Source: Winogradskyella schleiferi (GTDB lineage: Bacteria > Bacteroidota > Bacteroidia > Flavobacteriales > Flavobacteriaceae). From it: DNA of 64,000 nt. This document shows positions 1-64,000 of the stretch, piece by piece (position 1 is the stretch's first letter; every line of letters starts with the position of its first letter). The stretch lies in assembly GCF_013394655.1 (NCBI RefSeq), contig NZ_CP053351.1, forward strand, positions 2,944,501 through 3,008,500. The letters are read 5' to 3'. The notes below the pieces were generated by a model. That model did not search any database and was not told where the DNA came from. It saw nothing but the letters and a program-made list of their open reading frames with translations. The position numbers and the translations under genes are program-made.

Positions 1-25
1 CTCCAAAAGTGACTACTTTTTTCAT
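1..25 (-). CDS. kdgK: 5' end of a probable 2-keto-3-deoxygluconate kinase (partial)
   Basis: Only the first eight codons lie in the window; they read MKKVVTFG on the minus strand from an ATG at 25-23. This matches the usual start of PfkB-family 2-keto-3-deoxygluconate kinases (MKKVVTFGE...). Such a kinase phosphorylates KDG to KDPG, the step that follows DEHU reduction in alginate breakdown, so the position beside the alginate locus fits. The gene is divergent from the LacI-type regulator at 173 and shares a control region with two palindromic operators. The identification rests on eight residues plus context; another PfkB sugar kinase is possible. Confidence 0.5.
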
Positions 26-61
26 TCTGAATAGTTGTTTATTTAGTTATAAAATTCTGTT

Positions 62-81
62 TTGCTTAATCGATTAAGCAA
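62..81. promoter_or_regulatory. LacI-type operator, copy 1
   Basis: Perfect 20-bp palindrome TTGCTTAATCGATTAAGCAA with a central CG step, as is usual for LacI-family sites. It lies 37 bp upstream of the divergent kdgK-like start and is identical to the copy at 141-160 (centres 79 bp apart). It probably binds the regulator encoded at 173-1192. Confidence 0.8.
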
Positions 82-140
82 TTTTTTTAAAAATAAATCA
101 AAACATATTCGCTTTGATTCTTATCGCTAAAAGATTATAT

Positions 141-160
141 TTGCTTAATCGATTAAGCAA
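141..160. promoter_or_regulatory. LacI-type operator, copy 2
   Basis: Identical 20-bp palindrome to 62-81; here the symmetry extends two more bases on each side (139-162). It ends 12 bp before the TTG start of the LacI-type gene, so a bound protein would cover the leader of that gene. This suggests autorepression, and two spaced sites would allow DNA looping across the divergent promoters. Confidence 0.8.
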
Positions 161-172
161 ATATATAAAAAC

Positions 173-1192
173 TTGGCGAATAAAAAAAGAACAACATTAA
201 AAGACATCGGAAATGTATTAAACATTTCTCCTGCGGCCGTTTCCAAAGCTATGAACGACGACTCTCGTATCAGTGATAAAACAAAGACAGCCGTTAAACG
301 TGTTGCCAAAGATTTAAACTATCAACCAAACCATTTAGCGAGTGCTCTAAGAAAAGGGAAAAGTAATTTGGTTGGTGTTATTGTACCCAGAACCAACAGT
401 AATTTCTTTTCTTCCGTTTTAGAAAATATGGAAGCTGTGCTTAATAAAGCTGGCTATAATATTATTATTACGCAATCCAATGAATCGTTTGAAAAGGAAT
501 GTCAAAATATAGATACTTTATTATACACTCAAGTCGATGGCATAATAGCTTCTATGGCAAACGAAACTGTTGACTTATCCCATTATGAAAAAATTAAGGC
601 GAATGGTATTCCATTAATACTTTTTGATCGCGGTGAGAATGATCTCAATGTTGATTATGTAGGTATCAATGATTATGACAGTAGCCATATTATTGTAAAG
701 CATTTAGTTGAAAAAGGTTGTAAACGTATCGCACATATTGGTGGATTCCGACGAACACGGATTTTTAATAACAGAATAAAAGGTTATGTGGATGCTTTAA
801 AGAAAAACGAATTACCAATAGATGATAGTCTTATTATTGAAAGCTCGTTGACGCTTGAAGATGGCAGAAGAGAAATGCAACGTCTTCTTGAATTGGCAAA
901 CAGACCAGATGCTGTTTATGTGGCTAGTGATTATGCCGCTTTAGGTGCATTACAAGTTTTAAATGAGCGCCAAATACATGTCCCAAATGATATTAGATTA
1001 GTTGGTTTTGGTAATGAACCTTTCACTTCTTTAGTAAGTCCATCAATTACAAGTGTAGCTCAACACAGTAAAGATATTGGTCGGTTAGCAGCTGAGGCCT
1101 TTCTTATGCACGCTTCTAAAGACGAAATTAAACAAAGCCTAAATAAAATAATCTTGGATGCTGAATTGATCGTTAGGGATTCTTCAAGATAA
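173..1192 (+). CDS. LacI-family transcriptional regulator
   Basis: 339 aa. The N-terminal LacI helix-turn-helix spans about residues 7-30 (TLKDIGNVLNISPAAVSKAM), followed by the hinge helix (NHLASALRKG) and a periplasmic-binding-protein-like effector domain from about residue 63 (NLVGVIVPRTNSNFF...). Length is normal for the family. The start is TTG at 173, chosen because the usual family start falls here and no ATG precedes the helix-turn-helix. It is divergent from a kdgK-like gene with two identical palindromes between them, so it probably controls KDG kinase and itself, perhaps in response to a uronate catabolite. The effector is inferred; GalR/MalR-like roles cannot be excluded. Confidence 0.92.
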   Translation: MANKKRTTLKDIGNVLNISPAAVSKAMNDDSRISDKTKTAVKRVAKDLNYQPNHLASALRKGKSNLVGVIVPRTNSNFFSSVLENMEAVLNKAGYNIIITQSNESFEKECQNIDTLLYTQVDGIIASMANETVDLSHYEKIKANGIPLILFDRGENDLNVDYVGINDYDSSHIIVKHLVEKGCKRIAHIGGFRRTRIFNNRIKGYVDALKKNELPIDDSLIIESSLTLEDGRREMQRLLELANRPDAVYVASDYAALGALQVLNERQIHVPNDIRLVGFGNEPFTSLVSPSITSVAQHSKDIGRLAAEAFLMHASKDEIKQSLNKIILDAELIVRDSSR

Positions 1193-1208
1193 TAATTTGA
1201 GGTATAAA

Positions 1209-1238
1209 AAAGTGGTTAAACCTAAGTCTAACCACTTT
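1209..1238. terminator. Bidirectional terminator between convergent genes
   Basis: Ten-bp perfect stem (AAAGTGGTTA / TAACCACTTT) with a 10-nt loop, followed by a T-run in both directions. It sits between the LacI-type gene ending at 1192 and the SDR gene ending at 1281, so it can end both transcripts. Confidence 0.85.
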
Positions 1239-1280
1239 CTTTTAAAATTATATAAAAATTAGCTAAATGCTAACGCTTAA

Positions 1281-2042
1281 TTAGATACCTAAAGCTTGTC
1301 CACCTCCAATTTGGATAGTTTCAGCTGTAATAAATGCGGCATCTTTACTTGCCAAGAAAGAAATAACTCCAGCAACATCCTCTGGCTGACCTAATCTTCC
1401 TAGCATGATATTATTTGCCCAAGACGCAAACACTTCTGGTTTTGTCGCTTTAATTTGTGCATGAAACGGTGTATCAATTGTACCTGGCGATACAGCGTTG
1501 ACTCTGATTCCATATTCAGCTAAATCTTTCGCCAAGGCTCTAGTGATGGCATGTACTCCAGCTTTAGATGTTCCATAGATTCCGGCTCCAGGTCCACCTG
1601 CAGTCCAACCTGCATTTGAAGTATAATTTATAATTGAAGGATGGTCTCCTTTTTTAAGATAAGGTATAGCGGCTCTTGATGCAAAAAATACAGAATCAAG
1701 GTTAAGTGCCATTACTTTTCTGTAAAATTCGGTTGTCATTTCCTCAAAACGAGATCGGCCACCTAATCCACCAGCATTGTTTACCAGTACATCAATTCTA
1801 CCATACTTGTCACCTATTTTTTTAATATTGGAAGTCACAGCTTCATCACTTGTAACATCAAATCCGTAATATTCAGCAGTGATACCTTCATCAGTCAACT
1901 GTTTTACTCTATCTGCTCCTGCGCTATCTTCTATACCGTTTAAAACTACCGTATAGCCATCTTTACCTAATCTTTTTGCGACTTCAAAACCTATTCCTCC
2001 TGTAGCTCCTGTTACGACTGCTACTTTTCCTTTGTTACTCAT
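1281..2042 (-). CDS. SDR-family oxidoreductase, probable DEHU reductase
   Basis: 253 aa classical short-chain dehydrogenase. The cofactor motif TGATGGIG is at about 12-19, NNAG at about 88-91, and the catalytic Ser and YGTSK lie near 142 and 156-160. The C-terminal segment has the usual GQPEDVAG...SKDAAFITAETIQIGGG pattern. In flavobacterial alginate loci SDRs reduce 4-deoxy-L-erythro-5-hexoseulose uronate (DEHU) to KDG; the position downstream of the GntR regulator and MFS transporter supports that role. It is the last gene of the leftward unit and is followed by a terminator. A second, clearly different SDR is at 15242-16006, so one may use NADH and the other NADPH, or one may have another substrate. 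Confidence 0.9.
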   Translation of the reverse strand: MSNKGKVAVVTGATGGIGFEVAKRLGKDGYTVVLNGIEDSAGADRVKQLTDEGITAEYYGFDVTSDEAVTSNIKKIGDKYGRIDVLVNNAGGLGGRSRFEEMTTEFYRKVMALNLDSVFFASRAAIPYLKKGDHPSIINYTSNAGWTAGGPGAGIYGTSKAGVHAITRALAKDLAEYGIRVNAVSPGTIDTPFHAQIKATKPEVFASWANNIMLGRLGQPEDVAGVISFLASKDAAFITAETIQIGGGQALGI

Positions 2043-2098
2043 TTTTTTTGTTTTATTCTAATTAAGTTATACTTGTTTTTAATTATGTTTTATTTATT

Positions 2099-3415
2099 CT
2101 AATAATCTTTAGGTTTTAACGGTTCAATTTTTGGACATAAGAACCAGACGGCAGAAAGTGCTATTATCGCTAATGCTCCACCGATTATAAATGCAGGCGT
2201 GTAGTTTCCTCCAGTTGTTATGAATGCAACTACATAAGTAAGACCTGCTGCGCCTAATTTGGCTGCCATACCAGAAAAGCCAGATAATGTACCGACTATT
2301 TTTCCGCTGAATAGATCACTCGGCAATGTTTGTATATTTCCGATTGCTATTTGAAATCCGAATAACAAAACCGCCATGATAAGTACGGCGCTCATTGCTG
2401 ACGCAGGAGCTTTAAGCAAGAAGAAGCAAGGAATCATAATTAAACACCCCAGAGTGATGGTCATTTTCCGAGTTTTATCTACAGTCCATCCTGCTTTTAT
2501 TCTGTTTTTGGCAAGTAAACCACCAAAGATAGCTCCGATCATTGCACCAACATAGGGTACCCAAGCTGAGAACGCTATTTCCTTAACATCCATTCCGAAA
2601 ACTTCTGACAAATAAATCGGTATCCAGACAATAAATAGCCACCAAATGGGATCAATTGCAGCAGAAGCGATTACAACTCCCCAACTCTCTTTATGACTAA
2701 ACAATTCGCCAGTACTAGGCGCATATCCTTGATCATAAGTTCCATCCTCATTAATATCTTGGTTTCTTTGTCCGGATAAGATATACTTTTTTTCATCATC
2801 TGTTAGCCATGGATGAGTTTTCGGTGGACTTTTAACCACATAAAACCAAGGAATTAGCCATAGGAATCCGAGTACAGCCACCACAATAAATATGGCTTTC
2901 CAATCAAAATAAACAGCTAACAATCCAATAATTGGATAGGCCACTATACCTCCTATCGCTGCTCCTGAATTGAAGATTCCCTGTGCAAGTGCTCTCTCTG
3001 TAGTTGGAAACCATTCTGCGTTTGCTTTAGCAGCACCAGGCCAGTTTCCAGCTTCTGCAATCCCTAATATAGATCTGAAGATTGAAAAACTTAACATGCC
3101 CTGTGCGAATGCATGCAACATTGTAGCAATAGACCATACACCAATAGAAAGTGCAAAACCCAATCTGGTGCCGATCCAATCAAAAATTTTACCAAAAAGT
3201 GCTTGGCCTCCAGCATAGGATAGAATAAAAACGGTTGATATAGTACCGTAAATGGCTTTATGACCATCCTTATCCATTTCAGGAAATAAGTCATTGGCAA
3301 TATCTGGCCATAATGCTCCAAAAGCTTGTCTATCTATATAATTTATAATTGCGGCTAGAGCCACAAGCCCAACTACCCACCATCTTAAGCCATTTATTTT
3401 CTTACCTATTTGCAT
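2099..3415 (-). CDS. MFS transporter, hexuronate (ExuT-like) type
   Basis: 438 aa with about 12 predicted membrane spans. The N-terminal INYIDRQAFGALWPDIANDL segment and the RSILGIAEAGNWPGAAKANAEWFP motif are typical of the anion:cation symporter branch of MFS, which includes hexuronate transporters (ExuT/UxuT). In this locus it most likely moves unsaturated uronate monomers or DEHU across the inner membrane. It lies 12 bp downstream of the GntR gene and 56 bp upstream of the SDR, in the same orientation, so the three are probably co-transcribed. Substrate is inferred from context. Confidence 0.9.
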   Translation of the reverse strand: MQIGKKINGLRWWVVGLVALAAIINYIDRQAFGALWPDIANDLFPEMDKDGHKAIYGTISTVFILSYAGGQALFGKIFDWIGTRLGFALSIGVWSIATMLHAFAQGMLSFSIFRSILGIAEAGNWPGAAKANAEWFPTTERALAQGIFNSGAAIGGIVAYPIIGLLAVYFDWKAIFIVVAVLGFLWLIPWFYVVKSPPKTHPWLTDDEKKYILSGQRNQDINEDGTYDQGYAPSTGELFSHKESWGVVIASAAIDPIWWLFIVWIPIYLSEVFGMDVKEIAFSAWVPYVGAMIGAIFGGLLAKNRIKAGWTVDKTRKMTITLGCLIMIPCFFLLKAPASAMSAVLIMAVLLFGFQIAIGNIQTLPSDLFSGKIVGTLSGFSGMAAKLGAAGLTYVVAFITTGGNYTPAFIIGGALAIIALSAVWFLCPKIEPLKPKDY

Positions 3416-3427
3416 ATTTATTTGAAT

Positions 3428-4141
3428 TTAAGATGATTTTTTAACATTATAACAATATTGATACAACACAGTAAAGTGATCTTTCATTTTTTGCTTTGCC
3501 AATTTAGGGTCTTGATTCTTTATGGCGCTATATATAGCATTGTGCTCTTCAATTCCTTGGCGAGCTAAGCTTTTATCACAAACATGGTACTTTTCAAAAT
3601 TTGTAATTATTTCTGGTGTAATTAACAGCATGAAATTATTTAATGTGGCATTACCACTCGCTTTAGCAATCGCTAAGTGAAATAATAAATCCTCCTGTAC
3701 CGCTTCTTCTCCTCTAAGTACTTTATCTGAATAAGCATCCAAGGCTGATTTTATTTTTGTTAAATCCTCATCTGACCTTCTAAGAGACGCTAAGCGTACT
3801 GTTTTTAGTTCCAACAGAATTCGTGTTTCAACTAAAGATTTAAAGTTTGGTTCTTGCAGGCTTAAGATTTCATCTATCATTCCATTCATGGCAATAACGC
3901 CGATATTGGCAACAAAAGTTCCGCTTTGAGGAATAGAATCCAATAATCCGTAAGTTTCTAATTTTTGAATGGCCTGTCTGACATTACTTCTAGTGACGCC
4001 GAATTTTTCGGATAAGGTTCGCTCTGAAGGTAATTTATCACCTGGCTCAAGATTTTTGAAATTTATGAGATCCTTAATTTTTGAAATAATTGTATTCTGA
4101 ATATCTATACTGTCTGCTTTTGCTAATATTTCTAATTTCAT
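3428..4141 (-). CDS. GntR-family (FadR/FCD type) regulator of the alginate locus
   Basis: 237 aa. The N-terminal winged helix is recognisable (KDLINFKNLEPGDKLPSERT, then EKFGVTRSNVRQAIQKLETYGLL), followed by an all-helical FCD ligand domain with the expected Asp/His metal-type residues (DLLFHLAIAKASGN). A GntR repressor (AusR) controls alginate catabolism in Zobellia galactanivorans; this gene sits in the corresponding place between the SusCD unit and the transporter, so I infer an orthologous role. FadR-type proteins often bind TGGTnnnACCA-like sites, close to the TGGTTWACCA tandem operators found upstream of three transcription units here. A degenerate copy lies 18 bp upstream of its own start. 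Confidence 0.92.
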   Translation of the reverse strand: MKLEILAKADSIDIQNTIISKIKDLINFKNLEPGDKLPSERTLSEKFGVTRSNVRQAIQKLETYGLLDSIPQSGTFVANIGVIAMNGMIDEILSLQEPNFKSLVETRILLELKTVRLASLRRSDEDLTKIKSALDAYSDKVLRGEEAVQEDLLFHLAIAKASGNATLNNFMLLITPEIITNFEKYHVCDKSLARQGIEEHNAIYSAIKNQDPKLAKQKMKDHFTVLYQYCYNVKKSS

Positions 4142-4159
4142 ACCTAAAAATTTATAAAT

Positions 4160-4172
4160 TGGTTACCCAGAT
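4160..4172. promoter_or_regulatory. Degenerate GntR operator upstream of the regulator gene
   Basis: TGGTTACCCAGAT is one mismatch away from the TGGTTAACCA core seen at the three main promoters. It lies 18 bp upstream of the GntR start codon and suggests autoregulation. Only a single unit is present and no -7 box is fused to it. Confidence 0.4.
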
Positions 4173-4243
4173 TAAACCTGATAAAGTTATATAAATAATA
4201 AACAAACACTATAAAAAATAAGGACTATTTAATAGTGCTTAAA

Positions 4244-4277
4244 GAATTCTACCAGTAAAGGTAATTTGGCAGAATTC
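4244..4277 (-). terminator. Possible hairpin terminator after the SusCD-PL7 unit
   Basis: In minus-strand RNA GAATTCTGCC pairs with GGTAGAATTC (10 bp with one G-U pair that forms only on this strand). It begins 28 nt after the PL7 stop codon. The following U-run is poor, so termination may be partial. Confidence 0.45.
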
Positions 4278-4304
4278 AATAAGCGACTAACTCAAATAAA
4301 CTTA

Positions 4305-5240
4305 TTAATGACTGATTTCTAATTCGTAAAACCTCACTTTAGCGTAAGCACCTTCGTCTCTGGATTGAAAGTAATTTCCTGCTTTAAAATAATTTTCAAA
4401 TATGCCCCATTTTTTGATGTGGATACTTTCATAAGATTTAAATTCACTATCATTTAAAATAATAAGCATTTTTCCGTCCGTAACTTGAACTTCTAATTTG
4501 AATTTTCTGAAATCTACTTTTTGCTTAAAATTAAATCCTTCATCATCATCCCAAGCATCCTCATGCAATATCTCCGTATCTGAAGCATTTAAATTTTTCA
4601 GTATTTTAGTCTTAACCCTAATCTTTCCTTTATCCCAATAGATTTTTAATATTGGTGGCGCATTGTTATCATCTTCTCCAATAAGATCGCGCTGTTCGTT
4701 GGTTAATCTTCCATGGATTTGCATAATGATGACACGATGGTATTTGCCATCTTCGTCCCTAGTAACTTCATCCATGGCCAATTTGGCCATCATGGTGCCA
4801 CCTTGCTCAAAGGTCCAGTTTACATTATTCTCTCCAGGCACCATTTGCTCTCTTAACTCTGACCTTGAATATTTAGTGTTTCTAGTCGTGGAACTGGTTG
4901 GCATGGCATGAAAGACTATAGCTCCTTTTGTAGAGTCTATATAAATATATGGCTTTGCAACCTCTACACTAGCAAAATTTGAAATCTCTGGCGGTTCTAT
5001 TTCGTAAGGCTTCCCTTCTTCGTTAGTTACCGGTAAAGTGACTTTCCAATGACTGAGGTCGATTTCTGGAAGTTTTACTTTTTTCCGTTTCTTTCGTTTC
5101 TTCTTTTTTTTGTCCTTTTTTTCAACTTTAGTTTCCGAGTCTGTAACACTACTTCCCTTGTTCTGGGAAGTAGCATTAACAGATAGGAATGCTATCATCA
5201 ATACTGACAATAAAAATTGTTTTGAGGAAACTTTGCTCAT
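4305..5240 (-). CDS. PL7-family alginate lyase with Lys/Arg-rich linker
   Basis: 311 aa. A signal peptide covers about residues 1-26. The mature domain from about 58 carries the three PL7 hallmark segments: RSELR at 126-130, QIH at 174-176 and YFKAGNYFQ at 284-292. It cleaves alginate by beta-elimination, probably at the cell surface or in the periplasm; QIH is commonly linked to guluronate-containing substrates. Between signal peptide and enzyme domain (residues 38-56) lies an extreme Lys/Arg tract, an unusual linker that could bind the polyanionic substrate or cell surface. It is the last gene of the SusCD unit, 23 bp after the neighbouring lipoprotein gene. It has no lipobox, unlike the other two PL7 enzymes here. 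Confidence 0.93.
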   Translation of the reverse strand: MSKVSSKQFLLSVLMIAFLSVNATSQNKGSSVTDSETKVEKKDKKKKKRKKRKKVKLPEIDLSHWKVTLPVTNEEGKPYEIEPPEISNFASVEVAKPYIYIDSTKGAIVFHAMPTSSTTRNTKYSRSELREQMVPGENNVNWTFEQGGTMMAKLAMDEVTRDEDGKYHRVIIMQIHGRLTNEQRDLIGEDDNNAPPILKIYWDKGKIRVKTKILKNLNASDTEILHEDAWDDDEGFNFKQKVDFRKFKLEVQVTDGKMLIILNDSEFKSYESIHIKKWGIFENYFKAGNYFQSRDEGAYAKVRFYELEISH

Positions 5241-5263
5241 TATAACTAAATTATAAAATAGAT

Positions 5264-6730
5264 CTAGTTTGCATATACCTTAACATTATCAATCCATGCA
5301 TCTTTTGGAGTAACGGCATAAAACAATACAGAAACTTCTCCACTATCGTTAGAGGTAAATGGAATCTGAACTAATGTCCCAACCGTATCAGAGAATTTCC
5401 CTTGAGCTATGGTTCCAACATGATTACCTAAATTAGAATCAATATCAGCGATAGCATCGGCACCATCAATATAGTGACCATCTAAAACTATACCTACAAT
5501 TCTTCTTCCACCAATAGGATCGTCTGCAGTATCATCTTTTATAGCATATTCATATTCCAAGATATAATCCGTATTAGGTGTTAACGTAACTGCTTGGTAT
5601 GCATTTCTCGAGCTAGAACCTTGTTGCGGCCCACCAGATTGACTTGAAGTCCACTTTGCACCTCTTGTTTTAGACCCGTTATCGGTTCCATCATAATTTG
5701 TCCAAGAACCATCAGAACTTGATCCAAAAGGCGTTGTGGTTCCGTCTGTAAAAGTAGCAAACCTCCATTGAGCCGTACTTAAATCGAAACCACCATTTAA
5801 AATTGTTGCACTAGGATCCTTAGTTAAAATAATATTATCTACACTAATAGTTGCATGATCGTTAGCTGTACCACCTGCTCCTACTTCAAATTTAATTTCA
5901 TCTATTCTAACAACTGGTGCTGAAAAATCTGTAGCTAAATCATAGCTGAGATTAGCCCATTCACTATCAACTAAATCTATACCATCTAAAACATACTCAT
6001 CATCATTATCACCATTTATCAAAGTTATTTTTAGTTTATTAATACCTTCCGCAAAAACTGAATGAACATCAAAGTGAATATCCGTTGCACCAATACCATC
6101 TGGGTTATCGTTTGCTGGCGATGCAAAAGCATGTGCCACGACAACTTCTTCATCTAATTCAACGACTCCAGCTTCAGCGCCCAATCTTGAAATTTGAATG
6201 ATGTCATTTCCATCAATTGGTATAATGTTAGCTATAACATCTGCTACATCTATTCTGTTTTCCCAAGAAAGTAAACTGCCATCGAAATCCATGCCGTTAC
6301 TAAAAATAGCGAATACATCAGAATCATTACCGTCTGGTGATGTAGGTGTTGTACTTACAGTCGGTGGCGTATGAATAACTGTTACATTCTCTGATTTAGT
6401 AACGTCCGATTGACCTGTTGCTTTTGCAGTAACTGTTATGGTATACGAAACCTCCTCTACTTCATTAGGGTAGTCATACGTAGCAGAACCATTCTGCTCC
6501 GAAATAGTAGCAGTACTGCCGTTATGTCCAAAATCTACTACATAAGAATCAACACCAACAGACAATGGTGTTACCGTAACAACAGTTCCATCACCACTTG
6601 GAGTCACTTCAAAACTTGACAAAACGATACTTGTCATACCAGGTGAAGCAATATTATCATCATCACTACAAGATGATACCATAAGTCCTGCTATTAGCAA
6701 AGTACCTATTCCTTTTTTTATTAAATTCAT
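5264..6730 (-). CDS. Surface lipoprotein with PKD-like and jelly-roll domains (SusE/F-position glycan-binding protein)
   Basis: 488 aa. Signal peptide with lipobox at Cys21 (LMVSSC) followed by SDDDN, an acidic lipoprotein surface-export signal. A PKD-like domain covers about residues 33-120 (SYVVDFGHNG...ATYDYPNEVEEVSYTITVTA). The middle region looks beta-sandwich, and the C-terminal 170 residues (NGGFDLSTAQWRF ... DAWIDNVKVY) resemble carbohydrate-binding jelly-roll modules. Its position after SusC-SusD and a second PKD lipoprotein is that of SusE/F-like surface glycan-binding proteins, so it likely captures alginate. No catalytic motif is visible. Binding specificity is inferred. Confidence 0.85.
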   Translation of the reverse strand: MNLIKKGIGTLLIAGLMVSSCSDDDNIASPGMTSIVLSSFEVTPSGDGTVVTVTPLSVGVDSYVVDFGHNGSTATISEQNGSATYDYPNEVEEVSYTITVTAKATGQSDVTKSENVTVIHTPPTVSTTPTSPDGNDSDVFAIFSNGMDFDGSLLSWENRIDVADVIANIIPIDGNDIIQISRLGAEAGVVELDEEVVVAHAFASPANDNPDGIGATDIHFDVHSVFAEGINKLKITLINGDNDDEYVLDGIDLVDSEWANLSYDLATDFSAPVVRIDEIKFEVGAGGTANDHATISVDNIILTKDPSATILNGGFDLSTAQWRFATFTDGTTTPFGSSSDGSWTNYDGTDNGSKTRGAKWTSSQSGGPQQGSSSRNAYQAVTLTPNTDYILEYEYAIKDDTADDPIGGRRIVGIVLDGHYIDGADAIADIDSNLGNHVGTIAQGKFSDTVGTLVQIPFTSNDSGEVSVLFYAVTPKDAWIDNVKVYAN

Positions 6731-6749
6731 AATTATTTAATTTATCTGT

Positions 6750-7562
6750 TTATTGAATACTAATTAAATCAACTCTCAATTCAAAACCTGCATAGTCAAG
6801 TCTAAATCTCAAATTCTCTGTTTCAGACCCTGTTGTAAATGTGTATGATATCTCATAATACTGTCCAGAAGTAGCAGAGGCTGGAATATCTTCATTAACG
6901 AAATTTTGTCCACTATCTGCATCTTGAATTAAAAGCGCACCACTATTGGTACTACCAGGAACACTTACATGCCAAAAAGTAATTGTATAGGTTGTAGCAG
7001 GGCTTACTAATATAGTTTGATCCAGCCATTGCGAACTACTAGATAGTTTAGCACCTGTACTGCCATCTGGAGGCGTTGGACCTGAAGACCCTGTAAAAGT
7101 ACTTGTTTCCCCTCCGTTTCCTGCCCAAGGTGTTCTAGGACTGCATTCAAAACTAGGACATTGAAATATTGGCACTAATTGATCTATAACTTCTACATCA
7201 ATTGTAATTGTTGATGACTGACCATTAGAATCACTGGCAGTTAGACTAACAGGGTAAGTCCCTACTCCGGCAAAGGTATGTGATGGATCTTTCAAATTAG
7301 AAGTTACTCCTCCACCAAAATCCCATAAATACGTATTAGCTTCAATAGAAAGATCTGTAAAATTGACGATTCTAAAATCCTCTTGATCCGATGCATAGCT
7401 AAAATTTGCAGATGGAGGCACTGTATCTGCCTTTGAATTTGCATCTGGTAAATCATCTCTAAAAAGTTCATCACCGACACAGCTAACCAAAACACTAGAT
7501 GTTGCAATTAAAGTTAACAGCAGCAATGTTGTTTTACGGAAAATATTCATTTTATTTTTCAT
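6750..7562 (-). CDS. PKD-domain surface lipoprotein of the alginate locus
   Basis: 270 aa. Signal peptide and lipobox (SVLVSC, Cys28) followed by acidic residues. A clear PKD domain spans about residues 50-127 (ANFSY...YLWDFGGGVTSNLKDPSHTF...GTYPVSLTASD). The C-terminal 140 residues look like a beta-sandwich module (TPWAGNGGETSTF ... LRFRLDYAGFELRVDLISI). It lies 23 bp after susD and 19 bp before the next lipoprotein gene, so it is probably a surface glycan-binding partner of the SusCD transporter. A second Met at codon 5 (7550) is an equally good start. No enzyme motif is seen. Confidence 0.85.
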   Translation of the reverse strand: MKNKMNIFRKTTLLLLTLIATSSVLVSCVGDELFRDDLPDANSKADTVPPSANFSYASDQEDFRIVNFTDLSIEANTYLWDFGGGVTSNLKDPSHTFAGVGTYPVSLTASDSNGQSSTITIDVEVIDQLVPIFQCPSFECSPRTPWAGNGGETSTFTGSSGPTPPDGSTGAKLSSSSQWLDQTILVSPATTYTITFWHVSVPGSTNSGALLIQDADSGQNFVNEDIPASATSGQYYEISYTFTTGSETENLRFRLDYAGFELRVDLISIQ

Positions 7563-7585
7563 ATTTTAAATATTTATATATTAAT

Positions 7586-9046
7586 TTAATAACCTGGGTT
7601 TTGCCCTAAAAGACCACCACTTATATTTCTTTCTCTTTGTGGGATTGGCAGAAATAAAGCCTGTCTCGGATCATAGGTATACCCCATTTCTACAGAATGA
7701 TCGCTTAAAATATCATCTAGAACACCAAATCGCTTTAAGTCAAAATAGCGTTGATTCTCAAAAGCTAATTCTACACGTCTTTCACGTAAAAGTTCTGCTT
7801 TAGTAACAGCAGTTACAACATCGGTTAAACCCGCTCTGTCTCTAACTCTCTGAAAAGAAGTTAAAGCAGCAGAATTATTAGTTGAGGTCGTCAACGGACC
7901 AGCTCCCAAAATCGATTCTACGTGCATTAAAAGTACATCCGCAAATCGTATGGCAATATAATCATTACCAGCATTACGTGCATTATCTCCATAATTTGAG
8001 CTACTATCAAATCCATCTGGGAAAAATTTAGCTACTTCGTTTTCATCAGGTGGAAGCGATCCATTGATATCTGTTATAGAAGTTGCTGTTCTATTTCCAC
8101 CATACATTTCAAAATCTAATCTAAGATTAGCATTTACTATATTTTGACCATCTTCTCTACCTGCACGAACCGAAGAGGTAAATTCAGATGAAAAACTTTG
8201 ACTTTCTTCTGCAACTCCTGATTGGTATTCTATAGCAAAAATGATTTCATCATTTAATTCTGAATAAAAAACATCATTATAATTACTTAATAAATCATAT
8301 TCCATACTGTTAATAATAGCTTCACACAACTGTTGTGCCCCACTGTAATTAGGACTTGGTTGTGTCATATACACCTTTGCTAACAAAGCTTGAGCAGCAG
8401 CTCTTGAAGCTCTTCCTTTGTATGAATTATCTAAAACATTAACTGCTTCTTGCAAATCTTCTACAATTTGTAAATAAATTTGATCTGAAGATATTCTTGT
8501 GAAAAGTGCTTCGTTATCTGTAGGACCTATCACTGATGTCACTAATGGCACATCTCCAAACAACCTAACCAATTTAAAATAAGCATAAGCTCTTAAAAAT
8601 TTAGCCTCAGCAGTGTAACTTGCTTGATTCTCTTGATCTGCTATATTTATAAAATTTAAGATATTGTTCGCTCTAAAAATCACTTCGTACATGGATTGAT
8701 AGTAGTCTTCAGATTCCACATTGTTCGCATTAACTACATATCTGTGAAAATCAGATTTTGAACCCTCTAATGTTGAATTTCTTGTATTATCAGTACGATG
8801 CTCCGTTAATAAATGTTCAAATTGAACTCCTCTATTAGATTCACCAATATTAGTTGTCGTATTTTCATTTGTCCCTTGAAGCGCATCATAGATTCCTATT
8901 ATGCCTGACAAAACATCATCATCGGTTTGAAAAAATGAATCTACCGTAATGGCTGAATCTGGCAATGGATTTAAAAATTCGTCAGTGTCACAGGAAACAA
9001 TAAAGAGTCCTGTCAATGTTAAAATTAAATATTTTATATGTTTCAT
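7586..9046 (-). CDS. SusD-like (RagB) outer-membrane lipoprotein
   Basis: 486 aa. Lipobox at Cys19 (FIVSC) then DTDEFLNPLPDSAIT, the typical SusD start, followed by TPR-like helices (YTAEAKFLRAYAYFKLVRLFGDVPLVT) and the C-terminal RERRVELAFENQRYFDLKRFG motif that marks the family. SusD proteins form the lid on the SusC barrel and hand over glycans. It begins 20 bp after the SusC stop codon and is part of the same operon; by context the ligand is oligoalginate. Confidence 0.96.
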   Translation of the reverse strand: MKHIKYLILTLTGLFIVSCDTDEFLNPLPDSAITVDSFFQTDDDVLSGIIGIYDALQGTNENTTTNIGESNRGVQFEHLLTEHRTDNTRNSTLEGSKSDFHRYVVNANNVESEDYYQSMYEVIFRANNILNFINIADQENQASYTAEAKFLRAYAYFKLVRLFGDVPLVTSVIGPTDNEALFTRISSDQIYLQIVEDLQEAVNVLDNSYKGRASRAAAQALLAKVYMTQPSPNYSGAQQLCEAIINSMEYDLLSNYNDVFYSELNDEIIFAIEYQSGVAEESQSFSSEFTSSVRAGREDGQNIVNANLRLDFEMYGGNRTATSITDINGSLPPDENEVAKFFPDGFDSSSNYGDNARNAGNDYIAIRFADVLLMHVESILGAGPLTTSTNNSAALTSFQRVRDRAGLTDVVTAVTKAELLRERRVELAFENQRYFDLKRFGVLDDILSDHSVEMGYTYDPRQALFLPIPQRERNISGGLLGQNPGY

Positions 9047-9065
9047 AATTTATTTTTTTTTAAGA

Positions 9066-12000
9066 TTAAAAATCAACATTCATACCGAATGATATAGTTT
9101 GAAAAATCGGGTTACCTGCTCTTTGCGAACCATATGCTCTTGGATTATCTCCGTCTATATGCTCTGGATTAAAGCCATGGTAATCATCAGCAGTAACGTA
9201 CAACAAATTTTGACCTGTTGCATAAATTCTTAGCCCATTGACACCTATTTTTGATGTTAAGTTTTCTGGCATATTATACCCAAGGGTAACATTACGCAAT
9301 GAAAAGTAATCTGCACTCGCAATAACTTCGCTTGTTAACACCTTTTCTTGAATAAAAGATTCATCGGGTACTAGTCCGTCTGCAACTGCTTGAGCTTCTC
9401 CACCACTTCTGGTTCTATTTCCAAACCAATTGTAAAAATATTGATCTCCTATATTATTTACCTGTGCACCCAAACTTCCCTGAACCATAAATGAGAAATC
9501 AAAGTCACCTATTTTAAATTCATTAGTAAAACTATACACTAAATCTGGATATGGGTCACCTAAAATAGTTTTGTCTTCTTCAGTAATTAGTCCATCACCA
9601 TTTAAATCTTTTACGATAGTATCATCTGCTTGGCCATTAATTCTATTCCAAGGATTGTCAACATAGGTTGTTCTAAACGTAGTATCATCATACGCCTCTT
9701 CATCTACAACGTAACCCCAAAAAGATGATATAGGCTCACCTATTCTATTAATCCATTGAGAATTTCTACCATAAGTATCTTCGATTAGTGCATTATTAGA
9801 ATCACCAAAACTCAGTAATTCATTTTGATTTGTAGAAGCAATGAACGTTGTATTCCATGAAAATTTCTCTCTTGAAATATTTCTTGTTCTCAATTCAAGC
9901 TCCCAACCTCTATTTTGCACTTCACCTAAATTTACTATACCACTTGCAAAGCCAGTAATATAAGATGTAGGATTTTCTAGTAACAATTCATCACTGGTTC
10001 TTTGATAATAATCTATTGATCCTGAAATTTTATTATTAAGAAAACCAAAATCTATTGCTGGGTTAATTTCCTCGGAAGCTTCCCATTGTAATAAAGCGTT
10101 TGCAATATTACGCGCTGAAACACCTGGGACTATACTTCCGTTAACAATAGCATTTGATCCCTGTAACAAAGCTAGATAAGGCCATGAATTAACTATGTCA
10201 TCACCGACATTAAAGTTCTCGGCACCAGTACGCCCATAACTAGCTCTAAACTTTAATCTACTTATAAGATCACTATCAGCTAAGAACTCTTCATTATGTA
10301 AATTCCAACCTATTGAAGCTGCCGGGAAATTTCCCCACTTAGAATCTATTCCAAAAACTGAACTACCATCACGTCTGAAAGAAACTGACGCTAAATATTT
10401 ATCAGCATAAGCATACGAAGCTCTAGCAAAATAACCTATTTTTTTCAGTTCCGTATTGATTTCTGAAAATTCAGAGATTGCGGTTGCACCTTCTAAATTT
10501 GGAAGCAAATCATTGGTATATCCATTACCTATAACTTGGCTATTTTCACTTTTTCTTTGCTGTATAGTTACTCCACCAAGTAAACTAACTTCATGATCTG
10601 CAATTACCTTATTATACGCTAAAGTGTTATCTGATATAATTCTGATTCTATTTCGATTTTGCAAATCATATTGTGCTCTGCTATTACCATTGGCATGATA
10701 TTTAGTTCCGTCCCATCGTGTTCTCTTTCGTTGCTCTAAAGTAATACCTAGAGATGTTTTTGCTGTTAATCCATCTAAAATTTCATAACTCAAGTATGTA
10801 GCACCATACAACTTTGTATTAAACTCATAATGCTCTCTTTCCACATATTGCGCATAAGGATTTGAATCTCCTGACGTACGAGGTCTACTATCACTTCCAT
10901 CGTTATCTAAATCTAATTCAACTAGATGATTCTCGAAGAAATAATCACCTACTCCAACATCAGAATATTGACCGCCACCTATGTTTCTATCAATAAATTG
11001 TAGTGTTTCTTCAGTATGATATATTGGCAGCCATGGGGATTGACGTGTGGGATTGTGGATTGAGGTAGGTAATCGTCTTTGCTCTGAATAAGATGGAGTG
11101 GCACGCAAACCAAATTTAAACCTTTCACCTAATTTTGTATCCAATTTAAGGGCAGCAGTGTATAATTTGTAATCATCTGTAATAACAACGCCTTCATCAT
11201 GCAAATATCTTAATGATGTGCTAAATTTTGTACTTTCAGAACCCCCACGCGCCGCGAAAGAATGACTTGTAATTGTACCTCCATCAAAGAAAACATCTTG
11301 CCAATCTCTATCAACACCTGTTGTAGCTACCAACAATTGTGCATATTGAGTTTCCTCCGAAAGTGTTCCTGTCGCTGCTTGTTCAATTCTAGCCCAATCC
11401 GCTACACTCTTTCTATAATCATCACTTCCGTGCGCATCTTTAAATCCTATATAGGTTTGATAACTGAATTTTGTTTTACCTGCCTTACCACTCTTAGTTG
11501 TAATCATTATTACTCCATTTGCTCCTTCACTACCATAAATAGCTGCAGATGCCGCATCCTTTAAAACTTCAAAAGATTCAACATCGTTCATATCTAGATT
11601 TCCTAAAAAATCAGAACTTACAACTATACCATCAACCACTACCGCAGGACCAGAGTCCGCTGAAATAGACCCAACACCTCTAATTGTTATTGTCGGCGCA
11701 CCTCCAGCCTCAGCATTTGTAGCTTGGATATTGACCCCAGATACTTGTCCAATAAGAGCATCATCTACCCTAGATACAGTTATTTGATCTAATTTCTCAT
11801 TCTTTACTTTAGAAATCGCTCCGGTTAAATGACTTTTCTTTTGAGTACCATAACCTACTACCACAACCTCATCCAGTACACTAGTATCTTCTGCTAATTG
11901 TACATTGAGTGTTTGTTGAGCGTCAATAATCACAGTTTGTGTCACATAACCAATGTATGAGATTTGCACAACGTCTCCACTTTTGACCTCTAATTGGAAA

Positions 12001-12182
12001 TTACCATCAAAATCGGTTGTTGCTCCTTTTGTGGTTTTAAGAATAATAATATTTGCACCTGGTATGGGCATATTATCAGTTGCAGAAGTAACCGTACCTG
12101 TTAAGGTATAGCTATCTTGTGCAAAAATCATTACACTAAAGAGCAGTGCAACAACTGAAGTAATTTTAATTTTTAGATTCAT
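9066..12182 (-). CDS. SusC-like TonB-dependent receptor for alginate oligomers
   Basis: 1038 aa. After the signal peptide (to about residue 21) a carboxypeptidase-like N-terminal extension is visible (YTLTGTVTSATDNMPIPGANI...DGNFQLEV...ISYIGYVTQ), then the TonB-dependent plug (DEVVVVGYGTQKKSHLTGAIS) with the IRGVGSI motif, and a long beta-barrel ending in aromatic-terminated SFGMNVDF. This is the outer-membrane import channel paired with SusD. It is the first gene of a five-gene unit. The 320 bp upstream contain five tandem 13-bp operator units, a TAnnTTTG box and a 21-bp-spaced direct repeat, making this the most heavily controlled promoter in the window. Confidence 0.97.
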   Translation of the reverse strand: MNLKIKITSVVALLFSVMIFAQDSYTLTGTVTSATDNMPIPGANIIILKTTKGATTDFDGNFQLEVKSGDVVQISYIGYVTQTVIIDAQQTLNVQLAEDTSVLDEVVVVGYGTQKKSHLTGAISKVKNEKLDQITVSRVDDALIGQVSGVNIQATNAEAGGAPTITIRGVGSISADSGPAVVVDGIVVSSDFLGNLDMNDVESFEVLKDAASAAIYGSEGANGVIMITTKSGKAGKTKFSYQTYIGFKDAHGSDDYRKSVADWARIEQAATGTLSEETQYAQLLVATTGVDRDWQDVFFDGGTITSHSFAARGGSESTKFSTSLRYLHDEGVVITDDYKLYTAALKLDTKLGERFKFGLRATPSYSEQRRLPTSIHNPTRQSPWLPIYHTEETLQFIDRNIGGGQYSDVGVGDYFFENHLVELDLDNDGSDSRPRTSGDSNPYAQYVEREHYEFNTKLYGATYLSYEILDGLTAKTSLGITLEQRKRTRWDGTKYHANGNSRAQYDLQNRNRIRIISDNTLAYNKVIADHEVSLLGGVTIQQRKSENSQVIGNGYTNDLLPNLEGATAISEFSEINTELKKIGYFARASYAYADKYLASVSFRRDGSSVFGIDSKWGNFPAASIGWNLHNEEFLADSDLISRLKFRASYGRTGAENFNVGDDIVNSWPYLALLQGSNAIVNGSIVPGVSARNIANALLQWEASEEINPAIDFGFLNNKISGSIDYYQRTSDELLLENPTSYITGFASGIVNLGEVQNRGWELELRTRNISREKFSWNTTFIASTNQNELLSFGDSNNALIEDTYGRNSQWINRIGEPISSFWGYVVDEEAYDDTTFRTTYVDNPWNRINGQADDTIVKDLNGDGLITEEDKTILGDPYPDLVYSFTNEFKIGDFDFSFMVQGSLGAQVNNIGDQYFYNWFGNRTRSGGEAQAVADGLVPDESFIQEKVLTSEVIASADYFSLRNVTLGYNMPENLTSKIGVNGLRIYATGQNLLYVTADDYHGFNPEHIDGDNPRAYGSQRAGNPIFQTISFGMNVDF

Positions 12183-12294
12183 AATTCATTGTTTAGATTA
12201 ATTGTTAGATACTTATTTTGAATAGTTGATAATTTTCAATAAAAAAATAGGACTTTTTTAACACCAATACTTAGTATATCATCCGTTTTAAATT

Positions 12295-12359
12295 TGGTAA
12301 ACCAAACTGGTTTACCAAATTGGTTTACCAAATTGGTTTACCAAATTGGTTTACCAAAG
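12295..12359. promoter_or_regulatory. Array of five tandem 13-bp operators upstream of susC
   Basis: Five contiguous units begin at 12295, 12308, 12321, 12334 and 12347. Units 2-4 are TGGTTTACCAAAT, unit 5 ends in G, and unit 1 is TGGTAAACCAAAC. Each contains TGGT-nn-ACCA, and each junction forms the alternative palindrome ACCAAATTGGT, so half-sites alternate without gaps. The likely ligand is the GntR protein at 3428-4141. The array runs from the -7 box into the transcribed leader, a position suited to repression. Confidence 0.8.
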
Positions 12360-12362
12360 ATA
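12355..12362 (-). promoter_or_regulatory. Bacteroidetes -7 box for the SusCD unit
   Basis: Minus-strand TATCTTTG matches TAnnTTTG. It shares its CAAA (plus strand) with the last operator unit. No convincing -33 TTTG is present at the usual distance. The predicted start lies inside the operator array, about 165 nt before the SusC start codon. Confidence 0.55.
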
Positions 12363-12404
12363 TATAAAATTTTGTTAATTATAACGTTTTCGTAAAAATT
12401 AAAT

Positions 12405-12441
12405 GTTAAAATAGTAAATGTTTAAGTTAAAATAGTAAACA
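12405..12441. promoter_or_regulatory. Pair of 21-bp-spaced direct repeats upstream of susC
   Basis: GTTAAAATAGTAAATG (12405-12420) and GTTAAAATAGTAAACA (12426-12441) start exactly 21 bp apart, two helical turns. They lie about 60-90 bp upstream of the predicted transcription start, the normal place for an AraC-like or other tandem-binding activator. A similar 21-bp pair lies upstream of the PL6 promoter. Confidence 0.5.
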
Positions 12442-12503
12442 TAAAAAAAATCGAACTACTACTTCCTAATACCTCAAATATAACATCGGAACGTTTATTC
12501 TTA

Positions 12504-12878
12504 TTACTTTTTATCTCCAAAATAAGATACGCCATCACCACTTAAAAAATCTTCTCTTACAGGACTAAAAGTGTCGATGAGTTCACCCGCTTCCAAGCAC
12601 ACAGCACTATGTAATAAATTGGGCTCAATATATACGCCATCGCCTGCTTCCACTATTTGCTTTACGCCATCAATTTCAAATTCAAATTTACCTGACACAC
12701 AAAAGGTAGCTTGTGTATGGAAATGTTGATGTGGAGACCCTAATGCGCCTTTGTCAAATTTTACTCTAACCATCATAATTTGGTTATCGTAACCTAAAAA
12801 TTTTCTAGACACGCCTCCACCAAGTTCTTCCCAATCCATGTTTTTTGTGACAATGTATTTCTCGCTAAATCGTTTCAT
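12504..12878 (-). CDS. kdgF: KdgF-like cupin (unsaturated uronate ring opening)
   Basis: 124 aa single-domain cupin. Metal-binding residues are visible in GSPHQHFHTQATFCVSGKFEF (two His and Gln) with the last His in EPNLLHSAVC. KdgF proteins convert 4,5-unsaturated uronate monomers from pectin or alginate into the linear ketouronate (DEHU for alginate). The gene starts 19 bp after the PL17 oligoalginate lyase, which supplies exactly this substrate, so the two form a functional pair. Length is normal for the family. A signal peptide is absent, so action is cytoplasmic or dependent on PL17 product reaching the cytoplasm. Confidence 0.9.
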   Translation of the reverse strand: MKRFSEKYIVTKNMDWEELGGGVSRKFLGYDNQIMMVRVKFDKGALGSPHQHFHTQATFCVSGKFEFEIDGVKQIVEAGDGVYIEPNLLHSAVCLEAGELIDTFSPVREDFLSGDGVSYFGDKK

Positions 12879-12897
12879 AATTTTAATTTAATTGTTT

Positions 12898-15156
12898 TTA
12901 TTTAAAATAATAAGAACCTGACCACTCATAATTCTTATTATTAATTTCTAATTTATGTGTTGGTTTGTTTGAGGCATTTGTGTTTGCCGTTATAAATATT
13001 TTGGTAGTATCATTTATAGTAGTTATTGCGATTGCCGTATAATCTTCTGTATCTAAAACCACTTCTATAGCTTTAATATTACTGTTAGAATTTATTGCTG
13101 ATTCTGATACTGGACTATAACTACCATGTGCTTCTATTGTAGATACAAATAAAGTATTTTGTGTATTTTCCCGTCTTATCATGAATGCAGCCTCTCGTCT
13201 TAAATTGAATTCTGGATCGTTAGCGCCAATTCTTGTAAATAATAGATTGTCATTAGTATTTGTAAGCGTTGTTAGGGTATAGAACTTATTCTTATTTAGC
13301 CAAGACAGTTTGGAGTTGTCTGTTGAAGATTTTGTAGAACCTTCCAAAAATAAATGTTGATAACCATTTTTAGTCCCTAAAGCATTTAGGGATTCAGGAG
13401 TATTATATTCAAAATTGGCTTTTATGACTTGACCTAAAAAATAAAATGGATAATCATATTGATTTGCTGTGTCTGATGTAATCTTCATTATATCCAGCAT
13501 AAACGGTTTTTCGAATGCTTCATCTTTTATGATGGCCATAGTACGAAGCAGTTCTGTTCCAGGATATGCATTTTCTTCTTTAGCACTTACAACTTTTACA
13601 TTTTCATTTTCAGAGGAAAAATAGTTAAGAACGGAATGATGCTGACTGCCAATGTCATACTTCCCAGAAAAATGAGAGGTTTCATTTTGTGTAATTGTAT
13701 TATGGGCTATGGTTTGTTTTGCCCAAGTTTTGTTTTCCTTTAGATAATTGCCACCACCTTTTTGTTCAATATTTACAAATCGTGCCAAACCATAATCTTG
13801 AATAACCTCATCACCATTTTCATATAAGGAATAGGACAGCTTATCATAATGGCCATGACTGGAACCTTGCGCTGCATATTTAAAAACAAGTTCTAAATCT
13901 TCATTTCTTAAAATACCAACACCGCCTTGTGTTCCATCTGGTCCATCGGATAAGTTAATTGATTTTTTCTCGAATGGTTTCGCTTCTCCATTTTTAATTC
14001 CAAGCGCAACTGCCAAACCTGAATCATCCAACAATACGTGATTCTGTTCTTTGGCAATACTTAATAGACCAGGATCTTGGTCTCCGTAATGGTAAGAAAT
14101 GTCAACAGCTGTTACCAAAGCATTATTATAATAAGACATTCCTTTTTGCCCATCGTTTAGCGGAAAGAAATCACCATCGGCATCCGATAAGTTTAACAAG
14201 GCTTTTATGGACTTAATAAGTACGCCATTTTTATATTCAAATATCTTTAGTTCTGGTTTTACATTATGTAGTCCTTCAGCAAAAATTAAAAACGGATACA
14301 TGGCATAACGTTGGTAGTAAGGTCCTTCGTTATAATAACCATCGGGCGAAAATGGTTCTTCAATATTGGCTAAAAAACCGGCTTTTCCATCTTTGTTTAA
14401 ATAACCACCATCATCATCTTTTTCATTGGTATTTAATTTTAAATCTTTAATGCCATATAAAGCACGATCAATTAATTCTTGGTCGTCCATAACCAGACCA
14501 ATCATACCAACAGCTGCATTTCCCCAAGTACTATGGTTATGAACTCTTTGGTAAAATTTCGGGTTTTCAATCGAAATATAATCAGCAAAAGGTCTAAATA
14601 AATTTTTCTCTAGTTTGTTACGTTCTTCCTCGGACAAATACGTATAGATACAATCATAAGCTTGACTCACATACACCAACCAATTAGAATCGTTTAGACA
14701 TTGCCAAAACAATTTTCCTCTGGCATAAGACCGGGTTTTAGGATGTACTGGCAACGTATTATAGAGCGCTTCATATTGCATCAACATGTCTTTTGCATAT
14801 TTCGCGTATTTTTCGTCATCTAAAATTTGATATAACACACCCGCTTTTTGTAGCACGACCCAATTTCGTTTGTGTCGTACATGTGTATAACCTCCAGAGT
14901 AATCCTTTGGGACAGGCACGTCTATACCTGCTTCAATTTCGGCATCAATTTCTGCTTTTACTTTTTCTAAGGTCTTATCAAAAATTGGAATTGTTCCTAG
15001 TTGCGCCCTAATGTCTTTTACGCCTTGAGCTGTTAAAATTAGTTTTGGGTGTTGTTCTTCTTCAGTTGTAACCGTTTTTAAGGCGGATTCTTCTTTGCAA
15101 GACAATGCAAAAAGTAGTATCGAAATTACTGAGAATATTTTAAGCTTTTTATTCAT
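12898..15156 (-). CDS. PL17 oligoalginate lyase (lipoprotein)
   Basis: 752 aa. Lipobox at Cys20 (FALSC) followed by KEES. The N-terminal (alpha/alpha) toroid carries the PL17 active-site segment RVHNHSTWGN with Asn207 and His208, and a Tyr-rich segment at about 273-287 (DGYYNEGPYYQRYAMYPF). The C-terminal half is the heparinase II/III-like beta-sheet domain (QGSSHGHYDKLSYSLY). PL17 enzymes act exolytically on alginate oligomers and release unsaturated monomers. Lipid anchoring without an obvious surface-export signal suggests a periplasmic face. It is co-directional with kdgF downstream and has its own promoter with two operators 20 bp upstream. Confidence 0.94.
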   Translation of the reverse strand: MNKKLKIFSVISILLFALSCKEESALKTVTTEEEQHPKLILTAQGVKDIRAQLGTIPIFDKTLEKVKAEIDAEIEAGIDVPVPKDYSGGYTHVRHKRNWVVLQKAGVLYQILDDEKYAKYAKDMLMQYEALYNTLPVHPKTRSYARGKLFWQCLNDSNWLVYVSQAYDCIYTYLSEEERNKLEKNLFRPFADYISIENPKFYQRVHNHSTWGNAAVGMIGLVMDDQELIDRALYGIKDLKLNTNEKDDDGGYLNKDGKAGFLANIEEPFSPDGYYNEGPYYQRYAMYPFLIFAEGLHNVKPELKIFEYKNGVLIKSIKALLNLSDADGDFFPLNDGQKGMSYYNNALVTAVDISYHYGDQDPGLLSIAKEQNHVLLDDSGLAVALGIKNGEAKPFEKKSINLSDGPDGTQGGVGILRNEDLELVFKYAAQGSSHGHYDKLSYSLYENGDEVIQDYGLARFVNIEQKGGGNYLKENKTWAKQTIAHNTITQNETSHFSGKYDIGSQHHSVLNYFSSENENVKVVSAKEENAYPGTELLRTMAIIKDEAFEKPFMLDIMKITSDTANQYDYPFYFLGQVIKANFEYNTPESLNALGTKNGYQHLFLEGSTKSSTDNSKLSWLNKNKFYTLTTLTNTNDNLLFTRIGANDPEFNLRREAAFMIRRENTQNTLFVSTIEAHGSYSPVSESAINSNSNIKAIEVVLDTEDYTAIAITTINDTTKIFITANTNASNKPTHKLEINNKNYEWSGSYYFK

Positions 15157-15176
15157 TCTTGTTAATCAGAAATTAT

Positions 15177-15207
15177 ATTGGTTAACCAATCTGGTTTACC
15201 AAATATA
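15177..15207. promoter_or_regulatory. Two tandem operators fused to the -7 box of PL17-kdgF
   Basis: Units start at 15179 (TGGTTAACCAATC) and 15192 (TGGTTTACCAAAT), exactly 13 bp apart; the first lies in the perfect 14-bp palindrome ATTGGTTAACCAAT at 15177-15190. Plus-strand CAAATATA at 15200-15207 is a minus-strand TAnnTTTG box and begins at the second C of ACCA, the same register as at the other two promoters. This implies a separate start for PL17-kdgF within the larger cluster. Confidence 0.75.
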
Positions 15208-15241
15208 CGATAATCATTTAATTATGAAATTTTTTTCAGCT

Positions 15242-16006
15242 TTACATATTATAAACACCTCCATTAATATCTAATGTTGCGCCCGTTATAAAGCCATCAA
15301 ATTCAGATGCTAAATACAAAACTGCTCTTGCCACATCGTCCGCATTTCCAGAGCGATTGATTGGAATGCCTTCAATGGTTTTCGCTGCAGATTCTTTTGT
15401 AGTATGTGTATTGTGAAAAGAAGTCCCCAAAATTAGACCTGGTGCAACTGCGTTAACACGAATACCTTTAGGCCCAACCTCTGTAGATAATGCTCTCGTA
15501 TAGGTTAAGATAGCTCCTTTACTAGTTGCATACACTAGAGATCCTGGATGACCACCTTTACGTCCTGCTAATGATGCTAAGTTAACAATACTACTATTCT
15601 CATTTTTTGCTAAATGAGGCACTCCAGCTCGAGTTACAAATTGCAGTGAGGTCATATTAATATCCATGACTTTATGCCAGAAATCGGCATCCAACTCATC
15701 TAGCATTTTACGAGCTACCAATGAACCTGCATTATTAATTAGGATATCTAAACTTCCTAATACTTCAACTGTTTCTTCCACTACCTTATTGGCGTCTGCT
15801 TCGTTTGTTAAATCACCTTTAATAGCAATTGCTTTTTGTCCTTTATTTGTTGCATAATCTACCAATGTATTTGCAGTATCAGCACTAGAGAAATAGTGAA
15901 TTGCAACATTTGCTCCACTATCTATAAAATGTTTTGTTATGGCTTCACCAATACCTTGTGCTCCTGCTGTGATAAGGACATTTTTTCCTGCTAATTTATT
16001 ATTCAT
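15242..16006 (-). CDS. SDR-family oxidoreductase, probable DEHU/uronate reductase
   Basis: 254 aa short-chain dehydrogenase. The cofactor loop reads TAGAQGIG at about 13-20 (Ala at the usual first Gly), with NNAG at about 91-94, catalytic Ser in NLASLAG and YATSK as the active-site Tyr/Lys. It begins 7 bp after the PL7 gene stop and is the last gene of the PL6-PL7-Gnd-Nramp-PL7-SDR unit. By context it reduces DEHU to KDG. It differs strongly from the SDR at 1281-2042, so the locus has two reductases, possibly with different coenzyme preference. A role on another sugar acid is possible. Confidence 0.9.
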   Translation of the reverse strand: MNNKLAGKNVLITAGAQGIGEAITKHFIDSGANVAIHYFSSADTANTLVDYATNKGQKAIAIKGDLTNEADANKVVEETVEVLGSLDILINNAGSLVARKMLDELDADFWHKVMDINMTSLQFVTRAGVPHLAKNENSSIVNLASLAGRKGGHPGSLVYATSKGAILTYTRALSTEVGPKGIRVNAVAPGLILGTSFHNTHTTKESAAKTIEGIPINRSGNADDVARAVLYLASEFDGFITGATLDINGGVYNM

Positions 16007-16013
16007 AATAATG

Positions 16014-17084
16014 TTATTTTACTTTATCGTTTTTACTGAAATACCCTTCGTTGGAAACCGCATTCTTACTTACCGTAATGCTTCCATCTTTAAACCACAC
16101 TTCTGCATAATTACCTGTTTCATATTGTTTAACAATATTACCTCCATATGTTTCACCACCATTCGTTACACCATTGGTTTGATTGTAACAACCTAGTTTA
16201 AAAAAAAGTCCTTCACCAGCATATGCATTTTCGCGCTCAACTCCGTCTCTACCTCTTGGAATGTACAATTTTCTTGTCTGTAAAGGAATATCTCCATTAG
16301 TAGTGTATTCCGATTCAATTAAGTTTTTAGTGAAGGTTTTAGTGTCATGACCGTCACTTTTAAAGGTTAAATACATCATACCATCTTTAACCTCAACTTC
16401 ATAACTAAATTCTTCCCCTAATTCAATACCATCTTTTGGTTCTTCAGAATAGGTGTTTTCGGTTTCACCAACAACTGAAAAATCATGACCCCAAACTGCT
16501 GTAGAAAAATCCCATCGTCCGGAATTGTCATCACCTTTTGTATTGATTTCATAATTCCAAAAAACCGAACCTTTGGTATGTCCAGGGAATTTTTTATAAA
16601 ATATCTTAAGCGGTTCATTCTCATGCCCATCGGCACTGTGAATTTGCCCAACAACTACTGAGTATGCAGACCCTTTTGTGGCATCACCCGAAACGGACAC
16701 ATTCATTATTTTTAATTTTGCTGTTAGCCTATCATCAGCGCTTTTTGGATACCATTTTTTGGTTTGCGCTAATTCTGTTCTCGTGTTTTTTGAAGTACCA
16801 TGTGTATTTCCCCCATTCGGTGTTTTAAAAACGACCCAATCTATTTGGCTGTTTGTTGTGGTGTAGAAGTAATCGTTATGTTCAAAATCGTTTGCTATTC
16901 CGACGTTAGAACCATCTCCTAAAATGAGTTTCCAATGGTCAAAAAATGGAATGACATCACTTGCGTAAGTTGTTTGTTTTGTTTCTACTTCAGCTTCATC
17001 TGGTTTTTTAGTTTCATTTTTACAGCTATTTAGCGCAAGTATTACTATTAAAACTAAGGTTGTTGATTTGAAAACTTTATTCAT
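16014..17084 (-). CDS. PL7-family alginate lyase (lipoprotein), paralog A
   Basis: 356 aa. Lipobox at Cys21 (LALNSC). PL7 hallmarks: RTEL at 102-105, QIH at 147-149, and FKLGCYNQT at about 295-303. The segment after QIH (GHENEPLKIFYKKFPGHTK) is nearly shared with the lyase at 20296-21342, showing that the two arose by duplication; the third PL7 at 4305 is more distant. Lipid anchoring suggests cell-bound degradation of alginate or oligomers. It lies between the Nramp-like transporter and the SDR, with gaps of 18 and 7 bp. Endo or exo mode cannot be read from sequence alone. Confidence 0.93.
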   Translation of the reverse strand: MNKVFKSTTLVLIVILALNSCKNETKKPDEAEVETKQTTYASDVIPFFDHWKLILGDGSNVGIANDFEHNDYFYTTTNSQIDWVVFKTPNGGNTHGTSKNTRTELAQTKKWYPKSADDRLTAKLKIMNVSVSGDATKGSAYSVVVGQIHSADGHENEPLKIFYKKFPGHTKGSVFWNYEINTKGDDNSGRWDFSTAVWGHDFSVVGETENTYSEEPKDGIELGEEFSYEVEVKDGMMYLTFKSDGHDTKTFTKNLIESEYTTNGDIPLQTRKLYIPRGRDGVERENAYAGEGLFFKLGCYNQTNGVTNGGETYGGNIVKQYETGNYAEVWFKDGSITVSKNAVSNEGYFSKNDKVK

Positions 17085-17102
17085 AATTAATGTTTTTAAA
17101 TT

Positions 17103-18377
17103 TTAAAAATATTCAGTTAAAGCAACGATTCCGTTATACGAAATGACTAAAGAAAAGAACAATGCTGCGAACAAACCAATGTTTATTCCAAGTCCTGTTT
17201 TATAGTCTTTCATCACTTTTTTATTGTTGACAATTAGTATAATGCCTAATATCACAGCTGGCAATACAAACACATTAAACACCTGAGATAAAATTTGAAT
17301 CTCAATTGGATTTGCGCCAAAAGCAGGACCTATTAGCGCGACTAAACAAGCGATTGCTGTTATAATTCTGAATTGTTTTGAATTGGTGTCTAACTCACCA
17401 GATTGATAATCTGCAATTAATAAAGGTGCAATTAACAGGCACGGAAAAATGGAAGATAATCCAGCACTTAAAGCTCCAAAAAAGAAAATGGTTACAGCCC
17501 ATTTGCCAGCAACTGGTTCTAAGGTATTTGCCATATCCAAAACATGATTCACTTCTTTTCCATCGTAAAATAAAGCTCCAGCAGCTACAGCCATAATGAT
17601 TCCGCTAATAAAGAAGATTAAGATAGCAGCAGTAATCGAATCTCTTTTTTGTTGTCCTAAGTTTTTAATCGTCCAGCCTTTTCCTTTTACGAATAAGGGA
17701 CGCGATAAAAAAGTAGCTGCTGCCATAGTGGTACCTACAAACGCAGCGACTAACATTTTTCCGCCAGGTACATCTGGTATGGTTGGAATTAATCCTTTAA
17801 CGACATCCACAGGTAATGGTTGTACAAAGAATAATGACAATATAAATGATAGTGCCATCATGCTTACAAAAATGACCAGAATCTTTTCAAAAAACGTGTA
17901 CTTACCAACCAGTAATAATAAATAAAATATGACTATTATGGTAATAGCTGTTGCTAAAACAGTCTCGTATTCATAAGCTGCTAATCCTTCAAAATTTATG
18001 GCTAAAATCTCGTAAATGATATTAGAAGAAATTCCTAAAATTCCCATTAACGAATTCCATTGACCGAATGTGACACCAATGATGATTAATATCGCTAATG
18101 CTTTACCGTATTTCAAATGTTTTTTAAATCCGAAGAGCGCAGTTTCACCTGTAATTAATCCATAATTACCGTAGACAAACATTAAAATTCCTGAAAACAA
18201 ACAACTAAGAAAAAGCACCCATAATAATTGCATATTAAACTTGCTGCCTGCAACAATCATAGACGTTACACTACCTGTACCTATGGTGTAACCTATGGCG
18301 AAAATACCTGGACCAAAACTTAATATGATGGCAATAATTTTTTTGAGAAAAGATTTCCTTGGTGTTGTTGCATCCAT
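17103..18377 (-). CDS. Nramp-like membrane transporter lacking metal-site motifs
   Basis: 424 aa, about 11 membrane spans, with overall Nramp (SLC11, LeuT-fold) character. In metal-transporting Nramps span 1 carries DPGN and span 6 carries MPH. Here span 1 reads FGPGIFAIGYTIGTGSVTS, so the metal-binding Asp and Asn are replaced, and the span-6 region (GTTMAAATFLSRPLFVKG) has no MPH. It therefore probably does not move divalent metals by the classical mechanism. It is embedded between the Gnd fusion and a PL7 lyase in the alginate operon, suggesting a sugar-acid or other catabolite substrate. Automatic annotation would likely call it a metal transporter, which I doubt. Confidence 0.85.
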   Translation of the reverse strand: MDATTPRKSFLKKIIAIILSFGPGIFAIGYTIGTGSVTSMIVAGSKFNMQLLWVLFLSCLFSGILMFVYGNYGLITGETALFGFKKHLKYGKALAILIIIGVTFGQWNSLMGILGISSNIIYEILAINFEGLAAYEYETVLATAITIIVIFYLLLLVGKYTFFEKILVIFVSMMALSFILSLFFVQPLPVDVVKGLIPTIPDVPGGKMLVAAFVGTTMAAATFLSRPLFVKGKGWTIKNLGQQKRDSITAAILIFFISGIIMAVAAGALFYDGKEVNHVLDMANTLEPVAGKWAVTIFFFGALSAGLSSIFPCLLIAPLLIADYQSGELDTNSKQFRIITAIACLVALIGPAFGANPIEIQILSQVFNVFVLPAVILGIILIVNNKKVMKDYKTGLGINIGLFAALFFSLVISYNGIVALTEYF

Positions 18378-18407
18378 AATATTAGTTAGTTAATTGGTTG
18401 GTTATTT

Positions 18408-20291
18408 TTAATTCCAGTTGGTGTGATAACTCTTTTCAGAATCATCTTTCAGTCTTTGATAGGTGTGGGCTCCAAAATAATCGCGTTGCGCTTGAATAAT
18501 ATTTGCCGAAGCGTACTGTGTCGTTATTCCGTAAAAAAATTGAAGCGCTTCTCCCAACGCAGGCGTTGTAATATCATTCAGTACACCTTCTGAAACCACT
18601 TTTTTCGCGGATGGTATATATTGATTAACTCGTTCTATTAATTTTGGACTGGTTAAGATATTAGTAGTATGTTTAAAAACTTCAACTAATTCTTCTATTA
18701 AAGTTGATCTAATAATGCAGCCATTAGTCCAAATTCTAGCAATCTCGCTAAGATTTAAATGCCATAAAAACGTATTGGAAGCTTCAGAAATTAATTTAAA
18801 ACCTTGATAATGGCTTATGATTCTTGCGAATTGATAGGCTTCTAAAATCTCATTGGATGTCAGGTTTAATTCTGAAACATTTTCTTTTTTAAGATTCTTA
18901 TTTAATTCAACCCTTTCCTCCTTATAAAATGAAATATACCGTGAAAATAGAGCAGAAGCAATTAAGGTACTTGGCACTCCCAATTCCGCAGAAGCAATGG
19001 TCGTCCAGTTTCCTGTGCCTTTGTTTTCTGCTTTGTCCAATATTTTATGGACCAACCAATCCTTTCCTTCTTTTTTTCTAAAAATGGCAGTTGTGATTTC
19101 CAATAAATAGCTGTTTGCAGCATTTTTCCAAGTCTCTAAAGTGTTAGCTATCTCATCAGGATTTTGACCCAAAGCTTCTAAAATAGTGGCTACTTCAGCC
19201 AATAATTGCATTTCTACATATTCCACACCATTATGAACCATTTTGATAAAATGGCCACTGCCTTCTGGACCAACATAAGTACAGCATGGTAAATTGTTCT
19301 TGTCCTTAGCAGAAATTTTCTCTAAAAAAGGTGCTATTTTTTTGTACGTGTCTTTATCTCCACTTGGCATGACTGATGGCCCTTTTAAAGCGCCTTCTTC
19401 GCCTCCCGAAACGCCTGTACCAATAAAGTGAATACCTTTGGTTTTTAAATAGGCGTTGCGCTCTTTTGTTTTTTTGTAATTTGAATTTCCTCCATCTATA
19501 ATAATATCATTTACAGATAAATGTGGCAGCAAATCTTCTATGACATAATCAATGGTTTTTCCTGCATTGACCATGAGCATTATGCACCTTGGTTGTTGCA
19601 AAGATTTTACAAAAGCCGAAATATCGTCAAAGGCCTCTGCTTGTGATAATTCTGGATATTGTGCTTTAAAATTTTTAGCAATATCTTCTTCTGTGCCTTC
19701 AACATGCCTATTGAACATCGAAATTTTGAAACCGTTATTGGCTAAATTTCTACATAGGCTTTTGCCCATAACGCCTAATCCAAATAATCCAAATTCCGAG
19801 GTGTTCATTAATTCGTGCTTTATAGATTTTACAATGTTTTCTGGTGTTAAGCTAATATCTATTTGAATAGCTTCTTTTGGTGATTCTAAAATATCGAATT
19901 GTGATTTCAATAATTCTGAAGGCATAAAATGTCCTTCACGACTTTGTAATCGTTTTGAAATTTGATTGAAAGTTCCCGATAAATGCACCCATTTTGTTTT
20001 GCTCTCAATATCACGATTTAAAATATCACGATACTTTTGTTTTAAAGCTGAACATACAATGACACAACTATTATTTGCTAGTTGTTGTTTTGCTAATTCA
20101 TTTAAAGTCTCTAGCCAATCTTGTCTGTCATCGTCATTTAAAGGTTGTCCGTTAGCCATTTTTTTGATGTTGTTTTCAGGATGAAAATCGTCTCCATCAA
20201 AAAAAGGACTATTTAAATTGTCTGCCAGTAATTGCCCAATAGTGCTTTTTCCACTTCCTGAAACGCCTATTATGAAGATTACTTTGTTCAA
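18408..20291 (-). CDS. gnd: Gluconokinase / 6-phosphogluconate dehydrogenase fusion
   Basis: 627 aa with two complete domains. Residues 1-160 are a GntK-type gluconokinase with Walker A GVSGSGKST (9-17) and DGDDFHP. From Met162 the chain is a 6-phosphogluconate dehydrogenase: Rossmann GLGVMG (171-176), GGNSNY, the substrate loop GTGVSGGEEGALKGPS, and the GPEGSGHFIKMVHNGVEY segment with catalytic Lys. Together they would turn gluconate into ribulose 5-phosphate, CO2 and a reduced nicotinamide. Placed within the alginate operon (4 bp after the upstream PL7 stop), it may supply NADPH for the DEHU reductases or handle a side product; that is inference. Met162 could be an internal start. Confidence 0.94.
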   Translation of the reverse strand: MNKVIFIIGVSGSGKSTIGQLLADNLNSPFFDGDDFHPENNIKKMANGQPLNDDDRQDWLETLNELAKQQLANNSCVIVCSALKQKYRDILNRDIESKTKWVHLSGTFNQISKRLQSREGHFMPSELLKSQFDILESPKEAIQIDISLTPENIVKSIKHELMNTSEFGLFGLGVMGKSLCRNLANNGFKISMFNRHVEGTEEDIAKNFKAQYPELSQAEAFDDISAFVKSLQQPRCIMLMVNAGKTIDYVIEDLLPHLSVNDIIIDGGNSNYKKTKERNAYLKTKGIHFIGTGVSGGEEGALKGPSVMPSGDKDTYKKIAPFLEKISAKDKNNLPCCTYVGPEGSGHFIKMVHNGVEYVEMQLLAEVATILEALGQNPDEIANTLETWKNAANSYLLEITTAIFRKKEGKDWLVHKILDKAENKGTGNWTTIASAELGVPSTLIASALFSRYISFYKEERVELNKNLKKENVSELNLTSNEILEAYQFARIISHYQGFKLISEASNTFLWHLNLSEIARIWTNGCIIRSTLIEELVEVFKHTTNILTSPKLIERVNQYIPSAKKVVSEGVLNDITTPALGEALQFFYGITTQYASANIIQAQRDYFGAHTYQRLKDDSEKSYHTNWN

Positions 20292-20295
20292 TGAT

Positions 20296-21342
20296 TTATT
20301 TTTTAGTTGGCTCTGTACTTTCGCCTACAGTTGCATCTTTAAACCAAACTTCTGCATAGCTTCCATTTTCATATTGTTTGACTATATCACCACCATAAAC
20401 TTCCGATTTGGTGCTTTTTGGATTAGCTTGGTTATAGGCACCTTGTTTAAAATAATTGATTTCACCAGCATAAGCAGTTTTACGCTCAACTCCACCACCT
20501 TTTTCTCTGTTTGCATAAACTGTTTTGACTTGCTCTGGAATGTCTTTTCTTGTCGCAAATTCTGACTCTATTAAACTTTTTGTGAATGTTATGGTCTCAT
20601 GACCTTCACTAGTAAAATTCAAATACATAATGCCTTTATGTACGTTGACTTCGTAGCTGAATTCCTCACCTAAAGCTATGCCATTTTCTGGTTCTTCCGG
20701 ATAGTTTGTTGCATCTGTTCCAACTACAGAAAAATCATGTCCCCAAACTGCAGTAGAATAATCAAATCTTCCAATATTATCACCTTCAGTATTGATTTCG
20801 TAATTCCAAAATACAGAGCCTTTTGTATGACTTGGAAATTTTTTATAATAGATTTTTAAAGGTTCATTTTCGTGACCTTCGTCGCTATGAATTTGTCCAA
20901 TCACTACTGAATACGAAGACGCTTTAGTCGCATCTCCAGTAGTTGAAACGTGCTGAACTTTTAAAGTCCCAGTTAATTTACCACCTTCTTCTGGAATCCA
21001 ATGTTTCTTTTGACCCATTTCTGTTCTTGTATTACTTGATGTTCTAGACGTAATACCTGAATTCGGTGTTTTGTATACTACCCAATCCGTACTATTTTCA
21101 TTTTCAACATAGAAAAAACCTTCATGTTCAAAATTAACTAAGTTCTCTTCTTTTGTTCCGTCACCACAAAGTATGCTCCATTTGTTCATAAAAGGAAGCA
21201 CATCACTTGGATATGTCTTAATTTCTTCAGTTTTTTCAGTAGTGTCTGTAGTTGTATCTGAGTTAGTTTTGGCATTGTCTTTACAAGCCACCAAGGCTAA
21301 AACTGTGAATATTGTAAAAAGTGATTTTTTCATATTAATCAA
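20296..21342 (-). CDS. PL7-family alginate lyase (lipoprotein), paralog B
   Basis: 348 aa. Lipobox at Cys20 (LALVAC). PL7 motifs: RTEM at 106-109 (Met in place of the usual Leu), QIH at 150-152 and YFKQGAYNQ near the C-terminus. It shares long near-identical stretches with the lyase at 16014-17084, so they are paralogs separated by the Gnd fusion and the transporter. It starts 13 bp after the PL6 stop codon and its stop is 4 bp from the Gnd start. It probably degrades alginate at the cell envelope together with PL6. The second Met (codon 4, 21333) is a likely alternative start. Confidence 0.93.
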   Translation of the reverse strand: MINMKKSLFTIFTVLALVACKDNAKTNSDTTTDTTEKTEEIKTYPSDVLPFMNKWSILCGDGTKEENLVNFEHEGFFYVENENSTDWVVYKTPNSGITSRTSSNTRTEMGQKKHWIPEEGGKLTGTLKVQHVSTTGDATKASSYSVVIGQIHSDEGHENEPLKIYYKKFPSHTKGSVFWNYEINTEGDNIGRFDYSTAVWGHDFSVVGTDATNYPEEPENGIALGEEFSYEVNVHKGIMYLNFTSEGHETITFTKSLIESEFATRKDIPEQVKTVYANREKGGGVERKTAYAGEINYFKQGAYNQANPKSTKSEVYGGDIVKQYENGSYAEVWFKDATVGESTEPTKK

Positions 21343-21355
21343 TAATTTTATTGGT

Positions 21356-23692
21356 TTAGTACATTAGTTTTAACTTCAAATTTTCTTCTGTTTTTAATTG
21401 ACCTGAATTGATCAAAGTGTTTTCAGTTTCTACATTGTTTTTTGCACCCCATAGAATCGAAACAAACTCCACTGGATTATTTTTAAAAGTGTTATTATTG
21501 ATATTCACATTTACAATACCTCTGTGATTTAACAGAATGTCATTTTTCTCTTTTACGCCACAATTGACAAATGTACTATTGGTTACTAAAAGGTTGCCAC
21601 CAATGGTTGACTCGTCATAACCACCTCTGTAATAATCGATCACATTTTGTTTCACATTCGTAAATTGGCAATTATCAATGGTTAAATATTCTGTGTTGTA
21701 ATCACCTCTGTCGTTGGTTTCTTCGGAAAGTTCTATACCATTTTCGCAATTTGAAATTGAGGTGTTTTCAAAAGTGATGCGTTCAGAAAATGATTCTGTG
21801 TATACTTTGAGCACATAATTAAAATCGCTGATGTCAGTATTTGAAACTGAAAGACCAAAATGGTTCGACATGTTTTCTTTTAAACTTGCGAACGCGTAGT
21901 TTGAAGTATTTCCTTTTAACGTTACATTATTTACTGTTAACTTTCCTTTAGATTCCAATGAAAATAAAGGTGTGTTAGCCGCTCCTGAAAACATAAGTTC
22001 AGCTTTTTCGTTACCTTGGGATTGAATTGTGATTGTCTTATTGATTACTACGGACTTTTCAACATTATAAACACCTTCAGCTAAAGCAATAATATCGCCA
22101 TTTATGGCTTCATCTATTTTAGTTTGCAAGTCTTCTGCTTTAGTTACAGCGTGTATCGTCGGTTCTTTTGCTTCAATTTCATTGGAATACCATGAGGTTC
22201 CATATTTTGACTTATCTAAAATATTCGGATTGGAAACATCTACACCAACAGCCGCACCAATACTTTTACTATCTTTTCTTGAAGCACCGAATAAATCGGT
22301 TTTAATGGTATTAAAATCGAAACCATTATAGACTTCAATTTCAGAAGGAATTCCTGATGGAAGGAAAATATATTTTGATACTTTTTTCAACTCTAAAGAT
22401 GCAGTTTTAATTCCGCCATCAAAGTCATTAAATTTTACACCTTGATTATCTACAACATTACTTTTAAATATCACGCCATCAGCTTTGTCGTTTTCAACAA
22501 CAATCTTTTCTAATCCCTTTTCATTATAAATCACATTATTGGCAACCGTAGTTCTAATGGCTCTAGCTGAGCGGATTTCTGATTTTGGTAACACATCTGA
22601 TTGTGCAATATTTGTACCCACACCAAACTGCCACGGTGAACTACAATTTACATACGTATTATAAGCCACAACCACATCAGTTACTTGGTTATAGCGGTTT
22701 AATGGCGATTTTGGAATACCATTCATTACAGCTAATGGACTTCTGAAACTTGTCCCTATTAGGTTATAGAAGTAGTTGTTTGTAACCCAATGACCAGTAT
22801 TGATAATTCTAATGCCACCAACGTTTTTATTTACACCATCACCAATAAAATAATTGCCATCGATAGTACAATAATTTCCATGACGTGTAACCAGTGAGCC
22901 TTCACTTTTATAAAACACATTATTTCTAAACTCGTTGAAGTTTGTTTTGCTTGAAATGACTTCCACCTCACCATTGCACTCTTCAAATAAATTATTGGCG
23001 ACCATGGTATAACTTGGTGACATGGAAGTGTAACTGTTTCCTAACTGAATTGTCTCACCACTTGGACCACCTTTAACAGGTCTTGGACCAAAATGATTGT
23101 TGATGATTTGGTGGTAATTATTTATACTTTCCCTACCTTCTATACTCACTCTAACGGTTGGGCCTCTGTTTGTCTTTCCTGCGATATAGCAATTGCTTAA
23201 TTCATTGTGTCTTCCCCAAAACCTAACCCATAAATCATCATCATCTCTTTTAAGTTTGTTAAAATCCTCGATAACACAATTGGTGAATTTACAATGGCTG
23301 GCTATTTCGTCCAGTGAATCTTTATGGCTTATTTTAAAATCTATAACAGCACTAGATGGTGAATATCCATTTTTAAAATGCAAACCTTCTACCGTTAAGT
23401 ATTCGCCTCCAAACTTTAAATAGGACTTACCCTCAATACTAACTTTTCCAGGGGTTTCAGCTTTTAATGTTATAGGATTGTTTTTGGTTCCTTTCCCCCT
23501 AAATTTAATTTCAACATCTTTGTAAACACCATTTTTCAAAACGATATCATCACCTGCTTGTGCATTTTTTATGGCATCGTTTAACTCGTCAATATTGGAA
23601 ATTAATTGACTTGATTCTGTACTTGTAGTAGCCTTTTCCCCACATGAGTAAAGTGCTAAGAACAAAGCGAAAATTAATGGATATGTTTTCAT
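21356..23692 (-). CDS. PL6-family alginate lyase, two-domain (lipoprotein)
   Basis: 778 aa. Lipobox at Cys17 (LALYSC). Residues about 28-400 form the catalytic right-handed beta-helix of the chondroitinase B/PL6 type; Lys249 (VISSKTNFNEFRNN) and Arg270 (SLVTRHGN) correspond to the catalytic Lys/Arg pair of characterised PL6 lyases, with the same spacing of 21. A second beta-helix covers about 510-770 (EDLQTKIDEAINGDIIALAEGVYNV...), as in the two-domain PL6 enzymes. It is the first gene of a six-gene alginate operon; its upstream region has two operators, a -7 box and a 21-bp direct repeat. Confidence 0.94.
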   Translation of the reverse strand: MKTYPLIFALFLALYSCGEKATTSTESSQLISNIDELNDAIKNAQAGDDIVLKNGVYKDVEIKFRGKGTKNNPITLKAETPGKVSIEGKSYLKFGGEYLTVEGLHFKNGYSPSSAVIDFKISHKDSLDEIASHCKFTNCVIEDFNKLKRDDDDLWVRFWGRHNELSNCYIAGKTNRGPTVRVSIEGRESINNYHQIINNHFGPRPVKGGPSGETIQLGNSYTSMSPSYTMVANNLFEECNGEVEVISSKTNFNEFRNNVFYKSEGSLVTRHGNYCTIDGNYFIGDGVNKNVGGIRIINTGHWVTNNYFYNLIGTSFRSPLAVMNGIPKSPLNRYNQVTDVVVAYNTYVNCSSPWQFGVGTNIAQSDVLPKSEIRSARAIRTTVANNVIYNEKGLEKIVVENDKADGVIFKSNVVDNQGVKFNDFDGGIKTASLELKKVSKYIFLPSGIPSEIEVYNGFDFNTIKTDLFGASRKDSKSIGAAVGVDVSNPNILDKSKYGTSWYSNEIEAKEPTIHAVTKAEDLQTKIDEAINGDIIALAEGVYNVEKSVVINKTITIQSQGNEKAELMFSGAANTPLFSLESKGKLTVNNVTLKGNTSNYAFASLKENMSNHFGLSVSNTDISDFNYVLKVYTESFSERITFENTSISNCENGIELSEETNDRGDYNTEYLTIDNCQFTNVKQNVIDYYRGGYDESTIGGNLLVTNSTFVNCGVKEKNDILLNHRGIVNVNINNNTFKNNPVEFVSILWGAKNNVETENTLINSGQLKTEENLKLKLMY

Positions 23693-23812
23693 TTAATATA
23701 GTATTTGATTTAATTACTGTGTGCCTTTACCATCCAAACCTTAACAGACGAAACCTAGAATTGTATGGAGTAGTATGGTTTAAATTCTTTTTATATTGGT
23801 TATTCTATTAAT

Positions 23813-23841
23813 TGGTTAACCAGTTTGGTTAACCAAAAATA
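23813..23841. promoter_or_regulatory. Two tandem operators fused to the -7 box of the PL6 unit
   Basis: TGGTTAACCAGTT (23813-23825) and TGGTTAACCAAAA (23826-23838) are exactly 13 bp apart; each has the perfect palindrome TGGTTAACCA. Plus-strand CAAAAATA at 23834-23841 is a minus-strand TAnnTTTG box starting at the second C of ACCA, the same register as at the susC and PL17 promoters. Expected regulator: the GntR protein. Confidence 0.75.
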
Positions 23842-23873
23842 AAATAAATATTTCAAATAGAAGAATAAAATAG

Positions 23874-23914
23874 GTTAATTGTGAATACAATATAGTTAAT
23901 TGTATATACAAAAT
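23874..23914. promoter_or_regulatory. Pair of 21-bp-spaced direct repeats upstream of PL6
   Basis: GTTAATTGTGAATACAATAT (23874-23893) and GTTAATTGTATATACAAAAT (23895-23914) match at 17 of 20 positions and start 21 bp apart. Each also contains TTGTnnnnACAA; in the second copy TTGTATATACAA is a perfect palindrome. They lie about 45-90 bp upstream of the predicted start, an activator position, and begin with GTTAA like the susC pair. Confidence 0.55.
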
Positions 23915-23993
23915 GACTAATTATGATCTAAAACGCTCTCTAATCCTATATTTAACTCCAATAAAAACAACTTTGACCAAATTAAAAATAAAA

Positions 23994-24024
23994 AAATCCC
24001 AGATTAATATTTAATCTGGGATTT
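23994..24024 (-). terminator. Strong terminator of the DUF3467 gene
   Basis: Perfect 14-bp stem (AAATCCCAGATTAA / TTAATCTGGGATTT) with a 3-nt loop, followed on the minus strand by a long T-rich run. It lies 47 bp after the DUF3467 stop and insulates the alginate locus from rpoBC transcription. Confidence 0.9.
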
Positions 24025-24071
24025 CAAAATTTTACATAATTTATGAGATACTGACTTATAGATTATTGCTT

Positions 24072-24389
24072 TTAAGCTTGTCCTGTAGGACCAAAATTTA
24101 ATGGAATTGGTGGTTGTTCGTAATCTTTAATCTCACCATGTGCCTTTTCAAAACGAACTACATTATCACCTAATGCTTTTAATAAACGCTTGGCATGCTG
24201 AGGGGTTAAGATAATACGAGACTTCACCTTACTCTTTGGAGTGCCCGGCATTATACTTACAAAGTCAACTACAAATTCTGAAACAGAATGGTTAATAATT
24301 GCCAAGTTGGAGTACGTGCCTTCAGCTACTTTTTCGTCAAGTTCTATGTTTATTTGTCCTTTTTTCGGATTCTTTTTTTCTTCTGCCAT
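24072..24389 (-). CDS. DUF3467 protein
   Basis: 105 aa. The whole chain fits DUF3467 (INIELDEKVAEGTYSNLAIINHS, then FVVDFVSIMPG, then SRIILTPQHAKRLLKALGDN). The family is small and of unknown function, and in Bacteroidetes I recall it commonly lying next to rpoC, as here. No signal peptide or membrane span. It is separated from rpoC by the rpoC terminator (24485-24518) and has its own strong terminator, so it is probably a single-gene unit. The acidic/basic N-terminus (MAEEKKNPKKG) looks disordered. Function unknown. Confidence 0.9.
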   Translation of the reverse strand: MAEEKKNPKKGQINIELDEKVAEGTYSNLAIINHSVSEFVVDFVSIMPGTPKSKVKSRIILTPQHAKRLLKALGDNVVRFEKAHGEIKDYEQPPIPLNFGPTGQA

Positions 24390-24484
24390 TTTAAAAACTG
24401 TTTATGCTTCCTTATCAAAGGAAATCTAATTAATAATTTTGATAAACCTATTAGGATTACAACCTTATAGGAAATTGAAATTAA

Positions 24485-24518
24485 AAAAGCCTTCATGTAA
24501 AAATACAAGAAGGCTTTT
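24485..24518 (-). terminator. rpoC terminator
   Basis: Ten-bp stem (AAAAGCCTTC / GAAGGCTTTT) with a 14-nt loop and a T-run on the minus strand, 33 bp after the rpoC stop codon. Confidence 0.9.
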
Positions 24519-24550
24519 AGTACTATTATTTATTTTAAAGAAACCTTGAA

Positions 24551-27500
24551 TTAATTAAAATTCATTTCTTCTTTAGCCTTCATCATTTCGTTAAATTCTT
24601 GTTTAGAACCTACAATGATATTTTCGTATTCTCTAACACCTGTTCCTGCTGGTATTCTATGACCAACAATTACATTTTCTTTAAGTCCTTCAAGAGAATC
24701 GACCTTACCATTTACAGCTGCTTCGTTAAGAACCTTGGTAGTTTCTTGGAACGATGCTGCAGATATAAACGACTTAGTTTGTAACGACGCTCTAGTAATA
24801 CCTTGTAATATTGGAGTTGCAGTCGCAGGACTCGCATCTCTTGCCGTTACAAGATTCTTATCTTCTCTTCGTAAGCTAGAGTTTTCATCTCTCAGATCTC
24901 TAACGGTTACAATTTGACCAGATTTCATATTATCTGAATCACCAGCATCTTCTACCACTTTCATTCCGAAAATCTTATCATTTTCTTCAATGAAATCAGA
25001 TTTATGAACTAATTGGTTTTCTAAGAAAATAGTATCACCAGAATCAATGATTCTAACTTTACGCATCATTTGTCTTACAACAACTTCAAAGTGCTTATCA
25101 TTAATCTTTACACCCTGTAAACGATAAACTTCTTGTACTTCGTTTACTAAGTATTGTTGTACGGCTGAAGGGCCTTTAATATTAAGAATATCATTTGGTG
25201 TTATAGAACCATCCGATAGAGGCATACCTGCTTTAACGTAATCATTTTCTTGTACAAGAATTTGATTAGATAATTTGACCAAATATTTCTTAACCTCACC
25301 TAATTTAGATTCGATAATAATCTCACGGTTACCACGCTTAATTTTACCAAATGAAACCACACCATCAATCGCACTTACTACAGCAGGATTAGAAGGGTTA
25401 CGTGCTTCAAATAATTCCGTTACACGAGGTAGACCACCAGTAATATCACCAGCTTTAGCAGATTTACGAGGAATCTTAACTAAAATCTTACCGATATCAA
25501 TTTTGTCGCCATCATCAATCATTATGTGCGCACCAACTGGTAAGTTGTAAGAACGAATAGTTTCCCCTTTCTTATCTTCAATCAATAAGGTCGGAATCAA
25601 TTTCTTGTTTCTTGATTCTGAAATTACTTTCTCTTGGAAACCTGTTTGTTCGTCAATTTCTACTTGGTAAGTAACACCTTGTTCAATGTTTTCATACTTC
25701 ACTTTACCAGCGAATTCTGAAATAATTACACCATTATATGGATCCCATGAACAAATAACATCACCTTTCTTAACCTTATCTCCTGGTTTCACATAAATAA
25801 ATGAACCATAAGGAATATTGTTAGTACTTAAGACAATGCCTGTTTTAGCATCTATTAATTTTAATTCTGAAGTTCTTGAGATAACGACATCAACTTCTTT
25901 TCCTTCGCCATCTTTTGATTTTACAGTTTTAAGATCTTCAATTTCTGCAATACCATCAAACTTAACCGTTAACTTATTCTCCTCTGAAATGTTACTTGCA
26001 ATACCACCTACGTGGAATGTACGTAACGTTAACTGAGTACCCGGTTCTCCAATTGACTGAGCAGCAACTACACCAACAGCTTCTCCACGTTGTACCATCT
26101 TACCTGTAGCCAAGTTACGACCGTAACATTTCACACAGATACCTTTTTTGGCTTCACATGATAATGGCGAACGCACCTCTATAGAATCTAGTGGCGAATC
26201 ACCAATTTTCTTAGCGATAATATCATTAATATGACCACCAGCTTCTACCAATAACTCTTCAGTTAATGGATTGTAAACATCATTAAGTGATGTTCTACCG
26301 ACGATTCTACCTTCTAAGCTCTCAACTATTTCTTCATTTTTCTTAAGTGCAGAAACTTCGATTCCTCTTAGTGTACCACAATCCTCTTCATATACAATGA
26401 CATCTTGCGAAACATCTACCAAACGACGGGTTAAGTAACCAGCATCAGCCGTTTTAAGAGCTGTATCTGCAAGTCCTTTACGTGCACCGTGTGTAGAGAT
26501 AAAGTATTCTAAAATTGAAAGTCCCTCCTTAAAGTTAGAAAGAATTGGATTCTCAATAATTTCTCCACCTGCTGCTGTAGATTTCTTAGGCTTGGCCATT
26601 AATCCACGCATACCTGTTAACTGACGAATCTGTTCTTTAGAACCCCTTGCACCAGAATCAAGCATCATAAACACCGAGTTAAACCCTTGTTGATCCTCAC
26701 GAATACGCTTCATAGACAATTCTGTCAATTCAGCATTTGTTGATGTCCAGATATCAATAACTTGGTTATAACGTTCGTTGTTGGTAATAAGTCCCATATT
26801 ATAGTTACCCATAATACCATCAACTTCTTTGTTCGCTGCATCAATCATTCCTTGCTTTTCAGAAGGAATAATAATATCACCTAAACTAAAGGATAGTCCA
26901 CCTTGGAATGCAAATTTGTATCCTTGAGTTTTAATCTCATCAAGGAAATCAGCTGTTTCTGGTACACTTGTCTTTTTGAGGACACCATGAATGATTTCCC
27001 TTAAAGACTTTTTAGTTAATACCTCATTGATATAACCTGCTGCTGCTGGTACTTTTTCGTTGAAAAGTACACGACCAACAGTGGTTTCTATAATTTGTTT
27101 AGTTAACTCACCTTCTTCATTGAAATCATAAGTTCTTACTTTGATTCCAGCGTTTAAGTCCACTTTCTTCTCATTGTAAGCAATAGTAACTTCTTCAGGA
27201 GAGTAGAACGTTAAACCTTCACCTTTAACGGTATAATTTTCATCCGTTTTACGCAACTTAGTCATATAATATAAACCAAGTACCATATCCTGAGAAGGTA
27301 CAGTAACTGGAGAACCGTTAGCCGGATTCAATATATTATGTGACGCCAACATTAATAATTGACATTCTAAAATCGCTTCTGGACCTAATGGTAAATGTAC
27401 AGCCATCTGGTCACCATCGAAATCGGCATTAAAAGCCGTACATACTAATGGGTGTAACTGAATTGCTTTACCTTCAATAAGCTTAGGTTGGAAAGCTTGA

Positions 27501-28852
27501 ATACCAAGTCTGTGTAAGGTAGGAGCACGATTTAAAAGTACTGGATGTCCTTTTAAAACATTTTCTAAGATATCCCAAACTACAGGTTCTTTTCTATCTA
27601 TAATTTTCTTTGCAGATTTAACCGTTTTTACAATGCCTCTTTCAATCAGCTTTCTAATGATAAATGGCTTGTAAAGCTCTGCTGCCATTCCTTTTGGCAA
27701 TCCACATTCAAATAATTTTAATTCTGGTCCAACAACAATTACAGAACGTGCAGAATAATCAACACGTTTACCCAATAAGTTTTGACGGAAACGTCCTTGC
27801 TTACCTTTAAGTGAATCTGATAATGATTTTAATGGTCTGTTAGAATCTGTTTTTACTGCAGATGATTTCCGTGTGTTATCAAATAATGAATCTACTGATT
27901 CTTGTAACATACGCTTTTCATTACGTAAAATCACTTCTGGTGCTTTTATCTCTACCAATCGCTTCAAACGATTGTTACGGATAATTACTCGACGATAAAG
28001 ATCATTTAAATCTGAGGTTGCAAAACGACCACCATCTAAAGGCACTAAAGGTCTTAATTCTGGTGGAATTACAGGAACAGCCTTCATGATCATCCACTCT
28101 GGTCTGTTCTCTCTGTTTAAATTTGAATCTCTAAACGCTTCAACAACTTGTAAGCGCTTTAACGCCTCAGTCTTACGTTGTTTAGAGGTTTCATTATTAG
28201 CTTTATGTCTTAAATCATAAGATAATTGATCTAAATCAATTCTTGCTAATAAATCGATAAGACACTCAGCACCCATCTTAGCGATGAATTTGTTAGGGTC
28301 TGTATCATCTAAATATTGATTCTCTTGAGGAATAGATTCTAAAATGTTTAGGTACTCTTCTTCCGTTAAGAAATCCATTTTTTGCACTGGTTCGCCTTCA
28401 GCATTAATAGCAATACCTGGCTGAATTACCACGTAACGCTCATAATAGATTATCATATCTAATTTCTTAGATGGTAATCCAAGAAGGTAACCGATTTTAT
28501 TTGGTAACGAACGGAAATACCAGATATGCGCTACAGGCACCACTAAGTTGATGTGACCTACACGATCTCTACGTACTTTCTTTTCTGTTACTTCTACACC
28601 ACAACGGTCACAAACAATACCCTTGTAACGTATTCTTTTATATTTACCACAAGCACATTCAAAATCCTTTACCGGACCAAAAATACGCTCACAGAACAAA
28701 CCATCTCTTTCTGGTTTGTGAGTTCGATAATTAATAGTTTCTGGCTTTAATACCTCTCCGCGAGATTCTGCTAAAACAGACTCTGGAGAAGCTAAACCAA
28801 TAGAAATTTTATTAAATTTCTGTACTGTATTCTTATCTTGTCTTCTTGCCAT
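24551..28852 (-). CDS. rpoC: DNA-directed RNA polymerase subunit beta'
   Basis: 1433 aa. Catalytic subunit of RNA polymerase. The N-terminal zinc-binding motif is visible ([20 protein letters not shown]), the active-site [12 protein letters not shown] motif lies at about 472-483 with its three Asp, and the second zinc cluster is in [16 protein letters not shown]. Trigger-loop and bridge-helix segments ([39 protein letters not shown]) are intact. Length is normal for Bacteroidetes. It follows rpoB by 81 bp that contain an ACTG-rich repeat, and ends at a clear terminator. Confidence 0.99.
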
Positions 28853-28866
28853 TTCTTTATAGTATT

Positions 28867-28924
28867 CAGTCGCAGTCGCAGTTTTCAGTTAGCAAATTGT
28901 GCTTACTGTAAACTGAGACTGTCA
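28867..28924. repeat. ACTG-rich inverted intergenic repeat between rpoB and rpoC
   Basis: The stretch begins with CAGTCG repeated twice, then CAGTTTTCAGT, and ends with the complementary ACTGTAAACTGAGACTG, so it can form an imperfect hairpin. On the minus strand, 28872-28890 reads AACTGAAAACTGCGACTGC, almost the same as 59956-59975. It looks like a dispersed intergenic element rather than part of the rpo operon. Confidence 0.6.
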
Positions 28925-28933
28925 ACTATAAAA

Positions 28934-31900
28934 TTATTCTTCTAATCTAATATCTAATCCTAAACCTTTTAATTCGTGCATAAGTACATTAAAAGATTCC
29001 GGTAATCCTGGTTCTGGCATTGGCTCTCCCTTAACGATTGCTTCGTAAGTTTTTGCTCTACCAATCACGTCATCTGATTTTACAGTTAAGATCTCACGTA
29101 GTGTACTTGATGCGCCATAAGCTTCAAGTGCCCAGACTTCCATCTCTCCAAAACGCTGTCCACCAAATTGTGCTTTACCACCTAACGGCTGTTGCGTAAT
29201 TAAAGAGTAAGGTCCAATAGAACGTGCGTGCATCTTATCGTCAATCATGTGACCCAGTTTAATCATGTAGATGACACCAACTGTAGCTGGTTGATCGAAA
29301 CGATCACCTGTTCCACCATCATATAAATAGGTATGACCGAATCTTGGAATACCAGCTTCATCTGTATATTCATTAATCTGATCTAAAGTTGCACCATCGA
29401 AAATTGGAGTCGCATACTTTCTTCCTAAATCTTTACCAGCCCAACCTAGAACAGTTTCATAGATTTGACCAATATTCATACGAGAAGGTACACCAAGTGG
29501 ATTCAATACAATATCAACTGGAGTTCCATCCTCTAAGAAAGGCATATCTTCTTGACGAACGATACGAGCCACAATACCTTTGTTACCGTGACGACCTGCC
29601 ATTTTATCACCAACTTTAAGTTTACGTTTCTTAGCGATGTAAACCTTAGCCAATTTAATAATACCAGCCGGTAGCTCATCACCAACAGAGATAGTAAACT
29701 TCTCACGTCTTAAAGCCCCTTGAAGATCATTTTCCTTTATCTTATAGTTGTGGATTAAATCTGCAACAAGTTCATTTGTATGATCATCAGTTGTCCATTT
29801 TCCAGAGGTTAAATGCGTATAATCATCTACAGCATTTAACATCTTTAAGGTATATTTTTTACCTTTTGGAATAATTTCCTCTCCTAAATCATTATAAATT
29901 CCTTGAGCTGTTTTTCCGTTAACGATGTTGAATAATTTTTCAACTACGATACTTTTAAGATCATCAAATCTGTTATCGTAAGCATCTTCCAGCTTTTCGA
30001 TATCTTCTTTGTCTTGTGCTCTTTTGCGCTTATCTTTTACCGCTCTAGCAAATAATTTCTTATCGATAACAACACCATTCAATGAAGGAGACGCTTTTAA
30101 AGACGCATCCTTAACATCACCTGCTTTATCACCAAAGATGGCACGAAGCAGTTTTTCTTCAGGCGTTGGATCTGATTCCCCTTTTGGTGTAATTTTACCA
30201 ATTAAGATATCACCTGGCTTGATTTCCGCACCAATGCGAATCATACCATTTTCATCTAAATCTTTAGTTGCTTCTTCCGAAACGTTAGGAATATCGTTAG
30301 TTAATTCTTCGTTACCTAATTTGGTATCTCTAACTTCCAATGAATATTCATCGATATGAATAGATGTAAATACATCCTCCCTTACTACTTTTTCAGAAAT
30401 TACAATCGCATCCTCAAAGTTATACCCTTTCCAAGGCATAAAGGCTACTTTCATATTTCTACCAAGCGCTAATTCACCATTTTCGGTTGCATAACCTTCA
30501 CAAAGGACTTGACCTTTTACAACCTTATCACCTTTCACAACAATAGGCTTTAAGTTGATAGAAGTTCCTTGGTTTGTTTTTCTAAATTTAACTAAAGGAT
30601 AAGTTTTAGTATCACTATCAAAACTAACCATTGCAGCTTCGTCAGTACGTTCGTACTTAATCGTGATTTTTTCAGCATCTACATATTCTACTGTTCCAGC
30701 ACCTTCAGCATTGATCAATACTCTAGAATCTGATGCTACTTGACGTTCTAAACCTGTACCAACAATTGGCGCTTCAGGACGTAATAAAGGTACAGCCTGA
30801 CGCATCATGTTAGATCCCATTAATGCACGGTTGGCATCATCATGTTCCAAGAATGGAATTAATGATGCTGAAATAGAGGCAATTTGGTTAGGTGCAACAT
30901 CGGTATAGTTAACATTTGAAGGATCAATAACAGGGAAATCACCTTCTTGACGAGAAATAATTTTATCTGCTAATATTTTTCCTTTGTCATCTACTTTGAT
31001 CGTTGCTTGTGCAATTAGCATATCTTCCTCTTCTTCGGCACTTAGATATGTTGGTGCATTTTTAATATCTACAACACCATTTTCTACTTTACGATAAGGC
31101 GTTTCAATAAAGCCCATCGCATTTACTTTCGCAAATACAGATAAAGAAGAAATTAAACCAATGTTTGGTCCTTCTGGTGTTTCAATAGGACATAAACGTC
31201 CGTAATGTGTATAATGAACATCACGTACCTCGAAACCTGCTCTTTCTCTTGATAAACCACCTGGTCCTAATGCTGACAGACGACGTTTATGCGTAATCTC
31301 CGCCAAAGGATTCGTTTGATCCATAAATTGAGATAGCTGATTCGTTCCAAAGAAAGAATTAATAACAGACGATAGCGTCTTCGCATTAATTAAATCTATT
31401 GGTGTAAACACTTCGTTATCACGAACGTTCATACGCTCACGAATAGTACGAGCCATACGTGCTAAACCAACACCAAACTGAGAAGATAACTGCTCACCTA
31501 CTGTACGTACACGACGATTAGATAAGTGATCGATATCATCAATCTCTGCTTTAGAGTTAATTAACTCAATTAAATATTTAATAATAGTTATGATATCTTC
31601 TTTAGTAAGCACTTGCTTATCCATTCCAATATCCAACTGTAATTTCTTGTTCATTCTGTAACGACCTACTTCACCTAAAGAGTAACGTTGGTCAGAAAAG
31701 AATAATTTGTCAATTATACCACGAGCCGTTTCCTCATCTGGCGGCTCAGCATTACGTAATTGACGGTAGATGTGCTCAACAGCTTCTTTTTCAGAGTTTG
31801 TTGGATCTTTTTGTAATGTATTATGGATAATTGCGTAATCGCCTTGTTGCGCACTTTCTTTATGTAAAAGAATCGTTTTAACTTCAGCTTCAAGAATTTC

Positions 31901-32746
31901 TTCAATATTATCTTTATCGATTTCGGTATCACGATCCAATACAATTTCGTTACGTTCAATAGATACTACTTCACCAGTATCTTCATCAACGAAATCCTCG
32001 TGCCATGTATTCAATACACGAGCAGCTAACTTACGACCGATAACTTTCTTTAATCCAGATTTCGAAACCTTTACTTCTTCAGCAAGGTCAAAAATCTCTA
32101 AAATATCTTTATCACGTTCAAAACCAATGGCTCTGAACAAAGTAGTAACAGGTAACTTTTTCTTTCTATCAATGTAAGCATACATTACACTATTAATGTC
32201 TGTAGCAAATTCTATCCAAGATCCTTTGAAAGGAATTACTCTTGCCGAATATAATTTAGTTCCATTGGCATGGAAAGACTGGCTAAAGAAAACACCAGGC
32301 GATCTGTGTAACTGAGAAACCACTACACGTTCTGCACCATTGATACAAAATGTACCACTAGGTGTCATGTAAGGAATAGTACCTAAATATACATCCTGAA
32401 CGATAGTTTCAAAATCCTCATGTTCTGGATCTGTACAATACAACTTCAATCTTGCTTTTAAAGGCACACTGTAAGTTAACCCTCTTTCAATACATTCTTC
32501 TATAGAATATCTTGGAGGATCAATAAAGTAATCTAAAAATTCTAGTACGAATTGATTACGCGTGTCTGTTATTGGGAAGTTCTCCATGAAGGTGTTGTAC
32601 AAACCTTCAGTACCTCTTTCTTCTGACTTTGTTTCTAATTGGAAAAAATCCTGGAAGGATTTAATTTGGATATCCAAAAAGTCTGGGTAATCTGTTCTAT
32701 TTACAATAGAAGAGAAATTAATTCTTTCAGCCTTTTTTGCTAACAT
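28934..32746 (-). CDS. rpoB: DNA-directed RNA polymerase subunit beta
   Basis: 1270 aa. Second largest RNA polymerase subunit. The rifampicin region is intact and looks wild-type ([17 protein letters not shown], then [13 protein letters not shown]). C-terminal [24 protein letters not shown] is the conserved beta-subunit signature. It starts 130 bp after rplL; this gap contains a strong hairpin (32820-32844), a possible site for partial termination or processing that would tune rpoB relative to L7/L12. No insertions or frame problems seen. Confidence 0.99.
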
Positions 32747-32819
32747 TGATGAACGAGATTTTAATAAATAAAAACTAAATAATGTATATAACGCTTATAT
32801 ACACAAAATGGTTTAGGTC

Positions 32820-32844
32820 TTATCCCGCAAAAAATGCGGGATAA
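32820..32844. other. Hairpin in the rplL-rpoB spacer
   Basis: Perfect 10-bp stem (TTATCCCGCA / TGCGGGATAA) with loop AAAAA. No T-run follows on the minus strand, so it is more likely an attenuator, processing site or REP-like element than a full terminator. Confidence 0.65.
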
Positions 32845-32876
32845 AACTAAACCTTAAATTGTTGGAATGAGTAAGC

Positions 32877-33251
32877 TTACTTAAGCTCCACCTCAGCTCC
32901 AGCTTCTTCTAACTGAGCTTTCAATGCTTCAGCTTCGTCTTTTGCTACACCTTCCTTAATTGGGCTTGGTGCATCATCAACTAAACCTTTAGCATCTTTT
33001 AAACCTAAACCAGTTAATTCCTTAACTAATTTTACTACAGCTAGTTTAGAACCACCTGCAGCTGTTAAGATAACATCGAATTCAGTTTGCTCCTCAGCAG
33101 CTTCTCCACCACCAGCAGCAGGACCAGCCATAGCTACAGCAGCAGCTGCAGGCTCAATACCATACTCATCTTTTAATATAGTTGCTAATTCGTTAACTTC
33201 TTTTACTGTAAGGTTAACTAATTGTTCTGCGAAATCTTTTAAATCTGCCAT
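32877..33251 (-). CDS. rplL: 50S ribosomal protein L7/L12
   Basis: 124 aa. N-terminal dimerisation segment ([26 protein letters not shown]), Ala/Gly-rich hinge at about 34-56, and the C-terminal domain ([36 protein letters not shown]) that contacts elongation factors. Two dimers bind L10 on the ribosomal stalk. It lies 60 bp after rplJ, the normal order. Confidence 0.99.
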
Positions 33252-33311
33252 TTTTCTAATGTTTAATAATGTGTGTTATAATTTAATTTTCTATTGTGTG
33301 TGCTTATTTTA

Positions 33312-33833
33312 TTATCCTTCTCTTTCGGATAATGTTTTAACGATACCTGCGATAGTTCCACCACTAGATTTAAGCGCAGAGATAACGTTTTTAGCTGGAG
33401 ATTGTAACAATCCTACAATGTCGCCAATAAGTTCCTCTCTCGACTTAATATCTACTAATGCATCCAGTAAATCGTCGCCGATGTAAATAGACTCCTCAAT
33501 GAAAGCTCCTTTTAATAAAGGCTTTTCAGATTTCTTGCGGAATTCTTTAATTACTTTAGCAGGTGCGTTTCCTGTTTCAGAATACATTACTGATGTATTG
33601 CCTTTTAAAGTCGTTGGTAAATCACCGAATTCTTTGTCCGATGCATCCATTGCTTTCTCTAAAAGTGTATTCTTAACAACGGCTAACTTTATGTTAGACT
33701 TGAAACACGCTCTTCTTAAATTTGAAGTTGTTGCTGCATCTAATCCAGAAATATCCGTTAAATAGATATTTGTATTATCTGCTAATTGAGCAGTCAACTC
33801 TTCAATTACTTGGGATTTTTCTTCTCTTGTCAT
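33312..33833 (-). CDS. rplJ: 50S ribosomal protein L10
   Basis: 173 aa. Stalk base protein that binds 23S rRNA and L7/L12 dimers. Typical start MTREEKSQVIEELTAQLADN, the conserved segment LRRACFKSNIKLAVVKNTLLEKA, and a C-terminal helix that binds L12. It lies 19 bp after rplA. In many bacteria the L10-L12 complex represses its own mRNA; no leader is obvious here. Confidence 0.99.
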   Translation of the reverse strand: MTREEKSQVIEELTAQLADNTNIYLTDISGLDAATTSNLRRACFKSNIKLAVVKNTLLEKAMDASDKEFGDLPTTLKGNTSVMYSETGNAPAKVIKEFRKKSEKPLLKGAFIEESIYIGDDLLDALVDIKSREELIGDIVGLLQSPAKNVISALKSSGGTIAGIVKTLSEREG

Positions 33834-33852
33834 AATATTCTAAGTTTAACTA

Positions 33853-34542
33853 CTATCCTATTTTTGTGTCAATTGCTATACTTGGACTCATGGTACTAGA
33901 CATATAAATGCTCTTTACATAAACTCCTTTTGAAGCAGTTGGCTTTAACTTCATGATTGTAGATAATAATTCTTTTGCATTGCCCACAATCTTGTCTTCA
34001 CTAAATGAAGCTTTACCAATTGGTGCATGTACAATTCCTGTTTTATCTACTTTAAAATCTATCTTACCAGCTTTTACTTCCGCAACTGCTTTAGCTACGT
34101 CCATAGTTACTGTTCCGGTCTTAGGGTTTGGCATAAGACCTCTTGGTCCTAATACTCTACCTAACGGTCCTAACTTACCCATAATGCTTGGCATAGTAAC
34201 GATAACGTCAACGTCTGTCCAACCATCTTTAATTTTCTGTAAGTATTCATCTAACCCAACATAATCAGCGCCAGCTTCTTTAGCTTCTTCTTCTTTATCT
34301 GGAGTTACAAGTGCAAGAACCTTCATATCTTTACCTGTACCGTGTGGTAACGAAACTACACCACGAACCATTTGATTGGCTTTACGTGGATCTACACCTA
34401 ATCTGATTGCTAAATCGATAGAAGCATCAAACTTTGTGTATGTAATCTCTTTTAGTAATGCTGAAGCTTCTTCTAAAGAGTAAATTTTGTTATTATCTAC
34501 CTTTGCTTGTGCCTCTTTTTTCTTCTTTGTTAATCTTGCCAT
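33853..34542 (-). CDS. rplA: 50S ribosomal protein L1
   Basis: 229 aa. Two-domain RNA-binding protein of the L1 stalk. Conserved segments include the N-terminal [20 protein letters not shown], then [20 protein letters not shown] and the C-terminal [25 protein letters not shown]. It starts 11 bp after rplK, consistent with the L11-L1 operon order. Confidence 0.99.
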
Positions 34543-34553
34543 TTCTAAAAAAT

Positions 34554-34994
34554 TTAGTTTGGAGCTTCTCCTCCTTTAACAGTGATACCCATCGATCTTG
34601 CTGTACCGGCAACCATTTTCATAGCTGATCCGATTTCAAAGGCGTTTAAATCTACCATTTTGTCTTGAGCAATCGCTTTAACTTGATCCCAAGTTACTTT
34701 TGCTACTTTACGTCGGTTTGGTTCTCCTGATCCTTTCTTTACTTTGGCCGCTTCTAATAATTGTACTGCTGCTGGTGGAGTTTTGATTACAAAGTCAAAT
34801 GATTTGTCTTTGAAAACCGAAATTACCACAGGTAATACTTTACCTGGTCTATCTTGTGTTCTAGCATTAAATTGCTTACAGAACTCCATGATATTTACTC
34901 CAGCGGCACCTAAAGCGGGTCCTACCGGTGGCGATGGATTCGCAGCACCTCCCCGAACTTGTAGCTTAACTACTTTGTCTATTTCTTTTGCCAT
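34554..34994 (-). CDS. rplK: 50S ribosomal protein L11
   Basis: 146 aa. Binds the GTPase-associated region of 23S rRNA. The Pro/Gly-rich N-terminal loop ([22 protein letters not shown]) and the C-terminal RNA-binding motif ([12 protein letters not shown]) are intact. It follows nusG by 66 bp and precedes rplA. Confidence 0.99.
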
Positions 34995-35060
34995 TTCTTA
35001 ATGTTTATTACGATTATCTATAAAGGAAGCATAGATAAATCGCTCTTTATGTAACAATTA

Positions 35061-35606
35061 TTAAACTTTTTCTACTTGCATATAACTTAACTCTAATGGT
35101 GTCTTTCTTCCGAAAATCTTTACCATTACCTCAAGCTTACGCTTTTCTTCATTAATCTTTTCGATAGTACCATCAAAACCATTGAATGGTCCATCGATAA
35201 CTTTTACAGTCTCCCCTTTTGTAAATGGAATCGCTACGTTAGCATCAGCTTCTACAGACAATTCATCTACTTTACCTAACATCCTATTTACTTCAGATTG
35301 TCTTAAAGGTACAGGGTCACCACCTTTTGTTTCACCTAAGAAACCAATAACATTTGTAATTGATTTAATAATATGAGGAATCTCACCACTTAAATTAGCT
35401 TGAACCATAATGTAACCCGGAAAATAAACTTTCTCTTTGTTTATTTTCTTTCCGTTACGAATTTGGATTACTTTTTCTGTTGGCACTAAGACTTGATCAA
35501 CAAAATCTTCTAAACCTAATCTTGAAATCTCATTTTCAATATAGCTTTTGATTTTATTTTCTTGACCGCTTACCGCTCTAACAACATACCATTTTTTATC
35601 AGACAT
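35061..35606 (-). CDS. nusG: Transcription termination/antitermination factor NusG
   Basis: 181 aa. N-terminal NGN domain (KKWYVVRAVSGQENKIKSYIE ... YFPGYIMVQA) and C-terminal KOW domain (KGETVKVIDGPFNGFDGTIEKINEEKRKLEV). It binds RNA polymerase and couples it to the ribosome or Rho. It begins 18 bp after secE, the usual arrangement upstream of rplKAJL. Confidence 0.98.
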   Translation of the reverse strand: MSDKKWYVVRAVSGQENKIKSYIENEISRLGLEDFVDQVLVPTEKVIQIRNGKKINKEKVYFPGYIMVQANLSGEIPHIIKSITNVIGFLGETKGGDPVPLRQSEVNRMLGKVDELSVEADANVAIPFTKGETVKVIDGPFNGFDGTIEKINEEKRKLEVMVKIFGRKTPLELSYMQVEKV

Positions 35607-35624
35607 CTTCTTCTTGTATAATTG

Positions 35625-35819
35625 TTAGTGAATCATTTCAAAATAAGCCTTTACCGCTCTACTAAAAACAGTATCAACTCCCCAAATGGCCAATGAAAAT
35701 ATAATTGAAAACACAGCAACAATAACTGTTAACTTTTGAGCTTCTGGCCAAGGTGTCCAAGACACGTTATTCTTTAACTCTTCAAACGATTCCTTTATAT
35801 ATGTGATTAATCCTGCCAT
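35625..35819 (-). CDS. secE: Preprotein translocase subunit SecE
   Basis: 64 aa with one C-terminal membrane span (LTVIVAVFSIIFSLAIWGVDTVF) preceded by the conserved amphipathic segment SFEELKNNVSWTPWPEAQK. Essential partner of SecY in the translocon. It lies between tRNA-Trp and nusG. Confidence 0.96.
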   Translation of the reverse strand: MAGLITYIKESFEELKNNVSWTPWPEAQKLTVIVAVFSIIFSLAIWGVDTVFSRAVKAYFEMIH

Positions 35820-35865
35820 TTGATTCTTTGTTATTAAAGCTTAAATGAAGCTTATTTTTATTTTG

Positions 35866-35938
35866 CACGGGTTGAGAGACTCGAACTCACGACACCTGGT
35901 TTTGGAGACCAGTGCTCTACCAACTGAGCTAAACCCGT
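35866..35938 (-). tRNA. tRNA-Trp (CCA)
   Basis: 73 nt. Acceptor ACGGGTT pairs with AACCCGT, discriminator G; anticodon loop CTCCAAA gives CCA. D-arm (TAGCTCAGTTGGTAGAGC) and T-arm (GAGTTCGAGTCTC) are normal. The 3' CCA is not encoded. It sits between tuf and secE as usual in Bacteroidetes. Confidence 0.98.
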
Positions 35939-36018
35939 AGAAAAGCTATAATCTCTTAATTAAAACTATGGCTTTAAATGTTATAATTTACTAGTTTGTA
36001 TAGCGCTCAGCTCTGAGC

Positions 36019-36037
36019 CCTGTCTGCCGCAGGCAGG
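36019..36037. other. Short GC-rich hairpin between tuf and tRNA-Trp
   Basis: CCTGTCTGCCGCAGGCAGG forms an 8-bp stem with one G-T pair. It is followed by TAAACCCGTA (36038-36047), the same 10 bp found at the 5' end of the tRNA-Trp gene (35930-35939). Probably an intergenic repeat element. Confidence 0.5.
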
Positions 36038-36057
36038 TAAACCCGTAAACAATAATC

Positions 36058-36085
36058 AAGGCGTCCCGAAATATCGAGACACCTT
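36058..36085 (-). terminator. Hairpin after tuf
   Basis: In minus-strand RNA AAGGTGTCTCGA pairs with TCGGGACGCCTT over 12 bp; the two U-G pairs form only on this strand, so the hairpin is oriented for tuf. It starts 24 bp after the tuf stop. The following T-tract is modest, so read-through into tRNA-Trp is possible. Confidence 0.65.
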
Positions 36086-36109
36086 AATTATTTATTTAAC
36101 TATTTTGAT

Positions 36110-37297
36110 TTAGTCTAAAATCTCAGTAACCTGACCAGCACCAACTGTTCTACCACCTTCACGGATAGCGAAACGTAAACCTACGTTCATTGCAATTGTG
36201 TTAATCAACTCAACTGTAATTGTTAAGTTATCTCCAGGCATTACCATTTCAACTCCATCAGGTAATTGGATGTTTCCAGTTACATCAGTTGTACGCACGT
36301 AGAACTGAGGACGGTAGTTGTTATGGAATGGCGTGTGACGTCCACCTTCTTCTTTTTTAAGGATATAAACCTCAGCTTTAAACTTAGCGTGTGGTGTTAC
36401 CGAACCTGGCTTAGTAATTACCATACCTCTAGAGATTTGAGATTTCTCAATACCTCTTAATAAGATACCAGCGTTATCACCAGCTTCACCTCTATCTAAT
36501 ATTTGACGGAACATTTCGATACCTGTAATAGTAGATGTTAATTTCTCAGCACCCATACCGATAATCTCAACTGGATCACCTGTGTTAGCTACACCAGTTT
36601 CAATACGACCAGTTGCAACAGTACCACGACCTGTAATTGAGAATACATCTTCAATAGGCATTAAGAATGGCTTGTCCATATCTCTTTCTGGCTCTTCAAT
36701 CCACTCATCTACGCTCTTCATTAATTCCATTACAGTATCAACCCACTTTTGCTCACCGTTAAGTGCACCTAAAGCAGAACCTGCTACTACAGGACCATTA
36801 TCACCATCATATTCGTAGAATGATAATAAGTCTCTGATTTCCATTTCAACCAATTCTAATAACTCTTCATCATCAACCATATCCACTTTATTCATGAATA
36901 CAACGATACGAGGAATACCTACCTGACGACCAAGTAAGATATGCTCACGAGTTTGTGGCATAGGACCATCTGTTGCAGCAACAACTAAGATAGCACCATC
37001 CATTTGAGCAGCACCTGTAACCATGTTCTTTACGTAATCCGCGTGACCTGGACAGTCAACGTGAGCGTAATGACGATTTGCAGTTGCATATTCTACGTGA
37101 GAAGTATTAATTGTTATACCTCTTTCTTTTTCTTCTGGTGCATTATCAATTTGATCAAATGATCTTGCTTCAGATAAACCTGCATCAGCTAATACTTTAG
37201 TAATAGCAGCAGTTAAAGTTGTTTTACCGTGATCTACGTGTCCAATAGTACCAATGTTTAAGTGTGGTTTTGAACGATCGAAAGTTGCCTTTGCCAT
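36110..37297 (-). CDS. tuf: Elongation factor Tu
   Basis: 395 aa. GTPase that delivers aminoacyl-tRNA to the ribosome. All G motifs are present: GHVDHGKTT (about 18-26), the DCPGH motif near residue 80, NKVD near 135 and SAL near 173. Domains 2 and 3 are complete, ending in [10 protein letters not shown]. It lies downstream of four tRNA genes and upstream of tRNA-Trp-secE, and is probably co-transcribed with the tRNAs. Confidence 0.99.
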
Positions 37298-37367
37298 GTT
37301 TAATTTATTTTAATCTTATTTAATAATTAGTGTTCAATTGTTATTCTTTTCTGAACTCAGAAAAAAG

Positions 37368-37439
37368 AGCCAATGACGAGATTTGAACTCGTGACCTCTT
37401 CCTTACCAAGGAAACGCTCTACCCCTGAGCTACACCGGC
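37368..37439 (-). tRNA. tRNA-Thr (GGT)
   Basis: 72 nt. Acceptor GCCGGTG pairs with CATTGGC (two G-T pairs), discriminator T. Anticodon loop gives GGT. It is 70 bp upstream of tuf on the same strand. Confidence 0.96.
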
Positions 37440-37473
37440 GTAAAGTGTTTAAGTCCTCATCGCGAAGAATGAG

Positions 37474-37493
37474 ATTCCTGCCTTCGCAGGAAT
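37474..37493. repeat. Hairpin repeat ATTCCTGC-CTTC-GCAGGAAT
   Basis: Perfect 8-bp stem with tetraloop CTTC in the spacer between tRNA-Thr and tRNA-Gly. It has the look of a short mobile-hairpin intergenic repeat of flavobacterial genomes rather than a terminator, as no T-run follows on the minus strand. Confidence 0.55.
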
Positions 37494-37497
37494 TTTA

Positions 37498-37514
37498 GAG
37501 CGAGAGACCGGGTT
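37498..37514 (-). pseudogene. Remnant of a tRNA-Gly 3' end
   Basis: GAGCGAGAGACCGGGTT is identical to 37564-37580, which covers the acceptor 3' strand and T-stem of the intact tRNA-Gly. The rest of the tRNA is absent, so this looks like a partial duplication left 66 bp downstream of the real gene. Confidence 0.6.
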
Positions 37515-37564
37515 TATTTCAACAACGCTCAGCATAAACTTCTCTCACGTTCTTCGCTCTTTTG

Positions 37565-37637
37565 AGCGAGAGACCGGGTTCGAACCGGCGACATTCAGCT
37601 TGGAAGGCTGACGCTCTACCAACTGAGCTACTCTCGC
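37565..37637 (-). tRNA. tRNA-Gly (TCC)
   Basis: 73 nt. Acceptor GCGAGAG pairs with CTCTCGC, discriminator T. Anticodon loop CTTCCAA gives TCC. T-arm CCGGTTCGAACCCGG is canonical. Confidence 0.97.
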
Positions 37638-37786
37638 ATTTTATCAAAATTTTTACATTTTGAAAGGTTTCAATATTTCAAATTATCATGTTTATTTTAG
37701 ATTACTTCGCTTTGCAAAATCCTCAATCAAACAAAAATCACCATTAAAGTCTTCAAACTTTAATCCAATTTTTAATTCAGAAAGAA

Positions 37787-37811
37787 GATTACCTCGCTCC
37801 GCTCGGTAATC
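37787..37811. repeat. Hairpin repeat in the tRNA-Gly/tRNA-Tyr spacer
   Basis: GATTACC and GGTAATC flank TCGCTCCGCTC, giving a 7-bp stem. It occupies an otherwise featureless 258-bp spacer and resembles a dispersed short palindromic element. Confidence 0.45.
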
Positions 37812-37895
37812 CTGGATTGGTGACCCAACCCAAAGATTTTTTTAACGCAGTTTTACAAAAGCTAGCTTTTGACAACTCCTTATAAAAATTCTTTG

Positions 37896-37977
37896 TGGGG
37901 AGAGCAGGATTCGAACCTGCGAAGGTGAAACCAACAGATTTACAGTCTGTCCTCGTTGGCCGCTTGAGTATCTCCCC
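37896..37977 (-). tRNA. tRNA-Tyr (GTA)
   Basis: 82 nt with a long variable arm, as expected for class II bacterial tRNA-Tyr. Acceptor GGGGAGA pairs with TCTCCCC, discriminator A. Anticodon loop CTGTAAA gives GTA. Confidence 0.97.
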
Positions 37978-38086
37978 AAATAGTCTCTAAAATTCTAAAT
38001 AAAAAACTCCAAAATTCTAAAAACAATAATTTCAATTAACGCTCTCAAATTTTTAGATCTGAGACCCTTCTTTAGAAGGAATTTAG

Positions 38087-38160
38087 AGCCGATGGAGGGA
38101 CTCGAACCCACGACCTGCTGATTACAAATCAGCTGCTCTAGCCAGCTGAGCTACATCGGC
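38087..38160 (-). tRNA. tRNA-Thr (TGT)
   Basis: 74 nt. Acceptor GCCGATG pairs with CATCGGC, discriminator T. Anticodon loop TTTGTAA gives TGT. It is the first tRNA of the tRNA-tuf cluster; a short hairpin CCTTCTTTAGAAGG (38066-38079) follows it. Confidence 0.97.
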
Positions 38161-38274
38161 TTTTTCTTACTCTTTTACCGTCGAAAATCGTCTTAAAAAA
38201 AGTCCGCTATTTCTAACGGACTGCAAATGTAATGTTTTATTTATTTAATCAAAACATTTTTTAAAAAATTTTAT

Positions 38275-38577
38275 TTAACTATGTGCTCTTAATTTTTCTT
38301 TTCGCTTTTTAATCTGTCTTCCCAAAGAGGCAATAGCCGCATCAGCACCTTCTTCAAATGTTTTACATTGTTTCTTTACAACAAAACTATCTCCTGGTAC
38401 ATTTAATTTAACTTCAAATATTTTATTTTCTTTATCACTTGTTTTCTGAACTTTTAAATATACATCGGATTGAATTATTTTATCATAAAACATATCTAAT
38501 TTATCCATACGCTTCTGAATAAAATTTATCAACTTACTATCTGCTGTAAAATTTACGGATTGAGTGTTTACTTTCAT
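38275..38577 (-). CDS. hpf: Ribosome hibernation promoting factor (short HPF/RaiA family)
   Basis: 100 aa. Fits the short HPF/YfiA family: N-terminal MKVNTQSVNFTADSKLINFIQKRMDKLDMFYD, then beta strands with EVKLNVPGD and the C-terminal helix AIASLGRQIKKRKEKLRAH with its basic patch. It binds the 30S subunit in the decoding region during stasis. It lies between xerC and the tRNA-tuf cluster, the usual Bacteroidetes order. It lacks the C-terminal dimerisation domain of long HPF. Confidence 0.93.
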   Translation of the reverse strand: MKVNTQSVNFTADSKLINFIQKRMDKLDMFYDKIIQSDVYLKVQKTSDKENKIFEVKLNVPGDSFVVKKQCKTFEEGADAAIASLGRQIKKRKEKLRAHS

Positions 38578-38777
38578 GTGATTATATTTAATGGTTTATA
38601 ATTGGTCTTATGGAACATTCACAAAAATATTTTAATATGCATTAAAATCTCATGCTAAGAATGTTTCATATACTATTAGTCTAAGTTAAACATCTGTGCT
38701 AAAATTTTTTCTTCAACACGGATTACTGAATATTAAGCCAAAGCTTTCGGCCTTCGTAGTTATTGTAGCGAAGTGAG

Positions 38778-39668
38778 CTATGGTTGGTTTCTTGGATGTG
38801 CTTTAGCATGTACTTTTTTTAATTCTGTTATACTGCTATGCGTATACACTTGCGTCGCTGCTAAACTTGTATGCCCAAGAAGTTCTTTTACTGTATTTAA
38901 ATCCGCACCTTGGTTTAACAAGTGCGTTGCAAACGAATGCCTTAATACATGAGGGCTGCATTTTGCCTTCGTAGATGCTTGACTAAAATACTTATTTATT
39001 ATTCTGTAAACAAGCTTTTCGTAAACTTTAAGACCATTTTTAGTTAAAAATAGTATCTCTTTATCTTCTATGATAGGTAAATTCTTTCGATAATCTAAAT
39101 AGCAGTTTAGAGACTTGGACAAGGATTCTATTAAGGGAATATATCTTTCCTTATTTCTTTTACCTAATACTTTTATTTGGGTATTACCTTTATCGATATC
39201 TACGAGTCTCAAATTTACGAGTTCGATACGTCTAATTCCTGTGGCATAGAACAACTCAATAATGAAATGATTTCTGGCACTTTCAAAATCATGGACTTCG
39301 ATAGCGACTTCCAAAACGGTTTTCAATTCTTGTTCAGAAAAAGGCAACTGCACTTTCTTTCCTACTTTTAATGCTTTGTGTTGTTTTAAGGGATTAACCC
39401 GAACATCTTCGGTTTTGAGCAAAAATTTAAAATATGTGTTTAATGAAGAAACTTTTCTGTTTATTGTTCGGTTGGAAATATTGCTATCTACCAATTCTAC
39501 AATCCATTGTCTAATTTCAGAATAGCCAACTTTTCCTAAATCTTGAGAATCGTGATTTAGATTTAAAAAGTTTTGAAAATTTTCGATATCACGAGTGTAG
39601 GCTAAAACAGTATGCTTAGAATACTTCTTCTCCAATAATAAATATTCTGAAAAGGCTTTTATACTCAT
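38778..39668 (-). CDS. xerC: Tyrosine recombinase, XerC/XerD family
   Basis: 296 aa. N-terminal SAM-like core-binding domain (FSEYLLLEKKYSKHTVLAYTRDIENF) and C-terminal catalytic domain with all residues visible: Arg146 (TGIRRIEL), Lys170, His240-x-x-Arg243 (SPHVLRHSFATHLL), His266 (LLGHTSLAATQ) and nucleophile Tyr275. Length and context (next to hpf and tuf) fit a housekeeping Xer protein that resolves chromosome dimers, not a phage integrase. No att-like sites are apparent nearby. Confidence 0.94.
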   Translation of the reverse strand: MSIKAFSEYLLLEKKYSKHTVLAYTRDIENFQNFLNLNHDSQDLGKVGYSEIRQWIVELVDSNISNRTINRKVSSLNTYFKFLLKTEDVRVNPLKQHKALKVGKKVQLPFSEQELKTVLEVAIEVHDFESARNHFIIELFYATGIRRIELVNLRLVDIDKGNTQIKVLGKRNKERYIPLIESLSKSLNCYLDYRKNLPIIEDKEILFLTKNGLKVYEKLVYRIINKYFSQASTKAKCSPHVLRHSFATHLLNQGADLNTVKELLGHTSLAATQVYTHSSITELKKVHAKAHPRNQP

Positions 39669-39808
39669 TCAATTTGTTTGGTGGACTACAATCCGAAATA
39701 TGTATTAGAAAATTTATTCCAGCTAGAATCTTCATAACAAAGTTCCAATACCTAATTCGGATTTAAATATAAGTATAAGCTATGATTAATATTGAATTTT
39801 AAACAAAA

Positions 39809-39834
39809 AAAATCCTGCTCAATGGCAGGATTTT
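39809..39834 (-). terminator. Alpha-amylase terminator
   Basis: Ten-bp stem (AAAATCCTGC / GCAGGATTTT) with a 6-nt loop; on the minus strand it runs into a stretch of T. It lies 23 bp after the amylase stop. Confidence 0.9.
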
Positions 39835-39856
39835 AAAATTTTAGATATCAACTTGA

Positions 39857-41236
39857 TTATTTCACGGACCATACAGAATAGCTCTTGGGTGGTGCTTGGA
39901 TTTTGACCCATTTTCCATATTGTGTGGTTGGCTCCCAACTGGAATGGCCTGTATAATCTTTTATTACCGTATTGGACCAATTGGTTTCTATCCATCGTTC
40001 TTTCCACAAATTTGAATTATTAATATAGACTACAAGGCCTGAATTGTTATACCCATTTCTTCTTGCTACATATTCATCTGTATCTGCATGTAATATATTT
40101 GTGGAACCACCTGCCAAATTATTATGTATCCAGATTAAATTATTTAATCGTTCTTTATTTAACCACTCTTCATAATCCTTGTAAAATATAGTTGGATAAC
40201 CTTCATGTGTTAGGATATAGGCATACGCTAAAATTTTATTATTAATGATTTCATCTGTATCATGGTTCGTGACAAACGTTACTGCTCTGGAAGCATTTTG
40301 TTTCCATAGCATGTTATCATTTAAAGCGTTTAGATTATTTCCCATAAAAGCATCTTTCATCTTATAGTAACAGGCAAAATCAAAAGCGCTTGCTTCTGCT
40401 GAACTCGTCCAAGAATCTAATAAAGATACATTACTGTCCCATAGTTCTCCAACTGAAAAACCACCAACCTCATCTTTCCAGGCTTTAACAACCCATGGTT
40501 CAAAACCTTTTACGTAATCGAAACGCCAGCCATCAAAACCTATAACATCTCTGTAATATTTTGCCACGCTATTTGGGTTTTTCCATAACCAATCCTGAAC
40601 GTAAGTTTGATTGTGACATAAATCTGGAAAACCACCAAATGCACCACTATCGTTAGAGTGAATATTATTAGCATGAAAATCAGTAGCCGAGCGGTAAAAA
40701 TTTCCCGACATTGGATTAAAGTCCGTCCAAGTATTGCCACCTGTATATGGATTAGCTTCACTAGCTCCACCACTGTTATGATTAATTACTATGTCTGCAA
40801 TAACATTCAACCCATTTTGATGTGCCGTATTTATCATATTAGTTAACTCCGTTCGGGAACCAAAACGTGTTTCAGTACTTCCCATTTGATTGTATTCGCC
40901 AAAATCGAAATAATCGAAAGGGTCGTAACCCATAGAAAAAGGTCCGTTTTGTGCTTTTGAAACTGGCGGAAGCCAAATAGCATCGATTCCTGAATTACTC
41001 CAATCTGCCACTTTGGAATTTATGGTGTTCCACCACGTACCTCCTGCTGGAACATCCCAATAAAATGCTTGCATCATTACGCCTGAACCGATTGGTTTTA
41101 GCCCAGCACGTTTAAAATAGTCAATATTAGTTTCAATTGGTTTTACAGATTGTTCTTCATTAATAATTTCGTCTTTGCTACAAGTGAAAAGAAATAGCAT
41201 TAAACAAGCCATGCCGATAAGTTTGTAATATTTCAT
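39857..41236 (-). CDS. GH13 alpha-amylase (lipoprotein)
   Basis: 459 aa. Lipobox at Cys19 (LFLFTC) then SKDE. GH13 conserved regions are visible: DIVINHN (region I), GWRFDYVKG with the nucleophile Asp (II), GELWD with the acid/base Glu (III) and FVTNHDTD (IV). The C-terminal beta-sandwich is present (SGLVVYINNSN...SYSVWSV). It hydrolyses alpha-1,4-glucans at the cell envelope. It stands alone, with its own terminator, and is not next to a starch SusCD pair. A CG-centred imperfect palindrome 70 bp upstream may be a LacI-type operator. Confidence 0.95.
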   Translation of the reverse strand: MKYYKLIGMACLMLFLFTCSKDEIINEEQSVKPIETNIDYFKRAGLKPIGSGVMMQAFYWDVPAGGTWWNTINSKVADWSNSGIDAIWLPPVSKAQNGPFSMGYDPFDYFDFGEYNQMGSTETRFGSRTELTNMINTAHQNGLNVIADIVINHNSGGASEANPYTGGNTWTDFNPMSGNFYRSATDFHANNIHSNDSGAFGGFPDLCHNQTYVQDWLWKNPNSVAKYYRDVIGFDGWRFDYVKGFEPWVVKAWKDEVGGFSVGELWDSNVSLLDSWTSSAEASAFDFACYYKMKDAFMGNNLNALNDNMLWKQNASRAVTFVTNHDTDEIINNKILAYAYILTHEGYPTIFYKDYEEWLNKERLNNLIWIHNNLAGGSTNILHADTDEYVARRNGYNNSGLVVYINNSNLWKERWIETNWSNTVIKDYTGHSSWEPTTQYGKWVKIQAPPKSYSVWSVK

Positions 41237-41305
41237 AAGTTCTAAGATTTTGTTGTTCCATTTAAAGTTATAGGAATACAGTGCTTATTCAAAATCAGAA
41301 ATTTT

Positions 41306-41321
41306 ACGAAATCGTTTTCGT
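41306..41321. promoter_or_regulatory. Possible LacI-type operator upstream of the amylase
   Basis: ACGAAATCGTTTTCGT has 6-bp inverted arms around a CG centre, 70 bp upstream of the amylase start. LacI-family regulators of maltose/starch genes use such sites. The 9-mer CGTTTTCGT also occurs at 12385-12393 upstream of susC. Confidence 0.35.
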
Positions 41322-41365
41322 GTTGATAAATCACTAATTTTTTGTTAATATAATCGGTAAAACGC

Positions 41366-41396
41366 AAAAAACCCACCAATATTTTGATGGGTTTTT
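41366..41396 (-). terminator. Acyl-CoA dehydrogenase terminator
   Basis: AAAAACCCA pairs with TGGGTTTTT, extended inward by a mismatch and two further pairs, with a T-run on the minus strand. It lies about 47 bp after the acyl-CoA dehydrogenase stop. Confidence 0.85.
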
Positions 41397-41442
41397 ATTT
41401 TTATAGGATAAAACTTACATTTAAAAGTTTTAAGACAATTAA

Positions 41443-42636
41443 TTAAGTTGCCGGCTTATAATCCTTATCATCAATGACCATTCTAGCAATGATTTCTTTG
41501 AGGATTTCAGAAGTTCCTCCACCAATTGGCCCTAAACGACTATCTCTTGCCATACGTGCCAATGGATATTCTTCCATATAACCATATCCTCCTAAAAATT
41601 GAAGGCATTGGTAAATAACATCATCTGCCATTTTTGTAGATTGTAGCTTAGACATCGTCGCTTCTTTCACGACATAATCGCCCATATCCAATCGTTTTGC
41701 CACATAATAATTGAATTGCTTACAAATTTCCATCTGTGTTTCGCAATCGGCATAGGTGTGTCTTAAGGCTTGAAATTTATCGATGGTTCTCCCAAAAGCC
41801 GTTCTTTCGGACATGTATTGTTTTGCATATTCTAAAGCATATTCCGCTCTTGCATGGGCATTCACGCCCATGATCAACCTTTCTAAAGAAAAATGTTGCA
41901 TGATGTATGGAAAACCTTGTCCTTCTTCTCCCATTAAATTTGAAGCAGGAATGACCACATTATCAAAGGCAATTTCTCCAGTATCCGAAGCTCTCCAACC
42001 TAACTTGTCTAATTTTGTGGCTGAAATACCTGGTGTATCCCTGTCCATTATAAAAATACTAATGCCTTTATTTCCTAATTCGGGACTAGTCTTCGCTGCA
42101 ACCACCAAATAATCACTATAAACACCATTGGTTATAAAAGTTTTAGAACCATTGATCACGTAAGTATCTCCTTTTTTAACCGCAGTGGAACGCATACCTG
42201 CAACATCACTTCCTCCAAATGGCTCCGTAATACAAAGACAGCCTATGGCATCACCTAAGGCACTTGGTGTTAAATATTTTTCTTTTTGCTCATGATTACC
42301 TTCCTTGTTCAGATGCGTCATTGCTAAATAAGCATGTGCCCACATTGCCGCTGCAAAGCCACCAGAATTGATACGTTGCAATTCTTCAAGAAAAATTACC
42401 GTGTAAAACAAATCTAAATCCAACCCGCCATAAGCTTCAGGTGTTGCTAGCCCAAAGTAACCCATATCTCCAAATTTCTTCCAGATGAAACGTTCTATAT
42501 GACCTGTTTCCTCCCATTTATCAATATGTGGTACTACTTCTTTTTTTAAAAATTCCCTAAGGCTTTCCCTGAATAAATTGTGCTCTTCCGTAAAATATAA
42601 GTTAGACATAAATTGTTGTTTGTTAATAGAACTCAT
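41443..42636 (-). CDS. Acyl-CoA dehydrogenase
   Basis: 397 aa flavoprotein. Family signatures are clear: CITEPFGGSDVAGMRSTA (FAD/substrate loop), GWRASDTGEIAFDNVVIP, and the C-terminal QFLGGYGYMEEYPLARMARDSR followed by GGGTSEILKEIIAR. It oxidises acyl-CoA to 2-enoyl-CoA with FAD, passing electrons to ETF. The chain-length preference cannot be read safely; branched-chain or short-chain substrates are possible. Met10 (42609) may be the true start because family members usually begin close to NLYFTEEHNLFR. It is a single-gene unit ended by a terminator. Confidence 0.93.
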   Translation of the reverse strand: MSSINKQQFMSNLYFTEEHNLFRESLREFLKKEVVPHIDKWEETGHIERFIWKKFGDMGYFGLATPEAYGGLDLDLFYTVIFLEELQRINSGGFAAAMWAHAYLAMTHLNKEGNHEQKEKYLTPSALGDAIGCLCITEPFGGSDVAGMRSTAVKKGDTYVINGSKTFITNGVYSDYLVVAAKTSPELGNKGISIFIMDRDTPGISATKLDKLGWRASDTGEIAFDNVVIPASNLMGEEGQGFPYIMQHFSLERLIMGVNAHARAEYALEYAKQYMSERTAFGRTIDKFQALRHTYADCETQMEICKQFNYYVAKRLDMGDYVVKEATMSKLQSTKMADDVIYQCLQFLGGYGYMEEYPLARMARDSRLGPIGGGTSEILKEIIARMVIDDKDYKPAT

Positions 42637-42674
42637 CTCGACTATTACTTTTTAACCGAAAAGTCAGGATAAAT

Positions 42675-43562
42675 TCATAGCTGCAAATATAACTTAATTA
42701 TCTCGAATTTTTTGATGGGGAAATCTTCAACTTTTGTTAATTCTTCCAAAGATTTAAAGCCATCCCTTAGCGTTCGTTCTTCAATTATGTTATTCGCAAC
42801 TTCATAACCAATATATTGAATAGTGACCAATTCGTCTCTAGTGGCCGTATTGAGATTGAACCTGTTAATTGCTCTTGGTGTTTTAACTGTAAAATCGTTT
42901 TGAATGCGCTCTATCACTTCTGGTGACAACCCATAGACTTCGCTCAGTTGGATATCGGAAATAAATCCACCTTTATATTTATTTCGGTATTTGATAATAC
43001 GTTCCGATAGTTTTTCGCCTATACCATAAACTTTTCTCAGTTGACTTGCCGTGGCTTTATTCAAATCTATTTTCTGCTGATAGGTTTTAGGCTTTTTAGT
43101 GTTTGAATAAGAATTACTGTAGCCTTGAGATTTTGGTTTCGGGTTAGTGACCCAATCTGGAAATTTGAAATAAGGCGAAATGGTAGCTAAAAATGAATCC
43201 GAAACTTTGGTCACCTTCTGAAAATCCTTGGCAGAATTCACCCATTGGTTGGTTGCCCTAAATTTATGAAGTCTATCAATTTCTTCATTGGTCATTCCTA
43301 AAGTATAACCTTTATAATCAGTGATATAATTTGGGTTGAACGGATAGATTTTAGGTTTCTTGTTTTCTATTTCAACCATACGCAATGAATCTATTTCTTT
43401 TCTAAAGGTTTCAATCTCATCTTTGTCTTCGGGAAAATCTACTTTTGAACTTGCGAAGATTTTTGGAGCAAACCAATATACGCATTGCACCATCACAACA
43501 ATTGCCAACAATAAAAAAATCCCATTCCGTTGTTTGTTAGAAAACTGGAAATGAGATTTCAT
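42675..43562 (-). CDS. ComEA-like helix-hairpin-helix protein
   Basis: About 295 aa from the ATG at 43562; the frame is open to 43589, but MKSHFQFSNKQRNGIFLLL gives a better start with one N-terminal membrane anchor (about 14-32). Three degenerate helix-hairpin-helix units follow: a weak one around 85-125, then IDLNKATASQLRKVYGIGEKLSERII and FNLNTATRDELVTIQYIGYEVANNII, the ComEA pattern. Such proteins bind double-stranded DNA at the membrane and can serve in DNA uptake. No other competence gene is nearby. The two last units are well formed; the first is eroded. Confidence 0.85.
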   Translation of the reverse strand: MKSHFQFSNKQRNGIFLLLAIVVMVQCVYWFAPKIFASSKVDFPEDKDEIETFRKEIDSLRMVEIENKKPKIYPFNPNYITDYKGYTLGMTNEEIDRLHKFRATNQWVNSAKDFQKVTKVSDSFLATISPYFKFPDWVTNPKPKSQGYSNSYSNTKKPKTYQQKIDLNKATASQLRKVYGIGEKLSERIIKYRNKYKGGFISDIQLSEVYGLSPEVIERIQNDFTVKTPRAINRFNLNTATRDELVTIQYIGYEVANNIIEERTLRDGFKSLEELTKVEDFPIKKFEIIKLYLQL

Positions 43563-43746
43563 ATATATAATATTTATTTTTAGAGTCAATACCGCTGCGC
43601 TTATAGAATCAAGCTCTATGGTCCTTAACCGATACTATAATTTTTCATTTTACATTAACTCTCGGGATACAATTTCTAAAATTTAAAACAAACTTAAACA
43701 CCGTTAAATGTCGAATTTCTTAACTATTTTTTAGGTTCAAGTTTTT

Positions 43747-43779
43747 AGACCTTTCAGGTTTTGAAAACCTGAAAGGTCT
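43747..43779. repeat. 33-bp perfect inverted repeat (REP-like)
   Basis: Left arm AGACCTTTCAGGTTTT and right arm AAAACCTGAAAGGTCT (16 bp each) around a single G. It lies between the alanine symporter stop and the ComEA-like gene. No T-run follows on the minus strand, so it is more likely a dispersed palindromic element that may also stabilise the mRNA end. Confidence 0.7.
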
Positions 43780-43838
43780 TATCATATTAAAATTAAGCAT
43801 TCCAATTAAAAAATACTCCATTGAAAATAAGTTTCTTT

Positions 43839-45788
43839 CTATAAAACTTCATTGAGATCATCTGCGCCTTCATCAATCGCTTCTTCTTTTACACTAATGG
43901 CTTTATAATATTTAGCTAATTCTTTCTTAATAATTGGCGATAGAATAATTACACCTATAATATTAGGCACAACCATGGCAAAAATCATGGCATCTGAAAA
44001 GTTGATTACGGCACCTAAACTAATTGACGCTCCAACAACTACGAAGAATAAAAACAATATTTTATAGGCTAAATCCGAGACTTTACCCTTTCCAAATAAA
44101 TATACCCAACCTTGCATACCGTAGTAAGACCAAGAAATCATGGTTGAAAACGCAAATAAGATCACAGCAATGGTAAGAATAATTGAGAAATGTGGAATTA
44201 CAGAATCAAAAGCTGTGGCTGTAATTTCTACACCTTCCTTAATCTCAACACCATATTCCATAAAACCACCATCAAAATTTGTAATTACAATAACCAAAGC
44301 GGTCATTGTACAAATCACAACGGTATCTACAAAAGGCTCTAAAAGCGCAACAATACCTTCTGAAGCCGGATATTTTGTACGAACAGCCGAATGCGCAATA
44401 GCTGCAGATCCCACGCCTGCTTCATTTGAAAATGCACCTCTTCTAATACCTTGAATCATAACTCCTATCAATCCACCTGCTATTCCCAATCCTGAAAAAG
44501 CACCTTCAAATATCAACGCAAATGCATCATCAATTAAAGTAAAATTAGCTCCAAGGATTATTAAAGACGCTAACACATATATACCAGCCATAAAAGGCAC
44601 TACTTTTTCAGTTACTTTAGCAATACGCTTAATACCACCAATAATTACAACAGCTACTAGAACCGCCATTACAATACCAAAATAAAGGCCTGCATTAGAA
44701 GCAGGATCTAAATCAAATACTTTAACAAATTGTGCCGCAGCTTGATTAGCTTGAAACATATTTCCACCACCAAAAGAACCCCCAATGACAAATATGGCAA
44801 ACAGTACAGCTAAAACTTTACCAAAACCACCCATGCCTTTGGATCTCAGACCCTTGGTTAGGTAATACATCGGTCCGCCGTAAACGGTTCCATCTTCTCC
44901 TACATCTCTATATTTAACACCCAATGTACATTCTGCAAATTTTGAAGCCATTCCTAAAAGTCCAGCAACTATCATCCAAAAGGTAGCTCCAGGTCCACCA
45001 ATGGACAAGGCAACGGCAACACCTGCAATATTACCTAAACCTACAGTTGCGGATAAAGCAGCTGTCAAAGCTTGAAAGTGCGACACTTCTCCATCTGCAC
45101 TTTCATCCCTTATGGTTTCGGGAAGATCTTCGCCTTCATTTGGTGTACTATCGCCATATAAAGTATCTGCTTGTGATTTATCTGAATCAATTAATTGTCC
45201 ATCATCAGTTACCGTTACCGCATCATCGCCATATAAAGTATTTGCACCATGTTTCTCAATATCCTCATATTTACCTCTTACAACTCTAATTGCCAATCCA
45301 AAGCCTGTAACATTTATGAATTTAAAATAAATGGTAAAGAACAAAGCACCACCTATTAAAACAATCAATACCCAAGGAATACTTATATATGGTGTTTTTG
45401 CGATTAGTACAATATCATTTGTATTGTTTATCGAGGCTTGCGGAATAGCAATAGTCGCCTCATCTTTTACGTAAACATTTTGACCCGATTTAATTGTCAG
45501 GCTCTTAGCGACCTTAACACTGGGCATTTTTATTTCACTAAAATAAACCGTATCGTTTTTAATTTCTTTCTTAAATGCTTGGATATCTTCAGAAGCAGTG
45601 TTTAAAATAACTTCCTCTTCAATTTCGCCAAACGGAATTTCCCAAAAAATACCATCTACAAACCAACCTGTATAATTCTTGAAATTTCTATCGATTTTTT
45701 GAGAGGTTGTTTCTTCTGAAACCGGCTCTTGAGCTATAATCGATAAAGGTAATATAAGCGTAAAAAGGATAAGAAGATATTTCTTCAT
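43839..45788 (-). CDS. Sodium:alanine symporter (AGCS family) with N-terminal extension
   Basis: 649 aa, longer than the usual 450-550. Residues 1-20 are a signal peptide; about 115 residues of extracytoplasmic domain precede the first span (IPWVLIVLIGGALFFTIYF). The AGCS signature lies at about 235-275 (HFQALTAALSATVGLGNIAGVA, GGPGATFWM), with the further motif RRGAFSNEAGVGSAAIAHSA. Between span 1 and the signature is an acidic insert with TLYGD at 184-188 and 209-213, a 25-residue duplication. It likely imports alanine or glycine with sodium. The extension is of unknown use. Confidence 0.92.
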   Translation of the reverse strand: MKKYLLILFTLILPLSIIAQEPVSEETTSQKIDRNFKNYTGWFVDGIFWEIPFGEIEEEVILNTASEDIQAFKKEIKNDTVYFSEIKMPSVKVAKSLTIKSGQNVYVKDEATIAIPQASINNTNDIVLIAKTPYISIPWVLIVLIGGALFFTIYFKFINVTGFGLAIRVVRGKYEDIEKHGANTLYGDDAVTVTDDGQLIDSDKSQADTLYGDSTPNEGEDLPETIRDESADGEVSHFQALTAALSATVGLGNIAGVAVALSIGGPGATFWMIVAGLLGMASKFAECTLGVKYRDVGEDGTVYGGPMYYLTKGLRSKGMGGFGKVLAVLFAIFVIGGSFGGGNMFQANQAAAQFVKVFDLDPASNAGLYFGIVMAVLVAVVIIGGIKRIAKVTEKVVPFMAGIYVLASLIILGANFTLIDDAFALIFEGAFSGLGIAGGLIGVMIQGIRRGAFSNEAGVGSAAIAHSAVRTKYPASEGIVALLEPFVDTVVICTMTALVIVITNFDGGFMEYGVEIKEGVEITATAFDSVIPHFSIILTIAVILFAFSTMISWSYYGMQGWVYLFGKGKVSDLAYKILFLFFVVVGASISLGAVINFSDAMIFAMVVPNIIGVIILSPIIKKELAKYYKAISVKEEAIDEGADDLNEVL

Positions 45789-45884
45789 GAGTGTAGTTAT
45801 TAGTTAGTTTTGGTTAATAAAGTTGACAAGATGCTAAAAAATATTGAACTTTTAAAGTTTGATGCGTTAAAATGGCTATATGAG

Positions 45885-46907
45885 CTAGACGATATTGTAT
45901 TCTGAATTTAATTTCTGAATCTGTTCCGGTCGACCCAAAACAATAATCTTAGACCCAGGAATTAATTTTGTATCCGCTTCAGGATTCACAATGTATTCAC
46001 CTTTATCATCCTTAAAACCAATCACAGTACAACCTGTTTTTTTTCTTAAATCCAAGTCTCTTATAGTTCTTTCTTCGGAAGCGTTATACAATTGTTCAAC
46101 TTTTACTTCTTCAATATTAATGTTGCGTTGACCTACAATTCCTAAATTATCTATAAACTCTACCAAATCTGGAATTACAACTAAAGATGCCATATGGTCG
46201 CCACCAATTCTATCTGGAAGAATAACATTGTTGGCGCCTGCTAATTTCAACTTATCATACGACGTTTCCTCGGACGCTCGACTGATTATGGATAACTTAG
46301 GATTAATCTGTCTTGCGGATAACACAATAAACAAATTATTGGCATCGCTTGGCAAAGCGCAAATCAGCGTACTTGCCCTATCTATTCCTGCAAACAATAA
46401 GATTTCGTCTTCGCTGGCGTTACCAAAAACAAAGGAAACATCATCATCTTGAAATTTTTCAATAACCTCCTTATTGCGCTCAATGATAATAAAGGGCTTT
46501 TCGTAGGCCAATAATTTTTTTGCAGCTTGCTTACCGTTTCGTCCATAGCCACATATAATAATGTGGTTCGTCATGGCTTCTATTTTCTTTTGCATCTTAC
46601 GTTGTTTTATGTCCTCAATATTATTTCTGCTTAAAATGAATTCTGTAATAATGGATATGGCATAGCCTACGATAACGACACTTGTTAAAATCAGAAAGAT
46701 GGTAAAAATTTTGGATTGTGTATCCAATGGATTTACTTCTGCAAAACCAACTGTAGTAATGGTAATAACCGTCATGTAGATGGCATCGAGCCATTCGTAA
46801 CCAGAAATAAACCTATAGCCTAAAAAACCAATTGCCAACAACAAAACCAGCATCAATATGGCGGTGTATATCTTTGATCTATAAAGTCTTAAAAGTGGAT
46901 TATCCAT
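45885..46907 (-). CDS. Ion channel with RCK/TrkA domains
   Basis: 340 aa. Two membrane spans flank a pore loop (about 14-33 and 66-90), then a TrkA-N Rossmann domain (HIIICGYGRNGKQAAKKLL, about 114 on) and a TrkA-C domain (about 250-340). The architecture is that of RCK-gated K+ channels. The selectivity filter reads TTVGFAEV at 51-58, with Ala in place of the second filter Gly of TVGYG/TVGFG. This may change selectivity or gating. It is 15 bp downstream of the PspC gene, in the same direction. Confidence 0.9.
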   Translation of the reverse strand: MDNPLLRLYRSKIYTAILMLVLLLAIGFLGYRFISGYEWLDAIYMTVITITTVGFAEVNPLDTQSKIFTIFLILTSVVIVGYAISIITEFILSRNNIEDIKQRKMQKKIEAMTNHIIICGYGRNGKQAAKKLLAYEKPFIIIERNKEVIEKFQDDDVSFVFGNASEDEILLFAGIDRASTLICALPSDANNLFIVLSARQINPKLSIISRASEETSYDKLKLAGANNVILPDRIGGDHMASLVVIPDLVEFIDNLGIVGQRNINIEEVKVEQLYNASEERTIRDLDLRKKTGCTVIGFKDDKGEYIVNPEADTKLIPGSKIIVLGRPEQIQKLNSEYNIV

Positions 46908-46922
46908 GCAATACCAGTGTAA

Positions 46923-47150
46923 TTATAAATCGAAAACCGAAGAGCGTTTAGTATAAATAATATCTTTAATTCGCATCCAAAACGCCAAGAATAAATATAA
47001 TGCAAATCCAAAACCCACAGTGACGAAAGTAAGGTACATAAATGAGGTTCTCACAATTTTAGCCCTTATACCCAAACGGTCGGCAATACGTTGACAAACG
47101 TAATAGCCCCGTTTTTGAAAATATAATAATAGCGTATAGAACCAGTTCAT
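46923..47150 (-). CDS. PspC-domain family membrane protein
   Basis: 75 aa. A short PspC-type protein: YYVCQRIADRLGIRAKIVRTSFMYLTFVTVGFGFALYLFLAFWMR has the usual reentrant helix and span followed by a basic stop. PspC domains take part in envelope stress responses; small stand-alone members are common in Bacteroidetes. It lies between DUF2851 and the channel gene with gaps of 17 and 15 bp, so the three probably form one unit. Confidence 0.85.
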   Translation of the reverse strand: MNWFYTLLLYFQKRGYYVCQRIADRLGIRAKIVRTSFMYLTFVTVGFGFALYLFLAFWMRIKDIIYTKRSSVFDL

Positions 47151-47167
47151 GCTGCAATTTAATAATA

Positions 47168-48439
47168 TTACTTAACAATCAAACTATTTCCAACAGCACA
47201 TTGCAGGCATTTATTTTTATCACAGTAGTACTGCTTTAATTGCAATAAGGCCTGTGAATTTAAGGCGTTTTTTTCTATTGGTTTTAAGTCTAGAAATTTT
47301 GAGACGATACTATTGTTTTCAATTTTAAGTTCTTTGATTAGCTGAAACACCGCATCTTCAACCGATTTCCCTTGTGCTTTTGTGTAACTGAATTTTAAAG
47401 GGATTAAGGTGTTGATGATGAGTAAATCGATGAATGATTTGGTCAAGGCTTTTTTAGTTACTTTCGAACTTTTAGCAAAGGTGTAATGCGTTCTCCAAAA
47501 ACCGGTAACTCCCAAATTGAAGAATTTATAAAACTCGTCTCGCGTGTTGAATTGTATCACTTTTGAAAATAAATTCTGCTCTAAACTGTATAAATTTGCA
47601 AATTGCGACAAACGAATGGTCGGGAAATTTGGTGGTCGTAATCTAAAAAATTGTAAAGGCAAAACGCTATGACTATCCAAATTGAATTTCTGTTTTAAAA
47701 ACCCGTAGCGATGTTTCATATTAGTATAATACGCCTCTTCAATATGCTCCTCTGAAAGTAATCCTGATTGTCCAAAAAACAACGCTTCCAGATCTAAAAC
47801 ATTGTTTTGAAGCTTTCGTATAACTGAAAAATCGATTGAATTTGCCAAACTGAGAAACGCTTCTCCATTGACTTTGAGACCGAAGTTCTTTAATAGCATC
47901 TTAAACAAAACCGCCTCCCAATCGTTATTGGAATCCTCGAGTAATTGCTGAATGGTTTCAGATTTTAGCTCTAAGCGTTCGATGTACAAGCGTTCTAACC
48001 AATTATTAAGTAGAAAATCATCAACTTCAGAGAAACTCGTTTCACAATTGATCCACGTTTTTGATTGTATGAGTTTTTGATAGTTATGGATTAAGTTCTT
48101 ATCGACATAGTGTTTCAATTCCAAGGTTGGAATTTCAGAATTATCTTGTCTAAATATTTCGGTATCGTGCTCCCAAACTACATGCAAAATCACATTATCG
48201 TAAGCTTTATCCGTTTCGTGATGATGAACGTACCAATCCGAAGATTTGATATGAATCTCCACATTGCCAGCCCAAAGCTGTTCTCCAATACTGAGTTGTG
48301 CATTAAAAAAATCTGGACCAGCATTATGGTTGTGCTGCCCTAAATTCGATATTACTATAATGTCTCCCTTTGTTGTCTTTAAGTTGGACGCATCAAAGGC
48401 TTTATGTTTCCAGATATAGTGAAGGAAATCTTCTTGCAT
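47168..48439 (-). CDS. DUF2851 protein
   Basis: 423 aa. The N-terminus (MQEDFLHYIWKHKAFD) and the segment GQHNHNAGPDFFNAQLSIGEQLWAGNVEIH define DUF2851, whose conserved Asp, Glu and His residues recall nuclease folds, though no activity is established as far as I know. The chain ends with a Cys cluster (CDKNKCLQC), possibly metal-binding. No signal peptide. First gene of the DUF2851-PspC-channel unit. Confidence 0.88.
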   Translation of the reverse strand: MQEDFLHYIWKHKAFDASNLKTTKGDIIVISNLGQHNHNAGPDFFNAQLSIGEQLWAGNVEIHIKSSDWYVHHHETDKAYDNVILHVVWEHDTEIFRQDNSEIPTLELKHYVDKNLIHNYQKLIQSKTWINCETSFSEVDDFLLNNWLERLYIERLELKSETIQQLLEDSNNDWEAVLFKMLLKNFGLKVNGEAFLSLANSIDFSVIRKLQNNVLDLEALFFGQSGLLSEEHIEEAYYTNMKHRYGFLKQKFNLDSHSVLPLQFFRLRPPNFPTIRLSQFANLYSLEQNLFSKVIQFNTRDEFYKFFNLGVTGFWRTHYTFAKSSKVTKKALTKSFIDLLIINTLIPLKFSYTKAQGKSVEDAVFQLIKELKIENNSIVSKFLDLKPIEKNALNSQALLQLKQYYCDKNKCLQCAVGNSLIVK

Positions 48440-48576
48440 GTACTAAAATAGACATTTGTTGCGAAAGAAAAAAAGCTTTTATATCCTTAGAATTCGAAAA
48501 TGATAATTTTCTTATTAATCACTTCTATACTTATGCTGTGAGAAGGTTTAAATTGTCAAGGTTTAGATTAAACCAT

Positions 48577-48606
48577 AAAACCAGAGCCACTAAGTGCTCT
48601 GGTTTT
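48577..48606 (-). terminator. Terminator of the DUF892 gene
   Basis: Eleven-bp stem (AAAACCAGAGC / GCTCTGGTTTT) with an 8-nt loop, 47 bp after the DUF892 stop on the minus strand. Confidence 0.85.
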
Positions 48607-48653
48607 AAATTTAGATAAGTTATATCTTTTAAAATTGAAACAATATAGCCTAT

Positions 48654-49136
48654 TTACTTCGCTTTTTCATTTAATCTGTTTTCTGCCAATTTATCTAATT
48701 TATTATCAGCATTGTATTCCTCATCTAATGTTTTCTGCAATTTAGAGGCAATATCATTATGCCCTAATTCCTTGGCATATCTTACCGCAGTTCCATATCC
48801 AGAAATTTCGTAGTGTTCTACACGTTGTGCTTCGGCAATAAGTCCAGCATCCATAACATCATTGTTATCAGCTTCATCCATAAAACCTTCGGCCTCCTTA
48901 ATTAAGCCTTCCATTGCTTTACACGTTTCACCTGTTGGCTTAATATCCAATTCACTACAGATATCCTCTAAGCGTTGCTTTTGATCCTTTGTTTCTTTTA
49001 AATGATCCTCAAACGCATCTTTCAATTTAGAATTTGACGCTTTCTGCGCCATTTTTGGTAAGGCATCCACCAATTGAGATTCTGCACTATGCAAATCTTT
49101 TAGTTGATGCTCAAATAATCCTTTTAAATCTTTCAT
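48654..49136 (-). CDS. Ferritin-like DUF892 (YciF-type) stress protein
   Basis: 160 aa, all-helical. Carries the family pattern of a four-helix ferritin-like bundle: LFEHQLKDLHSAESQLVDALPKM, FEDHLKETKDQKQRLEDI, IAEAQRVEHYEISGYGTAVRYAKELG and LQKTLDEEYNADNKLDKLAENRLN, with the expected Glu and His metal ligands. YciF proteins are tied to stress and stationary phase. It is divergent from the small gene at 49370 with 233 bp between, an AT-rich gap in which I see no clear element. Confidence 0.9.
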   Translation of the reverse strand: MKDLKGLFEHQLKDLHSAESQLVDALPKMAQKASNSKLKDAFEDHLKETKDQKQRLEDICSELDIKPTGETCKAMEGLIKEAEGFMDEADNNDVMDAGLIAEAQRVEHYEISGYGTAVRYAKELGHNDIASKLQKTLDEEYNADNKLDKLAENRLNEKAK

Positions 49137-49369
49137 AATATATCTGTTTTTTAATTTATTAATTCAGACTAAAATTAGAATAGAACTTAGTGTTCCATTA
49201 CCTCAGTTCAATGATTTTTTGACGCATAAAAATTATCGAATTGCAAAGTTTAATATCAGACAATTAAACATTAGTTTAATAATTAAATGAGACAATGTTG
49301 CATTTAAATAAGTACATCATTACCATCATTATATTTTATCTTACGACTACAAATTAAACTTAAGGTATT

Positions 49370-49765
49370 ATGAAAATTTTAAAAAATATTATTGGCCTTT
49401 CAATTTTAGCGACCAGTGCCTCGCTTTTATACACAGCTTATAAAAAACCAACTCCAAAAAAAAGCTATACTTCTAATAATGACACAGCAGACAACAATGA
49501 CAAGCGCTCAAATACAAAACGCAATACCTCTAGCGATATTCGTGATTTTGATGCCAGAACCCAAAAAATGATGAAGGAATTGGAAATGACCGAAGCACAA
49601 CAAAGAAAATTTGAAGCGAGCATAAAAGCAGTTCGTGATGATTTGAATAATGGTAATTCCCAAATGACAGCAGAAGATATCAGAAAAGAAGAAGGTAAAC
49701 ATCTTAATGCCATACTCAATGAAGTACAATACGGAATGTATAGAGATTGGGCGCAACAGAATTAA
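49370..49765 (+). CDS. Hypothetical protein with N-terminal anchor
   Basis: 131 aa, not recognised. An N-terminal hydrophobic segment (about 5-23) could be a membrane anchor or signal peptide, followed by a low-complexity Asn/Asp/Lys/Thr-rich linker (about 30-55) and a C-terminal helical region of about 70 residues (TQKMMKELEMTEAQQRKFEASIKAVRDDL...). The helical part resembles small periplasmic sensor or chaperone-like helices, but no family can be assigned. Codon use fits a real gene. It lies in a stress-related neighbourhood next to DUF892. Confidence 0.75.
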   Translation: MKILKNIIGLSILATSASLLYTAYKKPTPKKSYTSNNDTADNNDKRSNTKRNTSSDIRDFDARTQKMMKELEMTEAQQRKFEASIKAVRDDLNNGNSQMTAEDIRKEEGKHLNAILNEVQYGMYRDWAQQN

Positions 49766-49829
49766 ACAGTTCAACTATATATAGAATTAATCTAAATTCT
49801 CGTTGCATTTATTTATTTTCGATGCAATT

Positions 49830-50420
49830 CTATTGTGCTGTAACTGTATAATGAATAGGTTTAAATGTACCACCATTGCTATCTTCTGCCGAACATGCCG
49901 TTAAGCAGACTAACAAATCCATTTGAGCTTGAAATTGCACATAGTCTCCAGCGATTGAATATGGTGGCAACACAGAAATTTTTCCTTCGGAATTAAACTG
50001 AACGTTCATAAAAATATTAAATGCGGTCGGAATATCGTCAATAGCGATGCCAAACGGCTCTAAATTTTTTGAAAGATTGTTCAGGCAGCTAGGATGTTCT
50101 TCCTTACAATTGTACATAATCTCAAAAGTTTCCTTGCTACATGGTGCCAGCAAAAAATCATTGCGTCCATTGGTATCTTCAATAATTTCTGCCATTTTTT
50201 GTGAGCGGTTGCTCCACAGAAAATTTCCTGTTGATAGTAATATGGATTCTTCAAAATCCATAGTTTTACCTGAGGATAATTTCTCTTTGTAATCATTGGC
50301 ATTAAACAATACCATATCGCTAACTTGTTGTCCCATTGGATCAATAACCGTTAGCACTTCGCCTTTTTTAAGCTTAAAGGCTTTTCCTGTTTGCTTTTCT
50401 ATTTTATTTACGGTTTTCAT
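49830..50420 (-). CDS. DUF1989 (urea-carboxylase-associated) family protein
   Basis: About 196 aa. The family pattern is clear: GKAFKLKKGEVLTVIDPMGQQVSDMVLFNANDY, then LSTGNFLWSNRSQKM and the C-terminal GDYVQFQAQMDLLVCLTACSAEDSNGG. DUF1989 includes the CgdA/CgdB subunits of carboxyguanidine deiminase. Cysteines in APCSKETFEIMYNC and CLTAC could bind metal. I place the start at 50420 because this ATG overlaps the stop of the upstream gene as ATGA, a translational coupling; an ATG at 50426 is also in frame. It is co-transcribed with the YqcI/YcgG gene. Substrate unknown. Confidence 0.88.
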   Translation of the reverse strand: MKTVNKIEKQTGKAFKLKKGEVLTVIDPMGQQVSDMVLFNANDYKEKLSSGKTMDFEESILLSTGNFLWSNRSQKMAEIIEDTNGRNDFLLAPCSKETFEIMYNCKEEHPSCLNNLSKNLEPFGIAIDDIPTAFNIFMNVQFNSEGKISVLPPYSIAGDYVQFQAQMDLLVCLTACSAEDSNGGTFKPIHYTVTAQ

Positions 50421-51106
50421 GCCCATTGGGATTTAGATTGAAACGGACATTTCCAGTCGTTACCCACTGCTCTTCCACTATATTGCTTGGCTTCAGAATC
50501 TTTTCCAAAATCTTTTAGCACCGGATTTATGGTACCTTGCAATTTTTTGTCTCGCTTTCGTATTCGTTTTTTTACTTTTTTATAGGTTCCCATGTCACGC
50601 AACCGTTCAAACTGCCAGTGTAAATTAAATACAATTGCAGTGTATGGTGTTTGTCTTGCTTTGCGAGAACTGTTGGGATGCAGCCCAACTATATAAAATG
50701 CTTTTCCGTTGAGGCTAAAACTAAAATTAGTATCCTCAGGATTTTCACTTACAGATGTGTCCCATTCCGAATCGTCTAAATAATGTAACTTTTGAAGGGT
50801 TTTCCATAAGGCTTTTTCAAAATCGATTTCAGTTTCAAAATGGTTATTCGGAAAAACAGCGATGAACGATTCAAAGGTGTTAGAATCAAAGTTGTATTGG
50901 TTAATATATGTTCTCAAATCATCCATTAAAGCGCTTAACGACGTCTCTTTGCCTATATCTTCATATATCTTTAAATGATAGTTTTCTTGTGAAAAAACGG
51001 TTTTTGCCATAATGCAAGGATGCTTTTGCTTCAAGATGAATGCTTTATATTCAGATTCTAGTTCCTTTTGAAAATCTTCGGTTATAATAGTGTCTAATGG
51101 CATCAT
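50417..51106 (-). CDS. YqcI/YcgG family protein, possible haem-dependent guanidino N-hydroxylase
   Basis: 229 aa. The family signature is present: GLHPNSSRKARQTP at 141-154, FNLHWQFERLR (160-170), IRKRDKKLQGTINP (182-195) and GKDSEAKQYSGR (201-212), with WKCPF near the end. Characterised relatives (such as GntA of guanitoxin biosynthesis) are haem-dependent N-hydroxylases of guanidino groups. It overlaps the downstream DUF1989 gene by ATGA. The activity here is inferred from family and partner. The nearest other biosynthetic genes are absent, so the product may be a small modified arginine or guanidine, or the pair may detoxify. Confidence 0.85.
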   Translation of the reverse strand: MMPLDTIITEDFQKELESEYKAFILKQKHPCIMAKTVFSQENYHLKIYEDIGKETSLSALMDDLRTYINQYNFDSNTFESFIAVFPNNHFETEIDFEKALWKTLQKLHYLDDSEWDTSVSENPEDTNFSFSLNGKAFYIVGLHPNSSRKARQTPYTAIVFNLHWQFERLRDMGTYKKVKKRIRKRDKKLQGTINPVLKDFGKDSEAKQYSGRAVGNDWKCPFQSKSQWA

Positions 51107-51338
51107 ATTAAATTCTAACTTTTAATTGATATAATCTTCTAAAAATTGAAGCGCTTCAATCCATACTTCAAAATTATAAGGACTAATTAAAATTTTCTTA
51201 CTCCATTAAATTAATGATTGACGCATTTAATTTCATGAATTATATCATTTAGATTGTTTGCCTAAATCAGTTATCATTTCGAGCATAAGAATTAACAATA
51301 TAATTGCCTTTCAACTAAATTTCCTAAAAACAAGAATC

Positions 51339-51851
51339 ATGACTATTGAAGACGCTATTTGGTTAATCCTTTCCGTTTTAGGAATATTTTCAATAATTAT
51401 TGTGATCACAAGAATATTTGGGCTTAGAACCTTTGCAAAAATGTCGAGTTTCGATTTTGCATCGACCATTGCCGTGGGTTCGGTATTGGCCTCCATTATT
51501 TTGAACAATGATTATTCCTTGATGAAAGGCGCCATAGCCTTGGCAACTATTATTGCTTTTCAAACGTTCTTCTCTTTTTTGGTGAGAAAGAATGACACTA
51601 TAAAAAACCTATTTACCAATAAGCCACAACTGATTATGTATAACGGAAAAATATTATACAAAAAATTAAAACGCTGCAATGTTGGAGAAGATGATTTAAT
51701 CGCCAAATTAAGAGAAGCCAATGTCCATAATTTCAATGACGTAAGAGCGGTAATTTTTGAAAGCACTGGTGATATTTCCGTTATTCACAATAGTGAGGAT
51801 TTGAATATGGCAAAAGAAATGTTAACTGATGTAGATACTAGCGATGTTTAA
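51339..51851 (+). CDS. DUF421 (YetF-type) membrane protein
   Basis: 171 aa from the ATG at 51339; the frame is open from a TTG at 51258, but MTIEDAIWLILSVLGIF is the natural family start. Three N-terminal membrane spans (about 5-80), with the hallmark RIFGLRTFAKMSSFDFASTIAVGSVLAS, then a cytoplasmic YetF domain (QLIMYNGKILYKKLKRCNVGEDDLIAKLREANV). The family is widespread and poorly understood; some members are linked to spore or stress physiology. It overlaps the next gene by 8 bp. Confidence 0.88.
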   Translation: MTIEDAIWLILSVLGIFSIIIVITRIFGLRTFAKMSSFDFASTIAVGSVLASIILNNDYSLMKGAIALATIIAFQTFFSFLVRKNDTIKNLFTNKPQLIMYNGKILYKKLKRCNVGEDDLIAKLREANVHNFNDVRAVIFESTGDISVIHNSEDLNMAKEMLTDVDTSDV

Positions 51852-52410
51852 TTTTCTGAAAAGCAATAAAAACGCCATTTACGGAGGTCTCATTGCCACC
51901 TTATTTACAGGAGCAGGTATTTTTCTCTTGGGCAATGTAACAGGTTACGAAGCCAAACACTTATTAAAGGTTTCACTTAATGGGTTAAACATGCTTTGCA
52001 ATACTATTGTATTGGCTTCCGCAACTATTCTGGCACTATTGTTAACCTTATTGAGTGTTAGTTATGGCTCGCAAGATACGCTGCGAAAAAAGCATTATAA
52101 ACAAGTGCTGAGTATTGCAAAATTCGATGTAATCTTATTCATTTCAGCATTGATTTTATTTCAGTTTTTTAATATTCCAATTATTGAATCTGAAGAAGTA
52201 CCAACCAATTGGTACAAAATTATTTATTGGGCCACCCTTGGTTCCACCTCTATTATCAGCGGTATGATGATTACCGTAATCTTAATGCTATACAATGCCG
52301 TTACCAATCTCATTGCTATTATCGGATTAGGCGAAGACCATCCTTTGATTTCCAAAGATGAAGTTGATGGAAAAATTGATGAAGAAAAAGAGAAATTGAA
52401 AGATGAATGA
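51844..52410 (+). CDS. Hypothetical four-span membrane protein
   Basis: 188 aa, not recognised as a named family. Four hydrophobic spans (about 11-31, 50-72, 90-108 and 128-152), and a charged C-terminal tail ending KEKLKDE. It overlaps the DUF421 stop by 8 bp, so translation is probably coupled and the two may interact in the inner membrane. The conserved-looking loop LSVSYGSQDTLRKKHYKQV lies between spans 2 and 3. Function unknown. Confidence 0.8.
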   Translation: MFNFLKSNKNAIYGGLIATLFTGAGIFLLGNVTGYEAKHLLKVSLNGLNMLCNTIVLASATILALLLTLLSVSYGSQDTLRKKHYKQVLSIAKFDVILFISALILFQFFNIPIIESEEVPTNWYKIIYWATLGSTSIISGMMITVILMLYNAVTNLIAIIGLGEDHPLISKDEVDGKIDEEKEKLKDE

Positions 52411-52437
52411 GTCGAGGAAAAAACAACAATTAATCCA

Positions 52438-53847
52438 ATGAAAACAGGCCTAGTATGGTTTAAAAATGATTTAAGACTGCACGATAACGAAGCCCTTTGT
52501 GCTGCAATTGCAACATGCGATGAACTTGTTTTATGCTATAGTGTTGAACCCTATTTGTTTGAAACGTTGCCTCTAAATTTTAGAAAAGCAAATGCCAATC
52601 GGTTTAAGTTTTTAGAACAATCCATTACCAATCTTCAAAAAAACCTCGAAGCTATTGATGGGCATCTCATTATTGGCCATAAAGGCGCTGCTATGGATAT
52701 TCCGAAGCTTGTTAAAACATTCAATATTTCAACGATTTATGCCGAACAGGAATATGTAAAGGAAGAATTGGATCTCATTCGAAATTTGAAAAATGTCCTG
52801 CCAGAAATCAACTTTCAATTATATTGGGGAAAAACGCTATATCATAAGGATGATATTCCGTTTTCAATAGCGGATCTTCCTTTAACTAGCAAAGCTTATC
52901 GCATTCCGACTTCTAAAGAAAGCACACCAAGACCAACCTTTAAGGCACCAGAAAAAATCAACGCGCATCCAGATGCATCATCTAATAACTTTCCAGATTA
53001 TAAAATATTCGGATTCACAAAAGAAGCGTATGGAACTGCCAAACCTTATGTGGAAGGTGGCGAAGACAAGGCTTTGGAACGTTTAAGATACTACACTTTT
53101 GAGTCTGAATTATTAACTGGCTATCGTTGGTCTCGCAATCAATCTATAGGAATGGATTACAGTTCTAAATTCTCTCCATACTTGGCATTAGGCTGTATAT
53201 CTGCACGCTTAATCTATGAAGCGGTCGAAGATTATGAAGAGAAAATATAGAAAAACCAAAGTACGTGGTGGCTGGTTTTTGAATTAGTTTGGCGTGATTA
53301 TTTTACCTTCAAAGGCATGCGTATGGGCAATGCTATATTCTTCACCAAAGGTTATAAAAATAAAACCGTTGATTTTGAAAATGACACCGAAAAATTTGAA
53401 CGTTGGCAGAGCGGTAAAACCGGAATTCCCTTTATCGATGCTCATATGCGCCAACTTAACCAAACTGGTTATATGAGTAATCGTGGTCGAGTGAATTGCG
53501 CTAGTTATTTTGTGAGGGATTTAAATATTGACTGGACTTAGGGAGCCGCATATTTTGAAAGTAGATTAATAGATTACGACGTTAGCTCCAATTGGATGAA
53601 CTGGCACATGCAGGCTTTTGAAATTTACTATACCAATCCCGTACACCAAAGTTTAAAGTACAAAGCCAATGATTTTATAGCCAAATGGATTACCGAATTA
53701 AAGCGCGTTGAAGACAATAGAATTCATGCGCCTTGGTTGTTTCCTGAGCTATTGGCTGAGACCAATTATCCAGAGCCTATCGAAGTTTACAAAAAATGGA
53801 ATCGATCCATCAATAGAATTAAAGATTCTCTTTCGTCAAAAAATTAA
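52438..53847 (+). pseudogene. Cryptochrome-DASH/photolyase broken by two in-frame TAG codons
   Basis: One 470-codon frame covers a complete photolyase-fold protein, with TAG stops at 53248-53250 and 53539-53541. The N-terminal alpha/beta domain begins MKTGLVWFKNDLRLHDNEAL; the FAD domain shows ELLTGYRWSRNQSIGMDYSSKFSPYLALGCIS, then after the first stop WWLVFELVWRDYFTF, GIPFIDAHMRQLNQTGYMSNRGR, and after the second GAAYFESRLIDYDVSSNWMNW. No frameshift is present. Both stops fall in conserved regions, where one substitution from Glu and Leu codons would explain them. Likely a recent pseudogene; sequencing error or read-through are alternatives. Confidence 0.85.
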
Positions 53848-54104
53848 TCTTCATTTTGCGTATAAACGATATAAAGCATTATACTATTAAAAATGAAAGA
53901 TATACCATTTGTGATGATGATGGGCCAATCATTTTTTAAGATGCCGTAAACCGTCCAAAGACCAACGCCCAAACATAAAATCACGAACATATAAGGACTT
54001 ACATCCTTAACTTTTTTAGTTGTTATCGCTTTATATATTTGAGGTAATACTGCTATGGTTGTAAAGACTCCAGCTGCAATTCCTATGATTCCTTCGAGAT
54101 CCAT
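53844..54104 (-). CDS. SemiSWEET sugar transporter
   Basis: 86 aa with three membrane spans, the single-bundle size of SemiSWEETs. The family signature is visible: IGIAAGVFTTIAVLPQIYKAITTKKVKDVSPYMFV (PQ-type motif in span 1) and LWTVYGILKNDWPIIITNGISFIFNSIML in spans 2-3 with the conserved Trp and Asn of the pocket. Works as a dimer to move sugars down a gradient. Its stop overlaps the end of the convergent photolyase frame by 4 bp, and it starts 2 bp after the antiporter stop, so the two are probably one unit. Confidence 0.92.
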   Translation of the reverse strand: MDLEGIIGIAAGVFTTIAVLPQIYKAITTKKVKDVSPYMFVILCLGVGLWTVYGILKNDWPIIITNGISFIFNSIMLYIVYTQNED

Positions 54105-54106
54105 AA

Positions 54107-55357
54107 TTAATCCTCAATTTTTTCCGTACTTCGTTTTACTGAAATGCCGTGCACTAAAATAGACACTAATATTACCAGAGCAACGATAGAATATATTATG
54201 TTCAGGTTTTCAAAATTTCCGTGTTTTATGGCAAAAGTAAGATAGAAGACTGACCCAATACCCCTAATTCCAAAAAACGAAATGGCCAACTTTTTTTTCT
54301 GGTTTAAATTGGTTCCATATAATGCCACATAACCCAAAACCGGTCGTAATATAAGTACCAATAGCACTCCAAAAATAATTGTATAAAGTGTATTAAAGTT
54401 TAGAATACCAGCTATCACAGAGCCTCCAAAGAATATCATCCAAAAAATAATAAGGAATTTTTCGACATTGGTAATAAAATGAAGATTTGGATCACTTAAA
54501 TGTTGTTTTCCATCGGTATGTTGATGATAATTTGCAAACAAACCAGCAAAGAACACACTCATAAATCCATAGGATTTTAATAATTCTGCAATACCATAAG
54601 CTAATAATGTCAACGAAATTGCCACAAAAGCTTGATGGATTTTACGCTCCAACTGCTCTGAAAGTTTTTGTGTTAAAAAACTATAGGCATAACCTATAGC
54701 AATACCTACTAAAACACCAACGACCACCTTATAAACCACATAAAAACTTAACCATTCTTTCCATTGTTCAGCTTGTAAAGTTCCATTTTTTGACCATAAA
54801 ATTGCCAGAAACACGAAGGGAAAAGCTAAGCCATCGTTAAGACCTGCTTCAGCCGTGAGGTTATACTGCACACCAACATTTTTATCAGATGGTGATTGTT
54901 TTTCATTTAATTGAATTTCTGACGCCAATGCAGGATCGGTCGGAGCCAAAACTGCCGCCAATAATAAAGCCACATGTCCTTCCAGTCCCAAAATATAATA
55001 TGAAATCAAAAAAACTGCCACTATAAATAATGGCATCGTTATCCCAATAAGTCGCAACGGATTTTGCCATTCTTTCCAAGAATAATTAAGTCCAATTTTG
55101 AGTCCTGCCACCATAAGACTAATAATTACCACTAATTCTGAAAATCGAAGCGCAAGATCAACAGGCCATACAGGATCTGGCCATGGCAAAGGCGTGTTGA
55201 GATAATAAAGAATACCACCAAAAAGGAGTAATGGAATGGTAAAGCTTATTTTGAATCGTTTTAATAAAATAGGTAAGAAACTAGCAAAAAGCGATGTGAT
55301 ACCTATAATTACTAAAATGACGAAATACGAATTCATTGTTTCAAAGCTGTATGCCAA
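54107..55357 (-). CDS. Na+/H+ antiporter, CPA1 (NhaP-like)
   Basis: 416 aa with about 12 spans. The CPA1 motifs are visible: LLLAAVLAPTDPALASEIQ and TAEAGLNDGLAFPFVFLAI with the paired ND ion-binding residues in the latter. It exchanges Na+ (or K+) for H+ across the inner membrane. Met8 (55336) is an alternative start. It precedes the SemiSWEET by 2 bp. The 265-bp gap upstream shows nothing recognisable. Confidence 0.92.
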   Translation of the reverse strand: MAYSFETMNSYFVILVIIGITSLFASFLPILLKRFKISFTIPLLLFGGILYYLNTPLPWPDPVWPVDLALRFSELVVIISLMVAGLKIGLNYSWKEWQNPLRLIGITMPLFIVAVFLISYYILGLEGHVALLLAAVLAPTDPALASEIQLNEKQSPSDKNVGVQYNLTAEAGLNDGLAFPFVFLAILWSKNGTLQAEQWKEWLSFYVVYKVVVGVLVGIAIGYAYSFLTQKLSEQLERKIHQAFVAISLTLLAYGIAELLKSYGFMSVFFAGLFANYHQHTDGKQHLSDPNLHFITNVEKFLIIFWMIFFGGSVIAGILNFNTLYTIIFGVLLVLILRPVLGYVALYGTNLNQKKKLAISFFGIRGIGSVFYLTFAIKHGNFENLNIIYSIVALVILVSILVHGISVKRSTEKIED

Positions 55358-55622
55358 TATTATGATTTTATAATGTCCTTAAATTCCACTAATTAATTGG
55401 ACTGAATTAACACATATCCAATATTTTCTAACTGAATTAAAAAAGACTCCAATACTTATTAAATTGCTTAATTTAAAGATAACCCAAATAAGGTATGCTA
55501 AACTTTAAGAATTCATGACTTATTTTTTAAGCACGTGATAAAAATTATTTGACTCAACAAAGAATTAAAGTCACAATACTATAAGCAATTAAAATAATCT
55601 CAATAGTCCAATCTTACTACAT

Positions 55623-58118
55623 TCAATCTACTGGCAAATACAATGAAAATTGAGCGCCTTTGTTCGGTTTTGCTTTTGCGGTAACTGCGCCATTATGGTT
55701 TTCAGCTATTTTTTTCACTATAGCAAGGCCAATACCTGTGCCTTGATATTCTAGTTTACCATGAAGTCTTTTAAAGAGTTCAAAAATTTGTTGTGCGTGT
55801 TCGGGCTGGAAGCCAATTCCGTTATCCTGAAAAGATATTTTGCAATACGTCTTGTTATTTTCCAAAATTTTAATTCCCGTTGTTTTGCCAATCACTTTTT
55901 CTGTTGTTATTTGAATTTTTGGACTTTTATCTGGTTGTGCAAACTTTATGGAATTTTCAATTAGATTTTGGAATACTTGTCTTATTTGAAACGGAACAAC
56001 CCTAGCCGTGCAAAGGTCATCATAAGTTATGGACGTATTTGATGATTCGATTTTAGAATTCAAATTCTCAATCACTTGAATCAATAAATCCTGTAAATTG
56101 GTTGATTTAGTTTCTACACTTGTATCATTGCTTCTAGAATATTCCAATAAGTCTTCTATCAACGTACGCATGCGATGCGCAGATTGTAAGATTTTATCAA
56201 TGTCCTGTTTACCTTTTTCTGAAAAGTTTTTGGCTTCCCGTTCCGCTAGCATATTGGTGAACATTTGTATTTTCCTAAGTGGCTCTTGCAAATCATGACT
56301 AGAGACATAGGCAAAAGCTTCGAGCTCATCATTGGTTTTTTGAAGGCTAACTAATGAACGTTGCAATTTTTTATTAGCCGTATTTAGCTGTTGGGTGCGT
56401 TGCTGAACTTGCTGTTCTAGGTTTTTGGAAAATTTTTCTAATTTTTTACGGGCTAAAACGCGTTCGGTAGCATCTGTTGTCGTAATCATTATCCCTGAAA
56501 CTAAACCATCTAACTCAGTTAATGGTTGATACTCATAATCTACGTAAAACTCTTTTTCTCCATCATCACTTTTGACTACAGCATAAGATTCATTCTCCGA
56601 TACTCCAACTCCAGTACGGACAATATCTTTTAAAATTTGGGGATATTTTGAATTTACTAGATTCGGAAATATCTCCAATAAATCTTTTCCTATAACATCT
56701 TTTCTCTTTTTACGCCAAAAGGTGTTGAGCAAACTGTCATTTGCCATTTCTATAGTTAAATTCTCACCTCTGAGAATACCCATGGCAATTGGCGACTGTT
56801 CCACAAAATTCTTAAAATGTTTCTGCGATTCTTGAAGTTCATATCTCGCCCTAACCATGTAGGAAACTTCAAATCCTATAATCACTATTTCTACGACTTT
56901 ATCATTTTTTATTATGGGTTGAAATGTATAATTAAAGTATTCCTTTCGTGTAATCCCATTACGTGTCAATAAAAAAGGATATTCGTAACCGTGTTGTGCC
57001 CGCTTAGTTTTTATAACAGTTTCAAAAATGGGAAGAATTCCATCCTTAATTTCTGTAAGTACTTCAAAAAGGGGTTTTTGAATAGTTTCTTTATACGATT
57101 TTTGCCATATTTCCAACACCGCATCATTAGCCATTTTAACAATAAAATTGTTGACATCTAAAATGGCCATGGCGATTGGCGCATTTTTAACTAAATTTCT
57201 GAAATGTTCTTCACTTTCCTTTAACTCATTAACAGCTTTTTCGCGCTTAGTAATATCTTGTAAAATACCGTTAAATCTATAGGCTATTTTATCTTCATTA
57301 AACCATGCACGACCTAAGGCTCGGACTGTGCGTGCTTGTTGCGTTTTATTATTTTTAATTTTATAGGTGATATCATATTTACCGCCAGATTTATAATCTC
57401 CTATGGATTTTTCGATTTGCGCAATCACTCTATCCTTATCGGATTCAATTATAGCAGCAAGGGCATCTTCTAATAAAAGTTCATTTTTAAAAGGCAGTCC
57501 ATACCAATTTTTTAAACGTTTATTACCTTTAAGTTTATTGGTTAATGGATTATAATCCCAAGTAGCTAAATTAGCCGCGTTTATAGCAAATTCCAATTCG
57601 TCATTGCTTTCTTCAAGTTTTGCGAGGTTTACGAAGCTGTTCGTTGTCTCCGTACAGGTAACAAACACACCTTCTATATTGCCTGATTCATTTTTTACGC
57701 AACTATAACTGTAAGTCCAGTAAATATTCTCTATTTGACCATTCCTGTAGAAAGGCACAAGTTGATTCTCGTGCCATGTGGCAGGTCCTCCTGCTAGAAT
57801 TGAATAAATCTGTGGACCGATTATATCCCAAATTTCTGACCAATAAATTTCTGCTTTCTGACCTAGAATTTCTGGGTGTTTTCCTTCGTTTCCCAAACTC
57901 GGTCTGTAGGCGTCATTGTAAAAACAAATATGATCAGGTCCCCAAAAGAGAAACATGGGAAATTTTGAATTGAGCATTATACTCAACGTTGTCTTAAGAC
58001 TTGATGGCCAATTTTGAATTACGCCAACAGGGCTTTTGGACCAATCCTTGGCGCGCATAATTTCGCCCATTTCTCCTCCATCATTTAAAAAGTATAAGCT
58101 CTTAGTATTACTTTTCAT
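55623..58118 (-). CDS. Multi-PAS sensor histidine kinase (soluble)
   Basis: 831 aa without membrane spans, so a cytoplasmic sensor. About four PAS-type domains are seen: MGEIMRAKDWSKSP... (N-terminal), NELEFAINAANLATWDYNP (about 178 on), HFRNLVKNAPIAMAILDVN and HFKNFVEQSPIAMGILRGE. A coiled coil (about 560-600) leads to the HisKA motif YVSSHDLQEPLRKI with His608 and a HATPase_c domain (FQDNGIGFQPEHAQQIFELFKRLHG, GTGIGLAIVKKIAENHNG). The N-terminal pattern resembles the chemotaxis/light-type PAS kinases of Bacteroidetes. It overlaps the response regulator gene by 11 bp. Confidence 0.93.
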   Translation of the reverse strand: MKSNTKSLYFLNDGGEMGEIMRAKDWSKSPVGVIQNWPSSLKTTLSIMLNSKFPMFLFWGPDHICFYNDAYRPSLGNEGKHPEILGQKAEIYWSEIWDIIGPQIYSILAGGPATWHENQLVPFYRNGQIENIYWTYSYSCVKNESGNIEGVFVTCTETTNSFVNLAKLEESNDELEFAINAANLATWDYNPLTNKLKGNKRLKNWYGLPFKNELLLEDALAAIIESDKDRVIAQIEKSIGDYKSGGKYDITYKIKNNKTQQARTVRALGRAWFNEDKIAYRFNGILQDITKREKAVNELKESEEHFRNLVKNAPIAMAILDVNNFIVKMANDAVLEIWQKSYKETIQKPLFEVLTEIKDGILPIFETVIKTKRAQHGYEYPFLLTRNGITRKEYFNYTFQPIIKNDKVVEIVIIGFEVSYMVRARYELQESQKHFKNFVEQSPIAMGILRGENLTIEMANDSLLNTFWRKKRKDVIGKDLLEIFPNLVNSKYPQILKDIVRTGVGVSENESYAVVKSDDGEKEFYVDYEYQPLTELDGLVSGIMITTTDATERVLARKKLEKFSKNLEQQVQQRTQQLNTANKKLQRSLVSLQKTNDELEAFAYVSSHDLQEPLRKIQMFTNMLAEREAKNFSEKGKQDIDKILQSAHRMRTLIEDLLEYSRSNDTSVETKSTNLQDLLIQVIENLNSKIESSNTSITYDDLCTARVVPFQIRQVFQNLIENSIKFAQPDKSPKIQITTEKVIGKTTGIKILENNKTYCKISFQDNGIGFQPEHAQQIFELFKRLHGKLEYQGTGIGLAIVKKIAENHNGAVTAKAKPNKGAQFSLYLPVD

Positions 58119-58548
58119 TTGTGATGAAGAAATTGTTGTCGTTTTTATTTTCTAATGCGACCTGAGGTAATAGGTTTAATGCTTTTTCAATAAGTTGTTT
58201 AAGTTCGTTAAAACTTATAGGTTTCCGAATGTAAAAATCAGCACCTGCATTTTGTAATTTAATGGCTGTTTCCGGAATATAAGACGTGGAGTACATAAAA
58301 ACCACAATACCGTCATAATTGGTATTAGACCTAAGTTGCTTTAAACATTTGTACCCATCTACAATTGGCATATTAATATCTAGGAATATGGCATCTGGCA
58401 AAGAAGCGCAAGCCTCTAAATAATTTAAAGCTTCGTGCCCATTCTTAAGGCTAACAAAATGAATACCTCTATCAATTTCTTTAATAGCCTCTTGGAAGAA
58501 CATTCTATCGTCTTCATCGTCATCTACTAATAACAGATTGGGATTCAA
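58108..58548 (-). CDS. Response regulator, receiver domain only
   Basis: 146 aa CheY-like receiver: acidic triad Asp9-Asp10-Asp11, phospho-acceptor Asp57 (AIFLDINMPIVDG), Tyr/Lys switch residues (FMYSTSY, YIRKPISFNEL with the conserved Lys). No output domain. It precedes and overlaps the multi-PAS kinase by 11 bp, so translation is coupled. It probably acts by protein contact, possibly as a phosphate relay. Confidence 0.94.
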   Translation of the reverse strand: MNPNLLLVDDDEDDRMFFQEAIKEIDRGIHFVSLKNGHEALNYLEACASLPDAIFLDINMPIVDGYKCLKQLRSNTNYDGIVVFMYSTSYIPETAIKLQNAGADFYIRKPISFNELKQLIEKALNLLPQVALENKNDNNFFITNEK

Positions 58549-58719
58549 AATACAGCTGTGATTAAATTCGTTATAAAAGTAATAATAAATTTTAGTATTT
58601 CAATATTGAAATTTAGATCGTTTGAATTTACCAGAATAGATTAGACTATTATTTAAGTAAACGTTTGGGTCAGATTTAATTGTGAGATCACATAAATTTT
58701 ACCACGTTCTCGAAATAAA

Positions 58720-58746
58720 AAAACCCTGAATACTATTCAGGATTTT
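58720..58746 (-). terminator. Terminator of the cystathionine beta-synthase-like gene
   Basis: CCTGAAT pairs with ATTCAGG around ACT, extended by four A-T pairs beyond one mismatch, with a T-run on the minus strand. It lies 42 bp after the gene stop. Confidence 0.85.
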
Positions 58747-58787
58747 GCTTTTCTATGTAAAATGATTTTTGCTGTATCAAGAATATG

Positions 58788-59768
58788 TTACTCAATATAA
58801 CCCTTCTCACGCATCCAATCATCGTTAAACATTTTGCCCACATAACGGCTGCCATGATCGTGAAATAAAACCACAACGACATCCTCTGGTTTAAAATGTT
58901 CTTTTAATTGCAATACACCTTTTATGGCTGCTCCTGCAGAATTCCCCAAGAACATACCTTCTTCCTTTGCCAATTTTTGGGTATAAACCGCAGCATCTTT
59001 ATCGGTAACTTTGGTAAAACCATCTATGATTTCAAAATTAACGTTTTCTGGTAGAATGTCTTCACCAATACCTTCGGTTACATAAGGATAGATTTCATTT
59101 TCATCGAACACTCCCGTTTCGTGATATTTCTTAAATACAGAACCATAAGTATCAACTCCCCAAACCTTAATATTCGGGTTTTGTTCCTTTAGGTATTTTC
59201 CAACACCAGAAATAGTACCACCTGTACCCACACCAACCACAAAATGCGTGATTTTGCCATCGGTTTGTTTCCAGATTTCCGGCCCTGTACTTTGATAATG
59301 GGCTTTGGTGTTACTCAGGTTATCATATTGGTTAACATACCAAGAGTTCGGGGTTTCCTCCCCTAACCGTTTTGAAACGGAATAATAACTGCGAGGATCG
59401 GTTGGCTCCACATCGGTTGGGCAAACTACTACCTCAGCACCTACTGCTCTAAGAATATCCATTTTTTCTTTGGACTGTTTATCACTAATCACAAAAATAC
59501 ATTTGTAGCCTTTTACAATGGCTGCCAGTGCCAATCCCATTCCCGTGTTTCCTGAGGTACCTTCAATAATAGTGCCTCCAGGTTTTAGACGACCATCAGC
59601 TTCTGCATCCTCAATCATCTGCACAGCCATTCGATCCTTAACGGAATTTCCTGGGTTAAAAGTTTCGTATTTTGAGAGTACTAAACAAGGTAAGTCTTCC
59701 ACTAGTTTATTCATTTTAACCAATGGTGTATTTCCTATTGTACCTAATATATTTTCTGCGTAATCCAT
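58788..59768 (-). CDS. PLP-dependent cysteine synthase / cystathionine beta-synthase-like
   Basis: 326 aa fold-type II PLP enzyme. Lys44 in NPGNSVKDRM binds PLP; SGNTG is at 72-76, the phosphate loop GVGTGGTISGVG at about 178-189. Segments such as CPTDVEPTDPRSYYSVSKRLGEETPNSWYVNQYDN place it close to the cystathionine beta-synthase catalytic core without CBS domains; cysteine synthase (CysK/CysM) activity is also possible. Cytoplasmic sulfur amino-acid metabolism. Single gene with a terminator downstream; the 215-bp gap beyond the start holds an ACTG-rich repeat. Confidence 0.9.
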   Translation of the reverse strand: MDYAENILGTIGNTPLVKMNKLVEDLPCLVLSKYETFNPGNSVKDRMAVQMIEDAEADGRLKPGGTIIEGTSGNTGMGLALAAIVKGYKCIFVISDKQSKEKMDILRAVGAEVVVCPTDVEPTDPRSYYSVSKRLGEETPNSWYVNQYDNLSNTKAHYQSTGPEIWKQTDGKITHFVVGVGTGGTISGVGKYLKEQNPNIKVWGVDTYGSVFKKYHETGVFDENEIYPYVTEGIGEDILPENVNFEIIDGFTKVTDKDAAVYTQKLAKEEGMFLGNSAGAAIKGVLQLKEHFKPEDVVVVLFHDHGSRYVGKMFNDDWMREKGYIE

Positions 59769-59955
59769 AGTTGTTTTTTCGAAAGTGCAAAGTTACGTTA
59801 AATGTTATGTAATGGAAAACACAATTTTCAAATACAAAAAACTAAATTCCAAAGTTGTTCTGTTACACGAAGGGAGACCAAGGCGACACTAAGATTCATG
59901 AGATTACCTTAAACTATAAACTCAATCTTTCAAATTAATCTATATCGCGATTGCG

Positions 59956-59975
59956 AACTGAAGACTGCGGACTGC
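59956..59975. repeat. Copy of the ACTG-rich intergenic repeat
   Basis: AACTGAAGACTGCGGACTGC resembles minus-strand 28872-28890 (AACTGAAAACTGCGACTGC), differing by one substitution and one extra G. It lies between the LolE-like stop and the cystathionine beta-synthase-like start. Confidence 0.55.
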
Positions 59976-59983
59976 TTACTTTT

Positions 59984-61216
59984 TTAGTCGAACCGAATCG
60001 CCTTTACGGGCGAAATCTTAGAAATTATTACGGAAGGAATCAACAGCATTAACAAACAAGCTACAAACGTTCCGATATTAAGTATGATGATATAATCCCA
60101 ACTGATGTAAACTGGTGCATTACTTACATAATAAGTGTCTGGATTTAGCGGAAATAGTTTAAAATACTTCTGTGCGAACAACAAGCCTAAACCAATAATA
60201 TTTCCCCAAAGCAACCCTAAACCAATGAGGTAGGAAGCGTTGTATAGAAATACTTTTCTGATGGTCCAATTTGAGCTACCAAGCGCTTTTAAAATACCGA
60301 TCATTTGGGTACGTTCCAGGATTAAAACCAACAATGCCGTAATCATATTAATCCCAGCAACGATAATCATAATGGCAATAATGCCATAAGTATTGTTGTC
60401 AAAAATCTTAATCCACTCGAAAATAGTATAGTATTTTCGCGTAATTGAAGTGGCATTCATTAAGGATGGAATAGCCTTATAAACTTCAACTGTTTTTTCT
60501 TCAATTTGGGAAAAATCATCAATAAAAACTTCAAAGTTGCCGATTTGGTCAGATTCCCATTTATTCAGACGTTGAATATGCCTTAGATCTGCAATCACAA
60601 ATTTTTCGTCGAGTTCTTGAAAACCCGAATTATAAATACCAACCACTTCAAAATTCATGATTCTAGGCAAACGATCGATTTGATCCGTAAATAAAGTTTG
60701 GAATTTATCGCCAATTTTGAAGCCTAAGCGATTAGCGAGGTATTCTGAAATTAAGACTTCTTCATTGCGCTCTTTTGTATAATCTGGCAATCGACCTTCA
60801 ATTAAAAACTCTTTAAAATAATCCCAATTATAATCCGCACCCACGCCTTTTACAACGACACCTTCAAAATCGGTTTCGGTTCTTATTACGGCAAATTTTG
60901 TGGCAACGGCTTGTATGTGTTTTATACCTTCAACCGTATTAAAATTTGGATAAAACTCTTGATTGATTGAAATGGGCACCTGAGATTCGTCCGAGGCATT
61001 GGTATCGTAATTAGTGATTTCTATATGACCGTTAAATGCTACAACCTTGTCTCTAATTTTCTGTTGTAAGCCCAAACCTGTGGCAATTGCAATCAACATT
61101 ACAATGATACCAATAGCAATTGCTGCGATACCAATTTTAATTATTGGTGCCGAAACACTACTTTTATACGTTTTATTGCCAATTATACGTTTAGCTATAA
61201 ATAACTCGAAATTCAA
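59984..61216 (-). CDS. LolE/FtsX-type ABC transporter permease
   Basis: 410 aa. Span 1 (about 26-50, IKIGIAAIAIGIIVMLIAIATGLGLQQKIRD) is followed by a large periplasmic MacB-like domain and three C-terminal spans (about 275-400) with the FtsX signature (AGINMITALLVLILERTQMIGILKALGSSNWTIRKVFLYNA). This fits LolC/LolE permeases, which extract lipoproteins for delivery to the outer membrane; no ATPase gene is adjacent. The start is TTG at 61216: no ATG exists upstream before the in-frame stop, and MNFELFIAKRI is the normal family start. Its start is 9 bp from the divergent NamZ-like gene. Confidence 0.92.
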   Translation of the reverse strand: MNFELFIAKRIIGNKTYKSSVSAPIIKIGIAAIAIGIIVMLIAIATGLGLQQKIRDKVVAFNGHIEITNYDTNASDESQVPISINQEFYPNFNTVEGIKHIQAVATKFAVIRTETDFEGVVVKGVGADYNWDYFKEFLIEGRLPDYTKERNEEVLISEYLANRLGFKIGDKFQTLFTDQIDRLPRIMNFEVVGIYNSGFQELDEKFVIADLRHIQRLNKWESDQIGNFEVFIDDFSQIEEKTVEVYKAIPSLMNATSITRKYYTIFEWIKIFDNNTYGIIAIMIIVAGINMITALLVLILERTQMIGILKALGSSNWTIRKVFLYNASYLIGLGLLWGNIIGLGLLFAQKYFKLFPLNPDTYYVSNAPVYISWDYIIILNIGTFVACLLMLLIPSVIISKISPVKAIRFD

Positions 61217-61225
61217 ACCTACTCT

Positions 61226-62533
61226 ATGCTTTTAAAGGTTGTCAAAAATACAGTTTTATTCTCGATAATTCTTACCATATCTGCTCTTACATTTTCTTGT
61301 GGCCATCGAGTGAAGTCTGAAACTGAGAAGTTAGAAGCGCGAAGCTCGAAGCTCGAAGAGACCACTTCGAATCCGCTCAGTGACAATGTAACCGATGATA
61401 AATCCATAATTATTGGTGCCAATAGAACGGCAGCATATCTTCCTTTATTACAAGGAAAGAATGTTGGCGTAGTGGCCAATCAGACTTCTGTAATATTTAG
61501 GGACAAAACACGAAAAGCTAGTTTCCTGAACTACAGTCACCTCATTGATTCTTTACTTTCACTAAAAGTCAATGTCAAAAAAGTTTTCGCACCAGAACAT
61601 GGTTTTAGAGGCACGGCAGATGCTGGTGAATTGGTAAAAGATGGCAAAGACACCAAAACGGGTCTACATATTTACTCTCTCCATGGCAAGCATAAAAAAC
61701 CAACAGCGTCGCAGCTTGAAAATATAGATATTATGCTTTTTGATATTCAAGATGTGGGTGTTCGGTTTTACACTTATATCTCAACATTGCACTACGTTAT
61801 GGAAGCTTGCGCCGAGCAAAATATTCCACTCCTAATTTTAGACCGACCAAATCCCAATGGCAATTATGTTGATGGTCCTGTTTTAGAAACAAAACACAGT
61901 AGCTTTTTAGGCATGCACCCTATTCCATTAGTTCACGGCATGACTTTAGGTGAATACGCAAAAATGATTAATGGTGAGGCTTGGCTGTATAAGGGCTTAA
62001 CTTGTGATATTACAATTATAGAGATGGCGAATTATAATCACGAGTCTTTTTATAGCTTACCCATTAGACCTTCTCCAAACCTTCCGAATGACCAATCGAT
62101 AATACTTTATCCAAGTTTAGGCTTATTTGAAGGCACCAATATCAATGCTGGTAGAGGTACTGAATTTCAGTTTCAGCGTTATGGTGCTCCGTTTTTAGAT
62201 AAGAATTATTATGCGTTTAGTTATACGCCTGTTGCCAATTTCGGGTCTAAATATCCCAAACATGAAAATGAACTTTGCTATGGCGCTGATTTATCTAATG
62301 TGAAGGCAGAAAGACATTTCACCTTGAAATATATTATGGATGCTTACAACCACGCTACTGATAAAACTAAAGTATTCAACACGTCCAACTTCACAACCCA
62401 TGCAGGAACGGCTGCTTTGCAGAAACAGATTGAAGCTGGATTATCCGAAACCGAAATTAAAGCGACTTGGCAAGCTGATTTAGAAGCTTATAAAAGCATG
62501 CGAAGTAAGTATTTGATATACCAAACTAATTAA
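61226..62533 (+). CDS. namZ: DUF1343 (NamZ-like exo-beta-N-acetylmuramidase)
   Basis: 435 aa. Signal peptide with Cys25 (ALTFSC), probably a lipoprotein, then a low-complexity charged linker (about 29-50) and the DUF1343 fold. Family motifs: VGVVANQTSVI, FAPEHGFRGTADAGE, DIQDVGVRFYTYISTLHYVMEA, ILDRPNPNG and the LYPSLGLFEGTNINAGRGTEFQFQRYGAP segment. NamZ releases N-acetylmuramic acid from the non-reducing end of peptidoglycan fragments. It overlaps the convergent small gene by 4 bp and starts 9 bp from the divergent LolE-like gene, so its promoter must lie inside that gene. Confidence 0.9.
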   Translation: MLLKVVKNTVLFSIILTISALTFSCGHRVKSETEKLEARSSKLEETTSNPLSDNVTDDKSIIIGANRTAAYLPLLQGKNVGVVANQTSVIFRDKTRKASFLNYSHLIDSLLSLKVNVKKVFAPEHGFRGTADAGELVKDGKDTKTGLHIYSLHGKHKKPTASQLENIDIMLFDIQDVGVRFYTYISTLHYVMEACAEQNIPLLILDRPNPNGNYVDGPVLETKHSSFLGMHPIPLVHGMTLGEYAKMINGEAWLYKGLTCDITIIEMANYNHESFYSLPIRPSPNLPNDQSIILYPSLGLFEGTNINAGRGTEFQFQRYGAPFLDKNYYAFSYTPVANFGSKYPKHENELCYGADLSNVKAERHFTLKYIMDAYNHATDKTKVFNTSNFTTHAGTAALQKQIEAGLSETEIKATWQADLEAYKSMRSKYLIYQTN

Positions 62534-62958
62534 TTAGCAGTAAACACAACCTTGGTAGGTTCTACGGCACTAATAGCTTCCGGCTCTTTTTTAGGAATGT
62601 CCCTTAAAATTTTTATAACAAATACAATTTTCATTGGCGATTGTCTCGCCACAATTACATGTTTTCCTTTAGATAATGTATTCAACGGCAACTTATATGC
62701 GGTTGAATCAATTTCAAAATCAAGCTCTCGTGTGTAGTTTTTGTTTATGGTGTAGAGTGAATTAATAATTTTATCACTTTTAAGAATCAGCGTGTCTTTT
62801 GTGGTATTTAATTGATGAATCAAACCTTTGGCTTGGACGTTTCTGTTTTTTTCGAGTTTAGCAAAAGGTTGTTCTTGCGCTTGAAGCGTAAAACCTAATA
62901 AAAAAAGGAGAATTATGACGAGACAGATACGGATTAAATTTTTCAAAACAGTAAACAC
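62530..62958 (-). CDS. Hypothetical secreted or membrane-anchored protein
   Basis: 142 aa, no family recognised. An N-terminal signal peptide (about 1-27) precedes a small beta-rich domain (SLYTINKNYTRELDFEIDSTAYKLPLNTLSKGKHVIVARQSPMKIVFVIKIL). Codon use looks native and the frame is uninterrupted. The gene is convergent with and overlaps the NamZ-like gene by 4 bp. Function unknown. Confidence 0.7.
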   Translation of the reverse strand: MFTVLKNLIRICLVIILLFLLGFTLQAQEQPFAKLEKNRNVQAKGLIHQLNTTKDTLILKSDKIINSLYTINKNYTRELDFEIDSTAYKLPLNTLSKGKHVIVARQSPMKIVFVIKILRDIPKKEPEAISAVEPTKVVFTAN

Positions 62959-63109
62959 TTTAAGTTACACAAGGCGTGATTTAAAGCAACAAAATTTAAT
63001 TAATCCCAAATAAACATAAGTGGTTTGAACGAAATAATTGACAAATCATCCACAAACTACATAAATATTAGAACAAACGCTTGTTTTGTTAATAAGTCTG
63101 TTAAAAACT

Positions 63110-64000
63110 TTATTGTTTTAGAATTTCAACGAGCTTATCCGGATAATCCGTAATAATACCATCAACATTCCATGCTATCATTTGCTTCATGTCCTTTTCA
63201 TCGTTAATGGTCCAAGGAATAATCTGATAACCTTTCGACTGATAGTCCTTAACCGATTCTGACGTTAACAATTTAAAATAAGGACTTATAATCTCTGGCT
63301 GATAGGACAGTTCATCAAGTTTTTGTTCAATCGTTTCATTGTCTTCCACTAGCAAAGCCACTTTCATCTTTGGCGATTGCTTATTAATTTCTTCAAGAAT
63401 GGCCAAATCAAAAGATTGAAGATTTACACGATTAAGCATACCATTCTTTTTAATTTCATCCAATACCAAGGCTACATAAGCTTTGGGTTCTGGCGTAAAA
63501 ATGCGATAATAGTTAGGTTCAGATTTAATTTCAATATTAAATTTAACATCTGAATGCTTCACTTTTACCAAATCAAAAACTTCAGATAATAACGGTTTAT
63601 AAGTTTTTAATTTTTCCTGATTAGGATAGGTTGGATGAAATTTTGAACCACAGTCAAACTGCTTAATTTCATCATAATCCATTTGGTACAAATTGTAATG
63701 TGCTTCTAATGAATCTGGAATACTTTCGCCCTTTAAATCATAGCAAATTAAAGGGTTCATAAAGGGTTCATGAGAAATCACCACCTTTTTATCTTTTGAA
63801 ATCACGATATCCAACTCGAGTGTCTTCACCCCTAAATCGATGGCTTTTTCAAAAGCTGGCAAAGAATTTTCTGGAAACAAACCTCTGCATCCTCTATGAC
63901 CTTGAATATCGATGCGTTCTTGTTCTGGATTGCAGCTCATACCTAAAAGAGTTAAAAATGCAACTGCACTAATTGTCAAGATCTGCCGAAAGCGTTGATT
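63110..64000 (-). CDS. Glycerophosphodiester phosphodiesterase (5' end outside window)
   Basis: The frame reads IDIQGHRGCRGLFPENSLPAFEKAIDLGV, the GDPD signature with the catalytic His, and DIVISKDKKVVISHEPFMN with the second His and metal ligands. It ends with the usual GIITDYPDKL. It hydrolyses glycerophosphodiesters to glycerol 3-phosphate and an alcohol. A lipobox-like GMSC precedes the domain, so it is probably an envelope lipoprotein. The only in-window start is TTG at 63979, but the frame is open to 64000 (NQRFRQI), which would supply the positive n-region of the signal peptide; I therefore call it partial. Confidence 0.92.
   Translation of the reverse strand, partial: NQRFRQILTISAVAFLTLLGMSCNPEQERIDIQGHRGCRGLFPENSLPAFEKAIDLGVKTLELDIVISKDKKVVISHEPFMNPLICYDLKGESIPDSLEAHYNLYQMDYDEIKQFDCGSKFHPTYPNQEKLKTYKPLLSEVFDLVKVKHSDVKFNIEIKSEPNYYRIFTPEPKAYVALVLDEIKKNGMLNRVNLQSFDLAILEEINKQSPKMKVALLVEDNETIEQKLDELSYQPEIISPYFKLLTSESVKDYQSKGYQIIPWTINDEKDMKQMIAWNVDGIITDYPDKLVEILKQ

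Follow-up and report, generated by a model that had tools for sequence, protein, structure and literature searches.

A dense tandem array of probable GntR operators at the predicted promoter of an alginate SusC gene in Winogradskyella schleiferi

Upstream of the SusC gene of an alginate cluster in Winogradskyella schleiferi, five 12-bp palindromes of the form YTGGTWWACCAR stand head to tail with a strict 13-bp step (12294-12358, minus strand, of the 64-kb stretch of DNA that was analysed, referred to here as the window). The array is very probably the multi-copy operator of the AusR-type GntR/FCD repressor encoded in the same cluster, which would block the promoter, bind cooperatively, act as a roadblock in the leader, and be released by alginate products. 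The original prediction, of probable GntR operators in dense tandem arrangement upstream of an alginate SusC gene, is supported by the comparisons of related sequences given below. It had overlooked the start of the array within the -7 box and its continuation downstream of the predicted transcription start.

The array and the alginate cluster

The array, its units, and the cluster genes are as follows.

12294-12358, minus strand: five-unit operator array (putative); coding order A-A-A-A'-B, that is, TTTGGTAAACCAA three times, then TTTGGTAAACCAG and TTTGGTTTACCAA
12294-12305, 12307-12318, 12320-12331, 12333-12344, and 12346-12357, minus strand: the five units, as matches to the unit pattern
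9066-12182, minus strand: SusC-type TonB-dependent transporter gene (TIGR04056, E 1.2e-235)
7586-9046, minus strand: SusD-type lipoprotein gene (PF14322, PF07980)
6750-7562, minus strand: PKD/CBM protein gene (PF18911, PF02018)
4305-5240, minus strand: alginate lyase gene (Alginate_lyase2, PF08787, E 4.4e-56)
3428-4141, minus strand: GntR/FCD regulator gene, the proposed AusR-type repressor (PF00392 and PF07729, above cut-off)

Each unit starts 13 bp after the previous one, which bears out the five gapless repeats first described, and the SusC start codon at 12182 (minus strand) confirms that they lie upstream of that gene. In the frame used originally, three of the five units read exactly TGGTTTACCAAAT, while the first is TGGTAAACCAAAC and the last has a G at its end. 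The predicted turn of about 85 degrees per unit also agrees with simple arithmetic, 13 bp amounting to about 86 degrees at 10.5 bp per turn. Eight fixed bases are intact in all five units. Tandem Repeats Finder gives the array a score of 109 in the 64-kb window, the runner-up array reaching 63. Allowing up to two mismatches, TTGGTWWACCAA is matched 36 times in the window, against a mean of 18.7 in 100 shuffles (largest 33), and nine of the eleven matches with no or one mismatch fall in three groups with a 13-bp step, at 12294, 15178, and 23812.

The genes that come after the array are, in order, SusC, SusD, the PKD/CBM protein, a protein with no Pfam match, the PF08787 lyase (a family that we take to be CAZy PL7), and the GntR/FCD regulator. 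The regulator gene thus lies inside an alginate cluster, with alginate lyases, SusC/D, the PKD protein, and MFS and SDR neighbours. Its product combines an N-terminal winged helix (PF00392, E 2.3e-18) with a C-terminal FCD domain (PF07729, E 5.7e-24), and belongs by these features to the FCD (FadR) group of the GntR superfamily. Elsewhere in the genome, at 4379574-4379681, a 46-codon open frame is 64% like the first 36 residues of this protein and is possibly a remnant.

Overlap with the predicted promoter

In flavobacterial promoters, the -33 element reads TTG. According to excerpts of PMC9723704, the flavobacterial -7 box is TAnnTTTG and lies at -12 to -5. The promoter features deduced in the window are listed here.

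12346-12357, minus strand: unit 1, promoter-proximal, overlapping the predicted -7 box
12355-12362, minus strand: predicted -7 box TATCTTTG (TAnnTTTG; consensus from excerpts of PMC9723704)
12382-12384, minus strand: position of the -33-like element, TTA here and TTG in most relatives
12350, minus strand: predicted transcription start, deduced from the -7 box, which according to the published data spans -12 to -5

A sigma-A-type TAnnTTTG box is thus found at the window array, and its position (12362-12355) puts the start near 12350; unit 1 would then lie across the start, with units 2-5 following in the leader as far as about +57. The overlap of unit 1 and box recurs in the relatives. In coding direction, most arrays open with TATATTTGG, so that the TTTG of the -7 box comes from the first unit. 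Among the 98 arrays (window included) that lie no more than 600 bp from the start of a homologous gene, the TA of the box is present on the upstream side of 92, compared with 12 of the 98 on the downstream side. In 70 of the 98 arrays, a TTG starts 27-29 bp ahead of unit 1; it occurs within 24-33 bp in 66 of the 92 arrays with TA, versus 22 of 98 on the other side, taken as a control. Across 67 distinct SusC-upstream sequences of relatives, the TA is invariant (67/67), and the positions 28-26 bp upstream of unit 1 carry T in 100%, T in 93%, and G in 70%, which fits a -33 element. That the window's own -33 position reads TTA and not TTG counts against the operator reading. The six arrays lacking the upstream TA all precede PL17 genes; their box, TATATTGG, is shorter than TAnnTTTG by one base. 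These six loci (L033, L034, L035, L037, L040, and L045) recall the shorter SM5 box, TAnnTTGY, described for Flavobacterium psychrophilum in excerpts of PMC9723704.

Such a layout suggests how the switch might operate. One repressor dimer would occupy each 12-bp palindrome, with neighbours 13 bp and about 86 degrees apart around the helix. Because unit 1 overlaps the -7 box, a dimer bound there would cover the box and block RNA polymerase. Over units 2-5, downstream of the predicted start, occupancy would be cooperative, which is plausible, and would hold the complex in place and form a roadblock. Binding of alginate breakdown products to the repressor would then empty the array and allow SusC/D to be expressed.

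Conservation of the 13-bp period and co-occurrence with the regulator gene

A single scan for relatives of the GntR protein yielded 302, the nearest ones, from Winogradskyella, being 85% identical, and the best 80 of these 302 loci were analysed. They contain 270 exact copies of TGGTNNACCA. Pairs of exact occurrences within 80 bp are 13 bp apart in 85 cases, 26 bp in 16, and 39 bp in one, and no other distance is seen; the period is therefore kept in relatives, as the original prediction demanded. When one mismatch is allowed, the same loci give 148, 39, and 5 pairs at these distances, a further 30 being spread among 19 other distances. Defined as at least two units, with one mismatch per unit allowed and at least one unit exact, arrays are present in 76 of the 80 loci. 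Three of the four loci with no array are short contigs; the fourth (L101) is of full length and has a SusC gene, and counts against a general rule. A 12-bp step was rejected as an alternative period: an exact, slightly stricter pattern was found in none of 60 genus genomes, and with up to three mismatches the own genome gave 29 matches versus 35 in the reversed control per strand, every match having at least two mismatches.

The GntR gene (E <= 1e-30) is present in 27 of the 60 genus genomes, own genome included. The exact 13-bp pair is found in 25 of these 27 genomes and in none of the 33 others (Fisher p 7e-15, uncorrected for relatedness). The two exceptions, G464 and G472, carry the gene with no exact pair and no array in the stretches examined, which may not hold the SusC promoter; they stand against a strict association. 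Combining the -7 box with the pair yields 96 matches over the 60 genomes, all of them in the 25 genomes that have both gene and pair, and none in the reversed control; in this count an array that is readable from both ends, such as that of the window, scores twice. The overlap of operator and -7 box thus makes the regulon easy to call, since box plus 13-bp pair picks out 25 of the 60 genomes, all with the GntR gene.

In the W. schleiferi genome, the exact box plus pair marks four promoters, three of them in the window. Besides the SusC promoter, these are the following two.

15178-15202, minus strand: two-unit array upstream of an alginate lyase gene (12898-15156, Alginate_lyase and Hepar_II_III domains, presumably PL17); -7 box TATATTTG
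23812-23836, minus strand: two-unit array upstream of a chondroitinase-B-type lyase gene (21356-23692, Chondroitinas_B, which we take to be PL6); -7 box TATTTTTG

The latter gene is followed by two further PF08787 lyases. The fourth array lies about 5 kb beyond the window, at 2939689-2939713 of the 4.56-Mb genome, where it precedes a gene for a Por_Secre_tail-domain protein. Four further exact units in this genome stand alone, which counts against the operator reading. A search of the promoter region against plasmid records gave no match.

A tandem pair as the probable smallest operator

Units linked to a -7 box are found in tandem, and isolated ones at background level only. When the 361 TAnnTTTGG sites on the plus strand of the 80 loci are compared with the two-unit operator, they agree at either 3-11 of 16 positions (263 sites) or 15-16 of 16 (98 sites), with none between. 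An isolated exact box plus unit is absent from both strands of the 80 loci and the window, where the reversed control gives two. In the 60 genus genomes, such isolated matches show no excess with the GntR gene (46 in the 27 genomes with it vs 69 in the 33 without; p 0.32). The own genome has one, at 2029365, and a search of it for weak single sites (box plus unit with one mismatch) gave 52 matches vs 85 in the reversed control, again no excess. This bimodal distribution, together with the lack of an excess of isolated units, favours binding that needs two neighbours, and the working operator looks like a pair.

A pair would also be the smallest operator if dimers sat on the junctions, ACCAnnnTGGT, so that n units made n-1 dimers and two units a single operator. 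The original prediction had proposed the junction palindromes as a second binding register. Consistent with dimers on junctions are the box-linked units with no isolated excess, and the conservation within arrays: in 32 three-unit arrays, conservation peaks at the half-sites of the first junction (each perfect in 31, against 21-26 for the other four), and among the half-sites of 61 two-unit arrays the 5' outer one is least conserved (perfect in 53, the others in 60-61). Nevertheless, all 61 of these two-unit arrays have a perfect 3' outer half-site, which in this respect resembles the inner ones. Arrays also consist of whole units from end to end, just three additional half-sites being present next to 110 arrays. 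The half-sites of the junction also stand in the opposite order to those of the GntR-type box, exemplified by AATTGGTnnnACCAATT of PdhR (excerpts of PMC7660256). The second register thus finds no footing in these data, and occupation of the junctions is improbable.

Alternatively, the repeat could act in the RNA, the transcribed palindromes forming a hairpin at the 5' end that would protect the SusC message or adjust how it is translated. Over its predicted first 66 nt (window 12285-12350, minus strand), the transcript does fold to -29 kcal/mol (z -5.4), but tandem palindromes fold so by their nature. In the relatives, two-unit leaders exceed their column-permuted versions in stability (none of 200 as low, with relatedness uncontrolled), whereas three-unit leaders are not clearly so (46 of 200 as low), and from predicted start to array end the two-unit arrays reach only about -2.9 kcal/mol. 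With the signs of selection on the RNA both weak and mixed, a hairpin as the main function is not favoured, and an RNA role of this kind is very unlikely. Over the first 60 nt of the leader, folding energies average -9.2 kcal/mol in 62 two-unit cases (range -21.6 to -2.8) and -11.4 kcal/mol in 32 three-unit cases. One dimer per unit, on a tandem pair or more, is the reading retained here.

Copy number from two to five

The 73 SusC promoters carry two units in 38 cases, three in 33, four in one, and five in one, the window; two or three units are thus present at 71 of them. Of the remaining 25 of the 98 arrays, at promoters of other genes, 24 have two units and one has three. A four-unit pattern, with three mismatches at most, occurs in six of 397 family genomes (an even sample of a larger group), own genome included; only the own genome matches perfectly, the other five showing two or three mismatches. 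In 68 genus genomes, only the own genome is matched. Four-unit arrays in the 80 loci are those of L056 and L102, each with one or two imperfect units.

A congener with the same promoter flanks has three units, A-A'-B, where the window has A-A-A-A'-B, and the simplest reading is that five copies expanded from three by slippage. The SusC of this congener is 52% identical over 407 aligned residues, and that of Winogradskyella ludwigii (L036), which has the same array, 39%. The promoter appears better conserved than the SusC gene; at L036 and L121, it is as if transporters had been swapped behind a kept promoter.

It is possible, if doubtful, that the extra copies are neutral products of slippage, two units being enough and units 3-5 adding little. 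Just two units are present at 38 of the 73 SusC promoters and at 24 of the 25 others, the congener SusC promoters examined carry two or three, and units 1-3 of the window (coding order) are identical, as after recent slippage. Set against this, three units are kept at 33 of the 73 SusC promoters, and all five units of the window are intact at the eight fixed bases. Neutral slippage is compatible with the operator reading and denies solely that five copies matter. Tentatively, a spiral of dimers might instead nucleate on the tandem pair at the -7 box and grow down the leader, with copy number, from two to five, serving as a slippage-driven dial for the tightness and steepness of alginate transporter switching, a dial turned furthest in this species. 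SusC promoters with nearly identical sites in corresponding positions, numbering two, three, four, or five, form a natural series that can be used to test how operator number affects the induction of polysaccharide uptake.

Comparison with known GntR systems

AusR of Zobellia galactanivorans, said to be described by Dudek et al. (2020, Nucleic Acids Res), reportedly belongs to the GntR family and represses alginate use. The window GntR protein has relatives with similar neighbours in Maribacter (L089, 76% identical) and Flagellimonas (L112, 72%), and the cluster regulator is proposed to be of the AusR type. According to excerpts of PMC7874173, Zobellia AusR acts through one, two, or three copies of its operator, and intermediates of alginate breakdown release it. 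As described in excerpts of PMC8073546 and PMC7874173, the Zobellia system shares with the window a GntR-family regulator in an alginate cluster with PL7, PL17, PKD-protein, and transporter genes, and multi-copy operators at promoters. AusR and its multi-copy operators are thus already in print. Relative to AusR as described in these secondary papers, what is added here is the five-copy array, along with the tandem minimum and the -7 box overlap. The two-unit arrays at three promoters of the own genome fit the one to three copies that the excerpts of PMC7874173 report, its five units at SusC exceed them, and no box-linked singles are evident. The single AusR copies of that source sit uneasily with the lack of a single-unit excess in this genus. 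The window array appears to be a known kind of switch in an unusually long form; the relatives mostly have two or three copies.

E. coli NanR, according to excerpts of PMC8012715, binds (GGTATA)3 as three adjacent dimers, cooperatively (Hill coefficient about 2), and does not bind a single repeat. It resembles the present case as a GntR protein on short tandem repeats, but its repeats are separated by less than half a helical turn, and its cooperativity needs a 32-residue N-terminal extension (same excerpts), whereas the window protein has none that long. Its GntR domain begins at residue 16, relatives begin at the same residue, and its match to the NanR chain starts at residue 19, aligned with position 37 of NanR. 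Any contacts between dimers must therefore differ from those of NanR. The earlier remark that arrays this dense are unusual for GntR proteins holds only in part: AusR double and triple operators (PMC7874173) and the NanR triple repeat, bound as three dimers (PMC8012715), are contrary cases in the excerpts of both sources. The phrase 'tandem operator' is absent from the literature matches on tandem or 13-bp GntR operators. The E. coli PdhR box, AATTGGTnnnACCAATT, is a single 15- or 17-bp palindrome in excerpts of PMC7660256; it has the same half-sites, TTGGT...ACCAA, but a spacer of 3 bp, versus 2 bp here, and is not an array.

Upstream of the window GntR gene itself, a poor unit match only is found (4159-4170, two mismatches). 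Five Aquimarina loci (L081, L090, L093, L094, and L110, near 9953) have a two-unit array 24-25 bp before the start of their own GntR gene, which suggests autoregulation. One genome of the genus (G458) has a second lyase cluster (L173, G458:C44:25000-44000) that encodes two paralogues of the window GntR protein, with identities of about 60% and 49%. This cluster contains pairs of variant units, e.g., TGGTGCACCA and TGGTGCGCCA, at a 13-bp step behind TATATT or TATTTT, again at a -7 box; regulator and operator may have diverged together there, with the step kept.
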